Shown here: positions 1-64,000 of the stretch, one piece after another
How the letters are laid out: every line of letters begins with the position of its first letter
How positions within the stretch are numbered: the first letter of the stretch is position 1
Assembly (NCBI RefSeq): GCF_036320965.1
Contig: NC_092235.1
Span: 4,919,342 to 4,983,341, forward strand
Reading direction: 5' to 3'
DNA length: 64,000 nucleotides
Source: Panulirus ornatus
Taxonomy: Eukaryota; Arthropoda; Malacostraca; Decapoda; Palinuridae
The notes under the pieces: model-generated
Databases searched by the model: none
What the model was told of the DNA's origin: nothing
Seen by the model: the letters and a program-made list of their open reading frames with translations, nothing else
Position numbers and translations under genes: made by a program

Positions 1-59
1 GTAAAACTGAAAGTGGATGGAGAGAGATGGGTGATCATTGGTGCATATGCACCTGGGCA
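1..59 (+). pseudogene. RTE-clade LINE endonuclease fragment
   Basis: The first 59 bases read as part of an endonuclease/exonuclease/phosphatase domain (...WVIIGAYAPG) and match the better preserved endonuclease segment near 18,282-18,340 almost base for base. The match stops abruptly where a CAC/CAT repeat begins. The rest of the element presumably lies upstream of the window. Seen: sequence match within this window. Inferred: a truncated RTE copy. Confidence 0.8.
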
Positions 60-907
60 ACACCATCACCACAACCACCAACACCACCACAACCACCAAC
101 ACCACCACCATCACCAACACCACCACCACCACCATCACCACCACCACCACCATCACCACCACTACCACCACCATCACCACCACCATCACCAACACCACCA
201 CCACCATCACCACCATCACCACCACCACCACCATCACCAACACCACCACCACCACCACCATCACCACCACCACCACCATCACCAACACCACCACCACCAC
301 CATCACCACCACCATCACCAACACCACCACCACCACCATCACCACCACCACCACCATCACCACCACCACCACCATCACCACCACCATCACCATCACCACC
401 ATCACCACCACCACCACCACCATCATCACCACCATCACCATCACCACCAACACCAACACCACCATCACCACCATCACCATCACCACCATCACCAACACCA
501 CCACCACCACCACCATCACCAACACCACCACCACCACCATCACCACCAACACCAACACCACCATCACCACCATCACCATCACCACCATCACCATCACCAC
601 CAACACCAACACCACCATCACCACCATCACCATCACCACCAACACCAACACCACCATCACCAACACCACCATCACCAACACCACCAACACCATCACCACC
701 ACCATCACCACCATCACCAACACTACCATCACCATCACCAACACCACCATCACCACCATCACCATCACCAACACCACCACCACCATCACCACCACCACCA
801 CCACCAACACCACCACCATCACCAACACCACCACCACCACCATCACCAACACCACCACCACCACCATCACCATCACCACCATCACCAACACCCCCAACCA
901 CCACCAC
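60..907. repeat. (CAC/CAT/CAA)n trinucleotide array
   Basis: About 845 bp of trinucleotide repeats, mostly CAC with CAT, CAA and rare TAC variants. It is open in several frames (poly-His, poly-Pro/Ser and poly-Thr on the plus strand, poly-Gly/Asp on the minus strand), which is a trivial consequence of the repeat; I do not call a gene. It starts directly at the break in the RTE endonuclease fragment. Confidence 0.95.
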
Positions 908-1725
908 AAAAAAAAGTCAAAACATTTATGAACTTCGCAACCCGGTGCGTGCAGAAGTCTTTTTAACTGGCTCTCCCCTTTCTTCAAGAACCTCATTAGT
1001 TCCTTGTTACTTATGTAAACATTCTGTTTAACATTATATCATAAGAAAACAGAAAGTAGAACCAAGAAAGGTATCCAAAATATATCTTTCTCTTACGCCT
1101 CCGAGACTATTTTCATCGTATTATCAAATCTCTTGCAGATATGATGTCCACAGTGCTTAGTATAACAATCACAACAGATAGTAATGGCAGAACATGAGGA
1201 TAAAAGACAAGTGAAAATGATCATAAATGTGAGAGATTCGCTTGGTGCGGGGAACGTAGTGACCCCGTCCAATATATGGTGGTAATGGTCACGCCCGTTC
1301 ATGCTTCACATCAAAGACATTGGTCACCTTAAGTGTGGGAGCCAACCTGACTACACGCCTCCCTTTTCTAATGCCCGCAGCAGCAGACCTATGGGGAAAA
1401 TATGCATTGTATCAAGAGTGAATGAGAAGACAAGAACTACTTCTCAGAATTGACGACCTATGAATTTATGGACATTTTGTTGTTATTGTGGGTTGCTTGC
1501 CAAGTACACAAACTTTTCTTGTGTTTAAAGTGGGTTTGAGAGCTTCTAGTGATACACACATTCTGTTGTACTACTGAAGTATGGGTGGGTACGTCTGTAG
1601 TCTTCCTGCTTATCAAATTTAGGTAAATATCTTCTTTTGTCACGTAAAACTGTTGGCTCCCAAACCCCTACACTTCCCATGTTAGTGAAACGTACACTGG
1701 AAAGCCCGCAGACATTTATATTTCC
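908..1725. other. Intergenic stretch with no recognised gene
   Basis: Unique-looking sequence. The short open frames present (under 70 codons) have no recognisable domain or codon pattern, and I see no RNA gene. Confidence 0.6.
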
Positions 1726-2012
1726 GCGAAAGGCAGGCAGGCAGGCATCTTATAAGCTGGCAGACAAGTGACACAGCAGGCAAGCAGGCAAACAGGTAAA
1801 AAGGAAGGTAGACAAAAGGGCAGGCAGGCAGGCAGGCACTCAGAAAAAAGGCAGGAAGGCAAGCAATCAGGTAGGCAAACGCAGGCAAGCAGGCAATGAG
1901 AAAACAGGGAGGCAGGCAATCAAGCAAAAAGCCAAGTAAACATGAAAATATTGACAAAAACGCAGGCAAGCAAACAGGCAATTAAATAAAAAACAAGCAA
2001 GCAGACAATGGC
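1726..2012. repeat. Degenerate GGCA/CAGG-rich simple repeat
   Basis: Imperfect repetition of AGGCAGGCA-type units mixed with CAAGCAGGC. On the minus strand it gives long Cys/Leu/Pro-rich open frames, which are repeat artefacts. Confidence 0.85.
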
Positions 2013-2139
2013 GTCTTAGCAACATCTCTTTTTTGTATATCACTTGACTGTTCTACGTCATCTATCTCGTTCTTGTATCTCTTTTGGCGACGTGATCATT
2101 GCACGAAAATGCACTGGGGATTTTTATTTATATATGTAT

Positions 2140-2208
2140 ATTCGAAAGGATCACAATTTTGCGCATGATCAAGTAGATTCTTAAGAATTCACGGAAAAAT
2201 GGACTCTT
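2140..2208. repeat. Dispersed repeat fragment, first copy
   Basis: A block containing AGGATCACAATTTTG and TGATCAAGTA is repeated in diverged form at about 4,527-4,580, on the other side of the first RTE copy. The second copy continues into a longer repeat, so this one looks like the truncated end of a dispersed family rather than a target-site duplication. Confidence 0.65.
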
Positions 2209-2219
2209 AGGAATTATAT

Positions 2220-4434
2220 ATTTTTTTTTTTTTATACTTTGTCGCTGTCTCCCGCGTTTGCGAGGTAGCGCAAGGAAACAGACGAAAGAAATGGCCCAAC
2301 CCCCCCCATACACATGTATATACATACGTCCACACACGCAAATATACATACCTACACAGCTTTCCATGGTTTACCTCAGACGCTTCGCATGCCTTGATTC
2401 AATCCACTGACAGCACGTCAACCCCGGTATACCACATCGCTCCAATTCACTCTATTCCTTGCCCTCCTTTCACCCTCCTGCATGTTCAGGCCCCGATCAC
2501 ACAAAATCTTTTTCACTCCATCTTTCCACCTCCAATTTGGTCTCCCTCTTCTCCTCGTTCCCTCCACCTCCGACACATATATCCTCTTGGTCAATCTTTC
2601 CTCACTCATTCTCTCCATGTGCCCAAACCACTTCAAAACACCCTCTTCTGCTCTCTCAACCACGCTCTTTCTATTTCCACACATCTCTCTTACCCTTACG
2701 TTACTCACTCGATCAAACCACCTCACACCACACATTGTCCTCAAACATCTCATTTCCAGCACATCCATCCTCCTGCGCACAACTCTATCCATAGCCCACG
2801 CCTCGCAACCATACAACATTGTTGGAACCACTATTCCTTCAAACATACCCATTTTTGCTTTCCGAGATAATGTTCTCGACTTCCACACATTCTTCAAGGC
2901 CCCCAGAATTTTCGCCCCCTCCCCCACCCTATGATCCACTTCCGCTTCCATGGTTCCATCCGCTGCCAGATCCACTCCCAGATATCTAAAACACTTCACT
3001 TCCTCCAGTTTTTCTCCATTCAAACTCACCTCCCAATTGACTTGACCCTCAACCCTACTGTACCTAATAACCTTGCTCTTATTCACATTTACTCTTAACT
3101 TTCTTCTTCCACACACTTTACCAAACTCAGTCACCAGCTTCTGCAGTTTCTCACATGAATCAGCCACCAGCGCTGTATCATCAGCGAACAACAACTGACT
3201 CACTTCCCAAGCTCTCTCATCCCCAACAGACTTCATACTTGCCCCTCTTTCCAGGACTCTTGCATTTACCTCCCTAACAACCCCATCCATAAACAAATTA
3301 AACAACCATGGAGACATTACACACCCCTGCCGCAAACCTACATTCACTGAGAACCAATCACTTTCCTCTCTTCCTACACGTACACATGCCTTACATCCTC
3401 GATAAAAGCTTTTCACTGCTTCCAACAACTTTCCTCCCACACCATATATTCTTAATACCTTCCACAGAGCATCTCTATCAACTCTATCATATGCCTTCTC
3501 CAGATCCATAAATGCTACATACAAATCCATTTGCTTTTCTAAGTATTTCTCACATACATTCTTCAAAGCAAACACCTGATCCACACATCCTCTACCACTT
3601 CTGAAACCACTCTGCTCTTCCACAATCTGATGCTCTGTACATGCCTTCACCCTCTCAATCAATACCCTCCCATATAATTTACCAGGAATACTCAACAAAC
3701 TTATACCTCTGTAATTTGGGCACTCACTCTTATCCCCTTTGCCTTTGTACAATGGCACTATGCACGCATTCCGCCAATCCTCAGGCACCTCACCATGAGT
3801 CATACATACATTAAATAACCTTACCAACCAGTCAACAATACAGTCACCCCCTTTTTTACTAAATTCCACTGCAATACCATCCAAACCTGCTGCCTTGCCG
3901 GCTTTCATCTTCCGCAAAGCTTTCACTACCTCTTCTCTGTTTACCAAATCATTTTCCCTGACCCTCTCACTTTGCACACCACCTCGACCAAAACACCCTA
4001 TATCTGCCACTCTATCATCAAACACATTCAACAAACCTTCAAAATACTTACTCCATCTCCTTCTCACATCTTCACTACTTGTTATCACCTCCCCATTTGC
4101 GCCCTTCACTGAAGTTCCCATTTGCTCCCTTGTCTTACGCACTTTATTTACCTCCTTCCAGAACATCTTTTTATTCTCCCTAAAATTTAATGATACTCTC
4201 TCACCCCAACTCTCATTTGCCCTTTTTTCACCTCTTGCACCTTTCTCTTGACCTCCTGTCTCTTTCTTTTATACATCTCCCACTCAATTGCATTTTTTCC
4301 CTGCAAAAATCGTCCAAATGCCTCTCTCTTCTCTTTCACTAATACTCTTACTTCTTCATCCCACCACTCACTACCCTTTCTAATCAACCCACCTCCCACT
4401 CTTCTCATGCCACAAGCATGAGAAGAGTGGGAGG
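2220..4434 (-). mobile_element. RTE-clade LINE, copy 1 (5'-truncated)
   Basis: Reads on the minus strand. From 4,434 it carries the linker after the endonuclease, then the reverse transcriptase, then a 3' UTR ending in a conserved tail (GCTACCTCGCAAACGCGGGA type) and poly-A plus AT at 2,220. The 5' part, including the endonuclease, is missing. The 5' break is an unusual foldback with 19-bp perfect arms (4,392-4,410 and 4,416-4,434) running into an (AT)n array. Confidence 0.9.
2418..4166 (-). CDS. RTE-type reverse transcriptase, 582-residue open frame
   Basis: Encodes the polymerase part of a non-LTR retrotransposon protein, which copies LINE RNA at a nicked target site. Visible RT landmarks in order: a palm motif with [12 protein letters not shown] (motif A aspartate, about residue 221), [14 protein letters not shown] (motif B, about 278), and the catalytic LLFADDTAL (motif C, FADD, about 326). 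The C-terminal region includes GCEAWAMD and a conserved [11 protein letters not shown] block. The frame is open to its natural stop. The upstream linker continues in another frame (about 4,187-4,426), so a small indel in an A/G run near 4,226-4,232 separates them; the endonuclease is absent. It is therefore unlikely to act alone, but the long intact frame implies recent insertion. Confidence 0.85.
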   Translation of the reverse strand: MFWKEVNKVRKTREQMGTSVKGANGEVITSSEDVRRRWSKYFEGLLNVFDDRVADIGCFGRGGVQSERVRENDLVNREEVVKALRKMKAGKAAGLDGIAVEFSKKGGDCIVDWLVRLFNVCMTHGEVPEDWRNACIVPLYKGKGDKSECPNYRGISLLSIPGKLYGRVLIERVKACTEHQIVEEQSGFRSGRGCVDQVFALKNVCEKYLEKQMDLYVAFMDLEKAYDRVDRDALWKVLRIYGVGGKLLEAVKSFYRGCKACVRVGREESDWFSVNVGLRQGCVMSPWLFNLFMDGVVREVNARVLERGASMKSVGDERAWEVSQLLFADDTALVADSCEKLQKLVTEFGKVCGRRKLRVNVNKSKVIRYSRVEGQVNWEVSLNGEKLEEVKCFRYLGVDLAADGTMEAEVDHRVGEGAKILGALKNVWKSRTLSRKAKMGMFEGIVVPTMLYGCEAWAMDRVVRRRMDVLEMRCLRTMCGVRWFDRVSNVRVREMCGNRKSVVERAEEGVLKWFGHMERMSEERLTKRIYVSEVEGTRRRGRPNWRWKDGVKKILCDRGLNMQEGERRARNRVNWSDVVYRG

Positions 4435-4519
<85 letters not shown>

Positions 4520-4525
4520 TATACA
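4435..4525. repeat. (AT)n microsatellite
   Basis: About 90 bp of nearly pure AT dinucleotide directly abutting the 5' break of RTE copy 1. Confidence 0.95.
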
Positions 4526-4526
4526 T

Positions 4527-4745
4527 TGGAAAGGATCACAATTTTGCACGTGATCAAGTATATTATTAGGAGTCCACGGGATTAATGAAACACGATAAGT
4601 TCCCGAGTGTACTTTCGTGTAATATCACATTATCATGGGAGACACAAGAAAGAAATATAACAGTCATTTGATATACAATGAAGAGACATAGCTAGGACGC
4701 CATTTGGTAAACATGCGATCGTCCAAGACAAACTTATCGTCTTTC
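4527..4745 (+). repeat. Dispersed repeat, second copy
   Basis: Contains AGGATCACAATTTTG at its start and GCTAGGACGCCATTTGGTAA followed by a GATCGTCCAAGACA block near its end. The end portion is found in inverted orientation at 11,494-11,610, so this is a dispersed family present at least three times in the window. No coding capacity seen. Confidence 0.7.
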
Positions 4746-4765
4746 ATATATATATATATATATAT

Positions 4766-4865
4766 NNNNNNNNNNNNNNNNNNNNNNNNNNNNNNNNNNN
4801 NNNNNNNNNNNNNNNNNNNNNNNNNNNNNNNNNNNNNNNNNNNNNNNNNNNNNNNNNNNNNNNNN
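4766..4865. other. Assembly gap (100 N)
   Basis: Exactly 100 N, entered from an (AT)n run on the left and leaving inside the RFX-like gene copy on the right. The round number suggests a gap of unknown size. Confidence 1.
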
Positions 4866-5263
4866 AGGCGATATCGTCTCTCAACGATTCTCTCGATCTT
4901 CTCTTGCACGGCCTTCATGATACGTTTGGGCGGCTTTCTCCATTTTCTTTGCATTTCAGTTGGTGATCCTGCGCCATCGAGCCACATGATACCAGAATAG
5001 TATCGTTCCTGTTTCCCAACGGGTCCAATCTTGGTGTCACACATGATGCCGAGGGAACCCAAATGGCGGCCGATGTTTACGTTGGAAGCCACGGGCTCGT
5101 TATGTATCTTGCAGTAACTTTCATACCGTTGCTGCAGCTCTTTCCTGCTGATAAGGTACTGCTTCATAGTAATAGTCTTTCCCTTCATTTGAACGAAGGT
5201 ATTCATGAAACTAACAAAGGAAGCCTTTCCTTTGTAATCCCGTTTGTAGTAACAGAAAGCCAT
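4866..5263 (-). pseudogene. RFX-like winged-helix protein gene, broken copy
   Basis: The first about 125 codons match the two complete copies at 54,500-55,255 and 59,914-60,630, including the RFX-like domain (about residues 15-95). Near 4,893 two single bases are missing relative to those copies, shifting the frame, and the C-terminal repeat tail is lost in the adjoining gap. The upstream region keeps the palindromic motif (5,424-5,437) and two TATAGTGAAG boxes (5,456-5,465, 5,470-5,479). The homology ends near 5,523. A dead paralogue of the 54-60 kb genes, about 50 kb away. Confidence 0.8.
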
Positions 5264-5423
5264 TGAAGACGTGGACTGGGTCAGGCGAAGTTACACAGAC
5301 TAACAAGACAGTCCTATAATCAATGGTCCTGTATCAGCAATGAACTCGAAATACGTCAGAACGACAATTTCAACCCAGGGCTGGAGGGCCAATTGATGAT
5401 ATTCTCACGTCTTGCTCAACCAA

Positions 5424-5437
5424 GTAACCTCGGTTAG
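5424..5437. promoter_or_regulatory. X-box-like palindrome GTAACCTCGGTTAG
   Basis: Lies 161 bp upstream of the start of the broken RFX-like gene. The left half GTAACC fits the GTNRCC half-site of the RFX X-box consensus and the right half GGTTA mirrors it. The same motif occurs at the same distance in the other copies. Confidence 0.5.
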
Positions 5438-5567
5438 ACCTTGTTTATATTTAAATATAGTGAAGTTAATATAGTGAAGCTTGATGTTTCTATTTATATG
5501 TAAGGTGCAATGTAGTTTATATAAGGTTCACCTTCCAGATGGGTTCCTGACATACCAACTTACATTC

Positions 5568-6072
<505 letters not shown>

Positions 6073-6092
6073 GAATGTAAGTTGGTATGTCA

Positions 6093-8063
<1,971 letters not shown>

Positions 8064-8121
8064 TGTAAATTGGTATATCAGGAATACAACTGAAAGGCAA
8101 TATATGTCCAAAGAAAGATAT

Positions 8122-8550
8122 TTATGAAGATGTAGTGAAGATGGCCCTGATCAAGATAAAGGCCACTGATAATGAAAACGAGATGACTGTGAGGATGTAG
8201 TGAAGATACATTTTTATTAAGGTAGAGTTAAGTGCTGTGAAAGTGGCTTGACTATAAGGATGTAGTGAAGATGGCCTTTCACCAAAAAATACGCTAGTGA
8301 TATTGAAAATATGATGATTATGAAGAAGTAGTGAAGATGGCTTTTATCAAGATAGAGGTCATGATATTGAAAATTAGATAAGTATAAGGATGTAGTGAAG
8401 ATAGTCTTTGACCAAGATAAACGTCATCGATGATGAAAACAAGATGACTGTGAAGTTGTAGTGAAAATAACCTTAAACCACAGAAAAGCCATTGATATTC
8501 AAAATGATTGTGAGGATGTAGTGAAGATGGCGTTTGACCATGAAAAACGC
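8122..8550 (+). repeat. Degenerate tandem repeat with GATGTAGTGAAGATGG core
   Basis: Seven imperfect units of roughly 60-65 bp, each with a core GTAGTGAAGAT (one GTAGTGAAAAT). Typical unit text: TGAGGATGTAGTGAAGATGG followed by CCTTTGACCA and a GATATTGAAAAT stretch. No sustained open frame. The TAGTGAAG core recurs in the 47.8-57.6 kb region. Confidence 0.8.
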
Positions 8551-8753
8551 CAGTGATGTTGAAAATAGCATATTAATAAGCCAAAATAAACAACTAACAA
8601 TCAAATCAAATAATTAATTCAAAAGATAGGGTAAGCAACCAGAAATAAAAGTCTTAGAAAGTCCAACAAATAACACCTAAACGAAAAAACCTAAAAGAAA
8701 TTAGATGGAATATTTCCTATGTATGTCCATTATTGTGTTTATATATGAATATA

Positions 8754-8754
<1 letters not shown>

Positions 8755-8837
<83 letters not shown>
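8755..8837. repeat. (AT)n microsatellite
   Basis: Abuts the tail end of SINE copy 2, which lies on the minus strand. Confidence 0.95.
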
Positions 8838-8839
<2 letters not shown>

Positions 8840-9072
8840 TTTTCTTTTAAACTATTGGCCATTTCCCGCGTTAGCGAGGTAGCATTAAGAACAGAGGACT
8901 GGGCCTTTTTTGGAATATCCTCATCTGGCCTCCTTTGTTCCTTCTTTTGGAAAATTAAAAAAAAAACGAGAGGGGAGGATTTCCAGTCCCCCGCTCCCTC
9001 CCCTTTTAGTCGCCTTCTATGACACGCATGGAATACGTGGGAAGCATTCTTAATCCCCCATCCCCAGGGATA
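8838..9072 (-). mobile_element. SINE-like repeat, copy 2
   Basis: Full-length minus-strand copy, from tail (CATTTCCCGCGTTAGCGAGG) to head (TCCCCAGGGATA). It is head-to-head with copy 3, forming an inverted pair with a short spacer. Confidence 0.75.
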
Positions 9073-9089
9073 AATATATATATGTACAA

Positions 9090-9335
9090 TCCCAGGGGAT
9101 AGGGGAGAAAGAATACTTCCCAAGTATTCCCTGCGTGTTGTAAAAGGCGGCTAAAAGGGAAGGGAGTGGGGGGGCTGGAAATCCTCCCCTCTCGTTTTTT
9201 TTTTTTTTTTAATTTTCCGAGAAGGAAGAGAGAAGGGGGCCAGATGAGGATATTCCCGCAAAGGCTTAGTCCTCTGTTCTTAACGCTACCTCACTAACGC
9301 GAGAAATGGTGAATAGTATGAAAGAAAAAAAAAAA
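9090..9335 (+). mobile_element. SINE-like repeat, copy 3
   Basis: Plus-strand copy beginning at CCCAGGGGATAGGGGAG and ending in GAAATGGTGAATAGTATG plus an A-rich tail and a short AT run. Confidence 0.75.
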
Positions 9336-9351
9336 GGTATATATATATAAA

Positions 9352-9605
9352 GTATGAATGAATGTGGCGGGGTGGCGACGAGAATGAATAAAAGCAGTAA
9401 GTATGAAGTATGTACATGTGTATATATGTATATGTATGTGTATGTATGAATATGTATAGGTTGAAATGCATAGGTATGTATATGGGCGTTTCTGCACGTG
9501 TATATGTATACATGTGTATGTGGGAGGGTTGGCCCATTCTTTCGTGTGATTCCTTTCGCTGCCTCGCTAACGCGGGATACAACGAGAAATTATAAGTAAA
9601 TAAAG
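9352..9605 (+). mobile_element. RTE 3'-UTR fragment, copy 7
   Basis: About 250 bp matching the 3' UTR of RTE copy 6 (26,520-26,770): GTGGCGGGGTGGCGA, the TATGTATA-rich stretch and the tail with CTGCCTCGCTAACGCGGGAT. No coding part remains; a severely 5'-truncated insertion. Confidence 0.8.
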
Positions 9606-10202
9606 TATACAAGTAATGGGAGTGTGTGTTTGTGGTAGTAGTGGGTGGGTGTGTTAAGTGTGGAAAGGAAGGCCAGTTAAAGTCCTTTTTTGTAGACTGG
9701 AGGTTTGAAAACGGGATTTAACGGGCCTGGGCGCCTCTATATATGGTGAAATACGTGCTTGCCATTGGTTGACAATGATCTACCAATGAGAGGGCTGCAT
9801 TTGATATAGTTTGATAAGTTGTAAGGGTGAAATTCCTATGTATTGTTCGGGTTAGGTATCAGTAATTTGGTAATGTCGTCTTCGGTGGTGCGAGCGCGTT
9901 TTATGCACTAGCAGACACAAACTCCCTCCCTATTGGCTGAAGGAAAGCCATAAGCTCCGCCCACCCTGCCTCACTTGATCCAGATGAAGGTTGAAAGGCA
10001 ATTTTTCACAATTGTGTCTATGTATATAGGGAAAAAAGTAAGATATAATGGTGTCATAAGATAGAGCTTGCTGTGTTGTCTATGTTCCATAAGATACATA
10101 CAAAGAAAAATGCACATTTCACAAAAAGCACACGATGATAGGCACAGAAGGTACAACTGCTACTTTTACGTCCATCTGACCCGGTATATATAAGAATGTT
10201 CC
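9606..10202. other. Intergenic stretch with CCAAT-type boxes
   Basis: No gene recognised. The segment contains ATTGG/CCAAT elements near 9,764, 9,782 and 9,932, which could mark a promoter, but no downstream host gene is visible. The Jockey-like 5' UTR starts at about 10,203. Confidence 0.4.
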
Positions 10203-11489
10203 TATGTATACATCATCTTTTCTAGCCATTCGAGAAGGTTCTTGCTGCTCCTGTCTCGGCCACGTGTTAAGGCCACGTGTTAACCACGTGGTTGATGGAG
10301 GATTAACCGCCAGATCCCACGAAGAAAGAAGAAAGAAGAGAGAAGACAGAAGAGAGAAGAAAGAAGAGAGAAGACAGAGGAAAGAAGTGGATTGTAACGT
10401 TGCCTCCCGCGTTGGTCCTTCCCGCGGGAGACCGTTACGGTGACGACGCCGGCAGGCTGTTCCCTCACCACCCTCGCTGCTCCCCACACCCCCGCGTTGC
10501 CTCCACTCCATCTTCACATGTCTTTTTTATTTTTTATCTTTTATCATCCATCATCCATCTCACGACCGTTTGGCTTGAGCAATCTCTACCCCAGCTTCCC
10601 CAACCCATTCTGGAAAACTCATTTTCCTGAGGAGTGGAGGCTGGAGTGGACCTGTTCTCACCTGACGGGGTGGAGACCCTCACACTATCTCTTACCTCTC
10701 CCCTACCTTGGACCGTCGAGCGTCCCTCACTCACGTTTTCTCGCACTAGGACACTGATGCCACCAACATGCCGCCCGACATACGTCTAAAATCCCTCAAA
10801 ACTGATTGTCCCCCTCCTTCCACGTTCGAACTCCTGGCCATCGTCTTTAAGACCACTGAGATCCGTCCTACTAGGGTCATTCAATTACCCTCGAACAAAT
10901 ACCAGTTTAAAATTTGCTTGGGCAAAGATAGTGATTTAGATAAAATCCTATCTAAGCCTCTCCTTGATGAACTAGCTAAAAAAAACTACCAAATCGTTCA
11001 GGACCGCTGCCCCCTTCAAGCTAGATGTACTATTATTGCCTACAATGTTGATGAATCTATCTTGTCCCTCAGCCCTTCGGAGATTGTGGAAGCCATCAAT
11101 GGTGAAAACAATGACGTTAATGTCATCAACGTCTATAAACCGAATAACTCCAGATCAATAAAGATACAATGTTCAAACCCGACCGAGGCCGATCGCCTGC
11201 TCCCCCGGGGAGTCCTGTTCCCCATGATCTCTGTGCCAGCAAAATCCCTGAAGAAAGATGAACATCTCGACGTACAACAATGTTTCAAATGTCTGAAATA
11301 TGGATATGAGACTAAGAACTGTAAAGAACCCCACCAAACCTGTAGTCAATGCGCGGAAACTGGTCATGGTTTAGGTGTGTGCAAGGTTCAGGCAGCGAAG
11401 TGTGTCAACTGTAAAGGTAGACATGTTGCTGTATCTGGACTATGCTCACGTAAGAAGGAGCAACTCCGCGCAGTGCGTCAGGCACGTTG
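10203..11489 (+). mobile_element. Jockey/I-like LINE, 5' part (copy 1)
   Basis: The segment from ATACATCATCTTTTCTAGCC onward is shared with a second element starting at about 29,050, through a purine-rich GAAGAAAGAAG tract and a GC-rich leader. It continues into a gag-like ORF. It stops at about 11,489 against an unrelated dispersed repeat, so all of ORF2 is missing. Confidence 0.8.
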
Positions 11490-11490
11490 A
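10768..11490 (+). CDS. Gag-like ORF1 protein with zinc knuckles (truncated)
   Basis: A 240-residue frame starting with MPPDIRLKSLKTDC. Residues of about 170-225 hold three Cys-rich knuckles: CFKCLKYGYETKNC, where Tyr replaces the expected His, CSQCAETGHGLGVC (a proper CX2CX4HX4C) and CVNCKGRHVAVSGLC (a spacing variant). This is the usual ORF1 layout of Jockey- and I-clade LINEs, whose product binds element RNA. The upstream part (about 40-150) would be the RNA-binding-like region typical of such gags. The stop codon arises at or next to the junction with the repeat at 11,494, so the C-terminus is probably artificial; the second copy preserves a different, Pro/Ser/Thr-rich C-terminal segment. 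Confidence 0.8.
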   Translation: MPPDIRLKSLKTDCPPPSTFELLAIVFKTTEIRPTRVIQLPSNKYQFKICLGKDSDLDKILSKPLLDELAKKNYQIVQDRCPLQARCTIIAYNVDESILSLSPSEIVEAINGENNDVNVINVYKPNNSRSIKIQCSNPTEADRLLPRGVLFPMISVPAKSLKKDEHLDVQQCFKCLKYGYETKNCKEPHQTCSQCAETGHGLGVCKVQAAKCVNCKGRHVAVSGLCSRKKEQLRAVRQAR

Positions 11491-11493
11491 TTG

Positions 11494-11624
11494 GTTTTGC
11501 AAACAATTCGCCTTCTTGTCCACATAATAAGTCTATGATACACTAGTTGTCTGTCTTGGACAATCGCATGTTCATGTTTGCTAAATGGCGTCCTAGCTAC
11601 GTTTATTCGTTTCTATCAACTAAC

Positions 11625-11633
<9 letters not shown>
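11494..11633 (-). repeat. Dispersed repeat, third copy (inverted)
   Basis: Reverse complement of the end of the 4,527-4,745 repeat: TTGGACAATCGCATGTTCAT followed by AAATGGCGTCCTAGC. It runs into an (AT)n array on its right, as the 4.7-kb copy does. Confidence 0.7.
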
Positions 11634-11719
<86 letters not shown>

Positions 11720-11735
11720 TGTATATATATATATA
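11634..11735. repeat. (AT)n microsatellite
   Basis: About 100 bp of AT repeats with a short GATG interruption near the right end. Confidence 0.95.
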
Positions 11736-11922
11736 GCCAACCTGTGTTTACAAGATACTCAGGTTGTTTGAGTTGGCGAATGACAGGGGCTCTTGACGTA
11801 AACAATTACTGAGTGATTTCAAATGTAAAGTCATGACAGTTTACAGTTTCACATATTACCACATTCTTTCCCACCTGTAACAAAGTTCACAAGGAATAAT
11901 CTTAGAGATGTTTAGGGGCATG

Positions 11923-13754
11923 TCATGCTCTCTCAGATCTATAAACTTGCACTGGTGAAGACATTTGATCAGACATAGTAGGATGTTTCTGAGTGGTGCT
12001 TTCTTGACATGGAGGCTCCAGGTTGTCACCAATATCTGATATTTCTTGATTGTTCAGTGGCTGAGACTCAGAGGGATTAGTATACACACTGTCACTTCTG
12101 TCACCAGTCAAAGATGCATGATGCCTTAATGAAATGGTAGTTACTCTGCCATCTGGAAGCTTGACATAATGAAATGGTAGTTACTCTGCCATCTGGAAGC
12201 TTGACATAATGAAATGGTAGTTACTCTGCCATCTGGAAGCTTGACATAATGAAATGGTAGTTACTCTGCCATCTGGAAGCTTGACATAATGAAATGGTAG
12301 TTACTCTGCCATCTGGAAGCTTGACATAAACATACTCCAGATTGGCTTCCAATATTTCAACCTCACCCACCAGGGATTGTTCTTGCTATCCCACGTTTGC
12401 TGTCTTTAAGGGGGCCGGGCTTTTATGAATGAGCCTTGTAGGTAATATTCAGCCTGATGTGGACCTCCTAGAATGCTGAAAGAAATGCTAGTGCGGTGTA
12501 CAGTTAGTAGAAGTGCACAACAATGATCAGATAGAATGGAGTGCATCTGGGAGAACTGTTTCCCACTGAGATACATCAAGGTTCTCTGTTCTGAGAGCCA
12601 GCATTATGATCTTCCATATAATTCCAATATACCTTTTGACCTGTCATTACCCCTAGGGTTGTAGGGAGTAGTACGACTGGTAGCTACCCATTTCTATTAT
12701 GCAAAATCCTTTAGCTCTCCTGACATGAAGGCACACCTTTGTCAGAGTGGATATTTGCTGGCATAACACACATGGCAAACATCTGTATCAAACATCTGAT
12801 AACAGTTCTGGTAGTCATGTTAGGGCTAGGGAAGACAATTGGAAACCATGAGAATTCATCAAGGACAGTGTTTCTTGATTGTGATGGAAGTGGGCCTTTA
12901 AAATCCAAGTTCAGCCTTTTGTACAGCTGGGTTGCCTTAATCAGTAGGCCAGAGTCCGATTTGTAGAACTGAAGTTTGAGTTCAGAGCATATTTGACGAG
13001 GCAGTGATTCTTTTATCATCATCGATAGAATAGGGCAGATTTCAACCACGGACAAAGGCACCATTCAAAACACTCCGGGGTGGCAAAGGTTTTCATGTAG
13101 TTCCCTGAGTTTATCTGTAGTAGTAGCACCACACACATGTGAGAGTGCATCAGCAGGAGTATCTTCTTTACCTGGGCAGCACACAATATGGTTTTTGATT
13201 TTGCTAGCAGATTTAGGGTCGAACATGAACTCCACACCGAGCTGATCTGTAATAAGCTTAAAGTGATGTCCAACAAGATAGTGTTTCCACTTTCTAAGGG
13301 CTTTTACTAAGGCATATGCTTCTTTCTCTTCAGGGGAATGTTTCTGTTCACTATTAGAAAGAGTATGAGAGAAGAATGCTACTGGACGACCATTCTGAGA
13401 TAGTGTAGCAGTTATAGCATGGCCTGAAGCATCGGTGTCCATAGGTGAAAGGAGACGTAGGGTCAATAGCTTTTACCACCGAATCCGCAATATCTTTAAG
13501 TTCTCAAAAGTTAGTTCTGCATCAGTAGACAGAGTAAATCCATCAGCATGCAAGAGAGGATGGATCTTTTCAGAAAAATTAAGTATCTAACGGGAGTAAT
13601 GTGCAAGCATCCCCATTGATCTCTGTAAGGAAGCTGTATCCTTGGGGAGTGAAAGATTTAACATTGAATGAAGGCGCTCTGGGTATGGTCTGATCACTCC
13701 CTCTTTTACAAGTACCCTAGAAAAATTATGGCTCATAAAATCACATGTTATCAC
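11923..13754 (-). pseudogene. Ty3/gypsy pol remnant (RT end, RNase H, integrase)
   Basis: Reads right to left. At 13,754-13,587 is the C-terminal end of an RT (LPKDTASLQRSMGMLAHYSR). At 13,466-13,065 is an RNase H (TDASGHAITATLSQNGRPVA, then KHSPEEKEAYALVKALRKWK and KLITDQ) followed by the first His pair of an integrase zinc finger (HENLCHPG). At 13,064-12,711, in another frame, comes part of the integrase core (LNLDFKGPLP and IHSDKG). The last portion ends in a Ser/Pro-rich tail at about 11,923. Several frameshifts and stops separate the parts. The 5' side is cut by SINE copy 4. A long-dead element, older than the SINE and RTE insertions next to it. Confidence 0.8.
12127..12328. repeat. 40-bp tandem repeat, five units
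   Basis: Five nearly identical copies of a 40-bp unit beginning AATGAAATGGTAGTTACTCT and ending GGAAGCTTGACAT. It lies within the former integrase C-terminal coding region; 40 is not a multiple of three, so the expansion breaks the frame. The near identity of the units implies recent expansion inside an old pseudogene. Confidence 0.95.
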
Positions 13755-13990
13755 TGGGGATAGGGGAGAAACAATACTTCCCACGTATTCCCTGCGTGTC
13801 ATAGAAGGCAACTAAAAGGGGAGGGAGCGGGAGGCTAGAAAATCGTCCCCTCTCGTTTTTTTTTTTCTAATTTTCCAAAAGAAGGAACAGAGAAGGGGAT
13901 TAGGTGAGGATATTCCCCCAAAGGCCCAGTCCTCTGTTCTTAACGCTACCTCGCTAACGCGGGAAATGGCAAATAGTTTGAAAAAAAAAT
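13755..13990 (+). mobile_element. SINE-like repeat, copy 4
   Basis: Full-length copy from GGGGATAGGGGAGAAACA to CGCTACCTCGCTAACGCGGG and an A-run. It truncates the gypsy pol remnant on its left and directly abuts RTE copy 3 on its right. Confidence 0.75.
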
Positions 13991-14002
13991 ATACATATAT
14001 TT

Positions 14003-15297
14003 ACAGAGTTATAAGTTCGTTGAGTATTTCTGGTAAATTATATGGGAGGGTATTGATTGAGAGGGTGAAGGCATGTACAAAGCATCAGATTGGGGAAGAG
14101 CAGTGTGGTTTCAGAAGTGGTAGAGGATGTGTGGATCAGGTGTTTGCTTTGAAGAATGTATGTGAGAAATACTTAGAAAAGCAAATGGATTTTTATGTAG
14201 CATTTATGGATCTCGAGAAGGCATATGATAGACTTGATAGAGATACTCTGTGGAAGGTATTAAGAATATAGGGTGTGGGAGGCAAGTTGTTAGAAGCAGT
14301 GAAAAGTTTTTATCGAGGATGTAAGGCATGTGTACGTGTAGGAAGAGAGGAAAATGATTGATTCTCAGTGAATGTAGGTTTGCGGCAGGGTTGTGTGATG
14401 TCTCCATGGTTGTTTAATTTGTTTATGGATCGGGTTGTTAGGGAGGTGAATGCAAGAGTTTTGGAAAGAGGGGCAAGTATGAAGTCTGTTGTGGATGAAA
14501 GAGCTTGGGAAGTGAGTCAGTTGTTGTTCGCTGATGATACAGCGCTGGTGGCTGGTTCATGTGAGAAACTGCAGAAGCTGGTGACTGAGTTTGGTAAAGT
14601 GTGTGAAAGAAGAAAGTTAAGAGTAAATGTGAATAAGAGCAAGGTTATTAGGTACAGTAGGGTTGAGGGTCAAGTCAATTGGGAGGTAAGTTTGAATGGA
14701 GAAAAACTGGAGGAAGTAAAGTGTCTTAGATATCTGGGAGTGGATTTGGCAGCGGATGGAACCATGGAAGCGGAAGTGAATCATAGGGTGGGGGAGGGGC
14801 CGAAAATTTTGGGAGCCTTGAAGAATGTGTGGAAGTCGAGAACATTATCTCGGAAAGCAAAAATGGGTATGTTTGAAGGAATAGTGGTTCCAACAATGTT
14901 GTATGGTTGCGAGGCGTGGGCCATGGATAGAGTTGTGCGCAGGAGGGTGGATGTGCTCGAAATGAGATGTTTGAGGACAATGTGTGGTGTGAGGTGGTTT
15001 GATCGAGTAAGTAATGTAAGGGTAAGAGAGATGTGTGGAAATAAAAAGATCGTGGTTGAGAGAGCAGAAGAGAGTGTTTTTAAATGGTTTGGGCACATGG
15101 AGAGAATGAGTGAGGAAAGATTGATCAAGAGGATATATGTGTCGGAGGTGGAGGGAACGAGGAGAAGTGGGAGACCAAATTGGAGGTGGAAAGATGGAGT
15201 GAAAAAGATTTTGAGTGATCGGGGCCTGAACATGCAGGAGGGTGAAAGGCGGGCAAGGAATAGAGTGAATTGGATCGATGTGGTATACCGGGGTTGA
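14003..15297 (+). pseudogene. RTE reverse transcriptase with two nonsense codons
   Basis: The RT motifs are recognisable: [27 protein letters not shown] and [12 protein letters not shown] at 14,269-14,271 replaces a Tyr codon (RIYGVG in intact copies) and TGA at 14,359-14,361 replaces the Trp of SDWFSV. After that the frame is open to the normal end at 15,297. Clearly non-functional. Confidence 0.9.
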
Positions 15298-15753
15298 CTG
15301 CTGTCAGTGGATTGAATCAGGGCATGTGAAGCGTCTGGGGTAAACCATGGAAAGTTGTGTTGGGCCTGGATGTGGAAAGGGAGCTGTGGTTTCGGGCATT
15401 ATTGCATGACAGCTAGAGACTGAGTGTGAACGAATGGGGCCTTTGTTGTCTTTTCCTAGCGCTACCTCGCACACATGAGGAGGGAGGGGGATGGTATTCC
15501 ATGTGTGGCGAGGTGGCGATGGGAATGAATAAAGGCAGACACTGTGAATTGTGTGCATGGATATATATGTATATGTGTGTGTGTGTATATATATGTGTAC
15601 ATTGAGATGTATAGGTATGTATATTTGCGTGTGTGGACGTGTATGTATATACATGTGTATGGGGGTGGGTTGGGTCATTTCCTTCGTCTGTTTCCTTGCG
15701 CTACCTCGCAAACGCGGGAGACAGCGACAAAGCAAAATAAATAAAAAAAATAA
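14003..15753 (+). mobile_element. RTE-clade LINE, copy 3 (5'-truncated)
   Basis: Begins within the RT domain, at [24 protein letters not shown] sequence, and runs through the RT into a long 3' UTR (GTGGCGAGGTGGCGATGGGA and a TATGTGTG-rich stretch) with the conserved tail. The longer 3' UTR is shared with copy 6 and with the 9.35-kb fragment, against the short form in copies 1, 2 and 4, so at least two RTE subfamilies are present. Confidence 0.9.
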
Positions 15754-15754
15754 A

Positions 15755-15835
<81 letters not shown>
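15755..15835. repeat. (AT)n microsatellite between two tails
   Basis: AT repeats lie between the tail of RTE copy 3 (plus strand) and the tail of SINE copy 5 (minus strand). Confidence 0.95.
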
Positions 15836-15837
<2 letters not shown>

Positions 15838-15847
15838 TGTATATATT

Positions 15848-16079
15848 CTTCTTCTTTTACACTATTCGCGCATTTCCCGCGTTATCGAGTTTGCGCCAAG
15901 AACAGAGAACTGGGCCCCTGAGGAAATATTCTCACCTGGCCCCCTTCTCTGTTCCTTCTTTTGGAAAATTAAAAAAGAAATAATGAGAGGGGAGGTTTTC
16001 CAGCCCCCGCTCCCTCCCCTCGCCTTCTACGACACGTAGGGAATACGTGGGAAGTATTCTTTCTCCCCTATCCCCAGGG

Positions 16080-16082
<3 letters not shown>
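15848..16082 (-). mobile_element. SINE-like repeat, copy 5
   Basis: Minus-strand copy with tail CATTTCCCGCGTTATCGAG and head TATCCCCAGGGATA; a small deletion is visible near the CCCCTCGCC junction at about 16,020. Confidence 0.75.

Positions 16083-16170
<88 letters not shown>
16083..16170. repeat. (AT)n microsatellite
   Basis: AT repeats between the head of SINE copy 5 and the tail of RTE copy 4. Confidence 0.95.
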
Positions 16171-16177
<7 letters not shown>

Positions 16178-18172
16178 TTCTTTTTTAATACTTTGTCGCT
16201 GTCTCCCGCGTTTGCGAGGTAGCGCAAGGAAACAGACGAAAGAAATGGCCCAACCCCCCCCCCCAAACACATGTATATACATACGTCCACACACGCAAAT
16301 ATACATACCTACACAGCTTTCCATGGTTTTCCCCAGACGCTTCACATGCCTTGATTCAATCCACTGACAGCACGTCAACCCCGGTATACCACATCGCTCC
16401 AATTCACTCTATTCCTTGCCCTCCTTTCACCCTCCTGCATGTTCAGGCCCCGATCACACAAAATCTTTTTCACTCCATCTTTCCACCTCCAATTTGGTCT
16501 CCCTCTTCTCCTCGTTCCCTCCACCTCTGACACATATATCCTCTTGGTCAATCTTTCCTCACTCATTCTCTCCATGTGCCCAAACCACTTCAAAACACCC
16601 TCTTCTGCTCTCTCAACCACGCTCTTTTTATTTCCACACATCTCTCTTACCCTTACGTTACTCACTCGATCAAACCACCTCACACCACACATTGTCCTCA
16701 AACATCTCATTTCCAGCACATCCATCCTCCTGCGCACAACTCTATCCATAGCCCACGCCTCGCAACCATACAACATTGTTGGAACCACTATTCCTTCAAA
16801 CATACCCATTTTTGCTTTCCGAGATAATGTTCTCGACTTCCACACATTCTTCAAGGCCCCCAGAATTTTCGCCCCCTCCCCCACCCTATGATCCACTTCC
16901 GCTTCCATGGTTCCATCCGCTGCCAGATCCACTCCCAGATATCTAAAACACTTCACTTCCTCCAGTTTTTCTCCATTCAAACTCACCTCCCAATTGACTT
17001 GACCCTCACCCCTACTGTACCTAATAACCTTGCTCTTATTCACATTTACTCTTAACTTTCTTCTTCCACACACTTTACCAAACTCAGTCACCAGCTTCTG
17101 CAGTTTCTCACATGAATCAGCCACCAGCGCTGTATCATCAGCGAACAACAACTGACTCACTTCCCAAGCTCTCTCATCCCCAACAGAGTTCATACTTGCC
17201 CCTCTTTCCAAAACTCTTGCATTTACCTCCCTAACAACCCCATCCATAAACAAATTAAACAACCATGGAGACATCACACACCCCTGCCGCAAACCTACAT
17301 TCACTGAGAACCAATCCCTTTCCTCTCTTCCTACACGTACACATGCCTTACATCCTCGATAAAAACTTTTCACTGCTTCTAACAACTTTCCTCCCACACC
17401 ATATATTCTTAATACCTTCCACAGAGCATCTCTATCAACTCTATCATATGCCTTCTCCAGATCCATAAATGCTACATACAAATCCATTTGCTTTTCTAAG
17501 TATTTCTCACATACATTCTTCAAAGCAAACACCTGATCCACACATCCTCTACCACTTCTGAAACCACACTGCTCTTCCCCAATCTGATGCTCTGTACATG
17601 CCTTCACCCTCTCAATCAATACCCTCCCATATAATTTACCAGGAATACTCAACAAACTTATACCTCTGTAATTTGAGCACTCACTCTTATCCCCTTTGCC
17701 TTTGTACAATGGCACTATGCACGCATTCCGCCAATCCTCAGGCAACTCACCATGAGTCATACATACATTAAATAACCTTACCAACCAGTCAACAATACAG
17801 TCACCCCCTTTTTTAATAAATTCCACTGCAATACCATCCAAACCTGCTGCCTTGCCGGCTTTCATCTTCCGCAAAGCTTTCACTACCACTTCTCTGTTTA
17901 CCAAATCATTTTCCCTAACCCTCTCACTTTGCACACCACCTCGACCAAAACACCCAATATCTGCCACTCTATCATCAAACACATTCAACAAACCTTCAAA
18001 ATACTCACTCCATCTCCTTCTCACATCACCACTACTTGTTATCACCTCCCCATTTGCGCCCTTCACTGAAGTTCCCATTTGCTCCCTTGTCTTACGCACT
18101 TTATTTACCTCCTTCCAGAACATCTTTTTATTCTCCCTAAAATTTAATGATACTCTCTCACCCCAACTCTCA
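16171..18172 (-). mobile_element. RTE-clade LINE, copy 4 (3' part of a 5'-inverted insertion)
   Basis: Minus-strand RT and 3' UTR with the short-form UTR and a T-rich (A-tail) end at 16,171-16,190. Its upstream end at 18,172 falls in the linker just after the endonuclease, and the adjoining sequence from 18,173 is the endonuclease part of an RTE element in the opposite direction. See the entry for copy 5 and the finding on twin priming. Confidence 0.9.
16375..18123 (-). CDS. RTE-type reverse transcriptase, 582-residue open frame
   Basis: Open from an ATG ([17 protein letters not shown]) to the natural end VVYRG. Motif A ([12 protein letters not shown]), motif B ([14 protein letters not shown]) and motif C (LLFADDTAL) are all intact, as is the C-terminal [11 protein letters not shown] block. 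It differs from copy 1 by only a handful of residues. The endonuclease that would normally be fused at the N-terminus has been inverted away, so the frame is a fragment of a larger ORF rather than a complete protein; the ATG is probably an internal methionine. Confidence 0.85.
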
Positions 18173-19138
18173 GGGGTTAGTGAGAGGACAAGAGCAAGGG
18201 AAGGAGTAGCAATACTCCTGAAACAGGAGTTGTAGGAGTATGTGATAGAGTGTAAGAAAGTAAATTCTCGATTGATATGGGTAAAACTGAAAGTTGATGG
18301 AGAGAGGTGGGTGATTATTGGTGCATATGCACCTGGGCATGAGAAGAAAGATCAAGAGAGGCAAGTGTTTTGGGAGCAGCTGAATGAGTGTGTTAGTGGT
18401 TTTGATGCACGAGACCGGGTTATAGTGATGGATGATTTGAATGCAAAGGTGAGTAATGTGGCAGTTGAGGGAATAATTGGTATACATGGGGTGTTCAGTG
18501 TTGTAAATGGAAATGGTGAAGAGCTTGTAGATTTATGTGCTGAAAAAGGACTGATGATTGGGAATACCTGGTTTAAAAAGCGAGATATACATAAGTATAC
18601 TTATGTAAGTAGGAGAGATGGCCAGAGAGCGTTATTGGATTACGTGTTAATTGACAGGCGTGCGAAAGAGAGACTTTTGGATGTTAATGTGCTGAGAGGT
18701 GCAACTGGAGGGATGTCTGATCATTATCTTGTGGAGGCTAAGGTGAAGATCTGTATGGGTTTTCAGAAAAGAAGAGTGAATGTTGGGGTGAAGAGGGTGG
18801 TGAGAGTAAGTGAGCTTGAGAAGGAGACCTGTGTGAGGAAGTACCAGGAGAGACTGAGTACAGAATGGAAAAAGGTGAGAACAATGGAAGCAAGGGGAGT
18901 GGGGGAGGAATCGGATGTATTTAGGGAATCAGTGATGGATTGCGCAAAAGATGCTTGTGGCATGAGAAGAGTGGGAGGTGGGTTGATTAGAAAGGGTAGT
19001 GAGTGGTGGGATGAAGAAGTAAGAGTATTAGTGAAAGAGAAGAGAGAGGCATTTGGACGATTTTTGCAGGGAAAAAATGCAATTGAGTGGGAGATGTATA
19101 AAAGAAAGAGACAGGAGGTCAAGAGAAAGGTGCAAGAG

Positions 19139-19140
<2 letters not shown>
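18173..19140 (+). pseudogene. RTE endonuclease (inverted 5' part, copy 5)
   Basis: An endonuclease/exonuclease/phosphatase domain that nicks target DNA. Landmarks: GVAILLKQEL, WVIIGAYAPG, VIVMDDLNAKV (the Asp-x-Asn motif), LDYVLIDRR and GMSDHYLVEAKV (the catalytic SDH motif). It continues through the linker ([20 protein letters not shown]) to KVQEV at 19,140. The first residues of the domain are missing and an in-frame TAG at 18,233-18,235 replaces what is probably a Trp codon (QEL*EYV). The left junction is the 18,172/18,173 inversion point; the right end runs into (AT)n. Confidence 0.85.

Positions 19141-19230
<90 letters not shown>
19141..19230. repeat. (AT)n microsatellite inside RTE sequence
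   Basis: AT repeats sit between endonuclease-linker sequence and an RT fragment, replacing the RT region that should lie between them. Confidence 0.95.
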
Positions 19231-19232
<2 letters not shown>

Positions 19233-19235
19233 GAT

Positions 19236-19390
19236 ATATGGATTTGTATGTAGCATTTATGGATCTGGAGAAGGCATATGATAGAGTTGATAGAGATCCT
19301 CTGTGGAAGGTGTTAAGAATATATGGTGTGGGAGGCAAGTTGTTAGAAGCAGTGAAAAGTTTTTATCGAGGATGTAAGGCATGTGTACAC
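19236..19390 (+). pseudogene. RTE reverse transcriptase fragment
   Basis: Codes for [20 protein letters not shown] and on to FYRGCKACV, where it stops abruptly against ACACAACAAAAAAAC. Only motif A of the RT is present. Confidence 0.85.
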
Positions 19391-19951
19391 ACAACAAAAA
19401 AACTATCGCGCAGAGGGGGTTTGAAGACGTCTGTAATGATCACTGAACTACCTGTTGTATCATGCCGGTAGGTTTGGTATACGTGCCTGGAAGCCACAGG
19501 TTTCCAGAGTCCTATGCTAGACCCATGTAAGTTACGTGCCACAAGAGCGGCAGTATATCATTAACAATAAAATTACATCATACAAGGCAGTACGAACCCC
19601 TACTTTTGAATTGGTGAGTGTAATATATCTGTGAGACACACACAGCTATATGCGGCAACCCCCGCATGTGGTAGCTGCAGCATACCTCAATGTGATGCCA
19701 GGTAAACACAATAGCTTCATATTGTATAGGTGTAATTTGGGAAGAATATGTTTTACTATTGATATTGTATTATTCTATAGCACATCTGGGTTCGTGGCAG
19801 TCCATAAAGGTTATCTTACACCGCCATTTCGTGTCCATGCAGGAAATGTAATGAGACATGCGATATATTTTTGAAACAATGAAACAGCGCGGGTATAGTT
19901 CACTGCGAGCCAATGTCGAAAGGTTGTTTTTGTGGTATATCTAATTTTACC
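19391..19951. other. Region upstream of the Tc1-like gene
   Basis: No gene recognised. It may contain the left end of the Tc1-like element, but I could not find an inverted-repeat pair with the sequence beyond 21,550 by eye. Confidence 0.5.
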
Positions 19952-20574
19952 ATGGAGACCTCACAAGCGACACGTGAAGCTATTCTACAGCTTCATAATG
20001 AGGGCTACAGCGACTCTGAAATTGGGAGACGTCTTGGTATTCACCGGTCAACCGTAGCACGATGGATTCGCCGACAGGCAGAGTTGGGCAACACAGACAA
20101 CAGGCATCGGCGTGGGCGCCCACCTTGCACAACCCCGGAAGATGATCAGGTAATGATGTTGCATATATAGGTATACTGGACCACTTGATGTTATGTAAAT
20201 AACCACATCACATGTTATATTTGCAATATGTCATCCTTTCCCTAGGCCATAGCAGCTGTCATTGCTGCTGCCCCCTTCACGCCCGCTAGCAACATTCGGG
20301 ATACTCTTGGTCTGCAGTGCACGCCTCAAACTGTCCGAAACAGACATCACTCTGAGGGGCTACGTGGTCGCATACCAGCAACAAAACCTGTGTTAAGTGA
20401 GGCAAACATGGAGAGCAGGGTGGAGTATGCGTTGGAGTATGCGGACAAGCCACATCAGTTTTGGGAGAACGTCATCTTTTGTGATGAAAAAACCTTCTGC
20501 AGCGATGGTCCCCCTGCAAACAAACATGTTTGGCGGCATCCTAACACCAGGTTAGCTCTTTCTCTGTCTGTCTG

Positions 20575-20610
<36 letters not shown>

Positions 20611-21549
20611 ACCGAGGTTATGCTATATAACATATTTTCCATTTTATAATGACAATTTATGGTGAGGCCAACATGAACAACCGTTCCGGAAGTGCTTTGA
20701 AACCATGGTGCCACGGCCACCACAGTCGTTTGCTGCTTGAAACGTCCTGTTGTGCTGCAGTATTACATTTGAGTTATGCACACTCATTATTTCTTAAGTG
20801 ACTAACAGTGATCATGATCACTTTATACGGCATATGTAAATACTGTAGCAATAATCTCCATTTACGATGTGATATCATAATAAATAATTATTATATATTT
20901 AGTTAATATTTTTTAATTTACTTAGTTATTATCTTAATCTATATTGCAGCAACAGTTGCACTAATATGATTAAGACACACGTGTGTCTTATGTAATTTTA
21001 TACATTTTATATAACCAGATACGAGACACAACATGTGGTGGGTAGCAGGAGGAGTGGGCGCGCGCGTCAGTGCAGGACTATTTGGTTGGATCCATCCATG
21101 GTGCTGGTGTCGGTGAGTTGGTGGATGTCGGGCCTGGCCACTTGACCGGACCTAGATACGTTGAGATACTGGAGGAGGTCCTGCTACCTTCAGTGGGGGC
21201 TATGCTGTTTCCAGAGCCGGAGCCATTTTACCTCGTCTAAGATAACAGCCCAGTTCACACATCCAGGGTTGTAAAGGCGTGGTATGCTCGCCATCTACGT
21301 ATAACAGTGTTGCCATATCCTGCAAAATCACCTGATCTCATCCCGATAGAGGACGTATGGGCGGCCATGCAGAAAGGCCTGCCTGACCGACAACATCGAT
21401 GTCGTGCTACAGTCGTAAATGATGCTTTACAAGCATGGGAACATCTACGAAGCCCTTCTGGTAGGAACTTAACGCAGACGTTAGTGGCATCCATGCCTCG
21501 AAGGCTCAATGAAGTGTTGGCAACGGGACGAGGTTATACCAAGTATTGA
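19952..21549 (+). pseudogene. Tc1/mariner-type transposase gene with two introns, decayed
   Basis: Cut-and-paste transposase of the IS630-Tc1-mariner superfamily. Exon 1 (19,952-20,149) encodes a helix-turn-helix domain (GYSDSEIGRRLGIHRSTVAR) and a GRPP-type hook. Intron 1 (20,150-20,245, GT..AG, phase 0) leads to exon 2 (20,246-20,550) with the first catalytic Asp in VIFCDEKTF. Intron 2 (20,551-21,018, GT..AG) joins to exon 3 with the second Asp in DNSPVHTSRVV and the Glu in SPDLIPIEDVW. There are 35 residues between these last two, a DD35E spacing rather than the DD34E of classical Tc1. Exon 3 has a frameshift near 21,085-21,100 and an in-frame TAA at 21,238-21,240 just before the second Asp. 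Start chosen at the ATG of METSQATREAILQ; MSKGCF at 19,913 is an alternative. Confidence 0.75.
20568..20612. repeat. CT/AC microsatellite in intron 2
   Basis: TCTCTCTC followed by about 28 bp of AC dinucleotides inside the second intron of the transposase gene. Confidence 0.9.
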
Positions 21550-22386
21550 AATAATAAAATTTACAGTCAAAGATTACTTTCTTAACCTCCAACAACATGT
21601 CTATGGTCATGTTATATAGAAATCTGATTTTCACTGTTAAAGGGAAGTTAACTAATGCAGATCCATGAAAAGAGTCATTACTTTTCATGTTGGTTTACTA
21701 AATACTATGATGTGGTGCCAGGTTTGTGACATACTGTTATCAGTCACACAGGTGATACTACATATTACGTGAGGTTGCTGATTAATCTAAACCAGCAGAC
21801 AGATAAATCACCGCCGGTATGAAGCAGGGTGTCGTAGTTACCATGTAGTATATTATTTTACACCACGAATTTGACACTTTGCAAGAGATAATGATTACTG
21901 CAATATGCCTTACTGTGCAGAATATTACATTTACATGCTCAATTTACGTATCCCATCTACTGTACTACATACGGAAGGATATATCGTTGCCATTACATAG
22001 GTGAGGACACCCACAGGCAGGGACATCAGGGCTACCACCATCTCACAGGAAAATGTTGACTGTTCCATTATTCCACGTCTGGTGCGTCATTTTGTTTCGT
22101 ACAAAAAACGCGCGATAGTTTTTTTGCTGTGTGTACGTAGTGCGGAACATCCTCCGCCTGCAGGGATTGGTGAACGAGCCAGAGGTACCCGTGGGGTACT
22201 TGGAGCGCCTCTAGGCAGTATCTGGTTGGAGTGTTCCTGTGCTCCTTACGGCCTTCCTGGCCGTAACGACGGTGGCGCTGCTCACCCTCTAGCTGTTCTG
22301 CTCCCTGATGAAGTACATACTGAGGCGCAGGGCTAGGCGTACCTATACCGGCGGTCTGGTACCAGGTCGAGGTAGTCGAACCTCAG
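21550..22386. other. Intergenic stretch, no clear gene
   Basis: A 111-codon plus-strand frame at 22,001-22,336 lies just ahead of the acidic repeat ORF but has no recognisable domain; it may be an exon of the same gene or noise. Confidence 0.4.
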
Positions 22387-22812
22387 GTGGACACTGTCGA
22401 ACCCGAGGTAGAGTCTGACGACGACACCGAGGTCGAGGTAGTCGACCCACAGGTAGACACTGACGATCCCGAGGTAGAACCTGACGACGACATCGAGGTC
22501 GAGGTAGTCGACCCTCAGGTAGACACTAATGAACCCGAGGGCGAAGTAGTTGAACATCAGGGTGACACTACTGAACCCGAGGGCGAAGTAGTTGAACATC
22601 AGGGTGACACTACCGAACCCGAGGGCGACGTAGTTGAACATCAGGGTGACATTAACGAACCCGAGGTCAGTGCTACCGGACGTCGCCGTAAGAAAAATAA
22701 ACGCAAGACCCAACCCGATAACACCATTACCGAGCCCGATAGCACAACTGCCGGACCACAGAGAAAGAAAAAGTCTGGTCGTGGCGGGAGGAAGGAATGT
22801 GGCTGGTACTGA
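22387..22812 (+). CDS. Acidic repeat protein of unknown function
   Basis: I do not recognise this protein. The 141-residue frame is built from imperfect repeats: EVEVVDPQVDTDDPEVEPDD-type units of about 26 residues, then three EGEVVEHQGDTTEP units of 16-18 residues. It ends in a basic tail (RRRKKNKRKTQ and RKKKSGRGGRK) that could be a nuclear localisation signal. The frame is open upstream to about 22,357 (QVEVVEPQ) and the first Met falls inside a repeat, so the true start, or a 5' exon, may be further left. Acidic repeat block plus basic tail is seen in chromatin- and nucleolus-associated proteins, but that is analogy only. It could also be part of a mobile element. Confidence 0.45.
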   Translation: MDTVEPEVESDDDTEVEVVDPQVDTDDPEVEPDDDIEVEVVDPQVDTNEPEGEVVEHQGDTTEPEGEVVEHQGDTTEPEGDVVEHQGDINEPEVSATGRRRKKNKRKTQPDNTITEPDSTTAGPQRKKKSGRGGRKECGWY

Positions 22813-23340
22813 GGGTTGAGTTGATGCTGGTCACATACATGATTGAGGTGATTATCATATGACTGTCAAATATGTTTCTAGTACAGGTGATTGAATGTCA
22901 TAGATATCTTTAATTTCTTTCTTCACTATAGCTTCCAGTATATGATAATCACACTATTTTCTATTCTAGTTCTCACTGATTGACATAGGCATATGCTATA
23001 CATCTTAATTATGAGGACTTTATCACTTATATAGTTGTGCCACATTGTTCTCCTTTATCTCCCTATTACTTTGTTCTCCCATTATATCTGATCGTAAAAT
23101 CCTTATTCTACCTAAAAAAAAAAAAAGGCAACTCGGCCTTTAGGAATTTGGTCGTGTAATTCATTATTATCTTCCCAACAGATGAAGTTCGAGTGCCATA
23201 TAGACTTTCATGCCATCCCTAGGCTGGAAGCCGAACGTCAAGGGAGGAAATTTTTGACTGACGATCCTTCAGCTGCCTCTACCATAGAGGTCTGCTCCTG
23301 ATTCTTAAGAATGTTCTTGTACGGTAATGTCCTGGGACAG

Positions 23341-23393
<53 letters not shown>

Positions 23394-23750
23394 GAATTAC
23401 AATTCTCCACAGCTTATTTTATATTTGTTGATACAAGAACATGAGACTTTCTGATTTATCTCAAGGGCCGGCCAGTTGCGTCAAGAAAAACTGCATGCAT
23501 GACAAGGAAACCTTAATTGGTCAGATACTGTATATGTCTGACCGTCCATGAACTTATTGGTTCGGTATTTTGTAAAGACTAACAATCATTCGACAGTCAG
23601 GAAACCTCCAGTTTCCGGTGTACTAATGAACTGCAAGATCACCTCCTTCCACTCTGTCACGTTGATTAAAATGAATACATGATGTTTACTTGAAGGTCAG
23701 AAAACGTATTCTCTCAGATCTGTCTTAAGGAATATGTAAACTTATATATC

Positions 23751-23797
<47 letters not shown>

Positions 23798-24808
23798 ATA
23801 GAGGAACACAAACAGCAACATATCACTGGATCCCTTCGAGGCTGGTTATGATAGTGGAAGACAGCAGAATTTCACCTATCAGTGTGGTAGAAGTTGGCAG
23901 GCGTACGAATGATCAAGGAAAAAAACTACAAATTGTTGGTGCGACTTTGGAGGCACAAAAATATGTTAGTCGTGGACTTGATGCGAAATAGTTATGAATG
24001 TATCCTTAAATACATCTATATCATTGCTTTCAACCACTCTAAGTGGGAAATCCTGCTGTACGAAAAGTACTTCGTCTCTTACGCAAAACGCAAGCGCTTA
24101 TGATTAATATTTTGTAGTGTATTTTGACAGTTCTTGCAAAACAGCCTATGTACCTGCTCCCAATACTTATGATTATTTTGAACACGGCAAGATTACGATA
24201 GCAATTGAACGAGATCAATGAAAGAACAGTACTGATAGATCCGATGGAAATGGATCGGTAAAAAGCTAGAAAGTTGAAAGGAATGGGAATTCTTAAGGAC
24301 AAGGGAAAGCTACACATATGCACGAACGTCGAGAAGTGAAGGAGTGAAATTTGAACTCTGCAAAACAAGGCCACATGGGGACTAACGTCTTATAAAACTT
24401 TACTTTCCAGTTGTACATCAGCTGGATGGATGTCTTCCTTCCTACACACAAGCCATGGGAGGTTCTTCAAACCAAGTGGTAGACTTCCTCAATTGCAAAT
24501 GATATGGCAGGTCCCCCCAAGTTCTAACGAACAGGTAGCTCCTGCCGTTGTCAAAACAACTGGCCAATGTTCCGAATGCCTAACAAACCAGCAGATCTTC
24601 CCATTTTCAAGGCAACTGGTAGACCATCCCATCGACAGCTTAATATATCCTTCCAACGTGATATCACAGGCAAGATCTTACGCTCTTATCGATTGCATAT
24701 CTTCCTATCTTGTAAAGTCAGGAGTGTGTTTTGTGGTCCGGTGTTCGCTACTGTCTTACCCAGGGAGACGGGAGAATAAAGCTGGGAGAAGAAAAGAGGA
24801 GGAGGAGG

Positions 24809-24882
<74 letters not shown>

Positions 24883-25296
24883 AAATGAAAAGTACAATGA
24901 ATTTGAGCGAAGTGAATCATTTTATCAGTCACCTAATTTCTCGCAGTTCCACTTTTCAAGAATTGCAAACTTTCAAGGAAATCCCTGTTCTGTAACTCGA
25001 ATCATCCGGTTTGTGAGGTGAACACTCATTAAATACAGAACGAAAATAGAGATGAATTTAAAGATACTTATAAACTTTTTGATCTAAGAAGAGAAATTAG
25101 AACTTTTTGGAATGCAAATGCCACATAGATTGTCTAGCAAAGACTGTGTCAAAAGGAGAAAAAGGTCAGAGACTGAGAAGATAAAAAATTCTACCACTTC
25201 TGACATGAGCGTTGAAACTACTCGACCCCAACAGCTCCTGGGAGGACACGAGAGTCGGACCCGTCGTCGCGAAGGAAAAGTAGTGGTCGGGCGAGT
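22813..25296. other. Gene-poor stretch with simple repeats
   Basis: Contains (CT)n at about 23,343-23,393, (TG)n at about 23,754-23,796 and (GA)n at about 24,809-24,879. The short open frames in between have no recognisable domain. RTE copy 6 starts at about 25,297. Confidence 0.7.
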
Positions 25297-26331
25297 ATAT
25301 GGTATGGGAGGCAAGTTGTTAGAAGCAGTGAAAAAATTTTGTCGAGGATGTAAGGCATGTGTACGTGTAGGAAGAGAGGAAAATGATTGGTTCTCAGTGA
25401 ATGTTGGTTTTCGGCAGGGGTGCGTGATGTCTTCATGGTTGTTTACTTTGTTTATGGATGGGGTTGTTAGGGAGGTGAATGCAAGAGTTTTGGAGAGAAG
25501 GGCAAGTATGCAGTCTGTTGTGGATGAGAGTGCTTCAGAAGTGAGTCAGTTGTTGTTCGCTGATGATACAGCGCTGGTGGCTGATTCGTGTGAGACTCTG
25601 CAGAAGCTGGTGACTGAATTTGGTAAAGTGTGTGAAAGAAGAAAGCTGAGAGTAAATGTGAATAAGAGCAAGGTTATTAGGTATAGTAGGGTTGAGGGAC
25701 AAGTCAATTGGGAGGTAAGTTTGAATGGAGAAAAACTGGAGGAAGTGAAGTGTTTTAGATACCTGGGAGTTGATTTGGCAGCGGATGGAACCATGGAAGT
25801 GGAGGTGAGTCATAGGGTGGGGGAGGGGCGGAAGTTCTGGGAGCGTTGAAATATCTGTGGAAGGCGAGAACATCATCTCAGGAAGCAAAAATGGGCATGT
25901 TTGAAGGAATAGTTGTTCCAACAATGTTATATGGTTGCGAGGCGTGGGCTATAGATTGGGTTGTGCGGCGGAGGGTGAATATGTTGGAAATGAGATGTTT
26001 GAGGACAATATGTGGTGAGGTGGTTTGATCGAGTAAGTAATGAAAGGGTAATAGAGATGTGTGGTAACAAAAAGAGTGTTGTTGAGAGAGCAGAAGAAGG
26101 TGTTTTAAAATGGTTTAGTCATATGGAGAGAATGACTGGGGGAAGATTGACCAAGAGGATATATGTGTCAGATGCGGAGAGAACGAGGACAAGTGGGAGA
26201 CCAAATTGGAGGTGGAAGGATGGAGTAAAAAAGATTTTCAGCGATCGGGGCCTTAACATGCAGGAGGATGAAAGGTGTGCGACGAATAGAGTGAATTGGA
26301 ACGATGTGGTATACCGGGGTCGACGTGCTGT
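25297..26331 (+). pseudogene. RTE reverse transcriptase with frameshifts
   Basis: Motif B (GFRQGCVMSSWLFT) and motif C (LLFADDTAL) are present but motif A is lost to the truncation. The frame shifts near 25,830-25,850 (GEGRKFWER*) and again near 26,012 (ICGEVV*), then resumes as [10 protein letters not shown] and so on to VVYRG. Non-functional. Confidence 0.9.
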
Positions 26332-26757
26332 CAATGGATTGAACCAGAGCATGTGAAGCGTCTGGGGTAAACCATGGAAAGTTTTGTGGTGCCTGAATGT
26401 GAAAAGTGATCTGTGTTTTCGGTGCATTATACATGACAGCTAGAGACTGTGTGAAGGAATGGGGCCTTTGTTGTCTTTTCCTAGCGCTACCTCGCGCACA
26501 TGCGGGGGGAGGGGTTGTCATTTCATGTGTGGCGGGGTGGCGAGGGAAATGAATGAACCCAGCGAGTATGAATTATGTACATGTGTAAATATGTAAAGGT
26601 CTGTGTATGTACATATGTATACATTGAAATGTATAGGAATGTATATGTGCGTGTGTGGACGTGTATGTATGTGCATGTGTATGTGGGTGGGTTGGGCCAT
26701 TCTTTCGTCTGTTTCCTTGCGCTACCTCGTTAACGCGGGAGAAAGCGACAAAGTATA
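25297..26757 (+). mobile_element. RTE-clade LINE, copy 6 (5'-truncated)
   Basis: Starts in the middle of the RT ([17 protein letters not shown]), runs through it and through a long-form 3' UTR (GTGGCGGGGTGGCGAGGGAA) to the tail CGCTACCTCGTTAACGCGGG and an A-rich end AATAAAATGAAATAAAATGA. More diverged from copies 1 and 4 than they are from each other, so an older insertion. Confidence 0.9.
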
Positions 26758-27446
26758 ATAAAATGAAATAAAATGATAATGATAATACAATGAATTAATT
26801 TCCAGTGAGAGGAAGACAGTGTAAGGGTGGGCGACACGCGCTCAAGGCAGGTGGACCAAGCGTGGCTGGTATGGGAGGGAGTGAGGCAGCTGGGTGGAGG
26901 AATACAGACAAAATTAATGTTTTACACATAAGCTTCAACACTGGTTGTAAACAGATGGGCATTTAACAGTTCTCAAGGTCGCTGTTGGTGGGAAGGAGGG
27001 ACTGGGTGTGGTGTTGGGCTGGGATGGGTAATGTGTAGCCAGCAAGTAGGTGTTGCCGCCATATTGGAAAAGTTAGTTATTTACGCACATCATGACGTAG
27101 CATAACATAAACAATTTAACATTTGATGAATAGTAGGGACGTTGCTTAGTAATCTAGGATACTATGAACTAATGTTTTGTTTTATTTAGCAATTACAGGT
27201 GACCAACTGATATTAATCGTGGCACATGTGGCATCTTTCCCCAGCCCCTCCAGCCCACCCTCTCACTCCTTCATACCCACTCACCTCAAACTTGGTCACA
27301 GCAAATTTGTAAGTTCTCTATAATTTCATTCCCTCCAAGATAACATAACATTCTGCTGGTGTTTTTGGAAGCATCTAGAATAAGCGGGGCAGTGTAACTG
27401 TGGGGTTATAAAAGTGTCGGCAATGCGGCACTAGCCTCTGGCTATT
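26758..27446. other. Intergenic stretch, nothing recognised
   Basis: No open frame above 60 codons with a recognisable domain, and no repeats beyond short A/T runs. Confidence 0.6.
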
Positions 27447-29045
27447 TTCCCGCGGCCTTCAAAACAGCAACAACCACAATGATACCTAAACCCAACAAAT
27501 CCAACAGAGACCCCATGAACTACAGACCATCAGCCTACTTGAGTCCATTGGGAAGACATATAAAAGAATCATAAACAACAGACTTAGACAACACCTTACA
27601 AACAACAACCTACTCTCACACAAACAGTTTGGCTTTCACCAACATCGCTCCACACAAGATGAACTCAACATTATTACGAACTACATAAGAAACAACACGC
27701 GGACACACAAAATGACCGCACTCATCACAAAAGATGTTGAAAAAGCCTTTGACACCGTGTGGCACGATGGATTGAGGTATAAACTAAGCACCCAATTCCA
27801 ACTCCCACGACCCACCATTAAACTTCTTTCTAACTATCTTAGCAACAGAAAAACCCGAATCAAATACAGAAACATTTACTCAAACTACTTCTTCCTTAAT
27901 GCCTGTGTACCCCAAGGCTCCGTGCTGGCCCCCACTCTCTACACACTCTACACAAATGATCTTCCCAATCCTATACACCTGGACTCCATCACTCTCCAAT
28001 ATGCAGATGATGTCACACAGCTAATCAGAGCCAGAACCCTCACACACTTAATCAATAGAACCCAACAGGAAATTGACCACGTTTCGCTCCGGGAGTTAAA
28101 ATCCTGCAAAATCCAACATATCCTACTTTAATGTACGTCAGAGATACAACATAACTAATGTGTACCTACACTCCTGTATACACCGACATTTACCCATTCC
28201 CATCTCAAACACCAACACTGTCCTGGGCCTAAACTATGATGTACACCTGAGAATGAACCGACATATACAGTGTAGAGCGGCTATTGCGAGAGCGGAGCTC
28301 CCAAAATCGTAGATTCAGAGAGGCGCAATTCAAATCCAAATTGCACCTCTACAAAGCATTAATGCGACCTCTTATCACATACGCCCCTTTAGCTCTGGAA
28401 CTCGGAGCCAAATCCAACATCCGTGCACTCCAAATCATTCAGAACAAAGCTCTACGTTGGGTTTTTAACATCAAATGGCACGAGTTCATCAGGAACACAG
28501 AACTTCACGAGACAGCACGAATCCCTCCATTAATCTATTGGAGGAAAGTGTTTGAAAGACAAGTAGAGCGATTTCAAATACATCATTCTCACTGGATTGA
28601 TTACTTCAACAATCTCCTGGGAATAGACCACCCAGGTAACATGTTTAATATACAACCTGGACAACATCCAGTGCTAATATATCAAAAAACTTGAAATAAC
28701 TAAAAACCTCTATAGATCTTTCTGCTAAGTCCGTGCGGGGAACGCCTTGGTAAAATCAGTGTCCATCAGCCAGAGATACGATCCATCTATATATCTTAAA
28801 AAAATATACAAAAAAGAATAAAATAAAATAAAAAAGTGATAAAAAAAATAGATAAATATATTTATAAAATAAAACCTTGCCCTCCACTCATCATCTCCGC
28901 CCTTAACCTATTTTTCCTATGCAAGTTGGCTTAAGCACTGGCTCTTTTCCTCCCTCTAAAATTCACTTCCTCTGACAATTCTTGCTCTTTCCCCCCCTCT
29001 CTTTTCCTGCCTCTCCTTGGAAGGGACTTTTCTATCAACATCATT
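27447..29045 (+). mobile_element. Jockey/I-like LINE, copy 2 (3' part)
   Basis: Homologous from about 27,447 to the 3' half of the element at 29,050-33,250 (its 31,565 onward). It holds RT sequence, then the 3' UTR with AAAACCTCTATAGATCTT and GTGCGGGGAACGCCTTGG, an A-rich AATAAAATAAAATAAA stretch and a CCTCCCTC-rich end. The next element of the same family starts within a few bases of its end. Confidence 0.85.
27480..28694 (+). pseudogene. Jockey-like reverse transcriptase, broken
   Basis: RT core with MIPKPNKSNRDP-type start, GFHQHRSTQDELN, KDVEKAFDTVWHDGL (motif A), VPQGSVLAPTLYTLY (motif B) and LQYADDVTQL (motif C, YADD). Frameshifts fall near 27,525 and 28,100-28,290. The C-terminal part (ALMRPLITYAPLALELGAKS and NKALRWVFNIKWHEFIRN) is in a separate frame. 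The endonuclease is absent. Confidence 0.85.
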
Positions 29046-29526
29046 GTCATCTGTATACATCATCTTTTCTAGCCATTCGAGAAGGTTCTTGCTGCTCCTG
29101 TCTCAGCCACGTGTTAACCACGTGGTTGATGGAGGATTAACCGCCAGATCCCACGAAGAGAGAAGAAAGAAGAGAGAAGACAGAAGACAGAAGAGAGAAG
29201 ACAGAAGAAAGAAGTGGATTGTAACGTTGCCTCCCGCGTTGGTCCTTCCCGCGGGAGACCGTTACGGTGACGACGCCGGCAGGCTGTTCCCTCACCACCC
29301 TCGCTGCTCCCCACACCCCCGCGTTGCCTCCACTCCATCTTCACATCCCTTTTTTATTTTTTATTTTTTCATCATCCATCATCCATCTCTCGACCGTTTG
29401 GCTTGAGCAATCTCTACCCCAGCTTCCCCAACCCATTCTGGAAAACTCATTTTCCTGAGGAGTGGAGGCTGGAGTGGACCTGTTCTCACCTGACGGGGTG
29501 GAGACCCTCACACTATCTCTTACCTC

Positions 29527-30098
29527 TCCCCCGCCACCAACCATCCCTCTCCGACCCCTGTCTCGTCCGCCACCCTGACCCCCAACGAAAACGTATCCCA
29601 GGAGACCCCCAGTAACACTTCCAACTCTCCCCCAACAACTCAACCTGTCACCCTCCCAACTTCCAATACCCCCTCCGCACCCCCTAACACAACTCCATCC
29701 ACAACCCCCCAACCCAACACCAACAATCCTACTGTCTCTCCAAATACCGATTCCTCTCCCACCCCCACCGTCTCAACTTCCACCACCACGACAGTTCCTC
29801 CTGAACCTCCACACTCCATCTCCTCCTCCACCTAGCCCAACCCTTCCTGTGCCTAACCCTCCCAGAGGAGCCTCAGCACCTGACCTTGCCCACACACCTG
29901 ACAACCCACCAACGGTCAACCTTGACCTTCATATTGTCGACAATGACCCTCTCCCCTCCCCTCTCCCCTCTCCTGACCCCTCGCCAGATAGATCCCGACC
30001 CAAGACTAGAAACATGATACAAGTGAAACTCTCAAACGGTGCGTCAACGGCCTTCATCGACAACAGACACAGAAGGACAATAAACTTCCATAAGTCGT
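29527..30098 (+). pseudogene. Gag-like ORF1 C-terminal remnant
   Basis: Pro/Ser/Thr-rich coding remnant leading to RSRPKTRNMIQVKLSNGAST and a stop at 30,098-30,100, four bases before the ORF2 start. Without the knuckle domain preserved in the 10.8-kb copy. Frameshifts are likely near 29,615 and 29,830. Confidence 0.6.
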
Positions 30099-30101
30099 AA
30101 A

Positions 30102-31217
30102 ATGCTAAAAACCTTACAATTTAACGTGCGCAGCTATCACAATGGCCGTCATCTGATTGCCACTCTCCTCGAACAGGAAAAACCCGATGTTGTGATACTT
30201 AACATCACATGTATCACCAACGGATACAAAATTAGACATTGCGGGTATACATCACGACAGTCTCCAGACAGTAGACACGAGGGAGTCGCTATTCTCATAC
30301 TCAACACCATCGAACACGAATACCTCGCCACCTCATGGCAATACGAACACTTTCTAGCAGTTAAGATAAACACAATACATGGCTTCATTATCTTCTGCAC
30401 TACATACTCTCGACTCAACACTACCATTCCACTCCATGATCTCTACACAGTATTTAATCATACACATATCCCAGTCTACCTTCTAGCTGACCTCAACGCC
30501 CAACACAGAACCTTCCACCACAACAGAAACAATTCTTATGGTGATGACTTATTCGCTTTATACTCTTACAAACGTCTTAACTTTCTAGGACCTTACTTCC
30601 ACACTGTCTTCACTGGCCAAGGAGGAAAAGGCAGACCTGATCTTGTCTTCTCCAACAGAGCCAGTAATTATCTTCATAATTTCTTGTCTCCAGGAACACT
30701 GTGTGGTTCTGACCACATCCCTATCTTTCTTTATCTATCGTTTAACCCAATCCTCGTCCCATCACCCTCACACTACCACTACAAAAGAGCAGAGTGGGAG
30801 AGCTTCAAAGACACTCTCTCCAACTGCACTTACACCACAAACTACGAAAATCACCCAATAACACTAATAGACACAGAAATAGAACATATACATGAAACAA
30901 TCACACAGACAGCTAACATTTCTATCCCCAAATCTTCATTTACTTCAAGATATTCCTTCTTTCCTTCTTCCAAAACAACAAGACTCCTCTCGTGCTACCG
31001 TCGACGCTTTGAGCAAAACAGACGTCGATTGGGCCTAGTACAGTGGGACCTCACATCCCTACGAAACCACACACTCAACAGCCTTCTAGAAGACCACAAT
31101 AGACACTGGAAATCTCTTATCACACAACAAAACAACACCGGATCAAATCTCCTCAAGAGTTTTGGAACAGAATCCGAAAACTCAAAGGAATACCAAAAAC
31201 AGACTTTAATGGGCTAA
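30102..31217 (+). pseudogene. Jockey-like endonuclease, probably inactive
   Basis: The first 371 residues of ORF2, an endonuclease/exonuclease/phosphatase domain that makes the target nick. Landmarks: LQFNVRSYH (Asn), GVAILI, YLLADLNAQH (Asp-x-Asn), GRPDLVFSN and CGSDHIPIFL (SDH). The motif that normally carries the metal-binding Glu (LQE-type) reads VVILNITCI here, so the catalytic Glu is missing. The frame closes at 31,215-31,217 (MG*) before the RT, which continues in other frames; together this argues for a dead copy. Confidence 0.8.
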
Positions 31218-32837
31218 ATGACGACAACACTCTACACCATAACCCACAAGACATTGCCAACATTTGTCAAAAACACTGGGAAGGTATCTTTCACCCTCAC
31301 CCCCCTCACCCTCTGGCGTACGAAAACACTCAAATTGTCACACAACACATACAAAACAGACCCAGTCACTTCTACCCAGAACAGATCATACATTTCCAAT
31401 CGCTTTCACACGACCACCCTCTCACAACTCCAATAAGATCGAGCGAGGTCAAATTCCTCCTCCTAAAATCGCCCAAAGTAGCTCCAGGTAACTCAGGCAT
31501 TGGATACCACTACTTACTCACCTCCCTGACAACACTATTAGAGCCATAACCTCCTTCTTCAACTAGCCTCAGACTATTTACCCGCGGTCTTCAAAACTGC
31601 AACAGCCGCCATGATACCTAAGCCCAAGAAATCCAACAGAGACCCCAGTGAACTACAGACCATCAGCCTACTTGAGTCCATTGGGAAGACATTTCAAAGA
31701 ATCTTAAACAACAGACTTAGACAACACCTTACAAACAACAACCTACTCTCACACAAACAGTTTGGCTTTCATCAACATCGCTCCACACAAGATGAACTTA
31801 ACATCATTACGAACTACATAAGAAACAACACGCGGACACACAAAATGACCGCACTCATCACAAAAGATGTTGAAAAAGCCTTTGACACCGTGTGGCACGA
31901 TGGATTGAGGTATAAACTAAGCACCCAATTCCAACTCCCACGACTCACCATTAAACTTCTTTCTAACTATCTTAGCAATAGAAAAACCCGAATCAAATAC
32001 AGAAACATTTATACAAACTACTTCTTCCTCAATGCCGATGTAACTCAAGGCTCCGTGCTGGCCCCCACACTTTACACACTCTACTCAAATGATCTTTCCA
32101 ATCCTATACACCTGGACTCCATCACTCTCCAATATGCAGATGACGTTACTCAATTAATCAGAGCCGTAACCCTCACACACTTAATCAGCAAAACACAACA
32201 GGAAATTGACCACGTTTCGCTTTTGGAGTTATGATGGAGGATTAAATCAAATCCTGCCAAATCCAACATATCTTATTTTAAAGCACGTCAGTACATAGGT
32301 AATGTCTACCTACACTCCCGTATACACCGTCATTTACCCATACGCATCTCAAACACCAACACTGTCCTGGGCCTAAATTATGATGCACACCTGAGAATGA
32401 ACCGACATATTCAGTCTAGAGCGGTTATTGCGAGAGCAGAGCTCGAGAAATTGTATAGATTTAGAGAGGCGCAATTCAAAGCCAAATTGCACCTCTACAA
32501 AGCATTAATACGACCCCTTATCACTTATGCCCCTTCAGCTTTTGAACTCGGAGCCAAACAAACATCTGTGCACTCCAAATACGTAATTCAGAACAAAGCT
32601 CTACGTTGGGTTTTTAACATCAAATGGCACGAGTTCATCAGAAACACAGAACTTCACGAGAGAGCACGAATGTCTCCACTAAACATCTATTGGAGGAAAT
32701 TGTTTGAAAGACAAGTAGAGCGATTTCAAATACATCATACTCACTGGATTGATTACTTCAACAATCTCCTGGCAATAGATCACCCAGGTAACATGTTTAA
32801 TATACAACCTGGACAACATCCATTGCCAATACATTAA
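31218..32837 (+). pseudogene. Jockey-like reverse transcriptase, frameshifted
   Basis: RT with MIPKPKKSNRDPSELQTISL, GFHQHRSTQDELN, KDVEKAFDTVWHDGL (motif A), VTQGSVLAPTLYTLY (motif B; a Pro-to-Thr change relative to copy 2) and LQYADDVTQL (YADD). The frame is broken before 31,611 and ends at a TGA at about 32,232; the C-terminal half is in the frame 32,397-32,837. The fingers and palm are readable but the chain is interrupted at least three times. Confidence 0.85.
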
Positions 32838-33273
32838 AAACTAAAAACCTCTATAGATCTTGCTGCTAAGTCCGTGCGGGGAACGCCTTGGTAAAATCAG
32901 TGTCCATCGGCCAGAGATACGATCCATCTCCTCCTATATCCTTATTAAAAAGAAAAATAAATAAATAGATAGATAAATGAATAAATAAATAAATAAATGA
33001 ATAAATAAGTGAAAAAAAGTCTACGAAAAGAATATCAATAAAAAGACAAAAAAAACCAAACAAACTCGCCCTCCACTCATCATCTCTGCCCTACTTATCC
33101 TATTATTCCTATGCAAGCTGGGTTAAGCCTGGCTCTTTTCCTCCCTCTAAAATTCACTTCATCTAACAAATCTTGCTCTTCCCCCCCCTTACCCCCCTCT
33201 CTTTTCCCGCCCTTCCTTGGAAGGGACTTTTCTATCATCATTCCTCATCATCATCACCAAACTAGTATGATTA

Positions 33274-33690
33274 GAGGGAACCTACACAATTAAGCAGGCA
33301 TCTTTTGCTTCTCCTCTGCTTTTTCGTGTTCATCCTGGCATTAGTATTTACTGGAGATTCGATGTCTTGTATTATGTCATACAGAATCACACAGGTACTA
33401 TTCAGTTTCCAGGTCCACTGTTGTAACAAAGTTGGAGGAGGAGCAACACTAGAGTTTCTGATCGTTACACTGGTGTAACACTTGAGTAAGTTAGACCGTA
33501 AGCCAGGTACGGCCTCCAGTAGTTTCAGTAAATGATCGTAAGTGTAGGGTAGACCCTCCAGGCCCAACTTAACTGTGTCCCTCACAAGGTGGACCTGGCG
33601 GGGAGTCGTTAGAAAGGCGTCTGGTACTGCCATGGTGTCATATACAGGAAGACACCATAAGGACATGAGAAGGAAGAACCTGGAAAATGA
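33274..33690 (-). pseudogene. Env-like glycoprotein fragment of a gypsy element
   Basis: On the minus strand a T-rich run ending in CATTTTCCAG, a good splice acceptor, leads into FFLLMSLWCLPVYDTM, which looks like a hydrophobic signal peptide. About 140 residues follow, with potential N-glycosylation sites (NSS, NST), and a strongly basic KKQRRSKR that fits a furin-type R-x-(K/R)-R site. Eight codons later the frame meets the 3' end of the Jockey insertion. Position (after pol, same strand) and these features fit the surface subunit of an errantivirus-type Env; I see no sequence signature that proves homology. No ATG begins the long frame; the first ATG is inside the hydrophobic run. The membrane subunit is not in the window. 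Confidence 0.5.
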
Positions 33691-33734
33691 TAAACTTAGC
33701 AACTTCTTAAAGATGAGGTCTTAATGAATACTGA

Positions 33735-35056
33735 TGCGTGTATGAGGGTAGTGGTGATGTGAGGGTAGTGGTGATGTGAGGGTGGTGGTGATGTGAGGGT
33801 TGTGGTGATGTGAGGGTGGTGGTGATGTGAGGGTAGTGGTGATGTGAGGGTTGTGGTGATGTGAGGGTAGTGGTGATGTGAGGGTAGTGGTGATGTGAGG
33901 GTGGTGGTGATGTGAGGGTGGTGGTGATGTGAGGGTAGTGGTGATGTGAGGGTAGTGGTGATGTGAGGGTAGTGGTGATGTGAGGGTGGTGGTGATGTGA
34001 GGGTGGTGGTGATGTGAGGGTTGTGGTGATGTGAGGGTGGTGGTGATGTGAGGGTTGTGGTGATGTGAGGGTTGTGGTGATGTGAGGGTTGTGGTGATGT
34101 GAGGGTGGTGGTGATGTGAGGGTGGTGGTGATGTGAGGGTTGTGGTGATGTGAGGGTTGTGGTGATGTGAGGGTGGTGGTGATGTGAGGGTAGTGGTGAT
34201 GTGAGGGTTGTGGTGATGTGAGGGTAGTGGTGATGTGAGGGTTGTGGTGATGTGAGGATAGTGGTGATGTGAGGGTAGTGGTGATGTGAGGGTTGTGGTG
34301 ATGTGAGGGTGGTGGTGATGTGAGGGTTGTGGTGATGTGAGGGTGGTGGTGATGTGAGGGTTGTGGTGATGTGAGGGTAGTGGTGATGTGAGGGTGGTGG
34401 TGATGTGAGGGTAGTGGTGATGTGAGGGTAGTGGTGATGTGAGGGTTGTGGTGATGTGAGGGTGGTGGTGATGTGAGGGTGGTGGTGATGTGAGGGTTGT
34501 GGTGATGTGAGGGTAGTGGTGATGTGAGGGTTGTGGTGATGTGAGGGTAGTGGTGATGTGAGGGTGGTGGTGATGTGAGGATAGTGGTGATGTGAGGGTA
34601 GTGGTGATGTGAGGGTTGTGGTGATGTGAGGGTGGTGGTGATGTGAGGGTTGTGGTGATGTGAGGGTGGTGGTGATGTGAGGGTAGTGGTGATGTGAGGG
34701 TGGTGGTGATGTGAGGATAGTGGTGATGTGAGGGTAGTGGTGATGTGAGGGTTGTGGTGATGTGAGGGTTGTGGTGATGTGAGGGTTGTGGTGATGTGAG
34801 GGTGGTGGTGATGTGAGGGTTGTGGTGATGTGAGGGTTGTGGTGATGTGAGGGTTGTGGTGATGTGAGGGTGGTGGTGATGTGAGGGTTGTGGTGATGTG
34901 AGGGTGGTGGTGATGTGAGGGTTGTGGTGATGTGAGGGTAGTGGTGATGTGAGGGTGGTGGTGATGTGAGGGTTGTGGTGATGTGAGGGTTGTGGTGATG
35001 TGAGGGTGGTGGTGATGTGAGGGTTGTGGTGATGTGAGGGTGGTGGTGATGTTAGG
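33735..35056. repeat. 17-bp minisatellite, about 77 units
   Basis: Tandem TGTGGTGATGTGAGGGT with A/T/G variants at the first base of the unit and rare GAGGATA changes. On the minus strand it is open in all frames as a His/Pro/Thr/Ser repeat. It continues the integrase ORF without a stop for about 440 codons. Confidence 0.95.
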
Positions 35057-36480
35057 GTAGTCGGTTGTGGTTTGGGGACAGACTGAACAGTGATAGAAGG
35101 TGGTTGGTGGACATTGTTTAAGAGTTGAGGAGTGTTGTCTGGTGTGGGACCGGGATGATGATGATGATCATGTTCACAATACTGTACAACTTTCAAGTGG
35201 TCCTCATGTTCTTCACGAATGTCACTTGTATTTAGATGTCGAACCCTAAACTTATGCCCCTTTAAATGAGCTAAGACTCTATAGGGACCAGAAAATTTTG
35301 GGTCAAGTTTAGGAACCTCACTTCTAGTGTTAAATTCCTGCACCATTACCAAGAGTCCAGGAGCCACGTACCTTTGATGGTTTCGTGGATTTATCAGCCT
35401 GGTTCGTGAAGGTTGTAGTGGCTTCATCTAGATTTTCCTTGATCCTTTGATGAATCAATTGAGTCGTGCGATATTTTTCCACTACAACTGATTTCTGGAC
35501 CGCTGGACATGAAGGAGGGGACGCTATTATGTCATACGGCAATAATTTATCAAAACCGTGTAAGGCGTGGAAGGGTGTGTCTCCAATTGACTTATGATAT
35601 GCTACATTCAGTGAACATTGGACATCAGACAGGTACTCACTCCATTCATCATGATCAAAATTAATGTTGATGGGAAGACACTGGAGGATCTTACGGTTCA
35701 ACCTTTCTGCCAGGCCATTCAAGGCTGGATGATGTGCCATTATATTACATTTACTTATGTTATACAATTTACAGAGTTCTTCTAATAATGAGTTATTTAA
35801 TTCCCCTCCATTATCTGTGACTAAAATCTTCGGCGCATTATATCTGTCTAATATATGATTTTTGAACGCCATAGCGACCGTGGCTACGTCTTTATTTTGA
35901 ACTGGGATTAATTCACAATATCTCGTGAAGGCATCAGTAATTACTAAAATGTATCTGTAGCCTGCCATGGACCTAGGAAAACTTCCTAATATGTCCATAT
36001 GAACTCTTTCCCATTGGTATGAAGGTAAAGGATATTTCAACACAGTTTGCGTGGTAGTGGGACTTCCTTTGTGAGTGTTACAGGTTTGGCACCTCCAAAT
36101 ATGATCTGTAATGTTTTTCTGCATTCTTGGCCAAAAATACCTCAAACGAGTCTGCTTATAGCATCTATCTGCGCCTGGATGTGCGTCCTGGGGTGAATAA
36201 TGTGCTAACTTCAAGAAATGCTGTACTAATGCTGTTGGAATTATCGTTTTATTTAACAACACGGGCGAGCACTCCTAATTTCGCTTCCCTACACAAGACT
36301 CCCCCACTGTGCTAAATACAATTCTCTGACTGGAACAACTGTTTTAGCATCCAAGGAAGATCTTATACCCTCTAGGAATTCTATGACAGGACCCCAGACT
36401 GGGTCATCCCGTTGATGCTGTCTCAACCTCTCTACATCAAAATATACGAGGCTATTACCTACAGTGACTGCACCCACTCT
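35057..36480 (-). pseudogene. Gypsy integrase
   Basis: Joins reverse-transcribed element DNA to the host genome. N-terminal zinc finger HHCC: HYSPQDAHPG followed by CQTCNTHKG. Catalytic core DDE: HMDILGSFPR (Asp), VTDNGGELNN (Asp) and HHPALNGLAERLNR (Glu). C-terminal domain with FSGPYRVLAHLKGHKFRVRH, an SH3-like GPY/F module. A frameshift near 35,400 separates the core from the C-terminal domain, and another near 36,280 separates an upstream piece. The tail (HDHHHHPGPTP and then the minisatellite) is far longer than usual. Confidence 0.85.
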
Positions 36481-36561
36481 GCGGGAAAGCGTGTCTCCAA
36501 CTACATTGGATGAGCCAGAAACAAAACGAAAATCTGGGTCAAATGTTTGTATAGTTAAAAA

Positions 36562-37740
36562 TCACCTCTGAAACTTTCCTGTAGGATCTTGTCTTTGAAA
36601 AATACCTAACAGTCTTCTGTGATCTGTATACACTGGGGTAGGGTAACCATATATGTATTCCATAAAATGTTTGAGTGCCCAAACAACTGCAAGGCCTTCT
36701 AACTCAGTTTTTTGAGTATTTCGATTCCGTCTTTGAACATGAACGGCTCGCATAGGCTATGGGAAAAAGTCTACCCTTATATGACTCCTGCATAAGTACA
36801 GCTCCAAGACCCTGTTTAAAAGCATGTGTGCAAAATGAAGGGTTTCTCAAAGTTGGGAAATCGAAGGATGGGCGCCTCGATCAAGTATTGTTTGAATAAG
36901 TTAAATGCACTGTAGATCACTGGAATGTAACTTCCTGTTTCAGAAATGAAGTGAGGGGGTTTGTGATCTTCGCGAAAATAGCGATAAATCTTCGATAATA
37001 TCTTGCTGAAGTAAGGAAGGATTTGACCTTTGTTGTGGAAGGGACTGGCCATTCTACAATCGTTTTGACTTTATGTGCATTAGGTTGAATACCGTTTTCA
37101 TCAACGGTGTGACCTAAGTAATTAATTCTTGTTTGTAGAAAGGAACGTTTGGATAACTTGACTTTTAGGTTCGCATCCTTAAATCGTAGAAATACTCTCT
37201 CAAGACTTTTGAAATGAGAAGCAATATCTGGAGACATGACAATTATATCATCAAGATAAACCAATACATCTTGGCCCAACATGTGACGACAAATGTTAGT
37301 CATTAACCTTGAGAAGGTGATCACCGGTGAGGAATGAAGACCGAAGGCCATGATGCATATGAACTGCCAATGACCATCTGGAGTACTGAACACAGTCAGG
37401 GGGCGGCTTTCCTCTGACAAGGGAATCTGCCAAAATCCGCTCAATAAATCCAAAGTTGAAAATACCTTATTGTTACCGAGGCTATGAAGAAGCTCTGATA
37501 CCACTGGTAAAGGAAACGATCTTTCAAAGTGACCTTGGTGTTGAGTTTTCTAAACTCTATGACTGGTCTAAAAGTTCCGTCCTTTTTCGGAATGATCAGA
37601 TGTGGTGAATTCCATGGTGATCGTGATTCCTCTATAACCTTATCTTTCAACACGTCCTGAACAAGTTTGTTTGCTATGTCTCTGTGCGCGTGTGGCAATC
37701 GGTAGGCTGGGACGTCAATGGGACTTGTGTGTTTTTCTGT
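36562..37740 (-). pseudogene. Gypsy reverse transcriptase and RNase H
   Basis: RT: KVIEESRSPWNSPHLIIPKK, STLDLLSGFWQIPL (motif A Asp), MAFGLHSSPVITFSRLM and VLVYLDDIIVMS (YLDD), then RINYLGHTVDENGIQPNAHK and the thumb region. RNase H: TELEGLAVVWALKHFMEYIY and VYTDHRRLL. Frameshifts near 37,500, 36,920-37,050 and 36,760 break the chain. Confidence 0.85.
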
Positions 37741-38454
37741 AAGTTAATAATGTGAACATCCAAATGAGTTCTACCGAGTGGTTCTCCTGATAAGGCAATA
37801 GTAGACCTATACTGGTTAAGTAAGTCTGTTAACTGGTCAACATGTTTGGTTAATCCTACCTTGGATATCATGTCAGGGGTGATGGTGGGGAGCTGACTCA
37901 AGCCGTGCACTGCTGAGTCAGGTGTAGGAGGAGTAGGTGGTGGTGGGTTAATGGAATGTGAGACTAGACGGATGGTAAACTCATGCAACTCCTCGTCTTG
38001 AATTCCGGACTTCAAAACGGAGAATTCCACAAGCTTGGTCCCTCTACGGAGACGGACAGGAGTGGGTCCCGTATTGGCAATGTATATGGTGACCTCTCCA
38101 TCTGCGGTCTCATGAATAGAGGCATCCATCGATAGTCCTTTGACAGTTAGTGATGAAGGATCAGCAACTACTCTTAGTGCGAGATCACCCTGACTATGTC
38201 TAAGTCCATGATCATTCATCCATGTTCGAGAAAGTGAGAGAGGAACCTTCGTTAATGTGTCACTATGCAGAGTCATGTTTGTTTTCAGTTTACCAGGACA
38301 ATGATGAGTAGAAAAGTAAAAAGGATGCTTATTGTCTACCTTGAAGCAGGACGTGGGAGCAGATGTATTAATGACGCTGACTGAGTGAGAACTCTTCTCT
38401 GACAATGGCAGGAACGTATTATCAACACAAACCACATGATGAATAGGACAGATC

Positions 38455-38751
38455 TTATGTTGTGCCACACATAGAGTGGCGTCCTAGTAACAAGTTAGCA
38501 GGAAAAGTTACACCACGAACAATGTAAGGGGTTACGGTAATGACCGGGTCGCCTATGCGAATGTTCATTTTAATAGTGCCCCTTACGTCGAGATTTTCAT
38601 TTGAGATACTTTGAAGGGATGGGTAAAAGTCCGAGCATTGAACAAGTTGAGTGCGCCCCATTAATGGCTGAACTAAAACACAATGAATGACATCTGCTTC
38701 CGCGCTGCTGTCTAGAAAGATTGTGATTGTCTTATCCTGGAAAGAACCCAC
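38455..38751 (-). pseudogene. Gypsy retropepsin-like protease
   Basis: An aspartic protease fold with ITIFLDSSAEADVIHC at the active site and the C-terminal LLLGRHSM. The family signature is D-S/T-G-A; here Ser stands in place of Gly, which would be damaging. The segment 38,468-37,674 (SVINTSAPTSCFKV...RRGTKLVEFSVL) joins protease to RT. Confidence 0.7.
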
Positions 38752-38844
38752 TAAATCGAAACTTGTAATGTGAGAAAACGGCGAAGAACGAAAATGTCTT
38801 AAGAGTTCCTCATGTGATGGAGTCTTGTCATGAGCGAGAGATTG

Positions 38845-40016
38845 TCATTGTTGATAATGACATGATGAACCTGTGTTAGGTGACGTCTGTCTAGCTAATG
38901 CTCGACATTCCGCTGAAGTGTGTCTAGCGTTGCTATGATATGAACACCTGCTTGGTGGTGTTGGGCGCGAGCGGATGAAGGTCAGCCTGATGTCTGACTG
39001 GAGGAAATCATGACTAGGTCGGCAGAATTGTGACGACCGAGGTTGTGATGACATGGGTTGTTGACTGCGTTTGTTGTTCTGGTCGAGGCTCACGTGAGAA
39101 TGAGTCCCATGTGTAAGGACACACATTCGCTTTATGTCCTGGTTGGCCACACCGGAAGCACGTCACTTTATGTGAGTGTTTGTCATCACTGAATCGCTGT
39201 ATTTGACCATGAGAAGAATGATTGTGTTGACCACTAGAATGTTACGTCACACTTTGGGAAGCCGACACTCTCCCCAGTGTCTTGGTGTTGGAATAACCAC
39301 CTTTCTTTTGAGCGTAATTCAACACTTTTGTTACTGACCCACAATGATGGGTCGATGTTCTCATTAAGTAACCGTCGTCTTAGGTCTGGAAGTCAGGTCC
39401 TTGAGAATGAAGGTTATGTGTAATAAACGCATGAATGTTTGCACATGAGTTTCAGGATTCATCATGGCTGATATGCATGATGAGGATTCATAATCCTGCC
39501 TAACTAATCTCATTCTTCCATGTAAGGTACTCCAGTGATCAGGGACTGACGTATCATCCAAGTATGTTGTGTTAAGAGCACGTAAAAGGACGTGTAGTAA
39601 ACTATCTGAGAATGATTCCTCACAACCTAATAACAACGTTTTCAATTCCTCCCAAGATGTACAGTTTCCAATGTCATCTGAGTCATAAACAACCCTAGCG
39701 TAATTGTTAGGCTGGTTGAAATCAATGAGGTTTTTAGCAGCCGATATAAGCGCTCTGTCTCCTGAATCACCATTATGTTCAACAATGTCCTCTGCATTTC
39801 TAATCCACCGATCAGAATTTGACAGTTTACCATCAAATAACTCGTGTGGTTCCCTAGCTTGTTTTAGTGTACAGGTTTTGTGAAGGAATTCATTGTCCTG
39901 AGTTTTTGTGATGTGGCGGGGGAGGTGGGTGTGGGTGTGGTAACGTGTGAGAAGGTTTCTGTGGGTCATCTGTGTCACCAGAATCTGTCAAAACAACTTT
40001 GTGTGACGTCGCCATT
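38845..40016 (-). pseudogene. Gypsy Gag with zinc knuckles
   Basis: Starts at ATG about 40,014-40,016 (MATSHKVVLTDSGDTDDPQK). A frameshift near 39,900 leads into a capsid-like region 39,930-39,364 (ELFDGKLSNSDRWIRNAEDI, then YDSDDIGNCTSWEELKTLLL and ALNTTYLDDTSVPDHW). Near 39,121-39,165 a proper knuckle CFRCGQPGHKANVC is readable in a frame other than the longest one, and near 38,930 a CX2HX4HX4C variant (CSYHSNARHTSAEC). Frames change at least twice. Confidence 0.7.
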
Positions 40017-40119
40017 TTAGAAGGCTGGTTCCGTTTATAATAAGAGATTCTAGGTAAATTCCTAAGTACATATGAACCTTTACGATTACCGCGTGGAATT
40101 TCTTTGGAAATGTAATACA

Positions 40120-40597
40120 ATCTTACATAAAGTGTGTAAGTAATAACCCCCTAAAAATATTTAAGATATAATTAACAATATTGACCTAATACAAAATACA
40201 TAACATGAATATCATTTGAAAATATTGTAATGAAATAAAGGCAATAAAAGGCTGGCATAACAGTATAACATATGAATACAAGACTCTGTATATGAGAGGT
40301 GCACATAATAGTATAACATATCAGTAATGGACTCTATATATGAAAGTAATCATCACTAAAAACAATAGTACCAATGTATGAAAACATAAGAAAGAATATA
40401 TGCGAGAATAACTGAAAACTTATATTAATTTGCTAAACTACAAAGATGAATAATCATATTACCCAGAAGTATATATATGTCTATATTTATAGACTAGGAA
40501 CTTGTAACACACAAAAAGAGCATACCTCACAGAGTGAACCATTTTGACACAGTTCTTATCTGAATGGGAGATTCGCTCACGAAGACGGGTGTAGCGT
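40120..40597. other. AT-rich stretch 5' of the gypsy gag
   Basis: May hold the gypsy leader or part of its LTR, but no LTR ends or primer-binding site could be identified because no second copy is available. Confidence 0.4.
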
Positions 40598-41178
40598 AGC
40601 GAGGTGGAGGCGTGTGCAGAGTAGCGGCTCGCTGGGTGTAGCGAGGTGAAGATGTGTGCAGAGTAGCGGTTCGCTGGGTGTAGCGAGGTAAAGATGTGTG
40701 CAGAGTAGCGGCTCGCTGGGTGTAGCGAGGTGAAGATGTGTGCAGAGTAGCGACTCGCTGGGTGTAGCGAGGTGAAGACGTGTGCAGAGTAGCGGCTGGC
40801 TGGGTGTAGCGAGGTGAAGATGTGTGCAGAGTAGCGACTCGCTGGGTGTAGCGAGGTGAAGACGTGTGCAGAGTAGCGGCTGGCTGGGTGTAGCGAGGTG
40901 AAGATGTGTGCAGAGTAGCGGCTCGCTGGGTGTAGCGAGGTGAAGATGTGTGCAGAGTAGCGACTCGTTGGGTGTAGCGAGGTGAAGATGTGTGCAGAGT
41001 AGCGACTTGCTGGGTGTAGCGAGGTGGAGATGTGTGCAGAGTAGCGGCTCGCTGGGTGTAGCGAGGTGAAGATGTGGGCAGAGTAGCGACTCGCTGGGTG
41101 TAGCGAGGTGAAGATGTGTGCAGAGTAGCGACTCGCTGGGTGTAGCGAGGTGAAGACGTGTGCAGAGTAGCGACTCGC
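40598..41178. repeat. 42-bp minisatellite, about 13-14 units
   Basis: Unit GCTGGGTGTAGCGAGGTGAA followed by GATGTGTGCAGAGTAGCGAC and two more bases. 42 is a multiple of three, so both long minus-strand frames repeat with a 14-residue period (for example HPASRYSAHIFTSL). I do not call these as proteins: several frames are equally open and no start context or domain is present. Confidence 0.95.
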
Positions 41179-41760
41179 TAGCAGGAAAGTTGAGTGAGCG
41201 ACAAGGGCTGGACCACGCGATGCTGACGTCTGGGATGTCGCCACGGCTGATGATGACGCGTCTCTGGAGCGGTTGAAAAGATGACCTCCACGTTGGTGTT
41301 GGCAGGATGGCTGACCTTGCTTGACACGTCTGGATGTGATGACAACACTGCACGGCGGTGGCGCTGTCTTGATGCCCTTGCAAGCGACACAGTGTCAGCA
41401 ATGCAATAAAGACGTATCTTCGCTGCATTGAGGTGTTCAAACATCCTGATTAACAGTAGCCCGTGGGAACAGTGAGCCCGTGGCAACATGCATCTAACTC
41501 TATGTAACTCACAGTAAAATGATAATGACAAATACCTAATGAAAAATTAATGGTAGTGTGCGTGAGTCTTACAATGATAAGACATCCATACACTTGCACT
41601 CACATTACCAAATAAGCCGCGATGATAATATTATTATTATGATCCGACGATTAAAACAAAATTGTAGTCAATGACATAATATATTCCCAACGACTAAATC
41701 AACCATAGCAATATAGCCAGCAAGTAAATATAGCGAACAAGATAATGTAGTTAGGATGGC
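41179..41760. other. Stretch without recognised gene
   Basis: The minus-strand frames that enter from the minisatellite have no known domain. Confidence 0.5.
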
Positions 41761-44600
41761 ATTATATTGAAAATAACAATACAGCCACCATGCCAATATT
41801 GTCACCATGACAATGTAGCTGTATTTTCAATGTTACTCTTATGTGAATATGGCTTTATTGTCAGTGTAGCTATAGTGTCATGTGGAACATATTTTCATAG
41901 TGGCAGTTGGGGAACATATTTTCATAGTGGCAGTTGGGGAACATATTTTCATAGTGGCAGTTGGGGAACATATTTTCATAGTGGCAGTATTGTCATTATG
42001 AACAAACCGTCATTTTGGCTATCTTTTCATTTTAGTTACATTGCTATGATGTATATATCGTCACTTTAGCTATATTGGCAAGGTGATCTTTATCTATAGG
42101 TGATATATTGTCATTATTTAACTCATGCATAATTTGTTATAAGCAATATATTATCATGATAATTATATTATCATGGTGACAATATTGTCACAGCGACTAT
42201 ATTGTCATTATGACTATAATGTCATAGTGGCTATATTGCCATGATAACTATATTGTCATGGTGATTTTCTATCATGATATCTATAATGTCATAGTGACTG
42301 TATTTTCATAGAAGCTTTTTTAATGGTGTTGATATTACCCTTGAGGATATGCCATTATAGAAGAGAAATTGTCATTTTGATTAAATTATCAGTTGACTAC
42401 ATTGCCATGATATGCTATATTGTTATGGTTTCAGTACTGTCTTGGTAAATCTTTTATTACTGTGGCTACATTGTAATGGAAACCAAAATGGTAAGGTGGC
42501 TATATTTTCATGAGAGGATGATTTCATTATGGCGATTATATTGCATTTCTGAGTATATTGTCATGGTGACTGTGTTGCCATAATATCTATATTGTCATTT
42601 AATTTGTTGAATTGATGGCAATATTGTCTTAGAGACGGTACTGTCATGTTATCTGTATTGTCACGATGGTTGTATTGTCATTGTGACTATATAGTCATGT
42701 TGGCTATATTGTCATTAAGATCACATTGTTATGGTAACTATATTGCCATGATGGCTGTATTGTTAGGTCACTATATTGCCATGATGGCTGTATTGTTAGG
42801 TCACTATATTGCCATGGTGGCTGTATTGTTAGGTCACTATATTGCCATGGTGGCTGTATTGTTAGGTCACTATATTGCCATGATGGCTGTATTGTTAGGT
42901 CACTATATTGCCATGATGGCTGTATTGTTAGGTCACTATATTGCCATGGTGGCTGTATTGTTAGGTCACTATATTGCCATGATGGCTGTATTGTTAGGTC
43001 ACTATATTGCCATGATGGCTGTATTGTTAGGTCACTATATTGCCATGATGGCTGTATTGTTAGGTCACTATACTGCCATGATGCCTGTATTGTTAGGTCA
43101 CTATATTGTCATGATGGCTGTATTGTTAGGTCACTATATTGCCATGATGGCTATTTGTCATTTTTGTTATATAACAAGGAGGTGACTGTCTTTTCATGTT
43201 GGCAATATTGTCAGAATAGCTATATTGTCAAGTAGTGGGTATATATATTTCTTTTCTGGCGGTATATTGTCATGATGGTAATAATAACATTTTGGCGATA
43301 TTGGAAATGTGACATCGTGTTTTAGCAGCTAAACTCTTGTTGTGGATATTTTTCAATTCAAATATTTTATCATGGTAGGTATATAGTCAAAGTTACTATA
43401 TTTTCATGGTAGCTACATTGTCATGGTGAAGACATTGGCATGGTGGCTGTATCGTTATTTTCAATATAATGCCGTCCTGGCTACATTATCTTGGTCGCTA
43501 TATCAACTTGATGGCTATATTGCTATGGTTAATTTTGTCGTTCGGGATATATTTTGCTGTTAGCTACAATATTGTTGTCATTATATGATCATGATAATAA
43601 TATTTTCATGGCGGCATGTTTGGTATTGTAAGTGTAACTGAACAGATATCATATCATCACATCCTTATATTGTCATGGTTTTTACACTGTGATATTGTTT
43701 ATGTCAACCTGCTGATTATATAATCATGATTGGTGTATGATTATGGTAACTATATTGTAATGTCGTTTTATTTCATTGTGATAATTTTGTCATGGTGACT
43801 ACAATTACATGACAGCTATAAAGTTATGACTATATTATAATGATAAATCCTGTCTGAGTCACTGTTTTTTCACAGAGATTATATTGTCCTGGAGTCTATA
43901 TGTTTCCTATGATCCGAAAACGACTATTTATTTACACTATCTATATTGTCAGGTGGTTATATTGCCTTTGTGAATATAAGTTGAATGTTTCTATATTTTT
44001 CCTTTGACTATATTGTCATATCAGTTATATGATCATGGTAGTTTTATTGTCATAGTGAATACATTGTCGTCGTGACTGTATTATCATAATGGCTAAATTG
44101 TCATAGCAAATATATTGACATGGGGGCAATATTTTCATGATATCTATAAAGTCTGTAAATTACTCTCAACGCGTTTCTAATGTCCTGGCGATTGATTTAT
44201 ATCATGACTTTATTGTCAAGATGGCTGTATTGTCATGGTGGCTATATTGTCGTTTGCTGTATTTTCAATTTTACGCTTTTGTGAAGATAGCTTTACTGTC
44301 ATTGTAGCTATAGTGTCATGGAGAATATATATACATAGTGGCAGTATTGTTATTATGAACATATTGTGTTTTTGGCTATCTTCTTATTTTGGTTACATTA
44401 CTATCGTGTATATATCGTCACCTTGGCTATGTGATATTTTTTGTAGGTGCTATATTGTCATTTTTTAATCATGCATATTTTGTCATAAGTGATACATTAT
44501 CATGATAAATATAATATTCCGGTGACTATATATTGGCCTTGTGACTATATTGTTATTATGACTATAATCTCACGTTGGATATCTTGCCAAGGTAACTACA
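41761..44600. repeat. Degenerate ATTGTCATGGTG-type satellite
   Basis: Nearly 3 kb of imperfect 15-18 bp units of the form TATATTGTCATGGTGACT. Two higher-order expansions are embedded: four copies of a 27-bp unit (AACATATTTTCATAGTGGCA plus GTTGGGG) at 41,885-41,990, and about 12 copies of a 33-bp unit at 42,760-43,155. Confidence 0.9.
42760..43155. repeat. 33-bp tandem repeat, about 12 units
   Basis: Unit GGTCACTATATTGCCATGAT followed by GGCTGTATTGTTA. Frame-preserving, so an 11-residue repeat (MAVLLGHYIAM) appears in the plus frame 42,646-43,185, but this is most simply a satellite translation. Confidence 0.95.
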
Positions 44601-44870
44601 TTGTATTATCTACTCATAAATCTCTAAGTTCTGATAACCCAAAATCTTAAGAGTAGATAGGGTAGAAACTGATGGAAGCCATTTCTAACATTCTTGCATG
44701 ACCTGACTTCTCGCCGTCCCAAAACATAGCCATCCCAGCTTGGATATTGTACTGCTGTGATCGTCAACTAATTTGAAAAGGAAGACATTGAATGGAGAAA
44801 TTACTGAGGTAATCTCCAAAGATGATTACTGGTCTGAGAAACAAATTCAGAAAGCAGATTAAACGACTTA

Positions 44871-46500
44871 AATCCATTCAGCTTTACGGAAAAGAAGTTT
44901 AAGAGATCCTATACAGGTATATGAAGGTATTGTAATGGCATCCCTTTAAGCTTGATATTTTTACTTCCTGTAACTAGTTCCAACAATTAAAACAATATTC
45001 AGCATTGTGATTTAAGTGACTGAATTTAGGATGCATTTGGATCTGTCAAAAATTGTATCTAGCAAATACTTCAACTTTCAACTGACCCATTCTATCTTTT
45101 TTATTAATTTCATCTCAGTTTTATCACCTTTTTTTACTGTTTAGTATCAACAGTAGCCCGTCTACGTAGTTGGGGCTCTGAAGCAAAGGAAACTTTTTCT
45201 AGCCTAGGTTAGGTTAGCATCTAAACCAAACCTAAATCACCTTATCTTAGACATATGTTCAGACAGTACCTTCTGAAAATATTTCTTAAGGTAAGGTCGT
45301 GGGGGTTAGTTTAGGTGCTAACTAAAACTTGGCTAGAAAAAGTTTGCTTTAAAGCCACAACTACTTGAAAGGCCTACTTTAAGTGGTGATATTAGAATTC
45401 ATTTGCTCCAGTGTTCTCCTCTGTCCGTCTGTTTTATGTCCATCTAAAGATTCATACGTTCAATTTTTGATGTAGATTGATTTCCTATCTTAGTTTCGTC
45501 TACGGAATTCTACTTCTTCAGTTCAGCATACCATTGTGGTAATGAAGGGAAAGTCACCACATTCATAAGCCGAGTGCACGTAGCTTATCCCACCTCGTTA
45601 GAGAGAAAACTTACCTGTATTTGAATTAATGAACGGGCAAAGAGAAGACAAAATTCTAATACACATTTATTATACAACTATATAATTTATATCATATACA
45701 TTATCACATTTCCTGCACTTTCCATCACAAATTTGCTGAGGTCATAGCCTTGAAGTTACCATTACCTTACAACCTTAAGGATGGTGGTCTACAACACCTC
45801 TAGATTGATGGAGAAAACGAAAAGTTTCGTTTTACTATTAAGACCACAGAAATGCGGTAATTCCACTTCACTACCACTAACTACTAGTTATTTTACTTGT
45901 TGATTTTCACGGCTAAGATTTTCATCCTCTGAGCGAAGCCATACAATAATCGTCCTTATCTACTCTGAGCATTGGATAGCCTCCTGATGATCAAGATTGC
46001 TGTTTTGGTTGTCCGTTTCCCTTGTTACTGCTGCGCCTCACTGCACACCTTACATGAGTGCCTTCCACAGTATTAGGGACAGCTGCTGGGCCTCACTGTA
46101 GCTACTTCTGGGACGGTTGCCAATCTTCCTCGTATTCCCTCATGACCACAGCGCCAAACCGACTCCCGCCATCAGGCCGAAACGCACAAACATTTCTGAC
46201 AAAATTGAGACAACAGCTTTCGCGTCAGTTTTGACACCAAGTGAATTTATACGACAATTACGCTCAAGATGCTTGGTTTTTCGTTCATGGATTGAACAGA
46301 AGCAACCAACGATGGTTGCTACTGCCCAATCCATGAAGTCCCCCCCACCACGGAAAGGTAACCAAGCTTCGGGGGGGATGGGTGTTTACCCTGACGCCAA
46401 CGGAGAAACTCAATACAATATTTTTATTATAACTTTCCTTAATCTTGAAAAATGAATCAATGAGAGGGATGAATAGCCCCAGTCATATGAAGATTGGCTA
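44871..46500 (+). repeat. 1.6-kb dispersed repeat, copy A
   Basis: Closely similar to 52,443-54,215 (same orientation) and 60,826-62,352 (opposite orientation). Internal features: an imperfect hairpin with arms at about 45,190-45,252 and 45,285-45,350 (AACTTTTTCTAGCCTAGGTT against its inverse), and a 112-codon frame (46,117-46,455) kept open in copies A and B. Confidence 0.85.
46117..46455 (+). other. Conserved open frame of doubtful coding status (copy A)
   Basis: 112 codons (MPIFLVFPHDHSAKPTPAIR...), open also in copy B at 53,820-54,158, but split in copy C, where a two-base deletion (GACGCGAGTTTG for GACGCGAAAGCGTTTG-like text) changes the frame. No known domain. The complementary strand also has a 64-codon frame. 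Conservation here is fully explained by recent duplication of the DNA. Confidence 0.3.
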
Positions 46501-46893
46501 ACCGAGTCCTTGCGCAAAGTGATTTCTTTGAGGGTTGCTTTATGGAAGGCACGGTAGCGTCGGAAGAGTTTCATTTTTTCTTTGAAGACGAAGGAAATTA
46601 TCCCCGTGAATTTATGTATTTTTTTTTTTTTTGGGGGGGGGGGCGGGATAATGTTCCCATATTTTTTCTTTCTTTGTTTTTCAACGTCCCTACGTAGATA
46701 TTATGTGTCATCCACTACTGGGAGAAAGCCAGACTTCCGCCAGATTAACGTAATCCTTGGCGGGGCGAAACTAAAGTTGTCTTAGTGTTGGTTCCTTAGT
46801 GATAACCCAAACACAAACACAAACACACCTCCAGTGTCCACTCTAGGGCCGTTTTCTCCTGCAGCACCAACAGGAAGAAAGAACTCAGGTTCC
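46501..46893. other. Spacer downstream of the RRM-like gene
   Basis: Contains a T-run plus G-run at 46,619-46,645 and no recognised gene. Confidence 0.5.
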
Positions 46894-47745
46894 TCACCAA
46901 CTGAATCTTTTGGCACGGGGAGCGTGAGTCATCTCGACACGCCTTTTAACGCCCGTACGTGGTGCGGAGTGCAGTCGGTCTGTAACGTAGGACATGTCAT
47001 GTGTTATTGTTCCCAGTCGGTCTAGAACGCTGGGCCTGACATGTGTTGGGGGACCAAGTCGGTCTTGAATGGTGGGCCTGACGTGTGTTGGGGGACCAAG
47101 TCGGTCTTGAATGGTGGACCTGACAGGTCTTGAGACCTGCCATGTCTCCCTGAAGGTGGGCCTGACAAGTGTGGTGGGCTGCATTTCCTCATGGATGGTG
47201 GGTCTGGTAGGGAGTGTGGGCTGCAGTGCCACTTGAGTGGGCGAGGTCACTTGGTCAGCATCAGTGGGACGGTGAGGTTTCACTTTTGCACAGCGACCGT
47301 TGACGGAGAGTGGTGTCACGTCGGCAAGAAGTGCCTTCTTGTAGGAGGCATAGCAGGAGTACTGGATGACGGCAATCACGCGGTGGTTCTCGTAGGTCGT
47401 GTAGGACTGCATGTCGAAGCGAACGATGTCGCCGAACTGCTTGAAGAATTCCCAGACGTTCGACCTTGAGATTTTGTATGGAACGTTGACGACCCTGATG
47501 GTATACCGCTGCAGGACGGTTTTGAGAACCCCTTGCAACTGGTCGTTGGTGGGCACGATGACATGTATGTCGTCATCATCGCAGCCCAACTCATCTATAT
47601 GTGGGAGTCGGGTCTCGTGTGGTGGACGGTCCAGCAAATCATCCTCATTGTGGAAAGGCAGGTAGGCCTGGTCAAGGAGGGCGACCCAGAGCACCTGCTG
47701 CTGCTCGACCACCTCCACAACTGAGCTTTTTGCAAAAACTCCCAT
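46894..47745 (-). CDS. RRM-like protein with C-terminal tandem repeats
   Basis: A 283-residue protein. Residues about 80-157 look like an RNA recognition motif: YTIRVVNVPY (RNP2-like, 81-90), helix SNVWEFFKQFG, and HRVIAVIQYS (RNP1-like, 121-130), then the SVNGRCAKV strand. The aromatic residues of RNP1 are replaced by Ile/Val, so RNA binding may be weak or the fold used for protein contact. The N-terminal 75 residues are acidic (GCDDDDIHV). From about 165 the tail has imperfect repeats of about 14-22 residues (VRPTIQDRLGPPTH twice) and ends in a basic KRRVEMTHAPRAKRFSW, a possible nuclear signal. ATG at 47,745 is the first in frame; stop TGA. The palindromic motif lies 38 bp upstream (47,783-47,796). 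No host orthologue recognised. Confidence 0.65.
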   Translation of the reverse strand: MGVFAKSSVVEVVEQQQVLWVALLDQAYLPFHNEDDLLDRPPHETRLPHIDELGCDDDDIHVIVPTNDQLQGVLKTVLQRYTIRVVNVPYKISRSNVWEFFKQFGDIVRFDMQSYTTYENHRVIAVIQYSCYASYKKALLADVTPLSVNGRCAKVKPHRPTDADQVTSPTQVALQPTLPTRPTIHEEMQPTTLVRPTFRETWQVSRPVRSTIQDRLGPPTHVRPTIQDRLGPPTHVRPSVLDRLGTITHDMSYVTDRLHSAPRTGVKRRVEMTHAPRAKRFSW

Positions 47746-47782
47746 GTTGAAGATACTAAGATTACGTTGTGCACTTTACGAA

Positions 47783-47796
47783 GTAACCTCGGTTAT
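47783..47796. promoter_or_regulatory. X-box-like palindrome GTAACCTCGGTTAT
   Basis: Same 13-base core as upstream of the RFX-like genes, here 38 bp ahead of the RRM-like start codon and in the same orientation relative to the gene. The surrounding sequence is otherwise not alike, so it is unlikely to be carried along by simple duplication of a long promoter. Confidence 0.55.
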
Positions 47797-47989
47797 CCTT
47801 GTACGTACAGAAATATAGTGAGTATATTGATATGGAAAAATATAGTAAGGTACCCCCATGCTCTAATATCCCACATAGAAATAAAAGCATAGTCGACTTC
47901 ATAGAAACAAAAGCATGTCGACTTCGGCGATTTTGAATGTAGAGACCATCTAAAATATTGTAGGTGGGTTAATGGTTATTACATGGTGA

Positions 47990-48625
47990 CCAGGGGTACA
48001 GGTGGATGGGACAGACTGGATATAGTGAAGATCGATAGATGGGACAGACAGGGTATAGTGAATATCCATAGATGGGCCAGACTGTGTACAGTGAAGATTG
48101 ATAGATGGGACAGACAGGGTATAGTGAATATCCATAGATGGGAGAGACAGGGTGTAGTGAAGATGCATACATGGGACTGACAGGTACAGTGAAGATTCGT
48201 AGATGGGACAGACAGGGTATAGTGAAGATCCATAGATGGGACAGACAGGGTATAGTGAAGATGTGTAGATGGGACACACATTATAATGAATTGATTGATG
48301 GGACAGACAGGGCATAGTGAAGATCGATAGACGGGACAGACAGGGTATAGAGAAGATCCATAGATGGGACAGGCTGGGTATAGTGAAGATCGATAGATAG
48401 GACAGACAAGGTATCGTGAAGATCGATAGATGGTACAGACAGGGTATAGTGAAGATCGATAGATGGTGGCAGACAGGGTATAGTGAAGATCGATAGATGG
48501 GGACAGACAGGGTATAGTGAAGATCGATAGATGGGGACAGACAGTGTATAATGAAAATAAATAGATGGGACAGATTGGTTATAGTGATCGATAGATGGGA
48601 CAGACTGGGTATATTGGCGATCGAT
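47990..48625. repeat. 33-bp minisatellite with TATAGTGAAGAT core, about 19 units
   Basis: Unit TAGATGGGACAGACAGGGTA followed by TAGTGAAGATCGA. Minus-strand translations are repeat artefacts. It starts about 200 bp upstream of the RRM-like gene's palindrome. Confidence 0.95.
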
Positions 48626-48711
48626 AGATGGAAATGTTGGCACAAACAAACAATGGCCAGGTGGTCCTGAGTAGCAGGTCTCTGTTACTTGCAGGCCAGA
48701 ACTTAATGATG

Positions 48712-49170
48712 GTGAGAGATAATGGTGTCTCCCTCTGTAGTGAACATGATACTGAGAGATAATGGTGTCTCCCTCTATAGTGAACATGACGGTGAGAGAT
48801 AATGGTGTCTCCCTCTGTAGTGAACATGATGGTGAGAGATAATGGAGTCTCCCTCTATAGTGAACATGACGGTGAGAGATAATGGTGTCTCTCTCTGCAG
48901 TGAATATGATGGTGAGAGATAATGGTGTCTCTCTCTGTAGTGAACATGATGGTGAGAGATAATGGTGTCTCCCTCTATAGTGAACATGATGGTGAGAGAT
49001 AATGGTGTCTCCCTCTGTAGTGAACATGATGGTGAGAGATAATGGAGTCTCCCTCTTTAGTGAACATGACGGTGAGAGATAATGGTGCCTCTCTCTGCAG
49101 TGAATATGATGGTGAGAGATAATGGTGTCTCTCTCTGTAGTGAACATGACGGTGAGAGATAATGGTGTCT
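48712..49170. repeat. 40-bp minisatellite with TAGTGAACATGA core, about 11-12 units
   Basis: Unit GTGAGAGATAATGGTGTCTC followed by CCTCTGTAGTGAACATGATG. Shares the TAGTGAA core with the neighbouring 33-bp array although the rest of the unit is unrelated. Confidence 0.95.
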
Positions 49171-49171
49171 G

Positions 49172-50044
49172 TGATTCGGTACGTAGAACTCACATGAGAT
49201 TAATCAGATATATGATTATGAGCAGAAAAAGATGTTATCTATGTGTGATATGTAAGAGGAGGAAAACTACTCCCACACATCACATTTTACACACATTTCC
49301 ACAGGACAAGGAGAGGTAAGGGGCATTGCTGTGATGGAATTGGTAATACATTCATAAATATAAACGTAGGATGGGATAAATCTAAGACAAGTAGATAACA
49401 AAGAACCACATTTTTCTACAAACTCAACAAAGACAAAGGCGAATTTTTTAGATATCAAGAAGTACATACCATATTTCCCCAATACCTACAGTTTTGTAAT
49501 TAGAGAAAAAAATATTCTTGAGCTTACTTATTGACGAGTCACTTATGCTAGTTAACTTTGTTTTCAAGCTCATTATTGTTAGAGTATTTCCCACCATCAT
49601 CTCTTATCTGCATAATCACTTCATCAGGATCATTAGGCTTACGTGGACCAATTACAGGTTATGTATGTAAATATGTTGCTTCAATGTTAAAGAATGAAAT
49701 ATGTCCTGGTTGATATGGCATGGTTGTTGATGAAACCGTCCAGTTGATTTGGTCCCTAACATTGGGTTTAATGTTACCTATATATGTTATTGCTCATAGT
49801 TGTCTCAAGTCGTCCGTACAATACTTTATCCTTAGGAAAAACATGAAAAACAAGTTTTGGATTATTTTCTTTTTTCTTTTTTCAAACTGAAAACTCGCTG
49901 TAAAGTTTTCGTCAACAAACAGACAGCTAGACAGCGCAAGGGTAATTAGTACCACCAGCTGTTGACAACGTGCACAATTAAGCAACCATTGCTCACGCGA
50001 GATTACTCCTGCTTTCCTGTTTTTCTTATATAGTGTTTGTATCA

Positions 50045-50079
<35 letters not shown>

Positions 50080-50160
50080 ATTATATTTCCACTACAAGCT
50101 ACATTACACTCTGCACTAGAGGCAATTCTGCCCAGTGTACCCCCTCTACCGTAACCTGCC
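49172..50160. other. Spacer between minisatellites and the RFX-like gene A
   Basis: No gene recognised; holds an (AC)n run at about 50,045-50,078. Confidence 0.5.
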
Positions 50161-50162
50161 AT

Positions 50163-50288
50163 CTTCACTATGTTGGTGTTTCATCTTCACTACGCTAGTT
50201 CTTCAACTTCACTCTGTTAATCTATCATCTAGGATATCAAATCAATGAGGAAACGCTAGTCAACTATATTTTTGTGTGGCTTCACTAT
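50163..50288 (+). promoter_or_regulatory. Cluster of CTTCACTA boxes ahead of RFX-like gene A
   Basis: CTTCACTA occurs at 50,163-50,170, 50,185-50,192 and 50,280-50,287, with a variant CTTCACTC near 50,207. This is the reverse complement of the TAGTGAAG core found in the repeats at 8.1 and 48 kb and beside the palindromes of the other genes. Confidence 0.45.
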
Positions 50289-50358
50289 ATCTTTGCAAGT
50301 GCTGGTCTATGAAAGTTTACTTCGTCAAGTAAATCACTCATCTCACCAGATCGCAGAA

Positions 50359-51105
50359 ATGACTCACGTCCGCGCTGCCCATCGGTACCCTGGCAAGGAA
50401 TCCTTCCTTGAATTTTTCGAGGCTCACATCCAGCAAACCGGGGCTGTTAAAGATTGTATAAGCCGAACTGAGCTATATTTGCGATACTGTGAATTCTGCG
50501 AAGGGTTCGGGTACGAGAAAGCTGCCGTCCTGAACGTCGGCAGAACACTGGGACGGTGGGGCATCAAGGCAGATCGCAGACTTGGAGGACGCAACGGCCG
50601 CCACCAGGAGTACGCCTACACCAGAATTGCCTGGTTGTCCAGCAGTGAGGGCCTGGCCCAGGGAGGAAAGCGGTGCCTTCCACAATGCCAAAGGCCTTCC
50701 AGGAAGAGATCACGTCTGGATATCGAACCCGTGCACGAGAGAGTAGTGGTGAAGATCCAGACTCGGCATCAAGATGATGATGACCTGTGCGAAGGCGGAC
50801 CCAGCGAGGAAACTGGTGTAGTTGACACAGGAGCAGCCGCCATCCCCATCAATGTTTCTTTGGCTCCCACCAAACAACGGGGCAAAGTGATGCCTTCCAC
50901 TGAATTGGTGACCTTGATCCCCTACTTCTATGGGGATGAATCAGGACTGGTGGATCCCGACGTACTCGTACTGGTCGTCGATGAAGACCCTGATGTGTCC
51001 GTCGCTGCGACTGGAGGATCAGCAGCACCTGCAGCAGCAGCCGACCCTAAAACTGAAGCGGCCGTGTTGAAGATTAAAGTCCACACCACCAACATTCATC
51101 CCTGA
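50359..51105 (+). CDS. RFX-like winged-helix protein A
   Basis: A 248-residue protein. Residues about 14-93 match the layout of an RFX DNA-binding domain: helix FLEFFEAHIQQ, then SRTELYLRYCEFCEG, a spacer, NVGRTLGRWGI, and the wing DRRLGGRNG...EYAYTRIAW, corresponding to the P-R-S-x-L-Y, F-G-K, R-R-L-G-x-R-G and Y-x-Y-x-G-I blocks of RFX proteins. RFX factors bind X-box palindromes as winged helices. A basic RKRSR at 115-119 could be a nuclear signal. The tail is acidic, then Ala-rich. I chose the ATG at 50,359 because the longer frame to 50,272 starts with TTG. Stop TGA. A second copy runs off the window at 64,000. Alternative: the winged-helix C-terminal domain of viral or phage primases is similar in shape. 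Confidence 0.65.
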   Translation: MTHVRAAHRYPGKESFLEFFEAHIQQTGAVKDCISRTELYLRYCEFCEGFGYEKAAVLNVGRTLGRWGIKADRRLGGRNGRHQEYAYTRIAWLSSSEGLAQGGKRCLPQCQRPSRKRSRLDIEPVHERVVVKIQTRHQDDDDLCEGGPSEETGVVDTGAAAIPINVSLAPTKQRGKVMPSTELVTLIPYFYGDESGLVDPDVLVLVVDEDPDVSVAATGGSAAPAAAADPKTEAAVLKIKVHTTNIHP

Positions 51106-52291
51106 AATTCCTTAAACCTTAAGTTCCCGTCCCTGAGATCGGATAAGCTGCTCCTCCTCCAGCAGTCGACCCTGTTATACCCGGTCCTCAGAAGACACTT
51201 CCTATGGCAAAAGTTCTCATTCAGTTGCAAATTATTGGCAAACTATTTTACGGATGAAGCGGTTATCATAAAGGATTAAATCCTCAGGAAAAGTTCCTAC
51301 TATTTATGAGTCCCATCTACTGGGGTGAAAAAAAAAATTAAAAATAAAAAGATACATCCATTCTGTTAGGTGCCAAAAACATGGCACAAATGGACCCTAA
51401 GTCGAACTGCTGACCTCCTAGTGGTAGGGTCCGGGCAACTTTGAGGGAACATTAATCTTCAAAGGCTAACAGCAGTCGCACAAAAGCAATAAAGATTAAT
51501 CATAATTAGTCATTTACAATAATCATAGACGATGGTTATAGCCTCGCCCATTTATCATCTCATTCGCTGTGAAGGAAATCATAGGCGACTCTGATTGCAC
51601 CTACATCTATCAGTTTACTTATTTATTCAATCATCTATCTATCTGTCTATCTTCCTTGTTTGAAGATTTTCTGTATCATGTAAATCTCAGCCATTGAAAT
51701 GTCCTGAGATTAATGTCGAAGTGAATGAATGAATTCTAGTTTGGATTAGAATACTTAGCCCCGTTTTTGCACTTTCCTTCACTATTTGTCCACCATTCAT
51801 TCCCCTTAAGAATCTACGAACTAACTTCAGAGTCGTATTACAAACATATGAAACATGTCACCATCTCACTGTTTTGTTGACATTTCTAACTATATTACAT
51901 CTGTCAGTTTCTAACTGCGATCATCGGATGATTATCTTTATATATTTTGCTGCTGTTCAAGTTCCTTCACGAGAATAATAAACCAGACCTTGTTTTCATC
52001 ATGTAACATGGAGTTCAAGAAGAAAGTCTATAGATGAAAAAAATCCAATGGCATAAATTCAATTAATTAGATTACACGCAGAATATTCGCCCTTCTTGAC
52101 CAGCACCATTTCAGAAGTAATGGTTGCTCGAACATCGGCAGTTGAGACGAAAAAAGAAAAACAAAAATATGTTCAGTAAAACTATATTAGTACAAAGACA
52201 ATGTATCGTATGTACCGATATGAAAGATGATATATAGTCTGTACTAATATCCAAGACAATATAGGCAGCAAGTATGAATTATGTACATGTG

Positions 52292-52294
<3 letters not shown>
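51106..52294. other. Non-coding part of the left arm
   Basis: Unique-looking AT-rich DNA shared with 62,655-63,844. Includes a short hairpin GGACCCTA/TAGGGTCC near 51,400-51,441 and TCTATCTATCTGTCTATC. No gene recognised. Confidence 0.6.

Positions 52295-52341
<47 letters not shown>
52295..52341. repeat. (AT)n microsatellite, short allele
   Basis: About 47 bp; its counterpart in the right arm (62,457-62,654) is about 198 bp, showing the arms have evolved separately. Confidence 0.95.
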
Positions 52342-52346
<5 letters not shown>

Positions 52347-52442
52347 CTCAGATTTGGGTGTATAAATGTGTGTTGATGTAACCAAGATGAAAAAAAAGGA
52401 GAGATAGGTAGTATGTTTGAGGAAAGAAACCAGTATGTGTAA

Positions 52443-54215
52443 ATCAATTCCGCTTTAGGGAAAAGGTTAAGAGATCCTATACAGGTATATAAAGTTATTG
52501 TAATGGCATCCCTTTAAGCTTAATATTTTAACTTCCTGTAACTAGTTCCAACAATTAAAACAATATTCAGCATTGTGATTTAAGTGACTGAATTTAGGAT
52601 GCATTTGGATCTGTCAAAAATTGTATTTAGCAAATACTTCAAATTTCGATTGACCCGTTCTATATTTTTATTCATTTCATCTCAGTTACATCACCTTTCT
52701 GTTACTGTTTGATATCAACAGTAGCCCGTCTACGTAGTTGGGGCTCTGAAGCAACGGAAACTTTTTCTAGCCTAGGTTAGGGTAGTATCTAAACCAAACC
52801 TAAATGACCTTACCTTAGAAATATGTTCAGACAGTACCTTCTGAAAATATTTCTTAAGGTAAGGTCGTGGGGATTAGTTTAGCTGCTAACTAAACCTTGT
52901 CTAGAAAAAGTTTGTTTTAAAGCCACAACTAGTTGAAAGGCCTACTTTAAGTGGTGATATTGAAATCAATTTGCTCCAGTGTGCCCCTCCGTCCGTTTGT
53001 TTTATGTCCATCTAAAGATGCATACGTTCAATTTTTGATGTAGATTGATTTCCTATATTAGCTTCGTCTACGGAATTCTACATCTTCAGTTCAGCACAAC
53101 ATTGTGGTAATGAAGGGAAAGTCACCACATTTACAAGCCGAGTGCAGGTAGCTTGCCCCACCTTGTTAGAGAGAAAAATGACCTGTATTTGAATCAATGA
53201 ACGTGAACAGAGAAGACAAAGTTTTACTATACATTTATTGTACAACTATATATAATTTAGATTACATACATTACCACATTTCCTGCACTTTCCATCACAA
53301 ATTTGCTGCGGTTATAACCTTGTAGTTACCATTACCTTACAACCATAAGGATGGTGGTCTACAACACCTCCAGATATACAACTATATATAATTTAGATTA
53401 CATACATTACCACATTTCCTGCGCTTTCCATCACAAATTTGCTGCGGTTATAACCTTGTAGTTACCATTACCTTACAACCTTAAGGATGGTGGTCGACAA
53501 CACCTCCAGATTGATGGAGAGAACGAAAAGTTTCGTTTTACTCTTAAGACAAAAGAAATACGGTAATTCCACTTCACTACCACTAACTAGTTATTTTACT
53601 TGTTGATTTTCACGGCTAAGATTTTCATCCTCTGAGCGAAGCCATACAATAATCGTCCTTATCTACTCTGAGAATTGGATATCCTCCTGATGATCAAGAT
53701 TGCTGTTTTGGTTGTCCGTTTCCCTTTTCACTGCTGCGCCTCACTGCACACCTTACATGAGTGCCTTCCACAGTAATAGGGACAGCTGCTGGGCCTCACT
53801 GTAGCTACTTCTGGGACGGTTGCCAATCTTCCTCGTATTCCCTCATGACCACAGCGCCAAACCGACTCCCGCCATCAGGCCGAGACGCACAAACATTTCT
53901 GACAAAATTGAGACAAACGCTTTCGCGTCGGTTTTGACATCAAGTGAATTTATACGACAATTACGCTCAAGATGCTTGGTTTTTCGTTCATGGATTGAAC
54001 AGAAGCAACCAACGATGGTTGCTACTGCCCAATCCATGAAGTCCCCCCCACCACGGAAAGGTAACCAAGCTTCGGGGGGGATGGGTGTTTACCCTGACGC
54101 CAACGGAGAAACTCAATACAATATTTTTATTATAACTTTCCTTAATCTTGAAAAATAAATCAATCAGAGGGAAGAATAGCCCCAGTCATATGAAGATTGG
54201 CTAACCAAATGTATA
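52443..54215 (+). repeat. 1.6-kb dispersed repeat, copy B
   Basis: Same orientation as copy A. Includes an internal tandem duplication of about 120 bp (53,225-53,370 repeated at 53,375-53,490) that copies A and C lack. Confidence 0.85.
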
Positions 54216-54499
54216 TAGTTGTCAGTCCTTCTAACACTTGTATATTTTCGATCGTTAGAGCATCCATCTATTCATCTCATATAAGTGTTGCTAGGACAGT
54301 TGTCTATTAGTGCAGAGATCTTCTCCTCGGTAAAGAAAGTGTAGCCGGACTCCGCCTTCATGAGGTTACTGCATGACAGCAAAGATCACCCTTTGGTAGG
54401 CTGTGCTATAGGCAGCACAGCTCCGTCAAAGATCTCACTCCATAAGTGAACTTATATAGATTCCTTTTTTAACATTTTGTCTTGTCTATAAGGAACTCA

Positions 54500-55255
54500 T
54501 CAGTTCTTCTCCAGTGAAAGCAAAAAATCATCGAGAAATTCATTTGCTTCCTCAATATCAGGATCTTGTGGCTCTGTGTGGGGGACGGGGCTGGTGGGCT
54601 GTGTGTCTGGCTGTGTCTGGGGAGCGGGGCTGGTGGTGTCTGTGACTTGCTGTGTCTGTGGAGCGGGGCTGGTGGTCTCTGTGACTTCCTGTGTCTGGGG
54701 AGCAGGGCTGGTGGTCTCTGTGACTTGCTGTGTCTGGGGAGCGGGGCTGGTGGTCTCTGTGACTTGCTGTGGCTGGGATGCGCGGCTGGTAGTCTCTGTG
54801 ACTGGCTGTGGCTGGAGATCAGGGGAAGTCTTGGGCATAAATTTCAATATACTGTAAGCGATATCGTCTCTCAACCGATCCCTCTCGATCTTCTCTTGCA
54901 CGGCCTTCATGATACGTTTGGGCGGCTTTCTCCATTTTCTTTGCATTTCAGTTGGTGATCCTGCGCCATCGAGCCACATGATACCAGAATAGTATCGTTC
55001 CTGTTTCCCAACGGGTCCAATCTTGGTGTCACACATGATGCCGAGTGAACCCAAATGGCGGCCGATGTTTACGTTGGAAGCCACGGGCTCGTTATGTATC
55101 TTGCAGTAACTTTCATACCGTTGCTGCAGCTCTTTCCTGCTGATAAGGTACCGCTTCATAGTAATAGTCTTTCCCTTCATTTGAACGAAGGTATTCATGA
55201 AACTAACAAAGGAAGGCTTTCCTTTGTAATCCCGTTTGTAGTAACAGAAGGCCAT
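54500..55255 (-). CDS. RFX-like winged-helix protein B (left-arm copy)
   Basis: A 251-residue protein. RFX-like domain at about 15-95: SFVSFMNTFVQM, ISRKELQQRYESYCK, PVASNVNIGRHLGSLGI and KIGPVGKQERYYSGIMWL. A basic helix (QRKWRKPPKRIMKAVQEKIE, 105-125) follows. From about 150 to 225 come five 13-residue repeats of the type QVTETTSPAPQTQ, then an acidic, leucine-rich end (IEEANEFLDDFLLSLEKN) resembling acidic activation domains. Start is the first ATG; stop TGA. The X-box-like palindrome lies 161 bp upstream, with TATAGTGAAG at 55,462-55,471. Family function (sequence-specific DNA binding) is inferred from the domain layout only. Confidence 0.7.
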   Translation of the reverse strand: MAFCYYKRDYKGKPSFVSFMNTFVQMKGKTITMKRYLISRKELQQRYESYCKIHNEPVASNVNIGRHLGSLGIMCDTKIGPVGKQERYYSGIMWLDGAGSPTEMQRKWRKPPKRIMKAVQEKIERDRLRDDIAYSILKFMPKTSPDLQPQPVTETTSRASQPQQVTETTSPAPQTQQVTETTSPAPQTQEVTETTSPAPQTQQVTDTTSPAPQTQPDTQPTSPVPHTEPQDPDIEEANEFLDDFLLSLEKN

Positions 55256-55415
55256 CGAAGACGTGGATTGGGTCAGGCGAAGTTACACAGACTAACAAGA
55301 TAGTCCTATAATCAATGGTCCTGTATCAGCACTGAACTCGAAATACGTCGGAACGACAATTTCAACCCAGGGCTGGAGGGCCAGTTGATGATATTCTCAC
55401 GTCTTGCTCAACCAA

Positions 55416-55429
55416 GTAACCTCGGTTAG
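55416..55429. promoter_or_regulatory. X-box-like palindrome GTAACCTCGGTTAG
   Basis: Upstream of RFX-like gene B, left-arm copy, 161 bp from its ATG. Confidence 0.5.
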
Positions 55430-55544
55430 ACCTTGTTTATATTTAAATATAGTAAAGTTAATATAGTGAAGCTTGATGATTCTATTTATATGTAAGTTGC
55501 AATGTAGTTTGTATATATGAATATATATATACATATATATTTAC

Positions 55545-55547
<3 letters not shown>

Positions 55548-55620
<73 letters not shown>
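55548..55620. repeat. (AT)n microsatellite
   Basis: Marks the inner end of the left outer arm and abuts the tail of SINE copy 6. Confidence 0.95.
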
Positions 55621-55622
<2 letters not shown>

Positions 55623-55856
55623 TTTCTTTTCTTTTAAACTATTCGCCATTTCCCGCATTAGCGAGGTAGCGTTAGGAACAGAGGACTGGGCCTTTTTTGG
55701 AATATCCTCACCTGGCCCCCTCTGTTCCTTCTTTTGGAAAATTAAAAAAAAAACAAGAGGGGAGGATTTCCAGCCCCCCGCTCCCTTCCCTTTTAGTCGC
55801 CTTCTACGACACGCAGGGAATACGTGGGAAGTATTCTTAATCCCCTATCCCCAGGG

Positions 55857-55858
<2 letters not shown>
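55621..55858 (-). mobile_element. SINE-like repeat, copy 6
   Basis: Full-length minus-strand copy from CATTTCCCGCATTAGCGAGG to TATCCCCAGGGATAA. Confidence 0.75.
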
Positions 55859-56200
<342 letters not shown>

Positions 56201-56232
<32 letters not shown>

Positions 56233-56233
56233 A

Positions 56234-56315
<82 letters not shown>
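56201..56315. repeat. (AT)n microsatellite
   Basis: Between the tails of SINE fragments 7 and 8, which face each other. Confidence 0.95.
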
Positions 56316-56319
<4 letters not shown>

Positions 56320-56432
56320 TCATACTATTCGCCATTTCCTACGATAGCGAGGTAGTGTTAAGAACAGAGGACTGGGCCTTTGAGGGAATACCCTCACCTG
56401 GCCCCCTTCTCTGTTCCTTCTTTTGGAAAATT
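56316..56432 (-). mobile_element. SINE-like repeat, copy 8 (3' half)
   Basis: Minus-strand fragment from CATACTATTCGCCATTTCCT to TCCTTCTTTTGGAAAATT, ending exactly where the inner palindrome starts (GAGAGGACGTTGTTAGGGGA). Confidence 0.7.
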
Positions 56433-56994
56433 GAGAGGACGTTGTTAGGGGACAGTCAGGTTCAGTTTAGAGTTGGTTGTGGGATGGTTCTTTTACTGTG
56501 TCGTATCAGCCAGATGGGTATTTCTTTTCACAGTTTTCGTTAAAGTTTGTTTTCTAGAGGCATAATTTAGAGCACTATTTTCCATATGTTTATCATTTTT
56601 GTTGTTATAGTTTCATTATCATCATTAGTTTTGTTATTGTTGACTTTCAGATATTTGATGTTATGTTTGTGATTCCCGTGGAAGCGTCTGACATCTTGCT
56701 AGAAGACTTTCTGGTCACAATATTTCTGCACTGGGGAGTTGATCGTATTCTTTTATTGCAGGTTTTGTTATTATCTTGCTTTACATTAAGGTCTACTGGA
56801 GGTTTTCCCAATGCTGGTTGAACATATGTCCAGCAACAGGAAATGGCGTATTGATGAAACTTATCTATCTATATACCTATCTAAATATCGCTCTATCAGT
56901 CTATCAATCTAACTATGTATATATCTATCTATCTTTATCTGAAAGTCAACGATAATGAAATCATTGATATATGAAGTATAACAATGTCATCTCA

Positions 56995-57084
56995 ATGGCA
57001 ATTATCTCACCAGAATCTTCTAGAACCTTCCAGAAAACTATGAACTCTGCAGGCAAGGAGGGAGGAATGGTCTCTGGCTATTGA
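56995..57084 (+). repeat. 90-bp HSE module 1
   Basis: CTCAATGGCAATTATCTCAC, then the HSE-like array, then TGCAGGCAAGGAGGGAGGAA. One of five copies that alternate in orientation between 56,995 and 58,972. Confidence 0.85.
57012..57036. promoter_or_regulatory. Heat-shock-element-like array, five pentamers (1)
   Basis: GAA at 57,013, TTC at 57,018, GAA at 57,023, TTC at 57,028 and GAA at 57,033: five alternating nGAAn/nTTCn units in exact 5-bp phase, the consensus bound by HSF trimers (three units suffice). Confidence 0.55.
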
Positions 57085-57203
57085 TAAAACCATGTTATTC
57101 CATATATATGTTTATATATACATATTTATGTTTATATGTGAATGTATATATAACGTACAGAATAATGCGGCCATCATCAGTATCGAAGAAAACTGAAAAG
57201 ATG

Positions 57204-57275
57204 AGGTCCCACCGAGATTCGAACTCGGATTGCTGGATTTAGAGTCCAGAGTGCTAACCCTTACACCATGGGACC
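57204..57275 (-). tRNA. tRNA, anticodon CTA (predicted amber suppressor), Gln-type body
   Basis: 72 bases that fold as a canonical cloverleaf. Acceptor GGTCCCA pairs with TGGGACC on all seven positions; D stem GTGT/GCAC; anticodon stem CTGGA/TCCAG with loop CTCTAAA; T stem CCGAG/CTCGG with loop TTCGAAT. The body closely resembles metazoan tRNA-Gln(CTG), whose anticodon loop is CTCTGAA: a single G-to-A change at position 36 turns CTG into CTA, which would pair with UAG. Anticodon lies at 57,240-57,242. Internal Pol III boxes are intact and a TTTT terminator follows four bases after position 73. No intron. The amino acid charged cannot be read from sequence; Gln is likely from the body, although the anticodon is itself an identity element for Gln synthetase. 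Confidence 0.85.
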
Positions 57276-57321
57276 TGATAAGAAAAGATGTGATTTCATC
57301 TAAATGTTTTACATATAATCA

Positions 57322-57414
57322 ACCAGAGACCATTCCTCCCTCCCTGCCTGCAGGGTTCAAGGTTTTCTAGAAGGTTCTCGAAGATTCTGGTAAGATCATT
57401 ACCTTTGAGAGGTC
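57322..57414 (-). repeat. 90-bp HSE module 2
   Basis: Inverted relative to module 1; together they bracket the minus-strand tRNA gene. Confidence 0.85.
57364..57388. promoter_or_regulatory. Heat-shock-element-like array, five pentamers (2)
   Basis: TTC at 57,365, GAA at 57,370, TTC at 57,375, GAA at 57,380, TTC at 57,385, exact 5-bp phase. Confidence 0.55.
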
Positions 57415-57799
57415 GTCGTTAGATGACAGTCAGGTTCACTCTATGGTTGGTGTTTGTAGTTGGTTGTCCGAGGATGTTGTTATACTTGATCAATTTTGTA
57501 ATTGTTGACTTTCAGGTAGGAAGTACTCATTTACGATGCATCCTTGTACTCACAACAACCGTATGAGTCACTTCAAGATTTATCTTCACTACAACTTTAT
57601 CTTCACTACACCATTAAGGTTGAAGTAAATGGTCACATTCACTACAATCTCAACACGACTGGTCTTATACCTAACCCATATCATAACAACATCCATGTAC
57701 ATGTACTTTTTGCAGAATAAAACAGATATCACTGATTTCTGTGAAAGTTGATATATACAGCATTACGTATCTATCAATCTATCTAATATCTGTTTTTAC

Positions 57800-57830
<31 letters not shown>

Positions 57831-57887
57831 CCTTTCTAAATCAGAAAGTCAACAATAATATCATTAATGATACGTATAACTACGTCC
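57415..57887. other. Centre of the inner palindrome
   Basis: About 470 bp of non-repeated loop. Includes CTTCACTAC at 57,584-57,592 and 57,601-57,609 and a variant near 57,641, and a TCTATCTATCTATC microsatellite at about 57,795-57,832. No open frame of note. Confidence 0.7.
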
Positions 57888-57978
57888 TCTCAATGGCAGT
57901 TCCTACCCAGAATCTTCGAGAACCTTCTAGAAAACCTTGAACCTGCAGGCAGGGAGGGAGGAATGGCCTCTGGTTGAT
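57888..57978 (+). repeat. 90-bp HSE module 3
   Basis: Plus-orientation module left of the second tRNA gene. Confidence 0.85.
57909..57933. promoter_or_regulatory. Heat-shock-element-like array, five pentamers (3)
   Basis: GAA at 57,910, TTC at 57,915, GAA at 57,920, TTC at 57,925, GAA at 57,930. Confidence 0.55.
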
Positions 57979-58020
57979 TATATGTAAAACATTTAGATGA
58001 AATTACATCTTTTCTTATCA

Positions 58021-58092
58021 GGTCCCATTGTGTAAGGGTTAGCACTCTGGACTCTAAATCCAGCAATCCGAGTTCGAATCTCGGTGGGACCT
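58021..58092 (+). tRNA. tRNA, anticodon CTA (predicted amber suppressor), second copy
   Basis: Identical to the minus-strand copy except for T instead of G at position 9, outside the stems. Acceptor, D, anticodon and T stems all pair. Anticodon CTA at 58,054-58,056 within loop CTCTAAA. A TTTT terminator begins at 58,097. That the unusual anticodon is kept in both arms, while arm sequence around it has drifted, argues against a sequencing error, but the duplication may be recent. Alternatives: a tRNA-derived pseudogene or repeat head; the perfect stems and terminators speak against heavy decay. Confidence 0.85.
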
Positions 58093-58214
58093 CATCTTTT
58101 CAGTTTTCTTCGATACTGATGATGGCCGCATTATTCTGTACGTTATATATACATTCAGATATATACATAAATATGTATATATAAATATATATATGGAATA
58201 ATATGGTTTTATCA

Positions 58215-58305
58215 ATAGCCAGAGACCATTCCTCCCTCCTTGCCTGCAGAGTTCATAGTTTTCTGGAAGGTTCTAGAAGATTCTGGTGAGATAATTGCTA
58301 TTGAG
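58215..58305 (-). repeat. 90-bp HSE module 4
   Basis: Inverted module right of the second tRNA gene, so each tRNA sits within a roughly 420-bp unit framed by inverted 90-bp modules. Confidence 0.85.
58260..58284. promoter_or_regulatory. Heat-shock-element-like array, five pentamers (4)
   Basis: TTC at 58,261, GAA at 58,266, TTC at 58,271, GAA at 58,276, TTC at 58,281. Confidence 0.55.
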
Positions 58306-58876
58306 AGGACGTTGTTATACTTCATATATCAATGATTCTATCATTGTTGACTTTCAGATAAAGATAGATAGATATATAGGTAGATACATAGTTAGATTGA
58401 TAGATTGATAGAGCGATATTTAGATAGGTATATAGATAGATAAGTTTCATCAATACTGTATCTTACACTATCTCCTGTTGCTGGACATATGTTCAACCAG
58501 CATTGGGAAAACCTCCAGTAGACCTTAATGTAAAGCAAGATAATAACAAAACCTGCAATAAAAGAATACGATCAACTCCCCAGTGCAGAAATAATGTGAC
58601 CAGAAAGTCTTCTAGCAAGATGTCAGACGCTTCCACGGGAATCACAAACATAACATTAAATATCTGAAAGTCAACAATAACAAAACTAATGATGATAATG
58701 AAACTATAACAAGAAAAATGATAAACATATGGAAAATAGTGTTCTAGATTATGCTTCTAGAAAACAAACTTTAAAGAAAACTGTGAAAAGAAATACCCAT
58801 CTGGCTGATACGACACAGTAAAAGAACCATCCCACAACCAACTCTAAACTGAACCTGACTGTCCCCTAACAACGTC

Positions 58877-58972
58877 CTCTCAATGGTATTTATCTTACCA
58901 GAATCTCGTAGAACTTTCCAGAAAATCAAGAACTCTGCAGGCAAGGAGGGAGGAATGGCCTCTGGCTGCTGA
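58877..58972 (+). repeat. 90-bp HSE module 5
   Basis: Fifth copy, at the outer end of the right arm. Its array has GAA at 58,901, a degraded unit (TCG) at 58,906, GAA at 58,911, TTC at 58,916 and GAA at 58,921. Confidence 0.8.
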
Positions 58973-59007
58973 TGATAACTACATTATTCTATATATATAC
59001 TTTACCT

Positions 59008-59468
59008 ACAACCGAAGGTTGACCGGCCAGCCCAAGTGGCTACAGAGGTTGTATCCATGAAAGAAACGGACCAACCAGCAGACGAAATCGGTTGGCAGGT
59101 TGTATCGAAGAAGAGGAAAAAGAAGGTTGCCCAACCAGCCCAACCAGAAGGGTGTAGCAAAGAAACGAAAGAAGGCTGCCCAACCAACCTGGGTGGTAGT
59201 AAGGATGGCTGCTCCACAACCCCAGGTCGTTAGGCAGACTGTAGCCATGGAAGAAAGGAAGGCTGCTCGTCCACCAGCCCAGGTACCGAGTGAGCGTGTA
59301 GCTATGCAGGCTGACCCACCAGCCCGGGTAGATAGCTACGCCCAGATGTCTATGTCGGGTGCAGCAAAGAAGCAAACCTCACAACTACTCCACGAGGTTT
59401 GCAAGCCTGCACCCAAAAAGATGAAGACGAAGGTTGCCACACTACCCAATGCACCACCACATGTCTAG
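59008..59468 (+). pseudogene. Lys/Pro/Gln-rich protein fragment with a frameshift
   Basis: I do not recognise this protein. One frame reads VDRPAQVATEVVSMKETDQP and on to SKKRKKKVAQPAQPEG; after about 59,150 the comparable pattern continues in another frame (KKRKKAAQPTWVVVRM..., then PPAQVPSERVAMQADPPARV) to a stop at about 59,468. The shared style (QPAQV-type repeats, KKRKKK basic clusters) on both sides indicates one reading frame broken by an indel. No ATG with upstream context; the 5' end is probably lost. It sits between the inner and outer right arms and has no counterpart on the left side. Confidence 0.5.
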
Positions 59469-59559
59469 AAAGTGAAAAGGTGGACAGAATGGCTGGAGGT
59501 CCCACTCCAACAACAAAATCACCTTAGGAGCCAAGTTCCATCCATTATTGAAAAAAAAG

Positions 59560-59662
<103 letters not shown>

Positions 59663-59742
59663 AACTACATTGCAACTTACATATAAATAGAATCATCAAG
59701 CTTCACTCCATTAGCTTTACTATATTTAAATATAAACAAGGT

Positions 59743-59756
59743 CTAACCGAGGTTAC
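59743..59756. promoter_or_regulatory. X-box-like palindrome CTAACCGAGGTTAC
   Basis: Upstream of RFX-like gene B, right-arm copy, 158 bp from its ATG; the reverse complement of the other sites, as expected from the opposite gene direction. A diverged CTTCACTCC box lies at 59,701-59,709. Confidence 0.5.
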
Positions 59757-59913
59757 TTGGTTGAGCAAGACGTGAGAATATCAACTGGCCCTCCAGCCCT
59801 GGGTTCAAATTGTCGTTCTGACGTATTTCGAGTTCAGTGCTGATACAGGATCATTGATTATAGGACTATCTTGTTAGTCTGTGTAACTCCGCCTTACCCA
59901 ATCCACGTCTTCA

Positions 59914-60630
59914 ATGGCTTTCTGTTACTACAAACGGGATTACAAAGGAAAGTCTTCCTTTGTTAGTTTCATGAATACCTTCGTTCAAATGAAGGGAAAG
60001 ACTATTACTATGAAGCGGTACCTTATCAGCAGGAAAGAGCTGCAGCAACGGTATGAAAGTTACTGCAAGATACATAACGAGCCCGTGGCTTCCAACGTAA
60101 ACATCGGCCGCCATTTGGGTTCACTCGGCATCATGTGTGACACCAAGATTGGACCCGTTGGGAAACAGGAACGATACTATTCTGGTATCATGTGGCTCGA
60201 TGGCGCAGGATCACCAACTGAAATGCAAAGAAAATGGAGAAAGCCGCCCAAACGTATCATGAAGGCCGTGCAAGAGAAGATCGAGAGGAATCGGTTGAGA
60301 GACGATATCGCTCACAGTATATTGAAATTTATGCCCAAGACTTCCCCTGATCTCCAGACACAGCCAGTCACAGAGACCACCAGCCCCGCTTCCCAGACAC
60401 AGCAAGTCACAGAGACCACCAGCCCCGCTTCCCTGGCGCAGCAAGTCACAGAGACCACCAGCCCCGGTCCCCAGACACAACCAGTCACAGAGACCACCAG
60501 CTGCGCTCTCCAGACACAGCCAGACACACAGCCCACCAGCCCCTTCCCCCACACAGAGCCACAAGATCCTGATATTGAGGAAGCAAATGAATTTCTCGAT
60601 GATTTTTTGCTTTCATTGGAGAAGAACTGA
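59914..60630 (+). CDS. RFX-like winged-helix protein B (right-arm copy)
   Basis: A 238-residue protein. The first about 145 residues, including the whole RFX-like domain (about 15-95), match the left-arm copy with only a few substitutions, such as EKIERNRLRDD for EKIERDRLRDD. The difference in length comes from the tandem tail: four 13-residue units here against five on the left, with more variation (SLAQQ, TTSCALQTQ). The acidic end IEEANEFLDDFLLSLEKN is unchanged. That the domain and the acidic end are conserved while the repeats drift is what one expects of a gene under selection, though the sample is small. Stop TGA. Confidence 0.7.
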   Translation: MAFCYYKRDYKGKSSFVSFMNTFVQMKGKTITMKRYLISRKELQQRYESYCKIHNEPVASNVNIGRHLGSLGIMCDTKIGPVGKQERYYSGIMWLDGAGSPTEMQRKWRKPPKRIMKAVQEKIERNRLRDDIAHSILKFMPKTSPDLQTQPVTETTSPASQTQQVTETTSPASLAQQVTETTSPGPQTQPVTETTSCALQTQPDTQPTSPFPHTEPQDPDIEEANEFLDDFLLSLEKN

Positions 60631-60825
60631 TGAGTTCCTTATAGACAAGACAAAATGTTAAAAAAAGGAATCTATATAAGTTCACTTATGGAGTGAGATC
60701 TTTGACGGAGCTGTGCTGCCTATAGCACAGCCTACCAAAGGGTGATCTTTGCTGTCGTGCAGTAACCTCATGAGGGCGGAGTCCGGCTACACTTCCTTTA
60801 CCGAGGAAAAGATCTCTGCACTAAT

Positions 60826-62352
60826 ATTGAGTTTCTCCGTTGGCGGCAGGGTAAACACCCATCCCCCCCGAAGCTTGGTTACCTTTCCGTGGTGGGGGGG
60901 ACTTCATGGATTGGGCAGTAGCAACCATCGTTGGTTGCTTCTGTTCAATCCATGAACGAAAAACCAAGCATCTTGAACGTAATTGTCGTATAAATTCACT
61001 TGGTGTCAAAACTGACGCGAGTTTGTCTCAACTTTGTCAGAAATGTTTGTGCGTCTCGGCCTGATGGCGGGAGTCGGTTTGGCGCTGTGGTCATGAGGGA
61101 ATACGAGGAAGATTGGCAACCGTCCCAGAAGTAGCTACAGTGAGGCCCAGCAGCTGTCCCTATTACTGTGGAAGGCACTCATGTAAGGTGTGCAGTGAGG
61201 CGCAGCAGTAACAAGGGAAACGGACAACCAAAACAGCAATCTTGATCATCAGGAGGATATCCAATGCTCAGAGTAGATAAGGACGATTATTGTACGGCTT
61301 CCCTCAGAGGATGAAAATCTTAGCCGTGAAAATCAGCAAGTAAAATAACTAGTAGTTAGTGGTATTGAAGTGGAATTACCGTATTTCTTTTGTCTTAAGA
61401 GTAAAACGAAACTTTTCGTTTTCTCCATCAATCTAGAGGTGTTGTAGACCACCATCCTTAAGGTTGTAAGGTAATGGTAACTACAAGGTTATAACCGCAG
61501 CAAATTTGTGATGGAAAGTGTAGGAAATGTAGTAATGTATGTAATATAAATTATATATATTTGTATAATAAATGTATACTAAAATTTTGTCTTCTCTGTT
61601 CCCGTTCATTGATTCAAATATAGGTAAGTTTTCTCTCTAACGAGGTGGGATAAGCTACGTGCACTCGGCTTGTAAATGTGGTGACTTTCCCTTCATTACC
61701 ACAATGGTGTGCTGAACTGAAGATGTAGAATTCCGTAGACGAAGCTAATATAGGAAATCAATCTACATCAAAAATTGAACGTATGCATCTTTAGATGGAC
61801 ATAAAACAAACGGACAGAGGAGCACACTGGAGCAAATAAATTTCAGTATCGCCACTTAAAGTAGGCCTTTTAATTAGTTGTGGCTTTAAAGCAAACTTTT
61901 TCTAGCTAAGGTTTAGTTAGCAGCTAAACTAATCCCCACGCCCTTACCTTAAGAAATATTTTCAGAAGGTACTGTCTGAACATACTTCTAAGGTAAGGTC
62001 ATTTAGGTTTGGTTTAGATGCTACCCTAACCTAGGCTAGAAAAAGTTTCCTTTGCTTCAGAGCCCCAACTACGTAGACGGGCTACTGTTGATATTAAACA
62101 GTAACAGAAAGGTGATAAAACTGAGATGAAATGAATGAAAATATAGAACGGGTCAATTGAAATTTGAAGTATTTGCTAAATACAATTTTTGACAGATCCA
62201 AATGCATCCTAAAGTCAGTCACTTAAATCAAAGCTGAATATTTTTTGGAATTGTTCGAACTAGTTACAGGAAGTAAAAATATTAAGCTTAAAGGGATGCC
62301 ATTACAATATATACCTGTATAGGATCTCTTAAACTTCTTTTCCCTAAAGCGG
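60826..62352 (-). repeat. 1.6-kb dispersed repeat, copy C
   Basis: Inverse of copies A and B. Its end near 60,826 is joined directly to TTAGTGCAGAGATC-type sequence that in the left arm lies 190-200 bp further on, a deletion at a short TA/AT overlap. Confidence 0.85.
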
Positions 62353-62455
62353 AATGGATTTACACATACTGGTTCCTTTCCTCAAACATACTACCTATCT
62401 CTTCTTTTTTTTCATCTTGGTTACATCAACACACATTTATACACCCCAATCTGAG

Positions 62456-63844
<1,389 letters not shown>

Positions 63845-64000
63845 TCAGGGATGAAATATGGTGGTGTGGACTTTAATCTTCAACACGGCCGCTTCAGCTT
63901 TAGGGTCGGCTGCTGCTGCAGGTGCTGCTGATCCTCCAGTCGCAGCGACGGACACATCAGGGTCTTCATCGACGACCAGTACGAGTACGTCGGGATCCAC
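63845..64000 (-). CDS. RFX-like winged-helix protein A, second copy (C-terminal end only)
   Basis: The last about 51 codons of a second gene A, with stop TGA at 63,845-63,847 (minus strand). It matches the end of the 50,359-51,105 gene (VDPDVLVLVVDEDPDVS, Ala-rich run, KTEAAVLKIKVHTT) with NIHP changed to IFHP. The domain-bearing part lies beyond the window. Confidence 0.75.
   Translation of the reverse strand: MDPDVLVLVVDEDPDVSVAATGGSAAPAAAADPKAEAAVLKIKVHTTIFHP

Follow-up and report, generated by a model that had tools for sequence, protein, structure and literature searches.

The window, that is, the whole stretch of 64,000 nucleotides analysed here (G000:C12:4919342-4983341), carries two complete tRNA genes with a glutamine-type body and the anticodon CTA, which form the cassette pair in one copy of a palindromic unit that is present in high copy number. 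Such a unit carries two outward-facing cassettes (about 200 bp each and about 820 bp apart) and an RFX-like gene. In the explanation that we favour, and to which we assign a probability of about one half, the CTA tRNAs would be transcribed by RNA polymerase III (Pol III) to some extent, with the T-runs at the cassette end stopping the polymerase, receive glutamine from the host synthetase and cause a readthrough of UAG that would be weak or conditional and might be coupled to heat-shock factor via the array lying upstream. As to the copy number, it is most likely due to amplification and homogenisation of the unit and not to a demand for a suppressor. The original prediction, which had proposed a duplicated suppressor tRNA that would read UAG, is confirmed as an observation and partly supported as an interpretation.

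Two CTA tRNA genes in the arms of an inverted repeat

ARAGORN found two tRNAs in total in the 64 kb, both with the anticodon CTA, for which the label of the tool is Pyl: copy A at 57204..57275 on the minus strand (57203-57275 in the ARAGORN output) and copy B, with T at position 9, at 58021..58092 on the plus strand (58021-58093). With the Rfam model RF00005 the two genes scored 64.5 bits (E 1e-11) and 61.3 bits (E 8e-11), the yardstick being the 24 tRNAs of locus L001, which gave 52.2-71.7 bits. This locus belongs to a record titled Maritimibacter MAG, its tRNA cluster being probably of eukaryotic origin, and its Gln tRNA, also used as a yardstick, was the one canonical Gln match from a pattern search of prokaryote genome contigs. 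The CTA version of the tRNA pattern had no match in the same contigs, phage records had no match, and viral contigs, searched both by DNA pattern and by protein, contained no relatives. The glutamine type of the body follows from 55 positions identical to the L001 tRNA-Gln(TTG), the runner-up among the 22 of 24 L001 tRNAs compared having 46. ARAGORN, the Rfam scores and this body comparison agree, as regards two complete Gln-type CTA genes, with what had been predicted from the sequence. The predicted perfect folding was also found: every stem pair of copy A is standard, both copies form a complete cloverleaf with the anticodon CUA, and all four stems are present in the plain energy fold of each. 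The claimed terminator is there as well, TTTT standing directly after each tRNA, and the 3' flank is the same in both arms over its first 52 bases. As for the internal Pol III boxes, scored against the A-box and B-box consensus strings, the claim held for the B-box in both copies and for the strict A-box in copy A, and failed for the strict A-box of copy B, due to its T at position 9.

Self-comparison of the window places the two genes in an inverted repeat, with arm A at 50950..57421 (plus), arm B at 57877..64000 (minus, running beyond the window end) and a central spacer at 57422..57876. Between the arms, 142 differences were counted in 4379 positions (3.2%), a figure which leaves out low-complexity or unalignable parts, the tRNA and the RFX-like N-terminus; arm-specific stretches exist besides. 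Inverted duplications are a known assembly artefact, but because the arms differ, both in substitutions and in arm-specific stretches, an assembly slip is unlikely, and with 35 distinct palindromes recovered with both arms we consider a fold-back or haplotype artefact to be extremely improbable. Within the tRNA, 1 of 72 positions differs between the arms (P = 0.32 against the 3.2% background). Since both genes are arms of one inverted repeat, the pair in the window taken alone says little on selection for the tRNA. For the same reason the duplicated pair that had been claimed does exist, though not as a pair of independent genes. Its undecayed state, which had been pointed out, is no evidence of function, because one difference in 72 at this background fits neutrality.

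Copy number, anticodons and the conserved cassette

A core pattern of 33 places, with two anticodon positions free, was searched in the 2.65-Gb genome and had 311 exact matches (161 forward, 150 reverse), the reversed control giving 0. Hence, if a unit has two cassettes at most, the family would occupy at least about 155 places genome-wide. A count of copies across the assembly had been proposed as a check, and the number is much larger than two; by hand count, the 100 matches listed comprise 93 CTA, 5 TTA, 1 TTG and 1 TTC. The pattern fixes A37 and A38, so that Gln copies with G37 are outside the count of 311. With copy B as the genome query, 1155 first-look candidates were obtained, and the 40 scored among them were at 100% (one, copy B itself) or 99% (39) identity. 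Among the 100 core matches listed, 41 are on C8 (48.7-53.0 of 53.2 Mb), 29 on C12 (0.2-3.4 of 71.4 Mb), 14 on C5 (31.6-37.9 of 51.4 Mb), 13 on C9 (56.1-60.9 of 61.2 Mb) and one each on C2, C4 and C11, so that three chromosome-size contigs hold most of those listed in their terminal megabases. The five listed members with TTA, an ochre-suppressor anticodon, are at G000:C8:49553361, 49952495, 49953297, 50778034 and 51091026; those at 49952495 (minus) and 49953297 (plus) look like two arms of one palindrome.

In 58 loci retrieved from the genome (L002-L059), overlapping loci included, ARAGORN reported 92 family genes with CTA, 10 with TTG, 6 with CTG and 1 with TTA, 66 of the tRNAs being identical to copy A; ten further Ala, Val, Thr and Lys genes are in the surrounding DNA. 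The outward-facing pair is present in 18 of the 20 loci of nine kb, at 786-832 bases start to start (about 820), and the remaining two, L014 and L027, contain one family gene each. In L015, L016, L018 and L026, ARAGORN also calls tRNAs for Ala(GGC) and Val(GAC or CAC), which lie outward from the pair at a distance of about 1.7-2.7 kb and on the strand of the nearer pair tRNA; these may be SINE-like.

From the 58 loci and the window we compiled 68 distinct arm sequences of 362 bases, dropping matches that covered fewer than about 50 bases of the tRNA or lay within 200 bases of a locus end. Their anticodons are CTA in 52, TTG in 9, CTG in 5, TTA in 1 and TCT in 1 (the last may be a register error), and the exact 72-base sequence of copy A occurs in 33 of them, the window's own included. 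Both arms are available for 35 palindromes: 20 CTA/CTA, 9 CTA/TTG, 5 CTA/CTG and 1 CTA/TCT (again maybe a register error). Position 37 and the anticodon change together, the Gln arms having mostly G37 (TTGG 8, CTGG 5, TTGA 1) and the CTA arms A37 in 51 cases and C37 in one.

Could such a family be one of tRNA-derived SINEs, which had been named as a finding that would refute the prediction, or a tRNA-bearing LTR element? In a tRNA-derived SINE a tRNA-related head runs into the body of the element with no Pol III terminator between them. In all 68 distinct arms TTTT stands within 20 bases of the end of the tRNA, and a SINE origin is disfavoured on this ground. The Helenus TRIM of rust fungi is similar in being a high-copy source of tRNA-Sup-CTA predictions, and the available part of its description attributes to it every tRNA-Sup-CTA gene predicted in those rust genera that it discusses (PMC10886601). 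However, the tRNA-like sequence of Helenus is located, according to the same passages, inside the LTRs of a small element, whereas here complete tRNAs, with a T-run a few bases behind, form inverted cassettes within kilobases of flanking DNA common to the copies. In 56300-59100 there are seven direct-repeat families of at least 40 bp, and a tRNA is absent from all of them, which disfavours an element of this type too. In spite of the high copy number, both variants seem to us very improbable. As regards target-site duplications (4-5 bp in Helenus), visual inspection of the ends of the repeats of about 130 bp revealed none.

Comparison of the arms revealed a sharp common block of about 200 bp, made up of a five-unit array resembling heat-shock elements (HSE), about 90 bp of upstream DNA, the tRNA and the T-runs. 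In the window this cassette lies at 57184..57387 (minus) for copy A and at 57910..58112 (plus) for copy B, as delimited by comparisons of 40 and 60 arms. In the 40 arms, which come from the window and from 20 loci of nine kb, conservation starts at the HSE array and stops just past the T-runs. Fetching loci by tRNA identity inflates the apparent conservation, and 28 of the 40 arms had been selected in this way (the window's two included), the other 12 being not directly selected. These 12 deviate from the majority by 0.4% at -60..-1 and by 3.6% in the tRNA, positions 34, 36 and 37 accounting for 18 of the 31 tRNA mismatches; in the bins of ten bases that lie before -110 or start at +90 or later, the deviation is 7.5-60%. 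The comparison of 60 arms, which were chosen for an array at -112, so that the figure for the array is partly a matter of construction, gave a divergence from the majority of 0.0% in the array, 0.3% at -89..-1, 1.6% in the tRNA (0.8% without positions 34, 36 and 37), 5.6% at +1..+20 and 30-33% beyond. Paired columns of the tRNA diverge by 1.07% vs 0.43% for unpaired ones (anticodon left out), i.e., the stems vary no less than the loops. At least one mispair is present in 15 of the 51 indel-free CTA copies, one kind recurring in 14 arms, and the other 36 are fully paired. Given this variation of the stems and these mispairs, tRNA-specific selection was not detected. In these alignments the block is conserved as a whole, without demonstrated selection for the tRNA structure, and the better conservation of the upstream DNA as compared to the tRNA points to an amplification of recent date, to conversion or to upstream DNA that serves as the promoter of something else.

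These data have to be weighed against the explanation that the CTA genes are inert passengers of a unit that spreads, or is homogenised, for other reasons, the tRNAs being silenced, unprocessed or uncharged. We regard it as nearly as likely as the best one. It agrees with the lack of additional conservation in the stems, with the mispaired copies, with the clustering of the listed places near contig ends, with the neutral-compatible tRNA difference between the arms of the window and with the fitness cost that hundreds of active suppressors would be expected to have. Harder to reconcile with it are the fully paired state of 36 of the 51 CTA copies, the T-runs in all 68 arms and the presence of the HSE array in 65 of them.

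The heat-shock element consists of alternating nGAAn units, three or more in number. A motif scan of the window detected four five-unit arrays, which are copies of one repeat, vs none in 300 mononucleotide shuffles; there are also 15 three-unit matches, many of them overlapping or repeat copies, vs 0.56 expected. Two of the arrays are upstream of the tRNAs, at 57365..57387 (minus, 90 bp before copy A) and 57910..57932 (plus, 89 bp before copy B), and the two others are on their 3' side, at 57013..57035 (plus) for copy A and 58261..58283 (minus) for copy B. A perfect five-unit array is located upstream in 65 of the 68 distinct arms, at -112 in 60. This arrangement suggests that the array may give the tRNA a stress-linked expression. 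In heat-shocked mouse cells, according to the part of that study available to us, HSF1 is required for the later increase in Pol III transcription (PMC12059648). A much stronger version, in which hundreds of Gln-inserting suppressor genes for UAG (and a few for UAA), placed under HSE arrays and amplified together with an RFX-like regulator, would raise UAG readthrough when heat-shock factor is active, is in our opinion unlikely. Slightly less probable still is that the cassette serves as a Pol II promoter which is induced by heat and yields a long noncoding or hairpin RNA, with the tRNA acting only as a processing or boundary element. Such a role would be in line with the palindromic layout, with the upstream region being better conserved than the tRNA, with the arrays on the far side of the tRNAs and with a decayed one before the Lys-rich stretch discussed below; however, the conserved block includes the tRNA, and the T-runs follow it in 68 of 68 arms.

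Other genes of the unit and its surroundings

The unit also carries a gene for an RFX-like winged-helix protein, found as an ORF in both arms of the window: 54500..55255 (minus, 251 aa) in arm A and 59914..60630 (plus, 238 aa) in arm B. The ORF was matched without stops in 15 of the 20 nine-kb loci, and its N/S ratio is 0.20 over 18 copies, one of them frameshifted. Over the first 145 codons the arms of the window differ at 4 of 435 positions (P = 0.0015 against the background), and this comparison alone hints at selection on the protein; judging from the set of copies, the RFX-like gene of the unit is under purifying selection. A diverged paralogue, 31% identical over 124 columns, is encoded at 50272..51105 (plus). 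A third near-identical copy, at window positions 4664-5263, is broken by a 100-base run of N.

By sequence, the proteins differ from known ones with an RFX DNA-binding domain: the Pfam RFX_DNA_binding cut-off was not reached by the paralogue (15.4 bits vs 27), and the three near-identical copies had no RFX match in Pfam. The structure model is weak except for residues about 11-90; Foldseek returned no match for it at E 0.001, with RFX1 at rank 31, and in the structure comparison unrelated winged helices follow within 1 Z unit. No relative of the RFX-like protein was found among 3557 word-sharing candidates of a database of 5.8 billion proteins, protein searches with the RFX-like and RRM ORFs had no matches, the PDB searched by sequence had nothing below E 1.7, and PHROGs had nothing for the RFX-like proteins.

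Behind a further, decayed HSE-like copy lies a Lys-rich stretch (59057..59468, plus), which was matched in 19 of the 20 nine-kb loci. Its 87-codon ORF ends in TAG in 17 of 21 sequences compared, L011 having a Gln codon there. Readthrough of the Lys-rich ORFs at UAG was considered and dropped, as neither the ORFs nor the stretch past the TAG displayed clear coding constraint. The RRM ORF (window 46894-47745, Pfam RRM_1 E 2.2e-5) was likewise considered as a conserved part of the unit and rejected: at full length the length filter left no copy but that of the window itself, and the last 150 codons, found in 14 sequences, have an N/S ratio of 0.91, i.e., no coding constraint. Both the RFX-like and the RRM ORFs end in TGA, which counts against a function of the tRNAs. 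Among the neighbouring genes examined, none shows a need for UAG readthrough. A reassignment of UAG to glutamine throughout the genome, with the amplified tRNA as its decoder, would account for very many CTA genes; however, in the window the standard code leaves the RRM ORF, the RFX-like ORFs and the long ORFs of the LINEs open, and if TAG is translated as Gln in 43.5-64 kb, it is mainly frames with no recognisable content that become longer, which makes this possibility scarcely credible.

The rest of the window contains copies of one non-LTR retrotransposon at 2.2-4.2, 6.1-8.1, 14.0-15.8, 16.2-18.2 and 25.3-26.8 kb, about 89-98% identical in pairs (a LINE protein search gave 1946 matches), and, at 33.7-40 kb, pieces resembling a Gypsy-type LTR element and broken by stops.

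Comparison with known suppressor tRNAs

The closest functional parallels, as described in the portions of the reports available to us, are the yeast SUP70 alleles, in which a Gln-type tRNA is also read against UAG, in their case by first-base wobble (PMC3664417), and human Gln tRNAs with an edited anticodon, which have in common with the window genes the Gln body and, for the reading of UAG that is predicted here, a changed anticodon (PMC6379413). These are single mutants or engineered tRNAs, whereas here the genes belong to a natural genome, with 311 core matches and a palindromic arrangement. Judging from the sequence and from the engineered precedents, Pol III transcription and charging with glutamine are plausible. 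According to the relevant passages of the latter report, the edited Gln tRNAs were screened for UAG and clearly preferred UAA; readthrough of normal stops was generally low, Gln-UAA giving an approximately two-fold rise of 3'UTR density, and the tRNAs named there for profiling did not include a Gln-UAG tRNA (PMC6379413).

Intact-looking tRNAs with a stop-codon anticodon, to which the window genes are similar in this respect, have been predicted in other animals. The portions of the sources available to us mention tRNA-Sup-TTA and -TCA groups detected by sequencing in mouse tissue (PMC10787195), a Sup-TTA named in zebrafish (PMC11417395) and a survey in which 21.65% of the eukaryotes have a predicted Sup-TTA (PMC9858662). 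In the descriptions of seven published animal assemblies, as far as these were available, six report no suppressor tRNA and that of Monochamus alternatus reports 2, in contrast to the hundreds of family core matches found here. In the parts of the literature covered by our search we recognised no report of a high-copy suppressor tRNA family in an animal, nor of a palindromic, HSE-linked tRNA family with hundreds of core matches.

Suppressor tRNAs are commonly regarded as costly. A genome that tolerates hundreds of tRNA genes of this family, most of those listed having CTA, would either have very good silencing or live with UAG readthrough. The HSE-like arrays may be an inducible handle. The mixture of CTA, TTA, TTG and CTG on a near-constant body is also a natural record of anticodon switching.
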